Virus record (IMG/VR): IMGVR_UViG_3300046460_000075
Span: 1 to 25,723 of that record
Length of the DNA stretch: 25,723 bases
Reading direction: 5' to 3' (one strand)
From: a virus
Of the stretch, positions 1-25,723 are shown one piece after another. The number at the start of each line of letters is the position of its first letter. The stretch's first letter is position 1. The position numbers were made by a program, and so were the translations under genes. Below the pieces are notes generated by a model that saw only the letters and a list, made by a program, of their open reading frames with translations, ran no database searches and was not told the DNA's origin.

Positions 1-76
1 TCTCGGCGAGCCCAGTCCCGATCTCCCCCCGCAACTGCGCCAGCTCTACCGCTACTGCTGCCTCCCCCGCCTGCAT
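1..76 (-). CDS. Partial small protein downstream of the holin (3' end outside window)
   Basis: This is the first 25 codons of a leftward gene that runs off the left edge. It begins MQAGEAAVAVELAQLRGEIG. The ATG overlaps the holin stop as ATGA, so the two are translationally coupled. The visible part is Ala/Glu/Leu rich with an LRGEI segment, consistent with the start of a short coiled coil. Small coiled-coil or membrane proteins often follow holins in actinophage lysis cassettes, so a lysis accessory role is possible, but that is inference from position. Nothing more can be said without the rest of the gene. Confidence 0.6.
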   Translation of the reverse strand, partial: MQAGEAAVAVELAQLRGEIGTGLAE

Positions 77-249
77 CAGGCCGCCTTGAGGCGGCCCACG
101 ACCCAGGTCTTGGCGGCGGACAGGGTGACGGCCAGCGGGGCTGCCCACCACACGTTCACGTCGGCCAGCGCCACGATGCCGTAGGCCAGCACCGCCTGGG
201 CGCCGGTCCAGCCGGCGCGGGTGATCAGGTCCATGTACTTCGGGTCCAT
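76..249 (-). CDS. Putative holin, r1t-like, 57 aa
   Basis: This short protein starts MDPKYMDLITRAGWTGAQAV and ends in a basic tail (VVGRLKAA). The pattern of an Asp-Leu-x-x-Arg-Ala segment, an aromatic-Thr-x-x-Gln-Ala turn, a hydrophobic stretch, and a Leu-Ser-Ala-x-Lys helix matches my memory of the phage r1t-type holin family. Holins of this type oligomerise in the cytoplasmic membrane and time host lysis. Residues about 14-50 are largely hydrophobic, enough for one or two membrane segments. The ATG overlaps the stop of the peptidoglycan-binding gene (ATGA) and the stop overlaps the next start, so it sits in a tightly coupled lysis cluster. It is far from the amidase at 21.6-22.3 kb. It could instead be another small membrane protein; the holin call rests on motif pattern and neighbours. 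Confidence 0.65.
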   Translation of the reverse strand: MDPKYMDLITRAGWTGAQAVLAYGIVALADVNVWWAAPLAVTLSAAKTWVVGRLKAA

Positions 250-482
250 CAGTCCTCCTGGGGGACATAGCTCAGGCGCCCCAGCGCCTGGGCGGTGGCC
301 CGGTCCAGGACGCCTGTGACCGGGAGCTTGAAGAGGCGCTGTACGCCCCTGAGATGGGACGCGGTGACCTCGTCCAGGTCACCGGTCTCGGACAGGCGCA
401 GAGCGCGCTGAGCGCGGCGTACAGCCGCTTTCTCGGCGTCGGAGACGGGCGCGATGATGTCGCGCTCCAGTTCCCAGGTCAT
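249..482 (-). CDS. Peptidoglycan-binding domain protein, 77 aa
   Basis: Residues about 20-70 fit the PG_binding_1 repeat: a helix with VRRAQRALRL, the turn TGDLDEVT, a second helix with GVQRLF, then LPVTGVLDRATAQAL. This three-helix module binds cell-wall peptidoglycan and is normally attached to hydrolases. Here it stands alone with only a 20-residue charged N-terminus and no catalytic domain or signal peptide. The gene lies between two unknown genes and the holin with 3-4 nt overlaps on both sides, so it belongs to the lysis end of the late operon. The amidase elsewhere in the window has no obvious cell-wall-binding domain, so this protein could supply wall binding in trans. That is an inference from complementarity, not shown by the sequence. 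It could also be a virion protein. Confidence 0.75.
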   Translation of the reverse strand: MTWELERDIIAPVSDAEKAAVRRAQRALRLSETGDLDEVTASHLRGVQRLFKLPVTGVLDRATAQALGRLSYVPQED

Positions 483-730
483 TCGGACTCCAGGGCCAGG
501 ATTTCGGCGCAGCCCTCAGGCGGGTGCCACCCCTCGGGCCCAGGACGCCAGTACGCCAGTGCGTGCCGCTGTCCGAACGGCTCGAAGACAGTCAGATACG
601 CCATGGGCGCGCCCATGAACCCCTCGAAGTGCTGCACAAGGAGAGCGGGACGGCAGTGCTTGCCGTCCTCTGTCCGCCAGTGCACGACGGTGCCGACGGG
701 GAGTCGGAGTAGTTCGTCTTCGTTGGTCAC
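479..730 (-). CDS. Conserved small phage protein, 83 aa, paralogue of the next gene
   Basis: A GTG start is preceded by a GGGCGAG purine stretch. The protein carries PVGTVVHWRTEDGKHCRPAL near its start, then a TVFEPFG segment, then WHPPEGCAE near the end. The layout (valine-histidine strand, Cys-Arg-x-Ala-x-(I/L)-(I/V) strand, an aromatic 'WH-P-E' tail) resembles a common family of unknown function in actinophage genomes. The upstream gene has the same order of motifs. No catalytic residues can be named. It overlaps the peptidoglycan-binding gene by 4 nt and lies 9 nt from its paralogue, so it is a member of the tail-to-lysis end of the leftward operon. Function unknown. Confidence 0.75.
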   Translation of the reverse strand: MTNEDELLRLPVGTVVHWRTEDGKHCRPALLVQHFEGFMGAPMAYLTVFEPFGQRHALAYWRPGPEGWHPPEGCAEILALESE

Positions 731-739
731 GTCTCGCCC

Positions 740-1024
740 TTACTCGGACTCCGGCCAGTGCCAGGTGTGGGACTCGGACTTCGCCTCGTCATGGCGGCAG
801 CCGGAGAATCCGAGGCCGCCGTCTACGTGGAGGGAGTACAGGTCCACGGTCGGGTCATCGAAGGAGCCGGTCAGATCGCAGACGATGGCTGCGTAGCAGC
901 GCCCGTTCCAGTGATGCACGATGTCCCCCACCAGGGGGTCCCGCTCCGCCTTTGCGGCGGAGCGCTTGCGGGCGTGGGAGATGAAGGACCCGCGGTCCTC
1001 ATCGGTACTGATCTCGTACTCCAT
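740..1024 (-). CDS. Conserved small phage protein, 94 aa, paralogue of the previous gene
   Basis: The ATG is preceded by AAGGACGG, a good ribosome-binding site. Residues about 28-94 repeat the motif order of the neighbouring 83-aa protein: LVGDIVHHWNGRCYAAIVCD, a central hydrophobic strand (TVDLYSLHV), and a C-terminal HTWHWPE. The WHWPE ending is, from memory, typical of this actinophage family of unknown function. The N-terminal 27 residues are charged and rich in Arg/Lys/Glu and are absent from the neighbour. It lies 9 nt downstream of the large tail protein gene. No function can be assigned; the conserved Cys, His and Trp suggest a small beta-rich fold, possibly metal binding. Confidence 0.8.
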   Translation of the reverse strand: MEYEISTDEDRGSFISHARKRSAAKAERDPLVGDIVHHWNGRCYAAIVCDLTGSFDDPTVDLYSLHVDGGLGFSGCRHDEAKSESHTWHWPESE

Positions 1025-1033
1025 GGTCCGTCC

Positions 1034-2956
1034 TTACGTGGTGATGACGTCGGCGATGGTGCGCAGCTGCACCGTGAGGTAGCCGCCGATGGTGGTCTTA
1101 TTGGGTCCGGGGTTGGCCTTCTGGACGAACTGGTAGTCGTCCACGACGACCAGGAAGGACTCGTCATTGGCCAGGTCCTGGAGGGAGACGGCATCGCCCC
1201 GCTGGGCGATCTGCTCGAACGCCTGAAGGCGTTCCTTGGCGGACCCTTCGGTGCCGAACCGCTGGCCGGTGCGGTCCTTCTCTTCGTCAAAGCACTGCAG
1301 CGGGATCTGGAACAGACGCTGCCGGGTGGCGCCCGGCATGGCCTTGAGCTGCCAGCCGTTGACCTCCCCGCCCTGGGCGGGGGTGCCCGCGGAGCGGGTC
1401 AGGGTCAGCTTGAGCTGGACCCACTCTGCGGCGTCCGCGGGCGCCGCCATGACGACGTCCTTGATCTCGATGGCGGAGCCCTCGGAGACGGTGATCAGGG
1501 AGGTCTCGGCCCCTCCGGGGTCGATGACCGACAGGCCCACGGAGCCTGACTGGCTCGTGGGTGTCTTCACCGTCAGGAACTTGTAGATCTTCGGCTCAAG
1601 CGTGTTGAACCGGATCCGGCCGGTCTTCAGCCAGCCGGTACTCTCCCGGTCGATGGCGTGCTCCAGATAGGAGCCCTGGCCCACGACCGTGAAGACCATG
1701 CGGTCGCTGTTGCCGAAGTTGGTGACCGAGCAGACCTCGCCGGTCACCAGGGCTTGCAGGTCGGTGGCGTACGCGAAGCGCACGCCCGCGGAGACCCCGT
1801 TGTCCTGGATGGGCTGGCCCAGGTCCACCCGGTACAGGCCGGAGGAGCCGGCGATGGCGCCCGTGGCGGCGACGAAGAAGAACCGGTCATAGGCGGCGAC
1901 GGCTTTCACGCCGCCGGAGACGGTGAACAGCAGGGGCCCGTAGACGATGTCCCCGTTGTCATCGATCTGCCCGACGCGGAAGCCGCGGGAGGTGCCGATG
2001 CCGACGAACGTCCCCAGGTACGTCGTCATGGACTGGACGGTCTCGCCCAGCGGGAGCTGGGCCGTGAGGACGCCACCGGTGGACAGGGTGGGCACGTCAC
2101 CCGTGCTGGACAGCACGAACTTGTAGATGGCGGACTGCGAGCCGGCGAAGCCGCTCGCGTAGATCGCGTTGGTGCCTTCGGCGAAGTCCGTCCAGGTCCA
2201 GGCACTGTTCAGGTGGGTCATGCGGGGCGTGCCCGGCAGGGCCGGGCCGCCGGTGACCAGGTCGTAGACCTGGTTGTCAATGCCCGCCATCAGGCGGCCC
2301 TTGACCCACCGGATCACCACGTTCGTGGTGCCGGTGTTCCAGGCCAGGGCCCCCACGCCGTTGCCGGCGCCCTTGTAGATGCCGACGTTGTCGGCGGCGT
2401 AGTAGTTGGTGCCGTCGGAGGTCAGGGACCGGATGGTGTTGCCGCCACCCCACGTGATCGTGGTGGTGGCCGACCCGGTGTCGGACTTCAGGACGTTGCC
2501 GACGGCGGACCAGTAGCGGTCCGTGCCGTCGTTCCAGCCCAGCACGAAGTGCTTGTTGGCGGTGCCGTCGCTGATGCGCTGCGCGGTCTTGCGCAGCAGC
2601 GTCAGCTTGCCGTTCTCCCAGGGGTTCACGCCCAGCGAGTCCGCGAAGCGGATCGCGTACTGGTTGTCCGAGGACGGGTCCTGGTACAGGACCCCGGCTC
2701 CGCCGATGAAGCTGCTCTGTGAGCGCAGCCACCAGTTGGCCAGCGACTGCTCGCCGGGGATCTGCTGGTTGTCGAACTGCTCCTTGCGGACCGGGGCCAT
2801 GGAGCGGATGTAGGGACGGTCATCGGAGATGGCCGTACAGAACGGGATGCCGCCAATGGCGACGTCGTACGCCATGCCCGCAAGGGAGTACGAAGCGGTA
2901 CCCGGCGCCGACGACTTGTGCGACAGCGCGAAGGGCAGGGCATTGACGATCTGCAC
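1034..2956 (-). CDS. Large tail protein, propeller-like (tail nozzle or minor tail protein), 640 aa
   Basis: The chosen start is a GTG (MQIVNALPFALSHKSS...) 9 nt after the fibre gene stop and preceded by AGGGGG; longer in-frame extensions would run antisense-like through the fibre gene end and look non-coding. The protein is rich in short beta strands, Gly, Thr and Trp. It has repeated units such as WNDGTDRYWSAVGNVL, SDGTNYYAADNVGIYKG, WVKGRLMAGIDNQVYDL, and YLGTFVGIGTSRGFRVG, the pattern of blades in a beta-propeller. The C-terminal 130 residues are a separate beta-sandwich-like and helical part. In short-tailed phages a large beta-propeller protein forms the tail nozzle; in others similar proteins are minor tail proteins. 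Position directly after connector and fibre genes supports a tail role. Exact identity is uncertain. Confidence 0.8.
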   Translation of the reverse strand: MQIVNALPFALSHKSSAPGTASYSLAGMAYDVAIGGIPFCTAISDDRPYIRSMAPVRKEQFDNQQIPGEQSLANWWLRSQSSFIGGAGVLYQDPSSDNQYAIRFADSLGVNPWENGKLTLLRKTAQRISDGTANKHFVLGWNDGTDRYWSAVGNVLKSDTGSATTTITWGGGNTIRSLTSDGTNYYAADNVGIYKGAGNGVGALAWNTGTTNVVIRWVKGRLMAGIDNQVYDLVTGGPALPGTPRMTHLNSAWTWTDFAEGTNAIYASGFAGSQSAIYKFVLSSTGDVPTLSTGGVLTAQLPLGETVQSMTTYLGTFVGIGTSRGFRVGQIDDNGDIVYGPLLFTVSGGVKAVAAYDRFFFVAATGAIAGSSGLYRVDLGQPIQDNGVSAGVRFAYATDLQALVTGEVCSVTNFGNSDRMVFTVVGQGSYLEHAIDRESTGWLKTGRIRFNTLEPKIYKFLTVKTPTSQSGSVGLSVIDPGGAETSLITVSEGSAIEIKDVVMAAPADAAEWVQLKLTLTRSAGTPAQGGEVNGWQLKAMPGATRQRLFQIPLQCFDEEKDRTGQRFGTEGSAKERLQAFEQIAQRGDAVSLQDLANDESFLVVVDDYQFVQKANPGPNKTTIGGYLTVQLRTIADVITT

Positions 2957-2964
2957 GGCGCCCC

Positions 2965-4254
2965 CTAGATAGCCACGTAGCTGTAACAGGCGCGGACGGT
3001 ATCGCCGTTGGAGATCGTGGAGCTGGAGCCGTTCATGTCCACGATGTTCACCGCGCCCGAGCCGGCCAGCAGCGTGCCGCCGGAGGTGCCGGTGCTTACG
3101 AACTGGCCGGGCAGTGAGGACACCGAAGACAGCACCGCGGGCGGCAGCCATCCGGCGGGGATCGTTACCAGGGTGAAGTCGGCAACGTTGCCGTCGCTGT
3201 TGGCGGTGATCGTGCCGCCGGTGCGGGTCAGCGCCGCAATCCAGGTGATCACACCGCCCGAGCGGATACAGGCCGACCCCGCCAGGGAGAAGCCCGTGCC
3301 TGCTGTCGGCGTGCCCGCGATCGTCTCCGACGCACCGGGGCGGATGTAGCTGACCGCCTCGAAGGCGTCATCCGTCCTCAGGATGTTCGCAGCCGACCGG
3401 TACAGGTTCGTGTCCAGGGCGGCTGCGCCGCCACCCCAGTTCAGCTTGCCGTCCGCCAGCAACTGGAACCGGTCAACGGACTCGCCGTTGACGAAGGTGG
3501 AGATCTTCAGGTCGGCCGGCGCAGTGGCGAACTCGATGCTGCGGGTGCCCGCAGCCGTGGACCACTGACCAGCTGTGAGCTGCAGCCGCGTGTTGGCCAC
3601 GCGGGCAATGGCCACATCGGCGCCACCGGCGCCGGAAGACCATTGGTGGGTGCCGTCCGCCAGGACCGCCAGACGGTCAACGGAGTCGCCCGTCACGCGA
3701 GTGCGGTAGGCCGCATTGCCCGTCGCTGCACGGGTCACCAGCTCGTCACCGCCGCTTACGGTCACACCCGCCTGGAGGGCGGGTGTCGCGGAGAAGGTGT
3801 GGGCACCCGACCAAGTCGGGGTGCCGGAGAAGGTGCCCGACAGGGCGCCCCCGGCGATGGTCGGGGACGACAGGGTCTTGTTGCTCAGGGTCTGGCTGTC
3901 GCTGGTGCCCACCAGCGTGCCGGACACGCCATGGACTGCCGAGCCGGTGGCCTGGTGGGTCTGGAAGTCGGCGAAGTCCCTCGCCGAGACCACGTGCCGC
4001 ACTGCGGCACCCAGGCTATGGCTCTGGGCGCTGGTGCCATCCGCTCCACGGGTGACCGTGAGCGTGGTCCCGGCCACGCCCGTGACGTCCACCAGCTCTT
4101 CGGTGGCGGCCCCGTAGTCCAGGGCCAGGGTGTAGGGCGTGGTGGACGGGAAGCCGGTGGTGGCGCCCACCGTGATGGAGGTGGCGCCGGCCGAGATCGA
4201 CCCGGCAAGGGTCGTCGGCTGGGCCGTGCTGCTGTAGTAGCGGGTGACGGGCAT
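2965..4254 (-). CDS. Tail fibre/spike protein with beta-repeat shaft, 429 aa
   Basis: The ATG (MPVTRYYSSTAQPT...) lies 2 nt after the connector stop; a longer open frame upstream is only a shadow of the connector gene. Residues about 1-95 form an adaptor module with the motif LTVTRGADGTSAQSHS. This is followed by SDSQTLSNKTL, a repeat-type sequence common in phage fibres. The middle has two diverged repeats: SVDRLAVLADGTHQWSSG and SVDRFQLLADGKLNWGGG, each followed by an Asp-x-x-(I/L) and Ala-Asn-x-(R/L)-L strand. This is typical of trimeric beta-helical fibre shafts. The C-terminal 130 residues are Ser/Thr/Gly rich and end in a strand pair (VRACYSYVAI), perhaps the receptor-binding tip. It would bind the host surface. 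Its position between connector and large tail protein fits. Confidence 0.82.
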   Translation of the reverse strand: MPVTRYYSSTAQPTTLAGSISAGATSITVGATTGFPSTTPYTLALDYGAATEELVDVTGVAGTTLTVTRGADGTSAQSHSLGAAVRHVVSARDFADFQTHQATGSAVHGVSGTLVGTSDSQTLSNKTLSSPTIAGGALSGTFSGTPTWSGAHTFSATPALQAGVTVSGGDELVTRAATGNAAYRTRVTGDSVDRLAVLADGTHQWSSGAGGADVAIARVANTRLQLTAGQWSTAAGTRSIEFATAPADLKISTFVNGESVDRFQLLADGKLNWGGGAAALDTNLYRSAANILRTDDAFEAVSYIRPGASETIAGTPTAGTGFSLAGSACIRSGGVITWIAALTRTGGTITANSDGNVADFTLVTIPAGWLPPAVLSSVSSLPGQFVSTGTSGGTLLAGSGAVNIVDMNGSSSTISNGDTVRACYSYVAI

Positions 4255-4256
4255 GC

Positions 4257-5165
4257 TCAGCTCCCCATGAAGAACTGCGGGAAGGGGTCTTCCTCGAACT
4301 GGCGGGCCTTCTCCTCTTCCAGCCGCTGGTAGTACAGCTGCTGGTAGAAGGAGGCGGTCTTCAGCGCGGAGGTGGGCGGGACCAGGCCCGCCCGCTCGGT
4401 GGACTCCACCGCCTGCTGCTGCAGGCGGGCGGTGTCGTAGGCGGGGATCAGGCGCGAGCACGCGCCCCAGATCACGAGATCGGTGACCCGGTCCGGGTAG
4501 CCGGTCACGGTCTCGAAGTCATCCCCGCCGGCGTCCAGCTTCGAGGGGGCCTTCTCGTACAGCACGCGCATGGCGCGGCCCGGGACCACGGCATCGAAGA
4601 GCTGGATGGACTTCCCTGTGGGGAAGTCGGTGGTGTTCGACCGGGGGTCGAATTTCCAGGTCCGGGCCTGCTGCCAGATCTTGGTGGGGCCGATGGTCTG
4701 CAGGGCCACCGCCCGCACGCCGACGGCGTCGGCGGGCATCCCGTACTGGTACACCACGGAGATGTTCGTGATCTCCGTGGTGCCGAAGCAGACCAGCGAC
4801 GGGTACAGCCCGAGGATGGCCTGGTTGATGGCCTCCTTGATGCGCGCCCTAGGGAAGGGCGGCGACTGCGTCACCAGGGCGTTGGCGCTGTGTGAGGCAG
4901 CCGTGGTGCCCTCGTAGCCCCGGCCGTTGGTCAGACCCATGACGCTGACCACGCCGGAGCCGCGGTCGAACGCCTTGACCAGGATCAGCTCGTCATCGAT
5001 CTCCACCAGGCCGCGGGAGAGGTTGGTGACCGTCCCGGCGTCCACAGTGAAGGTGGTGTCGCCCGGCGCCATGGGCGCCGCAAGCTCCGACACCGACGCC
5101 TGATCCAGGGTGTAGCCCATCAGCTGCTGGCGCACCTGCGTGATCAGGTCGTTAAAGGTGGTCAT
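4257..5165 (-). CDS. Head-tail connector / adaptor protein, 302 aa
   Basis: The protein begins MTTFNDLITQVRQQLMGYTL and contains an inserted beta-module at about residues 25-105 with LTNGRGYEGTTAASHSANAL, related to the fibre adaptor domain. Residues about 105-300 are helical with ARIKEAINQAILGLYP, a long strand pair, then VTDLVIWGACSRLIP and a Glu/Gln-rich terminal helix. An N-terminal helix, central insertion and C-terminal helical bundle resemble the adaptor proteins (T7 gp11-like or related) that sit under the portal in short-tailed phages. It follows capsid-linked genes and precedes the fibre, as expected. The start is an ATG separated by one base from the preceding TGA. Family assignment is by architecture only. 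Confidence 0.7.
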   Translation of the reverse strand: MTTFNDLITQVRQQLMGYTLDQASVSELAAPMAPGDTTFTVDAGTVTNLSRGLVEIDDELILVKAFDRGSGVVSVMGLTNGRGYEGTTAASHSANALVTQSPPFPRARIKEAINQAILGLYPSLVCFGTTEITNISVVYQYGMPADAVGVRAVALQTIGPTKIWQQARTWKFDPRSNTTDFPTGKSIQLFDAVVPGRAMRVLYEKAPSKLDAGGDDFETVTGYPDRVTDLVIWGACSRLIPAYDTARLQQQAVESTERAGLVPPTSALKTASFYQQLYYQRLEEEKARQFEEDPFPQFFMGS

Positions 5166-5166
5166 A

Positions 5167-5481
5167 TCAGGCCCCGATCGGGTCCGCCCTGGAGAAGTCC
5201 CTGCCGTACGCCGCGCCTGCGGCGTCGGACAGCTTCCTGGCCTCGGTGATCTGGTGCATGCGGGTCCCGTCGGGCTGTATGCCCTCCTTGCGGGCCGCCC
5301 GGTAGGCGGCCAGCTCCCCGTCCCAGCGCTTCTGCGCGGTGCCGTCCAGCCCCTTGGAGGGGCTGGCCAGGTAGGTCTTGACGCCCTTGCCGGCCACGCA
5401 CTCGTGGTAGGACCGGTGGTCCTTGGTGCGGCAGCCGGAGCTGCACTTCTCGCCGGGGGCGTACTGCGTGGGCGGCTGCAT
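5167..5481 (-). CDS. Conserved actinophage protein of unknown function, 104 aa
   Basis: The sequence has an N-terminal Cys/His part (CSSGCRTKDHRSYHEC), then QKRWDGELAAYRAARKEG, GIQPDGT, and a C-terminal EARKLSDAAGAAYGRDFS. I recognise this arrangement from many actinobacterial phage structural regions, where it has no assigned role. Cys13, Cys17 and His22 with Cys28 could form a metal site. The start ATG overlaps the upstream 58-aa gene's stop (ATGA), and the stop is one base from the connector start. It probably acts in head completion or is a small virion-associated factor, based on position between capsid and connector. I do not know its function. Confidence 0.8.
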   Translation of the reverse strand: MQPPTQYAPGEKCSSGCRTKDHRSYHECVAGKGVKTYLASPSKGLDGTAQKRWDGELAAYRAARKEGIQPDGTRMHQITEARKLSDAAGAAYGRDFSRADPIGA

Positions 5482-5657
5482 CAGGAGCCGGCCACGTTCC
5501 GCTCACGGTGCACGGGGTGCACGTGGCTGTCGTCCTCCTGGTAGCCCTCCGCCCGGGTGGGAACCCCGGCGGTGACCCGGGCCAGGATCTCGGCTTCATT
5601 CTGGTTGCGGATGGTGGTGTTGCCGCCGTCACCGCACGGCGGGCAAGGGTGGGTCAT
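5481..5657 (-). CDS. Small protein with N-terminal CxxC, 58 aa
   Basis: This short gene begins MTHPCPPCGDGGNTTIRNQN and ends HPVHRERNVAGS. It has a good ribosome-binding site (GGAG, 6 nt before ATG) and its stop overlaps the next gene's start as ATGA. It fills the gap between two conserved genes exactly, which supports it as a real gene. The CPPC pair and four later His residues hint at a small metal-binding protein, but there are only two cysteines. Function unknown; position suggests a head-associated or connector-associated accessory role. Confidence 0.65.
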   Translation of the reverse strand: MTHPCPPCGDGGNTTIRNQNEAEILARVTAGVPTRAEGYQEDDSHVHPVHRERNVAGS

Positions 5658-5665
5658 GACGGCTC

Positions 5666-5944
5666 CTACGCAGCGGGCGTGAAGTTGGAGGCGGAGACGC
5701 CCACTCCGGCCGCGATGAGTGCGGCCTTGGTGGCGTCGTCCACGAGGTATTCGTGACCACCCATGTAGGTGGTCACGGCTGCGGCGATCTCGTCCTGGGT
5801 CGGGAACCGCACGGCCCGGTAGGCGCCGGGGCTGTTCTCCAGGATCGTGATACCGCGGTCGAGCTTGACCCTGATGAACAGGCGGTCCTGCCAGGAGGCA
5901 GGGCCTTCAGGGGTGGTGGGGGTGCGGAAGGTCCAAGCAGCCAT
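5666..5944 (-). CDS. Conserved small structural-region protein, 92 aa
   Basis: The chosen ATG gives MAAWTFRTPTTPEGPASWQD; a GTG 12 nt upstream is possible but has a poorer ribosome-binding site. Recognisable parts are RLFIRVKLDRGITIL, YRAVRFPTQDEIAAA and YMGGHEYLVDDATKAALIAA. The last resembles a 'GGH-x-Y-x-(V/L)' motif I associate with small proteins found beside capsid genes in actinophages. The product is probably a head- or connector-linked protein, but no role is established. The gene is the first after the inserted endonuclease gene and starts 33 bp from it in divergent orientation, so it has been separated from the capsid gene by that insertion. Confidence 0.75.
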   Translation of the reverse strand: MAAWTFRTPTTPEGPASWQDRLFIRVKLDRGITILENSPGAYRAVRFPTQDEIAAAVTTYMGGHEYLVDDATKAALIAAGVGVSASNFTPAA

Positions 5945-5976
5945 TAGCCCACCCACTCGGATGGTAGGGTGTAGTC

Positions 5977-6615
5977 ATGGACACCAAGCGCTGCCCCAGG
6001 TGCGAGACGGCGAAGCCGGTCTCGGAGTACCACCGGAACCGTCGCAACAGCGACGGCCTGACCGCCTACTGCAAGCCCTGCACCGTAGATCTGGCCGCCG
6101 AGCAGCGCGCCAGGGCGGTGGCGGCCCGCAAGGACACGGACACGAAGCACTGCACGAAGTGCAATGCGGCGAAGCTGGTGTCCGAGTTCCACAAGGACGG
6201 CCGCAGCCGGGACGGGCTGTGCTCGTACTGCAAGGAGTGCAACAAGGCCCGAGTCAGGAAGTGGGCTCAGGACAACCCGGAGAAGGCGCGAGCCCAGGCG
6301 CAGAAGCGCCAGGAGCTCGGCCTCAATCGGGCGCAGATCCGCTTCCGGAAGTACGGCATAGGCGCGACGGAGTACGCCGCCCTGCTGGCCTCGCAGGGCG
6401 AGGCGTGCGCCATCTGTAAGCGCACCGCGTCCGGCCGAAAGGATTCGACCGAGCTGTGCGTAGACCACTGCCACACCTCCAATGACATCCGGGGGCTGCT
6501 CTGCCACTCGTGCAACCGGGCGCTGGGCCTCTTCCAGGACTCGCCAGAGATCCTGGAAGAGGCGGCGGCGTACCTCAGGACACGTCGATCGAGGAGGTCG
6601 TCTCAATCCGGGTGA
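5977..6615 (+). CDS. Endonuclease VII-like HNH endonuclease with duplicated zinc finger, 212 aa
   Basis: The C-terminal 75 residues match the recombination endonuclease VII family: a zinc-binding CAIC (144-147), the catalytic-type CVDHCHTSND (161-170), and GLLCHSCNRALGLFQDSP (173-190). Such proteins cut DNA and in phages act as free-standing homing endonucleases or junction resolvases. The N-terminus has two copies of a zinc-finger unit, Cys6/9/32/35 and Cys59/62/85/88, exactly 53 residues apart and sharing VSE(Y/F)H and DGL-x-x-YCK-x-C. The gene is on the strand opposite all neighbours. Its last 41 bp overlap the capsid gene 3' end, tail to tail. A GGTAGGG 7 nt before ATG can serve as ribosome-binding site; TAGGGT at the same place could instead be a -10 box for a leaderless message. 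A homing role is the best inference. Confidence 0.88.
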   Translation: MDTKRCPRCETAKPVSEYHRNRRNSDGLTAYCKPCTVDLAAEQRARAVAARKDTDTKHCTKCNAAKLVSEFHKDGRSRDGLCSYCKECNKARVRKWAQDNPEKARAQAQKRQELGLNRAQIRFRKYGIGATEYAALLASQGEACAICKRTASGRKDSTELCVDHCHTSNDIRGLLCHSCNRALGLFQDSPEILEEAAAYLRTRRSRRSSQSG

Positions 6616-7567
6616 TCGCCTCTTCGCGATACCTCTTCCATCCTGCTACACCGTACCAGCCGAGCGGCCGGAACCGCGCCAGCTTGTCCACGATCGGGCC
6701 GGCGACGACATGGAATTCGTCCGCCACGGCCTCGGCCACACCCTCCTGGCCGAGCAGGTAGGTACGGAACCGGCGCACGGTGTTGTCGGTCGCACCCGCG
6801 TCCACCGCGTTGTAGGCCCGCGGGGACTCGATCCAGAAGGCACCCTCGTAGGTGCCGATCTCGCCCGCGTAGATGTTGCCGACGCCGGAGTAGTTGTGCG
6901 GGTCGCGCCAGGCGGCGGCCCCGGTCTCCTGGCGGAGGTCGTGGGAGACCTCCGGGTGGATGACACCGCCGTACAGCGAGCCGCGCTTGGGCACGGCCTT
7001 GTCGGTGCGCATCTTGGCCACACCCAGGCGCACGGCCCGGGAGGTGATGCCGTCGGTGGCGACGCCGGAGGCGACGGTACCGACCATCGTGGTCGCAACG
7101 GTGGAGACCGTCGCGTTGGTCACGTAGGTCATCGCGCCGTTCTTGATCTGGATGAGGCGGTTACCGCCTCGCAGCTCGGTCTGGACGATGACGTCCACCG
7201 AGTCGGCCATGTTGAACGCGATGATGTTCGCGATGGCCGGGTCCACGTCGGTGAGGCTGAACAGGTACAGCTTCCGGGTGCGCAGCACCGGGTTGCCGTA
7301 CTCGTTCAGGGTCAGCGTGGTCTGGGTCGGGTTGCCGAGCGCGACGGAGTCGGGGTCGGTGGTCTCGGTCAGCGCCGTGGTGGCGGTGGCCAGGTCCTGG
7401 TACCGCTGCAGCACCATCGAGCTGCCGGGCGCGGTCAGGTCCGTCGGGTGCACGTCCGCCATCTGACGGAAGAGCGGCATCGAGCGGAGCGCGAAGCGGA
7501 AGTACTTGTCGTACGCCGTCTGCACGGTGTTCGACATGGCCGAAGTGTCAGTGTATGCGTTCGCCAT
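6575..7567 (-). CDS. Major capsid protein, N4-gp56-type HK97 fold, 330 aa
   Basis: The protein forms the icosahedral shell. It has the N4-gp56-family pattern: an N-terminal arm with TAYDKYFRFALRSMPLFRQM, a strand pair VTLT-like (TTLTLNEYGNPVLRTRKL), a helix with DSVDVIVQTELRGG, a central VRLGVAKMRTDKAVP, and the characteristic IHPEVSHDLRQETG followed by NYSGVGNIYAGEIGTYEG. Length is within the usual range. The ATG follows GAGAGG at 7571-7576 (minus strand) but that site can be trapped in a hairpin formed by the whole scaffold-capsid gap. It lies 57 bp downstream of the scaffold gene, as usual. Its last 14 codons overlap the oppositely oriented endonuclease gene, so its C-terminus (RIETTSSIDVS) may have been shaped by that insertion. 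Confidence 0.92.
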   Translation of the reverse strand: MANAYTDTSAMSNTVQTAYDKYFRFALRSMPLFRQMADVHPTDLTAPGSSMVLQRYQDLATATTALTETTDPDSVALGNPTQTTLTLNEYGNPVLRTRKLYLFSLTDVDPAIANIIAFNMADSVDVIVQTELRGGNRLIQIKNGAMTYVTNATVSTVATTMVGTVASGVATDGITSRAVRLGVAKMRTDKAVPKRGSLYGGVIHPEVSHDLRQETGAAAWRDPHNYSGVGNIYAGEIGTYEGAFWIESPRAYNAVDAGATDNTVRRFRTYLLGQEGVAEAVADEFHVVAGPIVDKLARFRPLGWYGVAGWKRYREEAITRIETTSSIDVS

Positions 7568-7570
7568 GGG

Positions 7571-7615
7571 CCTCTCACCCCCCTTAGGGAGTCGATTCGG
7601 AATCGGGGGAAGAGG
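7571..7615 (-). promoter_or_regulatory. Hairpin that can sequester the capsid ribosome-binding site
   Basis: In the leftward RNA, CCUCU (7615-7611) pairs with AGAGG (7575-7571), and the adjacent C-run (7609-7605) pairs with the G-run (7583-7578). An inner CGATT-CCG-AATCG hairpin (7593-7605) competes for one base. The AGAGG is the purine stretch just before the capsid ATG at 7567. The fold spans nearly the whole 57-bp gap. Control of capsid translation relative to scaffold is inferred from pairing alone. Confidence 0.4.
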
Positions 7616-7624
7616 TCAGCCGGA

Positions 7625-8161
7625 TCAGAAGTACGGGTTGCCCTGTGCGCGCATGAACTGCGCGAACTGGGCCTCGTCATCCATTGCCTGGATCTTCGAG
7701 ACCGTCTCCTGCTCGCCGCCGGGGGCGGCGGCGTTCCCTGCGCCCATGGCCTGCATGCGCGCGATCTCCGCCTGACCTTCGGGCGTGACGATCGACGGGG
7801 GCGTCCCCTGCGGGGCGCCCAGCTCCTCCTGCGAGGACTGCTCGCCCTCGGTCTGGGGAAGCCGTGCCAACGCAGCGGCGTTGGCCGTCAGCCAGTCGTC
7901 CAGCCCTGCCGGGTCGCCCGTGTACAGGCCGGCGGCCTGCGGGGCGAAGCCCTTCGCCTTGAGCGAGTCGGCGACTTCACGTGCCCGACGTTCGTTCCTC
8001 AAGCGGTCGTTGTCCGCCTTGAGTTCCTTCAGCTGCCCGGAGATCTCCTTCAGGTACTGCCGCAGGCCGTTACCGCCCTGCTGGCTGCCCTGGTCCTGGG
8101 TCTCATCAGCTGTAGGGCCGAAGCCCTGGTCGTCGTCGTAGCCGAAGCCGTACTCGTTCAT
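7625..8161 (-). CDS. Scaffolding protein, 178 aa
   Basis: The chosen ATG gives MNEYGFGYDDDQGFG; a longer frame upstream would add an unrelated basic stretch, and GGGAG lies 6 nt before the chosen start. The protein is acidic and Gln/Glu/Asp rich. Residues about 30-75 form a coiled coil (LRQYLKEISGQLKELKADND, then LRNERRAREVADSL). The middle has KGFAPQAAGLYTGDPAGLDD, and the C-terminus is helical (DEAQFAQFMRAQGNPYF), as in scaffolds that dock on capsid through a C-terminal helix. Position just before the major capsid gene is the classic one. It would guide procapsid assembly and then leave. No protease domain is visible. Confidence 0.85.
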   Translation of the reverse strand: MNEYGFGYDDDQGFGPTADETQDQGSQQGGNGLRQYLKEISGQLKELKADNDRLRNERRAREVADSLKAKGFAPQAAGLYTGDPAGLDDWLTANAAALARLPQTEGEQSSQEELGAPQGTPPSIVTPEGQAEIARMQAMGAGNAAAPGGEQETVSKIQAMDDEAQFAQFMRAQGNPYF

Positions 8162-8220
8162 GCGATCTCCCGATTCCGCTTGTCGCGGCCGAACCAACTC
8201 CCCGGGGAAGGAGTGGGCGC

Positions 8221-8346
8221 TCCGCTACCGGACTTGCGTGCACTACGGGGCCGGTAGGTCCGTAGCGGATCGTCTGCAACGAAACGATACCTGCTTTCCG
8301 CGATGCGGAAACTCTGTGAAGACCTCGCCCGCCAGGCAGGTGGGCG
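8221..8346 (+). promoter_or_regulatory. Structured leader region of the plus-strand cassette
   Basis: The 216-bp gap 8162-8377 between the scaffold start and the first plus-strand gene holds three dyads. TCCGCTAC (8221-8228) pairs with GTAGCGGA (8262-8269), while the overlapping CTACCGG (8225-8231) can pair instead with CCGGTAG (8251-8257), so the two helices exclude each other. TTTCCGC-GAT-GCGGAAA is at 8295-8311. An 8-bp stem with one G-U pair is at 8326-8346; the G-U makes it stable only in plus-strand RNA. The ribosome-binding site GGAGAGG (8364-8370) follows. The same gap must hold any promoter for the scaffold-capsid block. I could not pick a convincing -35/-10 pair on either strand. 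Confidence 0.4.
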
Positions 8347-8377
8347 CTACCCTGCGAACAAACGGAGAGGACATGTC

Positions 8378-8557
8378 ATGACTCGGCAGACGCCCGGACG
8401 GCATCAACCGGACGATGAGTACACGCCCGACAAGCAGTGCCCCGACGAGCAGCCACACGCGGACCATTACTGGCGAACCGGGTCCGGAGAGACGACGAAT
8501 GTCGTGGACTATGACGATTCGGTGTACTGCTACGGCGTGAAGGCGAGCCAATCATGA
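8378..8557 (+). CDS. Small acidic hypothetical protein, 59 aa
   Basis: The start ATG has a strong GGAGAGG ribosome-binding site 7 nt upstream (MTRQTPGRHQPDDEYTPDKQ). An in-frame upstream extension lacks this signal. The protein is acidic and His/Asp rich, with HADHYWRTGSGETTNVVDYD and a C-terminal VYCYGVKASQS. I do not recognise a family. It overlaps the next gene by 4 nt (ATGA), so both are made from one message. It lies opposite to the late genes, behind a structured leader, and may be an early or host-interaction ('moron'-type) gene; that is inference from orientation. Confidence 0.65.
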   Translation: MTRQTPGRHQPDDEYTPDKQCPDEQPHADHYWRTGSGETTNVVDYDDSVYCYGVKASQS

Positions 8558-8769
8558 AGAAGCTGTTCTTGATCGCAGCGGGCATCGCCCTGGGCGTGCT
8601 CGCCCTTGCCTGTTTCTTCGGAGGTCCCCCGGACCTCCTCATCACGCCCCTGGGTGTGCTGTTCGTTTTCGGCTCTTTCTCGGCCTTCAAGGCCGCCAGG
8701 AAGGCGCCCACGGCGCCCCGGGTGCCGGCAGAGCCCCGCCCGCGGGGCGAAGGCTGGGAGCGCCGGTAG
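8554..8769 (+). CDS. Small membrane protein, 71 aa
   Basis: The protein begins MKKLFLIAAGIALGVLALAC, a hydrophobic segment (residues about 4-22) with two lysines in front, so it could be a signal peptide or an anchor; the Ala-Leu-Ala-Cys at residues 17-20 resembles a lipobox. A second hydrophobic stretch (LLITPLGVLFVFGSF) spans about 28-44. The remaining 25 residues are basic and Pro/Arg rich and would be cytoplasmic if both segments cross the membrane. It is coupled to the upstream 59-aa gene by ATGA. It could be a superinfection-exclusion or lysis-related membrane protein, but nothing in the sequence decides this. A terminator-like hairpin begins 8 bp after its stop. Confidence 0.7.
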   Translation: MKKLFLIAAGIALGVLALACFFGGPPDLLITPLGVLFVFGSFSAFKAARKAPTAPRVPAEPRPRGEGWERR

Positions 8770-8777
8770 CAGCACAA

Positions 8778-8801
8778 AGCCCCCACCCGAAGGTGGGGGC
8801 T
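8778..8801 (-). terminator. Intrinsic terminator-like hairpin with UUCG loop
   Basis: AGCCCCCACC and GGTGGGGGCT form a perfect 10-bp stem. Read leftwards the loop is UUCG closed by C-G, the extra-stable type, and the stem is followed by UUUGUG. Read rightwards the loop is CGAA with no U run. It therefore suits the leftward transcript from the ejection module, and may also stop the rightward cassette ending at 8769. Confidence 0.65.
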
Positions 8802-8810
8802 GAGGCTGGA

Positions 8811-8850
8811 CGCTGCGCGCCCGCAGCGCTTCGGCGGGACGTCTCCCGCC
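8811..8850 (-). repeat. Two adjacent perfect hairpins
   Basis: CGCTGCG-CGCC-CGCAGCG (8811-8828) and GGCGGGA-CGTC-TCCCGCC (8833-8850) are each 7-bp perfect stems with 4-nt loops, spaced 4 nt apart. They lie between the terminator-like hairpin and the tRNA-like element, and the second abuts the latter without a gap. They may protect or process the 3' end of the leftward message. No function is established. Confidence 0.55.
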
Positions 8851-8970
8851 TACGGGGGCCGGACTCGAACCGACGCGTACGCCCAGGGGGTGCCACTTGC
8901 CTCCCGTTGCCGGGCTGCGGGGCCTCGATCCCTACTCCCTGGACAGCTCTGGCCGCTGAGCTACCCGTGC
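8851..8970 (-). ncRNA. tRNA-like element with an enlarged anticodon arm
   Basis: Read leftwards, the segment has a textbook D arm (GCTC-AGCGGCCA-GAGC, 8961-8946, preceded by TA) and a textbook T arm (GTCGG-TTCGAGT-CCGGC, 8874-8858). Between them GTCCAGGG (8944-8937) pairs with CCCTGGGC (8888-8881), extending the normal 5-bp anticodon stem to 8 bp. The arm then holds about 48 nt, including a CCCG-GCAA-CGGG hairpin (8914-8903), instead of a 7-nt loop. The outer helix is partial: ACGGG (8968-8964) with CCCGT (8856-8852), and the bases on each side mispair. No U33-type anticodon loop is seen, so it is unlikely to decode. It starts 13 nt after the stop of the 376-aa gene, so it would be the 3' end of that message. 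It may be a degenerate tRNA, an intron-bearing tRNA, or a tRNA mimic. Confidence 0.45.
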
Positions 8971-8982
8971 GGCCAGGATACG

Positions 8983-10113
8983 TCAGGTCTGCCTGTACCC
9001 GGCCGACAGGCCGCCCGCGGACGCTCCCTGGCGTCCGCTGAACAGGGCCCGCTCCTGGGAGGCCAGGCCCTTGCGCTTGGTGGCGGACTCGGTGCTGGTG
9101 CCGAACACGGCACCCTCGGCCTCTGCCTGGCCGAAGGTCGTCCCGAACCGGGCCGCGATGGCGTCCAGGTTCGGCAGCTCATCGGCGATGACCTGGAAGC
9201 CCTGGCTGGCAGCCGACTGGGACAGGCCCTGGGTGATATACCCCTCGAACCGCTCGCGGTCCGTCAGCAGGCCCCTGCGGGCCGCCTCGGCCGCGAACTC
9301 CGCGGTCTTCTCCTGCTTCTGCAGGAGCGGCACCGACTTCGTCCGGTCGAAGAAGTACGCCGTCAGGTAGCTCTCGTCCACCCCGTACAGGGCGGCAAGC
9401 TGCTGCTTGACGTAGGGGTTCGCCTGGCTGGTGGAAGCCACCGCCAGGTCCACCCGGCCCTTGACCTCGGTGGGGCTGACGTCCCCTGCGATCCACTGGC
9501 GGAAGTCCGCCGGGTTGTCGTAGAAGCCCTTGGGCATCCCGGAGTCCTGCAGCAGCTGCCGGTAGGCACTCTCCACGGACAGGTACTCTGCCGGGCTCAG
9601 GACCGGCAGCCCGTTCTTGCGCCGCGTCTCATTCGCGGCGAACCGCTCCTTGTACTCGGCAGTGTCCTGCAGCAGCAGGGAGATGGTGTCGGCCCCGTAG
9701 CCCTGCTTGGTGTAGTCGTAGATCCGGCCGGCCAGCGAGCCCAGGCCGAACTGGTCGAACATGGACTTGAGCGCCAGGAAGGCGTCCCGGTTCGGGCCGG
9801 ACAGGAGCTTGTCGTACTGGCCGGAGACCTCGTAGACGCTGTTCTGGGCCGCGGTCTGGGCGTTCGTGGCCACCGTGTAAGTGGCCTGCGCTGCCTTCAG
9901 CTGCGCCTGCAGAGAGGCCTTCGCCGCGGCAGTCAGGCCCTTGGCCTTGAGCCTGGCAGTGAGGGAGTCCACCGCCTTCTTGGCGGCGGTGGCCTTGGCC
10001 GTGGACTGGGACAGCTTGGCCTGGGCAGCGCTGACGCTGCTCGGGTTCGGTGTCGTGGAGGGCAGGTCGATGGTGTCCTGGAACTCCGGCGGAACGTACT
10101 GCGGTGTGGACAT
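8983..10113 (-). CDS. Putative internal/ejection virion protein, 376 aa
   Basis: The start ATG overlaps the transglycosylase stop (ATGA). Residues about 27-95 form an Ala/Lys/Gln-rich coiled coil (AQAKLSQSTAKATAAKKAVD and following). The middle is helical with TAEYKERFAANETRRKNGLP, LSPAEYLSVESAYRQLL and GDVSPTEVKGRVDLA, a block I have seen in virion proteins of actinobacterial and marine phages. It ends in a Gly/Ser-rich, basic tail (SGRQGASAGGLSAGYRQT). No catalytic site is visible. As the last gene of a run with two cell-wall hydrolases and a very large protein, it is best read as a component of the DNA-ejection apparatus, acting in the virion and at the cell envelope. Family name uncertain. 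Confidence 0.7.
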   Translation of the reverse strand: MSTPQYVPPEFQDTIDLPSTTPNPSSVSAAQAKLSQSTAKATAAKKAVDSLTARLKAKGLTAAAKASLQAQLKAAQATYTVATNAQTAAQNSVYEVSGQYDKLLSGPNRDAFLALKSMFDQFGLGSLAGRIYDYTKQGYGADTISLLLQDTAEYKERFAANETRRKNGLPVLSPAEYLSVESAYRQLLQDSGMPKGFYDNPADFRQWIAGDVSPTEVKGRVDLAVASTSQANPYVKQQLAALYGVDESYLTAYFFDRTKSVPLLQKQEKTAEFAAEAARRGLLTDRERFEGYITQGLSQSAASQGFQVIADELPNLDAIAARFGTTFGQAEAEGAVFGTSTESATKRKGLASQERALFSGRQGASAGGLSAGYRQT

Positions 10114-11402
10114 CAGAACACCAACCCAAAGTCCTTGGCCACCTGGTGGGCCACGCCGAACATCGACTCACGTGCGTTGTTGGTCTTCTTCCAGAGCGGG
10201 TCCGACCGCACGTCGTTCTCGAACTTCCACAGAGGATAGTTCGAGCCGGACTCGTTGCCGGTCATGGCGCCGTAGACCCACTTGTTGTTCAGGTCAACGT
10301 CCGACTCCGGCATCTCCAGGATCTGCGACACGGCGTTGATGTACGGGGCGGCCAGATCCATGGCGTTCTGGCCCGCCTTGATCTGCTCGGCGAAGGTGGA
10401 GAACTTCGCCGCCGCCAGGCGCCGGATGTTCGCCTCCTGGCCCTCCAGGGTGGAGTGCCCGGACACGATGGACCGGGCGGTGTCCCGGTACCAGGTGGAG
10501 GACTGCGTGACGCCGTTGGCGTATGCCAGTGCGTGGAGCTTGTCGAAGGCCTCGCCGGCCTCGCCGTACATCACGTCACCGTGCAGGGCCGCCTTGGCGC
10601 CCACGTAGTTCTTGATCCGGGCGTCCGTCCAACCCAGTGCCACGCTCTTGTAGACCAGGTCCGACAGGAGCGAAGTCCATTTGCCGTTCTTGAGCAGGTC
10701 GTCCGCACCGATGCCGGCCTGGACGGCCAGCACCTTCATGGCCGCACCCGCAGCCTCGCGCTTCTGGGTGAAGGTGGCAGGGTCCTCGTACTTCTGGGTG
10801 AGGTACTGCCGCAGCGTGGTGGGCTGCGTCTTCCACCACTTGGTGTTCTTCAGGGACGCCTGGAAGCGCCCGGCGGACCAGCCGCCGGACACCGCCTTCC
10901 TGAACAGGCTCTTCAGCTCCTTGGAACTGTTGATCAGGGCCCGGCTCAGGCCGTAGGAGGCGGCCAGTTCGTCGTCATCGAGTACCGGCACGACCCCTCC
11001 CGAGGTGCTGCTGGATGTGGCCCCGCCGCCGCTGTAGCCGCCGGCCCGGTTCAGGACCGAGTTCACATAGGTCTTGACCGGCGGGTTGCCGTAGGTCTTG
11101 TTCGGGTTGGGCTGGCCCGAGTACCACATGGCCGCCGCCCCGGCGGCGCCGTACTTCTTGTAGTAGCCGCCCAGCACTCCGCGGACCACCGCGTCCTGTG
11201 CGGCCCGGTTGGCCAGGTACTGGGCAGGAGTCAGGCTCCTGCCGTAGTACCTCTTGGTCCAGGACGGGATGTTCCGACCCATGACCTGGTACCGGCCGTA
11301 GGCCCGGTCCCCGTTGACCCAGACGCCGACGGCGCCGTAGTTTCCGCCGGACTCCTGCTGGGTCAGGGACCACAGGAACGCCTCGAACGAGGGCTGCGCC
11401 AC
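10113..11402 (-). CDS. Virion lytic transglycosylase with shared C-terminal domain, 429 aa
   Basis: GTG start with GAGG five bases upstream. The N-terminal 125 residues resemble a lytic transglycosylase: FLWSLTQQESGGNYGAVG (catalytic Glu17 in ES-G-NY), YGRYQVM (residues 35-41), and AAAMWYSGQPNPNKTYGNP. It would cleave the glycan strands of peptidoglycan, allowing DNA entry. A Gly/Ser/Thr linker (about 121-140) leads to a 290-residue helical domain that clearly resembles that of the neighbouring NlpC/P60 protein: DELAASYGLSRALI, AVSGGWSAGRFQASLKNTKW, and a matching ending DPLWKKT to FGLVF. Both proteins are 429 aa. Position in the ejection module indicates a virion-associated, not lysis-phase, hydrolase. 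The catalytic call is by motif. Confidence 0.82.
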   Translation of the reverse strand: MAQPSFEAFLWSLTQQESGGNYGAVGVWVNGDRAYGRYQVMGRNIPSWTKRYYGRSLTPAQYLANRAAQDAVVRGVLGGYYKKYGAAGAAAMWYSGQPNPNKTYGNPPVKTYVNSVLNRAGGYSGGGATSSSTSGGVVPVLDDDELAASYGLSRALINSSKELKSLFRKAVSGGWSAGRFQASLKNTKWWKTQPTTLRQYLTQKYEDPATFTQKREAAGAAMKVLAVQAGIGADDLLKNGKWTSLLSDLVYKSVALGWTDARIKNYVGAKAALHGDVMYGEAGEAFDKLHALAYANGVTQSSTWYRDTARSIVSGHSTLEGQEANIRRLAAAKFSTFAEQIKAGQNAMDLAAPYINAVSQILEMPESDVDLNNKWVYGAMTGNESGSNYPLWKFENDVRSDPLWKKTNNARESMFGVAHQVAKDFGLVF

Positions 11403-11403
11403 T

Positions 11404-12693
11404 TCACCTCACCAGCCCCATGTCCGCCAGCACCTGGCGGCCGACGGTCATGACGTTGTTGGTGGCCGTCGGCGTCTTCCGCCAGGCCGGGTCATCCCGG
11501 AGCATCGTGCGGTAGTCCGACAGCGACATGGGCGACGGCTCGCCCTTGCTGTCCGCGCGCTGGATGGCGGCGCGGACCTTGGGGTGCCACAGATCGATGT
11601 CGGTCTCCGGCAGGCCCAGTTCCTGGGCCGTCATCTGGATGTAGGGCTGCGCGAGGTCGCGCACGCTGGCGCCTGCGGCGATCTGCTCCGCCCAAGCCGG
11701 GTAGGTGCCGGCCGCCTGCTGGCGCAGGCCGCCCTGGATCTGCTCCATGGAGGTCAGGCCGCGCGTGAGGTACGCGGCCTGCGTCTTGACCGTCTCGTCC
11801 GAGACACGGATGCCGTTGTCGAAGGCGGTACGGCTGATCTCCTTGGCCGCGGTGGCGGCCTGCCCGCCCAGGGTGTGGTTCTTGTTGAAGTCGATGTACT
11901 GGCCCAGGAAGTTGGCGACCTGCTGCTCGTTCCACTCGAAGGTCACCATGTTCTTGGCCAGTTGGTCCACCTGCTTGGAGGTCAGAATGGCCCCGAGGCT
12001 GACGGCGGCCTGGGAGGCCGCGACGCGGGCGGCCTCCAGGTTGGCCTTGTAGGTGGCCGGGTCGGACTTGGCCAGCACCTGCGCCTTGCGGGCGCTGGAG
12101 CTGGTGGTCTTCCACCAGTCGGTGTTCTTGACCTCGGCCTGGAACTTGTCCGCCGTCCACTGGCCGGAGACGGCCTCCTTGAGCATCTTGTACAGCTCGG
12201 GCTGGCTCTTGAAGAACGCGTAGCTCATGCCGTAGCGCTCGGACAGCTCGGACGCCGACAGGCGCACCTCGGGCGCCTGGACGTCGTCCACCGAGTACCC
12301 GCCGGTGTCCACCACTCCGGCGATGCGCCGGCCGCCCATCCAGCGGTTGGCGTAGTAGGAGTCCGTCAGGGAGCTGATCTTCACCACGTCGCCGGTCTTC
12401 GGCGCGTGGATGAACTTGCCCGCACCGATGTAGATACCCACGTGGTCCGGACCGCCGGTCTTGCGGTCCGTGTCGAAGAACACCAGGTCTCCTGGCTGGA
12501 GCTTGCCCATGGAGACCGAGGCGCCCACGCCGATCTGCTGGTAGGTGACCCGGGGCAACTCAATGCCCATGCCCCGATAGACGTTCTGGACCAGAGCGGA
12601 ACAGTCGATTCCGCTCCGGGTGGTGCCGCCGTAGACGTACCTCGTTCCCAGCCAGGAGCGAGCCGCCTCAACGATCCTGCTGGAGTCCGTCAC
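11404..12693 (-). CDS. Virion NlpC/P60 peptidase with shared C-terminal domain, 429 aa
   Basis: GTG start overlapping the upstream stop (GTGA). Residues about 1-128 are an NlpC/P60 domain: WLGTRYVYGGTTRSGIDCSA with nucleophile Cys31, GDLVFFDTD (68-76), DHVGIYIG with His84, and FIHAPKTGD with His96. Such enzymes cut peptide stems in peptidoglycan. After a short linker, residues about 147-429 are a helical domain homologous to that of the adjacent transglycosylase: SELSERYGMSYAFFKSQ, AVSGQWTADKFQAEVKNTDW, and a C-terminal DPAWRKT to MGLVR. The pair thus offers glycan- and peptide-cutting activities on one common scaffold. The conserved domain probably places them in the same virion structure. 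Placement between the 288-aa protein and the transglycosylase supports a role in infection. Confidence 0.87.
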   Translation of the reverse strand: MTDSSRIVEAARSWLGTRYVYGGTTRSGIDCSALVQNVYRGMGIELPRVTYQQIGVGASVSMGKLQPGDLVFFDTDRKTGGPDHVGIYIGAGKFIHAPKTGDVVKISSLTDSYYANRWMGGRRIAGVVDTGGYSVDDVQAPEVRLSASELSERYGMSYAFFKSQPELYKMLKEAVSGQWTADKFQAEVKNTDWWKTTSSSARKAQVLAKSDPATYKANLEAARVAASQAAVSLGAILTSKQVDQLAKNMVTFEWNEQQVANFLGQYIDFNKNHTLGGQAATAAKEISRTAFDNGIRVSDETVKTQAAYLTRGLTSMEQIQGGLRQQAAGTYPAWAEQIAAGASVRDLAQPYIQMTAQELGLPETDIDLWHPKVRAAIQRADSKGEPSPMSLSDYRTMLRDDPAWRKTPTATNNVMTVGRQVLADMGLVR

Positions 12694-13556
12694 TGCGGAC
12701 TCCCGTAGACGAGCTGGTCAAAGGCGTTCTGGAACGTGGTCGCTGCCTGCAGCGCTCCGTACTCCTTCTTGCCCTTGATCTGGTCCTCCGCCAGCATGGC
12801 CTTGGCGTCGGCGGAGACGCCGCCGCTGGACACGGAGCTGTTGCCGATGGCCTCGCCGGTCTTCATGTCGTACTGGGTGGTAGCGGTCTCCTGGAGCGGG
12901 TTCGACTGCTCCGCCTGGGTGAGGGCGGAGGCGAACGAGGCGATCTCGCCCTTGCCGGGGTTGCGGCCCATCAGATCCTGGAACATCTTCTCGGCGATCG
13001 CGCGGGCGCTCGCCGGGTCGGTCAGGTCCACCCGCTGGTTGGTGACCGTCTGGAACTGGGGGCCGATGTAGCGGCGCTCACCGGTCCGCACGTTCACCTC
13101 GAACCGGCCGTCTGCCGACTTCCTCCAGTCCCCGGTACTGCCGGACGCCTTGACGTACCGGCTCAGGAGATCGAAGGGGGAGACCTCCTTGCCCTGACTG
13201 CCGTAGTTGGACGCCTCGGCCACCAGCTTCTGCCAGACCCCGGCCGCCTCCAGGGGGCCTGCGTCCTCCTGGACCAGGCCCGAGACCTTGAGCTTGGCCA
13301 GGAAGTCGTCCTGCTTCTTGGGCTTCCAGTTGTAGAAGTCGGCCAGGGCCGCATCCGCGGTCAGCCACAGGGAGGCGCTGTCTTTCTGCCCCGTCGCCCC
13401 GGTGGGGGCGAACGGGCTCACGTAGCCCGGGGAGGCCCCCCGGCCCATGAACACGGGGCCGCTGGCCCCGCCTGTCCCGCCGCTGGCCGCGGCGGCCTTG
13501 AGCTGTTCCAGGATCGCGTCCTCGCTGGACTTCTTCTTGTCCTTGGCCACCGCCAT
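12690..13556 (-). CDS. Putative virion/ejection protein, 288 aa
   Basis: The protein begins with a lysine-rich MAVAKDKKKSSEDAILEQLK, followed by a Gly/Ser/Pro-rich disordered part to about residue 60. A helical region follows with DAALADFYNWKPKKQDDFLA, VWQKLVAEASNYGSQGKE, and PFDLLSRYVK. A later helix has ARAIAEKMFQDLMGRNPGKG, then a Gln/Thr-rich stretch and a final helix ALQAATTFQNAFDQLVYG. I do not recognise a named family, though the layout (flexible start, short helices, 'MGRNP' turn) resembles virion proteins linked to tail or ejection modules. It overlaps both neighbours by 3-4 nt. The role is inferred from context. Confidence 0.75.
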   Translation of the reverse strand: MAVAKDKKKSSEDAILEQLKAAAASGGTGGASGPVFMGRGASPGYVSPFAPTGATGQKDSASLWLTADAALADFYNWKPKKQDDFLAKLKVSGLVQEDAGPLEAAGVWQKLVAEASNYGSQGKEVSPFDLLSRYVKASGSTGDWRKSADGRFEVNVRTGERRYIGPQFQTVTNQRVDLTDPASARAIAEKMFQDLMGRNPGKGEIASFASALTQAEQSNPLQETATTQYDMKTGEAIGNSSVSSGGVSADAKAMLAEDQIKGKKEYGALQAATTFQNAFDQLVYGSPQ

Positions 13557-16500
13557 CAGGCCGCCTCCTCCGCTTCGTCTTCCAGGTCCACGCCGAGGTC
13601 ACGGCTGAGGTACCGGTGGTACAGGTCCCCGAAGCGGGTGTCGCGCTCCACCAGCCCGTCCACGACCTGGCCCCAGACCCGGGCCAGGTCCGTGTTCGCC
13701 TTGGCCCCCAGGGACTTGGCGCCGCCGGCTGCGCCGCGGGCGCCCAGGATCTGCACCACGCCCTTGCGGTAGTCCAGGTACTCCTGCAGCGTGCGCAGGT
13801 CGGTGCGGGACGTCTCTTGCGCCAGGGGCGAGGCGGCAACCTCGCCCAGGGCCGACACCAGGCGGTCCGTCTTACGGGCGTCCAGGGAGTAGAAGTCCTC
13901 TGACCAGGCCTTGTTGTAGAACGGGTTCTGGGACCCGTCCGGCAGGAGCGGGTCTCCGTAGAGCATGGTCACCGCGCGCTTGGTGGCGCGCAGGTCTTCC
14001 GCCCCTGCGTCCTCGAAGGACGCCAGGCCCCGGTTGACCAGCTCCGCCTGGAGCTTGTTCATCTGGCTGGTGTACTTCGCCCAGCCAGCCCGGCGCTGGT
14101 TCTCGGACATGGCCTGGTCAGCGGTCATCTTGGACCGCTGCATCTCCGCCCCGCCGGGGACCAGCGGGTGATTGAGCTGGTAGGCGTAGGCCTCGGGGGA
14201 GAAGGGCCCGTTGCCCTCCGGGCCCACGATCAGGGCGCCCAGCTCCGGGTGCTCCGCCAGAATGCCCGCGTACTTCTGCTGCAGCTCCACCGCCTTCATG
14301 GTGGCGGGCACGCCGGACTTGTTCTGGGACTGCGCCTGGGCGAAGACGAAGTACGACTCCCCGTAGCGAGCCAGGAACTCGTCATCCGCAGTCAGCGGAT
14401 CCTGCCGGCGCAAGGCGTTGTACTGGTCCCGGTAGAACTGGTACGCGTCCTTGCGCTGGGTGCTCATCGGCTGCGTGAAAGCGCTAGCAGCCGAGAACAG
14501 CCAGTACTTCCTGGTCATGTCCGAGATCTTCTCGGCGCTGGGCATCGGCTTGCCCAGCTCCTCGTGCTCGTAGGCGGCACGCTGCATGATCTGCAGCTTG
14601 ACGCGCTGGTAGCGCTCGTCCGAGGTGTCGAACGCGGTCAGGAAGTTCTTGAGCGTGGCCGGGGCCAGGAAGGTACCGGCCCGGCCCACGGGGCCGGTGC
14701 CGAACGGGCCGTCGATCTGCGGACCGAACGGCAGCACGCCCAGGTGGCGTGCGATCTCGGCGGCCTTCGGCTTGTCCTTGACGAACTCGTTGACCGGGAT
14801 CTGCACGATTGGGCCCACGCCCGGGTGGTACCAGGGGTCCCCCTGGGTCACGATGTTCATGGAGTTCTGCGAGAGGGAGAAGTTCCCGGACGACTGCTCC
14901 ATGCCGAAGGCGATGCCGATCGGGGATTCCACCAGCCACTTGGGGGCGCGGCCCACGATGTAGCGGTCCCCCTTGGGGACCAGCTTGCGGACCCACTTGC
15001 CCTTCTCGTCCTGCACCATGACGGTACCGTCCTGCATGATGCTGTTGCCCTCGGAATCCTGCATTCCGTTGAAGGTGGCCACTCCGGGAATGTGGACGCC
15101 TGCGGACGCCAGAGGGGCGTTGAAGAAGTTCGCAGCGTAGCCCACGACCTGGGGCTTGTCCGCGATGATGCGGCCCCAGCGCTGGAAGGCTTCGCTGGTG
15201 GCCGCGAAGAACGGGCTGATGAACCTCATGGCCGCAGCGGCGTCGCTGCGGTGGGCGATGTCGAAGACCAGCTTGCGGGTGTCCCGCAGCGCCAGCCGGC
15301 GCGCAGATGTGGCCAGCTCCTCCACGTCGGAGACGGTCCAGCCGCCCTGCAGCTCACGCTGCTTGGCCAGCGTCTTCAGGTGGCCCTCGTAGAGCTGGTT
15401 GAACAGCGGGTGCCGGGACATGCGCTTGGCCGGGATGTTCGCGGCCACATGGAACCAGGACTGCACCACGCGGTCCAGGGCCCGCCGGTACTTCAGCTGC
15501 CCCTGCATCCCCACCTGGCCCGTGTGGACCTCGGGCCGGTGGGCCGCGTTGGGGATGGCGTTCTTCAGGAACTCCGGGGTCAGCGAGCCCTCCAGGGCCG
15601 CCTGCCGGATCTCCGGCAGCGGCATGTAGTCAGCCACGTCGTGGTAGACGGAGCTGGCGTACTCCTCGGGCGTGACGAACTTCAGGCCCATACGGCGCCG
15701 CCAGGCCCGCCCCTCGGCGGTCCGGCGGATCCAGGTGGCCATCTCGGCCTCCGTGGCCCCCTGTACGGCCAGCCGTGCCAGCGGGTCCTGCATCAGCTGG
15801 TTGTTGATGGCGTGCGCCCAGGACTCGGCGTGCAGCACCTCGTCCTGCGAAGCGGAGATCACCTTGCCGCCGTGATCGAAGGACCGCTGCAGGTGGCCGT
15901 GGACCAGCTGCTTGTTGCTGGAGAAGATGTGCCCCAGCGACTCGTCCGGCGAGATGATCGTCTGGTACATCTCGCCCTCGCCGCCCTCGAAGGCGGCAGG
16001 GAAGCGGGTGTTCCCGATAGTCACAGCCTGGTTGCCCTGAATGACCTTGGTCTGCCGCTCCGCGGCATCGTCGGCCTTCTTTACCGACAGATCCCTGAAC
16101 CGCTCCAGGTACCCCGCCTGCGCCTCCAGGTCGCGCAGGCGCATCTGCCGGCCCGGAGACCCGACAGAATGCCGCCTCTGCACGTCTCGCAGCTCAGCCC
16201 GGCGCTTGAGGAGCAGCTGGTGGGCTGCCGCCCGCGTAGCGGGCCGGGACCGCGGCGAGAGGTTGCTGATGCGGTTCTGTGCCGTCTGCAGGCGCTGCTG
16301 CGCCAGCTGCAGATCCCGGGCCTGAGATGCCCGGGTGCCCGCTACGCGGGCTCGCAGCGGGGCCATCTGCTGCTCCAGCAGCTTCAGCTCGCCCTCGGCG
16401 TACTTCACGCCCTCCCGGGCGGAGTTCTCGATGGCGGCGTTCATGGGCCGCGCGTAGGCGCGAGCGGCGTTGGTGGCGCCGTTGCGCACGCCCCAGCCCA

Positions 16501-18565
16501 CCCGCATGGCCATGGCGGCGGAGCCCAGGCGGGCCCACTGGCCCGCAATGTCGTCACCGAGAACGCGGGGGATGTAGCCGAGACGGAAGAGGGTGGCGAA
16601 CTTGAAGATGTGGGTCAGGTAGTCCGAGGCGTCCAGGATCCAGTCCGGGTTTCCCAACCGGGACTCCCGGATGCTGCGCAGGGTGGAAGAGTGCCGCGCC
16701 AGGACGGTGTCCAACGCGTCCAGGTCCTGAAAGACGTGGTCGTTTGCCAGGCGGGTGACGGTGTTCGGGTGGATGACCAGCTTGCCGGCGTCGTCCATGA
16801 ACTCGTCCACGCGGATGGTCACGCCCTCCAGGGGCGTACCTGCCGACCCGGTTCGGGTGGCAGCGCTGTAGCGCTTCAGGTTGTCGGCCAGGCCGAACAT
16901 CCGTTCCCGCTGTGCGTTGTAGATCTCCATCCCGGCCTTGGCGTCCAGACCGTGCTTCTCGGCCACCTTGGCCGCGCCCAGGTGTCCGACTTCATTCAGG
17001 AGCGAGATCCGCTCACCTTCGGTGGCGGTCTTCAGGTACTGGTTGAGGATGTTCTGCCGCACCTGCGGCGTGATCCCGGGGATGCGGGCCAGGTGGCCCC
17101 GCAGCTCCGCAACAGAGTCGCGGTCGATGTCGTCAATGCGTGCGTAGCCATTGGGGCGCATCTCCCTCAGAGAGCGCACCACCGTGATCGGCATGCCGAA
17201 GAAGTCGCCGGCTCCGTAGATCCGGGACTTCACGAACCCGCCATGCAGCGGCGTGGAGACGTACTCGGCCTTGCCGTTCACGACCTCGGCATGCTGCATG
17301 CCCTGCGGTAGCCGCAGGCGCTGCGCGCCGCCGCCGCGGGCGGCTCCCGCCGCGTACGCGTTCTGCGCCTCGGTGCGCTGCACCGCCTGGGCGAAGGACC
17401 AGCGGCTCAGGTAGAGCTTGTCCAGCTCGTCCGAGTGTGCCAGCACTTGCTGGTACCGCGCCACCATCGCCTCATCGGCGTTGATCTGGGCGTTCAGGCG
17501 TTCCATGTGCCGGTTCACCATGGCCTGGATGTTCGGCATGGAGGCGTAGTTGGTCCGGGACAGGTCCAGGCGGCTGAGCCGCGCCGTGTCCTGCTCGATC
17601 CGGGCCATGGCCCCGGCGTTGGTCGCCTGCAGCCGCTCCATGGCGCTGACGTCGCCCATGCCCACGCGGAGGAAGTCGTGGACCTCCTCCGGGCTCTTGA
17701 GCAGAGAGGCGATGGCCCCGAACCGGGGCCCCATCGCCGACTCCCGGGCCATCTGCAGGTTGTTCAGCAGTTGCGGGTTGTCGCGGTTCTCCCAGATGAA
17801 CTGCTGCGCCTTGGCCATCGTGGAGTGCTCGATGAGCTTGTCGATGTCCTGCCCGGACCAGCCCGCCGCCGGGCGGGCCTTGACGTACCTGGCCTGCCGG
17901 GCGGCGCTGACGCCCTTGCCCGCCAGGATCACCGGGTCCGAGTACCAGCGCAGGGCGAAGTCCCCGACTCCGGAGGAGTACTTGAAGAACTTCGACTCCT
18001 GGCGCAGGTTCTCGATGTAGGCGTTGCCGATGGCGGGCATCCCTGCCTCGCGCAGGATGCGCTGCTGCTCTTCCTCCGGCAGGTCATCGAAGCCCGGCGG
18101 CAGGTAGGCCGAACCGGGCTTGTAGTACTGCAGCGGCGAATTGATCGCCGCGTTGGCCTGGGTGTTCCCGCCCAGCTCGAAGTTGTCCAGGGCTGCGGCC
18201 TGGCCGGGGGAGATGTGCGCCGCCGCACGCCATGCCTGGGACCAGGTGTTGGCGTCGAAGTAGCCGCCCTGGCCCGAGCGGGCCATGCGGCCCTCCAGGA
18301 TGACCGTGGACAGCGGGTGGCTGATGCCGTTGGTGTACAGCCAGTTCATGCCCGCGCCAGCGGCCTCCACGGAGGTGTTGACGTGGACACCTGCGAAGGT
18401 GTCGTACTTCTCCCGGTCGGCGTCAGCGACCGGGAACTGCTTGCTGCCTGCCTCCACGTGGAACGGATTGATGTACCGGTCCACGATGTTGCCGGCGTGC
18501 GCAACGCCGGCAATGCCGGTGGCGACGCCGTCGCCCACGTCTTTGAGGAAGTCTCCGATGCCCAT
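13556..18565 (-). CDS. Giant putative internal virion / DNA-ejection protein, 1669 aa
   Basis: The largest gene in the window; its ATG overlaps the previous stop (TAATG). The protein begins MGIGDFLKDVGDGVATGIAG, an amphipathic or weakly hydrophobic Gly/Ala segment of the kind that could insert in membranes. Residues about 715-830 form a strongly charged coiled coil (GELKLLEQQMAPLRARVAGT onward). Around 1110-1135 is RFISPFFAATSEAFQRWGRI, then a Gly/Pro-rich region to about 1270, and helical repeats to an acidic C-terminus (DLEDEAEEAA). I see no lysozyme, polymerase or protease motif. Large size, long helices and two adjacent peptidoglycan hydrolases fit a T7-gp16-like ejection-channel protein in role, without visible homology. 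A tape-measure role is less likely because tail-tube and chaperone genes are absent. Confidence 0.75.
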   Translation of the reverse strand: MGIGDFLKDVGDGVATGIAGVAHAGNIVDRYINPFHVEAGSKQFPVADADREKYDTFAGVHVNTSVEAAGAGMNWLYTNGISHPLSTVILEGRMARSGQGGYFDANTWSQAWRAAAHISPGQAAALDNFELGGNTQANAAINSPLQYYKPGSAYLPPGFDDLPEEEQQRILREAGMPAIGNAYIENLRQESKFFKYSSGVGDFALRWYSDPVILAGKGVSAARQARYVKARPAAGWSGQDIDKLIEHSTMAKAQQFIWENRDNPQLLNNLQMARESAMGPRFGAIASLLKSPEEVHDFLRVGMGDVSAMERLQATNAGAMARIEQDTARLSRLDLSRTNYASMPNIQAMVNRHMERLNAQINADEAMVARYQQVLAHSDELDKLYLSRWSFAQAVQRTEAQNAYAAGAARGGGAQRLRLPQGMQHAEVVNGKAEYVSTPLHGGFVKSRIYGAGDFFGMPITVVRSLREMRPNGYARIDDIDRDSVAELRGHLARIPGITPQVRQNILNQYLKTATEGERISLLNEVGHLGAAKVAEKHGLDAKAGMEIYNAQRERMFGLADNLKRYSAATRTGSAGTPLEGVTIRVDEFMDDAGKLVIHPNTVTRLANDHVFQDLDALDTVLARHSSTLRSIRESRLGNPDWILDASDYLTHIFKFATLFRLGYIPRVLGDDIAGQWARLGSAAMAMRVGWGVRNGATNAARAYARPMNAAIENSAREGVKYAEGELKLLEQQMAPLRARVAGTRASQARDLQLAQQRLQTAQNRISNLSPRSRPATRAAAHQLLLKRRAELRDVQRRHSVGSPGRQMRLRDLEAQAGYLERFRDLSVKKADDAAERQTKVIQGNQAVTIGNTRFPAAFEGGEGEMYQTIISPDESLGHIFSSNKQLVHGHLQRSFDHGGKVISASQDEVLHAESWAHAINNQLMQDPLARLAVQGATEAEMATWIRRTAEGRAWRRRMGLKFVTPEEYASSVYHDVADYMPLPEIRQAALEGSLTPEFLKNAIPNAAHRPEVHTGQVGMQGQLKYRRALDRVVQSWFHVAANIPAKRMSRHPLFNQLYEGHLKTLAKQRELQGGWTVSDVEELATSARRLALRDTRKLVFDIAHRSDAAAAMRFISPFFAATSEAFQRWGRIIADKPQVVGYAANFFNAPLASAGVHIPGVATFNGMQDSEGNSIMQDGTVMVQDEKGKWVRKLVPKGDRYIVGRAPKWLVESPIGIAFGMEQSSGNFSLSQNSMNIVTQGDPWYHPGVGPIVQIPVNEFVKDKPKAAEIARHLGVLPFGPQIDGPFGTGPVGRAGTFLAPATLKNFLTAFDTSDERYQRVKLQIMQRAAYEHEELGKPMPSAEKISDMTRKYWLFSAASAFTQPMSTQRKDAYQFYRDQYNALRRQDPLTADDEFLARYGESYFVFAQAQSQNKSGVPATMKAVELQQKYAGILAEHPELGALIVGPEGNGPFSPEAYAYQLNHPLVPGGAEMQRSKMTADQAMSENQRRAGWAKYTSQMNKLQAELVNRGLASFEDAGAEDLRATKRAVTMLYGDPLLPDGSQNPFYNKAWSEDFYSLDARKTDRLVSALGEVAASPLAQETSRTDLRTLQEYLDYRKGVVQILGARGAAGGAKSLGAKANTDLARVWGQVVDGLVERDTRFGDLYHRYLSRDLGVDLEDEAEEAA

Positions 18566-18756
18566 TACTCACCGAGCCCGGAGAAGTCGATCCCTTCGGA
18601 GGGGTAGGGCTCCAGGACCGTCGGAGTCTGCTGCATGGAGTTGGCCAGCCGGTACCCGAAGTTCCCGCGGGGGCCGCGGAGCGAGAAGTCCACGGCCAGG
18701 GCCGGGGTGTCCGCGAAGAACATCCCGTAGCTCCCGAGCTGGTTGAACCAGTCCAT
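18565..18756 (-). CDS. Small hypothetical virion-region protein, 63 aa
   Basis: The protein begins MDWFNQLGSYGMFFADTPAL and contains SLRGPRGNFGYRLANSM, then an acidic end (SEGIDFSGLGE). It is too short for a named domain, but start and stop overlap both neighbours (ATGA upstream, TAATG downstream), which supports a real coupled gene. The aromatic, Gly-rich sequence could be a small structural or assembly partner of the giant protein that follows. I do not recognise it. Confidence 0.7.
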   Translation of the reverse strand: MDWFNQLGSYGMFFADTPALAVDFSLRGPRGNFGYRLANSMQQTPTVLEPYPSEGIDFSGLGE

Positions 18757-19205
18757 CAGGCCATCCCCTTCAGCTGTCGTACCAGGTTGCGGGACGCCTT
18801 CGAGGCGCCCGGCTGGGATGCCATGAACTCCAGGACCGGCAGATAGTCCAGGAGGGAGCGCAGGTCGTCGTCCTGCTGCTGGGACAGGCCCAGGGCGTCC
18901 AGGCCTGCGCCGGCCCCCAGGGCCGCGCCCGCGGTGACAGGCGTGTCCGGCTCCTGACTGGCGGCGTCACCAGGGACGCCCTCCGGCAGGGTCAGACCGG
19001 CCAGGAGGCCGGGCATGGGGACATCCCCGCCGCCGGACTCGGCGAGCGGGGCCCCCTGCTGCATCTGCTGCAGCTGGGTCGCCTCACCGTACTGACCGCC
19101 GGTCGGGACACGGATCGGCTGAGCGCCGTCCGTGCGCTTGGACAGGCTCCCCGGCCCGGAGACCGGGGCGGGGGAGCTGGGCTGGCGGTACCCGCCACGC
19201 GCCAT
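18756..19205 (-). CDS. Hypothetical Pro/Gly-rich virion-region protein, 149 aa
   Basis: A strong ribosome-binding site (GGAGGA) precedes ATG. The N-terminal 60 residues are disordered, Ser/Pro/Gln rich (MARGGYRQPSSPAPVSGPGS, then LQQMQQGAPLAESGGG). The middle is Ala/Gly rich (TAGAALGAGAGLDALGL). The C-terminal 40 residues are helical: DDDLRSLLDYLPVLEFMASQ followed by a basic LVRQLKGMA. A flexible start with one terminal helix is common in small proteins near portals. No family is recognised. It sits between the portal-linked small genes and the ejection module and probably acts in virion assembly. Confidence 0.72.
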   Translation of the reverse strand: MARGGYRQPSSPAPVSGPGSLSKRTDGAQPIRVPTGGQYGEATQLQQMQQGAPLAESGGGDVPMPGLLAGLTLPEGVPGDAASQEPDTPVTAGAALGAGAGLDALGLSQQQDDDLRSLLDYLPVLEFMASQPGASKASRNLVRQLKGMA

Positions 19206-19222
19206 GGCTCCTCCTCAGTGGT

Positions 19223-19444
19223 TCAGTGGGCCTTGTTCTTGTCGTTGCTGCCGGTGCCGCGCGGGGCGGAGCCCAGCGAGGTGGTGTTCCAGCCCGGCGC
19301 GGGGGACGGGTCCTGGTTCTGGTTGGACGCGCTCTCGCTCGTCATCGGCGCCTGGGTGTTGACGCCGCTCATGCCGCCCTTCATGCCGGCGAGCGGCTGC
19401 GAGCCGCCCTCGTGGAACGGGTCTCCGGCGAATCCTTCGCTCAT
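19223..19444 (-). CDS. Small disordered hypothetical protein, 73 aa
   Basis: The chosen ATG (MSEGFAGDPFHEGGSQPLAG) has a near-perfect AAGGAG five bases upstream and overlaps the previous stop as ATGA; longer frames upstream are less likely. The protein is Gly/Ser/Asn/Gln rich with no hydrophobic core, for example SESASNQNQDPSPAPGWN, and ends SNDKNKAH. It is almost certainly unstructured alone. It could be a small virion-associated or assembly peptide. Function unknown. Confidence 0.68.
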   Translation of the reverse strand: MSEGFAGDPFHEGGSQPLAGMKGGMSGVNTQAPMTSESASNQNQDPSPAPGWNTTSLGSAPRGTGSNDKNKAH

Positions 19445-19647
19445 GACTTCTCCTTCTTGTGCCCGGCGGCACAGAACTTGGGCTTGGCCCCCTTGCCGGA
19501 CCAAGGCTTCTTGGGTGCCAAGCAGTCGCCGTGCTCACACACGTCGGCGTTGGTGCTGATCGTGACGTTGCCGACCTGGGCGACCTTCCAGGTCTCCGCG
19601 CATCCGAGGAAGTGGCCGCCTTCGCGGCCACACTGTGCACAGCTCAC
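19441..19647 (-). CDS. Cysteine-rich small protein, 68 aa
   Basis: A GTG start overlaps the stop of an 8-codon upstream frame (GTGA). The protein has MSCAQCGREGGHFLGCAETW, then CEHGDCLAPKKPWSG and KFCAAGHKKEKS, giving Cys3/6/16 and Cys37/42/58 with nearby His, enough for one or two zinc sites. Zinc-ribbon proteins of this size are common in actinophages and usually lack an assigned role. It lies just downstream of the portal gene. It might bind nucleic acid or another virion protein; this is inference. The alternative that only the internal part is made is unlikely because the GTG has a spaced AAGGA. Confidence 0.68.
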   Translation of the reverse strand: MSCAQCGREGGHFLGCAETWKVAQVGNVTISTNADVCEHGDCLAPKKPWSGKGAKPKFCAAGHKKEKS

Positions 19648-19670
19648 CAGGTCAGGTCCTTCTTGGTCAT
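19644..19670 (-). other. Possible 8-aa upstream peptide coupled to the Cys-rich gene
   Basis: A frame encoding MTKKDLTW and a stop lies between portal and Cys-rich gene. It has the better ribosome-binding site of the two (GGGAGGG, about 6 nt before ATG) and its TGA overlaps the GTG start as GTGA. It may drive translation of the next gene by re-initiation. It could equally be chance in a 37-bp gap. Confidence 0.35.
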
Positions 19671-19684
19671 GGGTCTTCCCTCCC

Positions 19685-21511
19685 TTACGCCGGTACCGAG
19701 CGCTTCACGGACGCGGACAGGTTCGGTCGCCCGCTGCTGCTCAGCGACGCGAGCATGGTCTGCAGGTCAGGCTTGCCGCCGGGGCCCATCTGGGCCTGGC
19801 CGGGCGCGGTGCTGCCCGGCAGGCCGGTGGCCGGGTTCATGCCGAAGGGAACCCCGGCGCCGCCCTCATCGGCGCCGGGGCCTCCCGGCCCCGAGGCCCC
19901 CGCCGAGGACGGAGCGGGGGGAGCCTCGAAGATCTTCAGGATGGCCTCGTGCATCGGCGTCCCCTTCTCCCGCAGCTCCACGAGCAGCGCCGCCTGGCGC
20001 AGGAGTTGGGTGGGGTCCATGCCCTGCTGGGCCATGATCCCCATGGAGGCCAGCATCGAGTACAGGCCCTGCTTCAAGGCGTCGGTGGTCTGCTCGTTGT
20101 CCACCTGCGCCTGCAGCGCGGTGACATCCACATCCATGGGCAGCTGACGCTGCACGAAGTCCCGGGGGACCAACTGGTCCCCGCGGAGCTGGAGCAGGAA
20201 GACCAGGGCCTGGTTCGGGTTCATCCCGGAGGCGAAGCCGTAGGACACGGACACGCGGTAGTCACCGCGGATGTCCTTGGCCGGGGTGTAGGACTCCTGG
20301 AAGGGAGTCCCGTTGATCACGCCGGAGACCGTCTTCTTGGCGTCCGGCCAGAACTTCTCGTCCATCTCGAAGGCCAGCTCCAGCGCGCGCTCCAGCGCGG
20401 CGCCAATGACCATCTGGCCCGTGGCGATCTGGATGTCATAGCCGCCGTTCAGGGCGTTGACGCCCTGCCCGGTGATGATGGAGGCGTTCACATCGCCTGT
20501 GGCGGAGGCCGGCGTGCGGGTCGCACGCTGCACCTCTTCGCCCAGCATGGCCTCCTGCTGAAAGGCCGCCGAAGGAATGTCCTGGCCCACCCGGCGGATC
20601 TTCTCCGGGCTGTTGGTGCGGATGACGGCGTTGTCCCCGAAGGGGATCTTCTGCACGTCGGTCGGGATGGCCAGCGGCGCCCGGATGGTCTGGTTGGTCG
20701 CCTCCAGGGCGAGCAGGGCCATCTTGTTCCGGGCCAGGTGCGGATAGACCGCGTCATCGAACTGGCCGCGCTGCTGCGCGTCATAGGACGGCTTGTCGGC
20801 GACAGCCACCGGGACCTTGCCGAACAGGTTCGGCGTCTCGGACAGGATCAGGTTCTGCCGCTCCGGCATGTAGAGCAGGTAGACCTTGTCGTCGCAGTAC
20901 TTCACGACCTCCAGCAGCGTCTCGTCCGAGGCGAGCCGCTTGCCGTCCCAGGTGGCGCTCTTGCCGTAGATGGCTTCCGCATGCTCGGGGAACTTCGCCG
21001 CGAGGCTCTGGGCTTCCTCGCGGAAGACCTTGGTGTAGCTGATGACCTGGCCCCACAGGTCGTACTGCGGGTACGACCCCTTGGGGTCATCGAACCGCAG
21101 CCGCGGCCCGCCGGCCTTGAAGTCGGCCTCCACCACGATCGGCATGGAGCCGTAGGTCAGGTACCAGTCACACGCCTGCGGCATCTTCGGCTTGAGGTGG
21201 GAGCCGATGACGTAGTGATAGGCGACCTTGGTCTTGCGGGCCACGAAGCGCTTGGCCCGGTCCGAGGTGGTCACGCCGGAGGCGCAGTTGATTGACGGCA
21301 GCGGAGCCAGGTTCTCCGCCAACTGCCGGGCCGCGATGTCGATCGCGTTCGCCGTGATCGGCTTGGGCCACGCCTCCGGCAGGGAGCCGGGCATGACCTG
21401 ATCGATCTTCTGCGTGCGGGCGTCGTACACCGTCTGGTGCCGCGCGTCCCGCTCGGCGTAGTGGCGGCGCAGCGCGGCAACGCGCTTGGCGACTACCTGG
21501 ACATCAACCAC
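19685..21511 (-). CDS. Portal protein, 608 aa
   Basis: The start chosen is a GTG (V-V-D-V-Q...) 6 nt after GGGAGG; a GTG seven codons upstream is possible but has no ribosome-binding site. The protein forms the dodecameric DNA channel at one vertex. Diagnostic parts are WPKPITANAIDIAARQLAEN (N-terminal), the stem-wing region with WYLTYGSMPIVVEAD, YPQYDLWGQVISYTKVFREE, a central helix with LARNKMALLALEAT, and ITGQGVNALNGGYD followed by AALERALELAFEMDE. The last 75 residues are Pro/Gly rich and disordered. Length suits podovirus-like portals. It follows the terminase and endolysin genes in the same direction, and small virion genes come next. The call is by architecture and context. Confidence 0.88.
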   Translation of the reverse strand: MVDVQVVAKRVAALRRHYAERDARHQTVYDARTQKIDQVMPGSLPEAWPKPITANAIDIAARQLAENLAPLPSINCASGVTTSDRAKRFVARKTKVAYHYVIGSHLKPKMPQACDWYLTYGSMPIVVEADFKAGGPRLRFDDPKGSYPQYDLWGQVISYTKVFREEAQSLAAKFPEHAEAIYGKSATWDGKRLASDETLLEVVKYCDDKVYLLYMPERQNLILSETPNLFGKVPVAVADKPSYDAQQRGQFDDAVYPHLARNKMALLALEATNQTIRAPLAIPTDVQKIPFGDNAVIRTNSPEKIRRVGQDIPSAAFQQEAMLGEEVQRATRTPASATGDVNASIITGQGVNALNGGYDIQIATGQMVIGAALERALELAFEMDEKFWPDAKKTVSGVINGTPFQESYTPAKDIRGDYRVSVSYGFASGMNPNQALVFLLQLRGDQLVPRDFVQRQLPMDVDVTALQAQVDNEQTTDALKQGLYSMLASMGIMAQQGMDPTQLLRQAALLVELREKGTPMHEAILKIFEAPPAPSSAGASGPGGPGADEGGAGVPFGMNPATGLPGSTAPGQAQMGPGGKPDLQTMLASLSSSGRPNLSASVKRSVPA

Positions 21512-21565
21512 GCCACACCTCCCGTGCACCACTTACGATACGGCCTGTAGCGAAAGTGCCCGCCC

Positions 21566-22315
21566 TCAGGCGATCCCAAGCTTCGCCTTGACCTGCGCCA
21601 CCGACTTCTCCAGCGCGGCCACGCGCTGCTCCAGCGTCAGCGGGGCCGGCGGAGCCGGCGTCGTGGGCGGCTTGACGACCGGGGGCTTCAGGGCCCAGGC
21701 CCCGGCCTTCACCTTCAGGGCTGCGGCGATGTGGCCGCGGAGGGTGGGCATCTCCACGCCCTTGCCCTTGGGGTCGATCTTCTGGCTCGTCCACTCCAGG
21801 TGGCCGATCGCGGACTTCGCGCCCCACTTGTGGGCGCGCAGCAGGGCGGCGGACGCCTTGACCATGGCCTGGACTTGGGCGTCCGGCCAGGGGTCCTTGC
21901 CGTTGCCGAGGTTGATGCACTCGAAGCCGTAGAAGCGGACGTTGCCGTCGGAGTTCTGCTGGTTCGGCGCCGGGGGGCGGGTCGCGTAACTCTCGGCAAT
22001 GACGGCGTTCAGCACGTCCAGGTCACCGCTTCCGGCGTGGTTGGCCCGGCCGTTACCGACCAGCCAGACCTCGCCCTTCTTGTCGATGACCCCGTGGCAC
22101 AGCGGCCCGGGGAGGTCGCTGCGGCCGTCGTAGCACAGGTCGATGGTGTCGGCAGTGTTGGAGGTGACGGTGTGGTGCAGCATCACGCCGTTCACCGGGC
22201 CCCAGGCGCCCTTGTGGTTGCGGTTGTGGGTGCGCCACGACTTGTACTCGTGCACCGTCAGGCCCTCGGCCCGCAGGGCCTTCACGATCTGGTCGGCGGT
22301 CAGCGGTGTCGCCAT
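21566..22315 (-). CDS. Endolysin: N-acetylmuramoyl-L-alanine amidase (Amidase_2), 249 aa
   Basis: The ATG (MATPLTADQIVKALRAEG) is chosen over a longer frame that overlaps the upstream gene antisense-like. Residues about 35-190 show the zinc amidase pattern: GVMLHHTVTSN (His47/48), LCHGVIDKKGEVWLVGNG, FYGFECINLGNG (Glu132), and IGHLEWTSQKIDPKG (His172, Lys179, Asp181). It cleaves the amide bond between MurNAc and L-Ala in peptidoglycan. After the domain come a Pro-rich linker (PPVVKPPTTPAPPAP, 211-225) and a short coiled coil (LEQRVAALEKSVAQVKAKLG); no cell-wall-binding repeat is present. It overlaps the 74-aa gene by 16 nt and lies between terminase and portal genes, unlike the holin at the left edge. 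Confidence 0.93.
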   Translation of the reverse strand: MATPLTADQIVKALRAEGLTVHEYKSWRTHNRNHKGAWGPVNGVMLHHTVTSNTADTIDLCYDGRSDLPGPLCHGVIDKKGEVWLVGNGRANHAGSGDLDVLNAVIAESYATRPPAPNQQNSDGNVRFYGFECINLGNGKDPWPDAQVQAMVKASAALLRAHKWGAKSAIGHLEWTSQKIDPKGKGVEMPTLRGHIAAALKVKAGAWALKPPVVKPPTTPAPPAPLTLEQRVAALEKSVAQVKAKLGIA

Positions 22316-22524
22316 AGCTTCGTCTCCACGTCCTCTTTGTTGTCCTCGTAGTCCTGATCCGTCCACTCCGGCCAGTCGGAGCCGTAGGGCACGGTGTCCA
22401 CCAGCCAGCACCTGATGCAGACCGCCTGGCGGCGCATATCCATGTGCACGATCGGGCCCGTCCGCCACTCGTGCTCCTGGCACTCGGCCTTCGCTGCCCG
22501 GTCCGCGGTCAGCGGCGTTGCCAC
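22300..22524 (-). CDS. Small Cys/His protein with endolysin-like N-terminus, 74 aa
   Basis: GTG start with GGAGGG 8 nt upstream. The first eight residues (MATPLTAD) are identical to those of the endolysin immediately downstream, and the first 39 nt match it at 30 positions, so the initiation region seems duplicated. The rest differs: CQEHEWRTGPIVHMDMRRQA, then CIRCWLVDTVPYGSDWPEWT and an acidic-basic tail. Cys15, His18, Cys37 and Cys40 could bind one zinc ion. No family is recognised. Its last 16 nt overlap the endolysin start, so the two are coupled. It may be a lysis regulator or an unrelated phage protein that gained the leader. Confidence 0.72.
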   Translation of the reverse strand: MATPLTADRAAKAECQEHEWRTGPIVHMDMRRQAVCIRCWLVDTVPYGSDWPEWTDQDYEDNKEDVETKLWRHR

Positions 22525-22527
22525 AGG

Positions 22528-22812
22528 TCAGCCCTCCATGACCACGGTGAGCTGGCTGCCGATCAGGCGCCGCAGCCGCTCGTACTTCTCTTCGGTGCTG
22601 TGGCCGTCCCAGGTGTTGATCTCGGACCTGGTGACGTGCCTAAACAGGTCCATGTCGTCGGGCGCCACGTGCCAGCTCATCTGGCCGGTGGGCGTGTCCA
22701 CGACGACGACGGGCCACTCCGGTTCCTCCGGGTCGTGGTAGCCGATGGTGCTGGGGTAGATGGTGGCCAGGTGCGCCACCAGGTGCGCACGCTCGCGGTA
22801 AACGCTGTCCAT
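22528..22812 (-). CDS. Conserved actinophage/actinobacterial protein, 94 aa
   Basis: The ATG is preceded by AGAGGA. The protein has VAHLATIYPSTIGYHDPEEP, a strand WPVVVVDTPTGQMSWHVAPD, then DLFRHV and TWDGHSTEEKYERLRRLI. The 'TWDGHSTEEKY' ending with the preceding W-H-(V)-A-P-x-D is a pattern I associate with a family of unknown function common in Streptomyces phages and hosts. His, Asp and Glu are conserved-looking, but no reaction is known. The gene lies 9 nt after TerL and 3 nt before the next start. Function unknown. Confidence 0.8.
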   Translation of the reverse strand: MDSVYRERAHLVAHLATIYPSTIGYHDPEEPEWPVVVVDTPTGQMSWHVAPDDMDLFRHVTRSEINTWDGHSTEEKYERLRRLIGSQLTVVMEG

Positions 22813-22821
22813 GTCGTCCTC

Positions 22822-24771
22822 TCAGCTCAGCCGGTCCCAGCCGGCCATTCCCCCGTCCCAGGGCCTTGCCTGCTGCTGGGACAGGATCGTGTCGATGTCC
22901 ACGACCATCTGGTTCTCGCGCTCGCGCGCGGTCAGGAACTCGTTGTCCGTGGTGTGCCAGCCGTCCCAGGAGTCCGTCATCAGCTCCCGGCACCGGATCT
23001 CCACGAACCAGGCGGCCATCACGGTGTCCGTGAGGCCCTTGGTCTCCGGGAACCAGGAGCACAGCTGCTCAATGAAGGCGCGCACGCCTTCGGACTGCGT
23101 CTGCGACGGCAGCCGGATCAGGTTCCGCTTCTCCTGCCAGCCCTCGAACAGCGTGGCCATGGAGGCCACGCCGAAGTCGCTGTCCCACTTCTTGGAGTCC
23201 GTGGTGTGCCCGGACATCAGCACGCCGCGAGCGTTCAGGTACTCCCGGACCTCCCGGTCCTGGATGATCGACGCCTGGTAGGCGTTCTTCTCGATACGCC
23301 ACTCCGAGACGCCGTAGCGCTCGGTGATTCGGCGGATCTCGGAGCGCAGCTCATGCGGCGGCATGGCCTGCTTGTTCACGACCTCCAGGACCCAGCGCTC
23401 ACCGGTCTGCCGGTCAAGGCCCCAGGTCTGGATGGCGGTGTAGCCCGCGGCAGCGGGGTCCACACCGGCAATGACGGTCAGGCCGTCCATGCCGTACTGC
23501 CGGTGCTGAGGCTGGCCCGGCATCAGCCGGCCCGGGTAACGGGCCCGGTCGATGCAGCCCTGCACAGCCTCCTGCTTGAAGATCGCGTCGTCCGCGACCT
23601 GCTCCTGCATGTAGACCATGGACCAGTTGCGCGGCGACATCTTGCTGCGCTTGCGCGCCAGCGCCTTGCCGTGCCACATCGGCCACATGCCGTCCTTCGG
23701 CCAGCCCTCGGCCTCAGCCTGCTTGCGAGCGGCGATGGTGACCGGCGGCCGGTTGGTCTGCGGCCAGAGCGTCTTCCAGTCCTCCGGCTTGTCCGCGAAC
23801 TCCAGGACAGCCGGCTGGGTCAGGTAGGTCCAGGGGCTGCGCCCCTCGCCGTAGTAGACGGGCTTGAGGATCTCGGAGTAGAGATCGACGGTGTTCATGC
23901 GGGTACCGATGAGCAGCATCCGGCCGCCGACGTCGGCGACGCGGGAGCCGACGATGTTCTGAATCCAGTCGATCTGGCTCTGGAACTGCTGGTGGTTCGT
24001 GTTGTCCACGCAGTCATCCATGATGACCAGGTCAGTACGGGTGCCGTAGATCTGGCCGCCGATACCGACGGCCTCCACGGTGTACTCCTTCTCACCGGAG
24101 TCCGCGCCGGCCACACGGATCTGCGTACCGGACCAGGACGAGGCGCCCTCGGCGAAGCCGCCGGGCGGCCCAAAGGCCTGCTGCAGATCCAGGTAGGTCT
24201 CGCTCTCGGCGAGCCTCTGCTTGATCGAGAACAGGAACTTGGCGGCCATGGACTGGGTCTTGGACACCAGCAGGATGCGGATGTTCGGGTCCTGGCAGAT
24301 CCGCCACACCACGTAGTTCACGGTCAGCGTGGTGGACTTCGCGTGCTCCGGAGGAGTGTTGACCAGGATCTGGTCCGCGTCCCCGCGGATGTACCGCTGA
24401 TTGGCGTGGAGCCCGCGGGGCTCCCGCCCCTCCAGCAGGTCGTACCACTGCAGGTGGTGCTCGAAGAGCTGCGTGTTCAGGTACTTCTCGCAGAACTCTG
24501 GGAAGTCCGGCAGCTCGGCCCGGTTGCCCTTGGCCCGGTCGATCTTGGCCTGCAAGGCCTTGTCGGCCAGGGCCCGGAAGTCCGGGTCGGTCTTGCGGTA
24601 GTAGTCGTACGTGGACCGGCCGATGCCGGCCTGGCGGCAGCCCTCGTCCACGGTGTGGCCCTGGCGGATGGTCGCCAGGATGATCTGCTTCCGCTCCTTG
24701 GACGACTTCTGCGACTGGCGCCGGTCATGCGGCGCCAGCTTGCCATCGGCCATCACGCGCAGGCGTGCCAT
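22822..24771 (-). CDS. Terminase large subunit with N-terminal helix-turn-helix, 649 aa
   Basis: The ATG overlaps the preceding stop (ATGA); longer frames upstream are non-coding shadows. It powers DNA packaging through the portal and cuts concatemers. Residues about 24-75 look like a helix-turn-helix: RKQIILATIRQGHTVDEGCR and AGIGRSTYDYYRKTDPDF, a type more usual in small terminases. The ATPase follows: Walker A NTPPEHAKSTT (138-148, Ala in place of the usual Gly before Lys), Walker B DLVIMDD (247-253), motif III LLIGTR (286-291). The C-terminal nuclease is marked by VIAGVDPAAAGYTA (Asp438), WRIEKNAYQASII, and a later Asp. Its place at the head of the leftward operon is usual for packaging genes. 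Confidence 0.94.
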   Translation of the reverse strand: MARLRVMADGKLAPHDRRQSQKSSKERKQIILATIRQGHTVDEGCRQAGIGRSTYDYYRKTDPDFRALADKALQAKIDRAKGNRAELPDFPEFCEKYLNTQLFEHHLQWYDLLEGREPRGLHANQRYIRGDADQILVNTPPEHAKSTTLTVNYVVWRICQDPNIRILLVSKTQSMAAKFLFSIKQRLAESETYLDLQQAFGPPGGFAEGASSWSGTQIRVAGADSGEKEYTVEAVGIGGQIYGTRTDLVIMDDCVDNTNHQQFQSQIDWIQNIVGSRVADVGGRMLLIGTRMNTVDLYSEILKPVYYGEGRSPWTYLTQPAVLEFADKPEDWKTLWPQTNRPPVTIAARKQAEAEGWPKDGMWPMWHGKALARKRSKMSPRNWSMVYMQEQVADDAIFKQEAVQGCIDRARYPGRLMPGQPQHRQYGMDGLTVIAGVDPAAAGYTAIQTWGLDRQTGERWVLEVVNKQAMPPHELRSEIRRITERYGVSEWRIEKNAYQASIIQDREVREYLNARGVLMSGHTTDSKKWDSDFGVASMATLFEGWQEKRNLIRLPSQTQSEGVRAFIEQLCSWFPETKGLTDTVMAAWFVEIRCRELMTDSWDGWHTTDNEFLTARERENQMVVDIDTILSQQQARPWDGGMAGWDRLS

Positions 24772-24965
24772 CAGGACTCGCCCTTCAGGATGGCCTCCAC
24801 GTTCCCCGAGCCCTCGGGGTAGGCGGCCAGGTAGTCCAGGGCCGCCTTGATGCGGGCCTCGGCGTCGCCGAGCTTGGTCACCAGCTCGGAGCTGGCCACG
24901 GCCTGGTTCACCAGGCGCTCGCGCAGCTGCTCCAGCATCAGCTCCTGCCGTACTTCCCTGTCCAT
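24771..24965 (-). CDS. Small helical protein upstream of TerL, 64 aa
   Basis: The ATG at 24965 has GGAGG 6 nt upstream, better than a TTG two codons earlier. The sequence is almost all helical: MDREVRQELMLEQLRERLVN, then AVASSELVTKLGDAEARIKA, and a short AYPEGSGNVEAILKGES. No helix-turn-helix is seen. It is the first gene of the leftward operon and its stop overlaps the TerL start. By position it is the best candidate for a small terminase or packaging partner, but it is shorter than usual small subunits and the DNA-binding helix-turn-helix appears to be in TerL instead. Function unproven. Confidence 0.75.
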   Translation of the reverse strand: MDREVRQELMLEQLRERLVNQAVASSELVTKLGDAEARIKAALDYLAAYPEGSGNVEAILKGES

Positions 24966-24986
24966 GCCCAACCTCCGTCCCTACGG

Positions 24987-25002
24987 GGGACCCTACGGTC
25001 CC
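24987..25002. repeat. Hairpin in the divergent promoter region
   Basis: GGGACC-CTAC-GGTCCC is a 6-bp perfect dyad (a G-U adds one more in RNA) 22 bp upstream of the leftmost-reading operon's first ATG. It lies in the 120-bp gap (24966-25085) that must hold promoters for both the packaging operon and the plus-strand gene at 25086. It could be an operator or leader hairpin. I see no clear -35/-10 pair. Confidence 0.4.
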
Positions 25003-25085
25003 TGGGGGGCCGTCCAACCCTGTCCATGCACATGCAAGTATTCCGCATGGCGGAAGTCGAAAACCAGCCAGCGAAAGAGGCGGAA

Positions 25086-25352
25086 ATGCGCCACCCAGTG
25101 ACGGCCAGAAGGGCCGGTAAGTGCCCCATCTGCGATGGGCCCATTACACCCGGGGAGAAAGTGGAGATGTTCCTCCGGAACTGGGTGCACAGCGGCTGTA
25201 AGGAAGTTGAGCGGACCCGACTCATAGTCAATTCGGACTATGCCCCAGTAGTCATTCCGGCCACCGAGGTAGTCACTTCCGGCCAAGTTATCGGCGTACG
25301 CCGGCTGAGGAGACGGAGCCTCAAGGCCCTCCGGGCCCGCAAAGGCCGCTGA
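25086..25352 (+). CDS. Small zinc-ribbon-like protein, 88 aa
   Basis: The chosen ATG (MRHPVTARRAGKCPICDGPI) has AGAGG five bases upstream; an in-frame ATG at 25047 has no such site but could serve a leaderless message. It has a CPICDGPITPGEKVEMF and WVHSGCKEV arrangement, with Cys13, Cys16, His34 and Cys37, a treble-clef or zinc-ribbon type site. The second half is hydrophobic strands (YAPVVIPATEVV, GQVIGVRRL), then a very basic tail (RRRSLKALRARKGR) suited to nucleic-acid binding. It is on the plus strand, divergent from the packaging genes and pointing towards the structured non-coding end. It may bind DNA or RNA there, or be a regulatory protein. Function unknown. Confidence 0.7.
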   Translation: MRHPVTARRAGKCPICDGPITPGEKVEMFLRNWVHSGCKEVERTRLIVNSDYAPVVIPATEVVTSGQVIGVRRLRRRSLKALRARKGR

Positions 25353-25395
25353 CCTGCGGGAACGTCAGTTCCCCAACTGCCTGCAGAGTGCAGGC
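25353..25395 (+). repeat. Two hairpins just after the zinc-ribbon gene
   Basis: GGGAAC-GTCA-GTTCCC (25358-25373) and GCCTGCA-GAG-TGCAGGC (25379-25395) are perfect stems of 6 and 7 bp. They start 5 bp after the stop codon, so they may end that message, but neither is followed by a U run. They also begin the hairpin array that fills the right end of the window. Confidence 0.5.
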
Positions 25396-25415
25396 GGATT
25401 TGGTGGCATCTGCTA

Positions 25416-25439
25416 AGCTGGACCTCAGCGAGCTGGACC
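25416..25439. repeat. Direct repeat AGCTGGACC
   Basis: AGCTGGACC occurs at 25416-25424 and 25431-25439, a 15-bp period with a 6-bp spacer. A tandem pair like this could be a protein-binding site, for example for terminase. A second direct repeat, GCGCTCTC, occurs nearby at 25450-25457 and 25471-25478. Confidence 0.45.
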
Positions 25440-25467
25440 GTCGAGAAAAGCGCTCTCCGGTCCCTGT

Positions 25468-25567
25468 GGGGCGCTCTCGCGCCCCCAAGAAGCCGCCGGC
25501 GGCGGCCCAGGATAACGCGCCCTCCAGGGCGCGCAAGGGGCCCACTGGAGCGGCCTCCAGGCCGCTC
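25468..25567. repeat. Cluster of four GC-rich perfect hairpins
   Basis: Within 100 bp are GGGGCGC-TCTC-GCGCCCC (25468-25485), GCCGCC-GGC-GGCGGC (25492-25506), CGCGCCCT-CC-AGGGCGCG (25516-25533) and GAGCGGCCT-CC-AGGCCGCTC (25548-25567). Stems are 6 to 9 bp without mismatch. The last two share a CCTCCAGG core. CACTGG stands on each side of the last one (25543-25548 and 25567-25572). The stretch 25353-25607 otherwise holds no gene that I can support. Confidence 0.6.
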
Positions 25568-25607
25568 ACTGGGGAGTTTCAGAGGGATGGGGGGTCGGAG
25601 ACCATCC

Positions 25608-25723
25608 CATCCCATCGACCCGGGGTTAAAAACCCCCGGGTCAGACAGGATCACAGTGGGTGATCCCAGTGGATCACCCCAGGAATAGGCCCCTGACCAG
25701 CGGAAACGCTGGTCGATGGGATG
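25608..25723. other. Four-way cloverleaf structure at the right end of the window
   Basis: CATCCCATC (25608-25616) pairs perfectly with GATGGGATG (25715-25723). Inside are three arms: GACCCGGGG/CCCCGGGTC with loop TTAAAAAC (25617-25642), GGGTGATCC/GGATCACCC with loop CAGT (25658-25679), and GACCAGCG/CGCTGGTC with GAAA loop (25695-25714). Arms one and three abut the closing stem with no unpaired base, and the two linkers are 15 nt each. Total 35 bp, no mismatch. The closing stem could be longer beyond the window, because 25602-25607 continues the CCATCC pattern. GGATCAC in the first linker (25648-25654) can replace the 3' side of the second arm. It could be an RNA or a DNA site; strand and function are unknown. 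Confidence 0.6.

Follow-up and report, generated by a model that had tools for sequence, protein, structure and literature searches.

The closest described counterparts of the locus analysed here are the direct terminal repeats (DTRs) of the Streptomyces podoviruses of the subfamily Beephvirinae (cluster BF: Manuel, RosePharie, FlowerPower, Immanuel3, Stella), for which lengths of 253 and 265 bp have been published (PMC9753666, PMC13097060). Folded ends of a different kind are those of Streptomyces telomeres and the parvovirus 'rabbit ears', in which the first strand pairs with a distal one around two or more hairpins (PMC4513846). In the telomeres of linear Streptomyces chromosomes and plasmids, palindromes I-IV are tightly packed, and palindrome I pairs with IV around II and III. 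Among tailed phages, short terminal repeats of the T7 type are direct repeats duplicated at packaging; T7 encodes a Holliday junction resolvase, and the processing of its concatemers involves hairpin intermediates. Hairpins also form the N4-type promoters, and compact multi-branched folds in the non-coding DNA of phages are known from the Phi29-type packaging RNA and from GOLLD/ROOL. To our knowledge, how linear phage genomes duplicate and cut their short terminal repeats is not fully settled.

The window, that is, the whole stretch of DNA under analysis, is a virus record of 25,723 bases that represents a contig fragment, and a sequence-only reading had noticed a four-stem cloverleaf at its right end. 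The same locus is present, at >99% identity, in a shorter public contig, L002, which extends past the end of the window and contains, on the plus strand, another dense series of hairpins followed by early genes. The non-coding region spans about 900 nt and harbors 24 perfect hairpins with stems of at least 6 bp, compared with 2.0 in shuffled sequences. The cloverleaf is one module of this hairpin array, which escaped the sequence-only reading because the contig ends there. The closing stem does lie at the contig edge, but its ending exactly at the last base, as had been noted, is a coincidence of the contig end, given that L002 continues with further hairpins.

Table 1. Features of the genome-end region and its surroundings (window coordinates unless another contig is named)
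Feature	Position	Strand	Sequence and remarks
Terminase large subunit	22822-24765	-	Residues 15-78 match PHROG terminase small subunit families
Left part of hairpin array	25358-25570		For example, 25468-25485, 25516-25533, 25548-25567
Promoter-like conserved block	25396-25439	+	CGGATTTGGTGGCATCTGCTAAGCTGGACC...; common to L018, L035, L049, L052
Left edge-like motif	25571-25579	+	GGGGAGTTT; terminal repeat predicted to begin directly after
Hairpin H0	25584-25608		GGGATGG ... CCATCCC; adjoins closing stem; sequence replaced in relatives, hairpin kept
P1 5' strand	25607-25620		CCATCCCATCGACC; 25608-25616 of the sequence-only reading is its outer part
Closing stem of the sequence-only reading	25608-25616/25715-25723		9 bp, perfect
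Arm 1	25617-25642; stem 25617-25625/25634-25642		9 bp; GACCCGGGG/CCCCGGGTC; contains the conserved core
Core	25624-25642	+	GGTTAAAAACCCCCGGGTC; its homologue in BF phages, GTTTAACAACCCCCGGGTC, lies about 21 nt inward of the DTR edge
Arm 2	25658-25679; stem 25658-25666/25671-25679		9 bp; GGGTGATCC/GGATCACCC
Arm 3 (P3)	25695-25714; stem 25695-25702/25707-25714		8 bp; GACCAGCG-GAAA-CGCTGGTC; GAAA loop; adjoins P1 3' strand
P1 3' strand	25711-25723		GGTCGATGGGATG; final G one base outside the window
Right edge-like motif	L002 4031-4037, equal to 25731-25737 outside the window		AGGCGAC; follows P1 3' strand

Several other elements accompany the array. The promoter-like block at 25396-25439, 45 nt in length (TAAGCTGGACC...GAGCTGGACC), precedes the array in several lineages and has no clear -35 element. 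Near the right end of the array (L002 4261-4307), there is a compact conserved element, CCGCYAGCCCCCTTGAGGGGGCGTAGGCGGAAGGGGG, which is found also in L009, L010, L013, L025, L029, L035, L038, L057 and L087, and in which a run of C has two possible partners, forming either a hairpin or a pseudoknot. Another conserved block, AGGCAACCCTCATnnGTGCAGGTCA, lies to the right of the array, ahead of the early genes, in L009, L010, L022, L033, L038, L049 and others. Between the terminase gene and the array, at about 25032-25352, a plus-strand gene of about 107 codons (phrog_1581) encodes a zinc-finger-like motif, CPIC...HSGC; relatives of this gene were found in L002 only, and L035 carries a similar small gene in the same place. 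A tRNA-Ala reported by ARAGORN at 16204-16295, inside the gene for a 1669-aa virion protein and on the opposite strand, is probably a false positive produced by the hairpin-rich sequence.

All four stems of the cloverleaf proved to be perfect where they had been described (9, 9, 9 and 8 bp), as did the two linkers of 15 nt each and the GAAA loop. The fold energies set the segment well apart from shuffled sequence: the minimum free energy of the RNA is -69.3 kcal/mol (z -7.9 versus shuffled sequence) and the energy of the DNA fold is -35.6 (z -6.5), with 0 of 200 shuffles folding as well. The closing stem, P1, actually comprises 14 bp (CCATCCCATCGACC paired with GGTCGATGGGATGG), the last base being located one position beyond the window and read from L002. 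The tetranucleotides GACC/GGTC are common to P1 and arms 1 and 3, so that the junction can branch-migrate. The sequence GGGATGG, which had been proposed to compete for the closing stem in a two-state switch, forms instead a separate conserved hairpin, H0, and a conserved switch of this kind is not supported. In L002, H0 folds together with the cloverleaf, not against it; for the window's own variant, a competing single-stranded DNA fold is predicted in which H0 pairs with the 5' strand of P1. The two contigs represent near-identical strains that differ mainly within H0 (window 25583-25600, L002 3883-3900).

Comparison with relatives shows that pairing is maintained. With the loci anchored on the core TTTAACACC-n-GGGGTCA, the order of the elements is constant, namely, left motif, H0, P1 5' strand, core, at least one arm, P1 3' strand, and right motif, where the left motif takes the form GGGG(n)(G)TTT or GGGGTCT and the right motif is of the type GnGGAC. 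This architecture extends to relatives down to 59% terminase identity. In 40 loci, P1 is perfect over 11-20 bp, compared with a mean of about 6 bp for the best inverted repeat expected by chance, and because these loci include 32 different 5' strands, all perfectly paired, this amounts to massive covariation. Across 11 distinct rows, a subset of the loci, 7 of the 14 P1 pairs are changed on both sides, the double-changed cells number 22 versus 7.2 after shuffling, and pairing reaches 98% in register versus 41-54% when slid; changes on one side of P1 are nearly absent. The homologous stems of the relatives contain 102 compensated double changes versus 6 uncompensated ones, so the pairing in these stems is maintained. 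A lack of conservation or compensation, the outcome that the sequence-only reading had named as speaking against the structure, is not what these comparisons gave. In the BF isolates and in the group with 50% terminase identity, P1 is at the chance level.

The connection to genome ends comes from the core in arm 1 and from the motifs that flank the unit. The deposited ends of six cultivated BF phages yield direct terminal repeats, with lengths of 253-276 bp in five of these; the Abafar record has offset ends, and the core of FlowerPower is slightly divergent and falls outside the stricter core pattern. In the orientation of the window, the BF repeat starts at GGGGACT/CACTCC (the slash marks the edge), and a core of the TTAACAACCCnGGGGTC or TTAACAACCCCCGGGTC type follows about 21 nt inward. 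The core occurs once per phage record that carries it, with 0 of 30 in the reversed control. The equivalent of the left edge is GGGGACT in the BF isolates and GGGGTCT in the 50%-identity group, and the intermediate lineages L044, L045 and L055 carry TATGGGGTCT or AAGGGGTCT, which bridge the BF edge motif and the GGGGAGTTT of the window. These edge motifs, which are short and were initially picked by eye, are present in their strict forms in 28 (left) and 25 (right) of the 36 distinct loci, compared with 3.5% and 3.4% of random placements, respectively. The 21 loci with both strict motifs show a spacing of 142-160 nt (142-148 nt in all but two), and a looser search that includes the locus of the window gives 137-160 nt.

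As in a Beephvirinae-type end, the core lies beside the terminase gene, its position relative to the edge being a measurement in BF phages only. Edge-like motifs stand with steady spacing at both borders of the unit, as putative cleavage sites. From homology with the BF ends, a terminal repeat is predicted to start after 25579 in the window and to finish at L002 4037, a span of about 158 bp that H0 and the cloverleaf would occupy. The earlier guess that the element marks a genome end or packaging site gains support from this homology, with the core located just inside the edge of the BF repeat and edge-like motifs bracketing the unit. The cloverleaf probably occupies the physical end of the genome in a Streptomyces virus.

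The terminase gene has relatives in Beephvirinae, with about 50% amino acid identity between the BF and window proteins. Eighty relatives were taken from viral contigs. The hairpin array lies upstream of the terminase gene when the terminase identity is at least 59% and is absent in the 50% group. Close relatives are found in five Streptomyces genomes, in one case, inside a 7.9-Mb chromosomal scaffold. In contrast to BF, the clade of the window includes at least one relative that is integrated as a prophage and has a serine integrase; within this prophage, the element occupies an internal position about 10 kb from the integrase gene, as expected if the virion ends join before integration. Given this internal position and distance, we rejected the possibility that the element is the attachment site of a temperate phage. 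Streptomyces sp. MP131-18 (L135-L139) carries an integrated prophage of the lineage that encodes a 672-aa serine-recombinase-like protein, whereas the BF isolate Abafar has been described as virulent. In another relative, G016 (L140 18-1679), the frame of the serine integrase includes, at the C-terminal end, a segment of an IS4/5-family transposase, which suggests an insertion. Relatives encode a helicase, a primase, a Cas4-like exonuclease and a RusA-like resolvase; in BF phages, the annotation includes a Holliday junction resolvase. Relatives of 45-47 kb assemble as circles with k-mer overlaps, a pattern equally expected under other packaging modes; a direct search for terminal repeats at the contig ends of complete relatives yielded only assembler overlaps, mostly of 127 b.

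Strong covariation is also what would be expected of a structured RNA, either a leader of the leftward late operon or a separate non-coding RNA, in which the hairpins and the cloverleaf would act, for example, as a packaging RNA. On the plus strand, single mismatches across all regions include 12 G.T and 28 A.C, and within the unit, the counts are 6 and 8, so there is no sign of a plus-strand RNA, and the RNA function read from the plus strand that had been considered is not supported. The same counts imply a moderate bias of the array towards the minus strand (28:12 over all regions), which resembles that of RNase P, our control, on its own sense strand (29 G.T versus 16 A.C), fits a leftward transcript, and counts against a DNA end. 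The right array, too, folds better as the minus strand (24 of 29). However, the unit has no such wobble bias (8:6), and in 33 of 36 cases the plus strand gives its better fold, the reverse of the array; P1 has almost no changes confined to one side; there is no Rfam match at either the gathering or a relaxed threshold, including the large ornate RNAs; and a consensus scan revealed no promoter-like site. No single transcript reconciles the wobble and folding signs, and the core and edges of the unit align to DNA ends in BF phages; for these two reasons, we prefer DNA over RNA. A leftward RNA is possible, and we consider the structured RNA explanation unlikely. A giant ornate RNA, which we considered in view of the hairpin density, is weakened by the lack of a wobble preference for the plus strand, and N4-type hairpin promoters were set aside given that the stem sequences are not conserved.

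Hairpins are not confined to the array. Perfect hairpins with stems of at least 8 bp exceed the triplet-shuffled expectation 7-19-fold in the window (positions 1-25000), a relative (L140-L141) and two BF genomes (L173 and L177), coding DNA included, compared with 3-fold in phiC31, 1.5-fold in the host and no excess in R4 and T7; across coding regions, they show no clear preference for the sense strand. This lineage-specific excess and the absence of strand preference are what a mutational by-product would produce, with template switching perfecting imperfect palindromes throughout the genome and the array being simply a place free of coding constraint. Such a neutral process, however, is not expected to hold P1 at a constant position with respect to the core and edge motifs, within a unit of near-constant length, across 40 loci with changing sequence, and we find it quite improbable as the explanation. 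A DNA process acting across the lineage may generate the hairpins, which the genome-end unit then keeps in a fixed register. The location of the palindromes between divergent late and early operons, the density of hairpins, and the helicase and primase genes of these phages would also suit a replication origin or single-strand initiation site that loads primase or helicase, but the coincidence of the core and bracketing motifs with the recorded edges of BF terminal repeats makes this a slim prospect.

On balance, it appears likely that the genome-end region (terminal repeat or concatemer junction) of a Beephvirinae-related Streptomyces podovirus has the cloverleaf as its structured core, which acts mainly as DNA. 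The fold and its covariation, the core, the motif spacing, the synteny and the recorded BF repeat edges are observations; we infer that the clade of the window possesses such repeats and that the unit folds in vivo. The unit would consist of two cleavage-like motifs about 143-160 bp apart that enclose H0 and a T- or cloverleaf-shaped fold composed of P1, an arm with the conserved recognition core, and an arm that adjoins the other side of P1. The N-terminus of the terminase, a putative small-subunit-like DNA-binding domain, would bind the core at the concatemer junction, and the terminase would cut at the flanking motifs. The repeat might be duplicated by strand displacement, in the course of which the strands would become single and fold into H0 and the cloverleaf; the folded displaced strand would then be prevented from re-annealing, and the end would be marked or protected. 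Extruded forms could be resolved by the phage RusA-like junction resolvase. Packaging of this type does not require the fold, as is evident from the BF phages, which lack P1 and H0. That selection favours folding of the terminal repeat as one DNA strand, in a T shape like those of parvoviruses and telomeres that serves in the duplication and maturation of the ends of a tailed dsDNA phage with a genome hairpin-rich throughout, is a more tentative proposition that we consider rather doubtful.

Among known systems, the Beephvirinae DTRs share with the unit the terminase-gene side, the core and similar edge motifs, but these repeats are 253-276 bp long and lack H0 and P1, whereas the predicted unit of the window clade, 137-160 bp, is fully folded. 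The tight packing of palindromes is as in Streptomyces telomeres, and P1 around the arms matches the pairing of palindromes I and IV in topology only. Unlike these telomeres, the element has an internal position in the prophage and in circular assemblies, and the sequence differs. The GCA (G:A sheared) loops of telomeres do not dominate (cGNAg triloops account for 5 on the plus and 6 on the minus strand of 92 unit hairpins), neither Tap nor Tpg was found among the ten early proteins scanned in one relative, and the array DNA has no match in phage and plasmid collections; membership among Streptomyces telomeres is not supported. T7, with which the lineage shares a phage Holliday junction resolvase, differs in having no excess of perfect hairpins. 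The multi-branched fold resembles those of the Phi29-type packaging RNA and GOLLD/ROOL, from which the unit differs in lacking an Rfam match and in wobble statistics without a plus-strand RNA signature. The comparison best places the element as a new form of phage terminal-repeat or packaging junction. A natural series in which one core and related terminases occur both with and without a covarying folded repeat would open the role of DNA folding at phage genome ends to direct tests and would tie these ends to Streptomyces telomeres and to the ends of parvoviruses.
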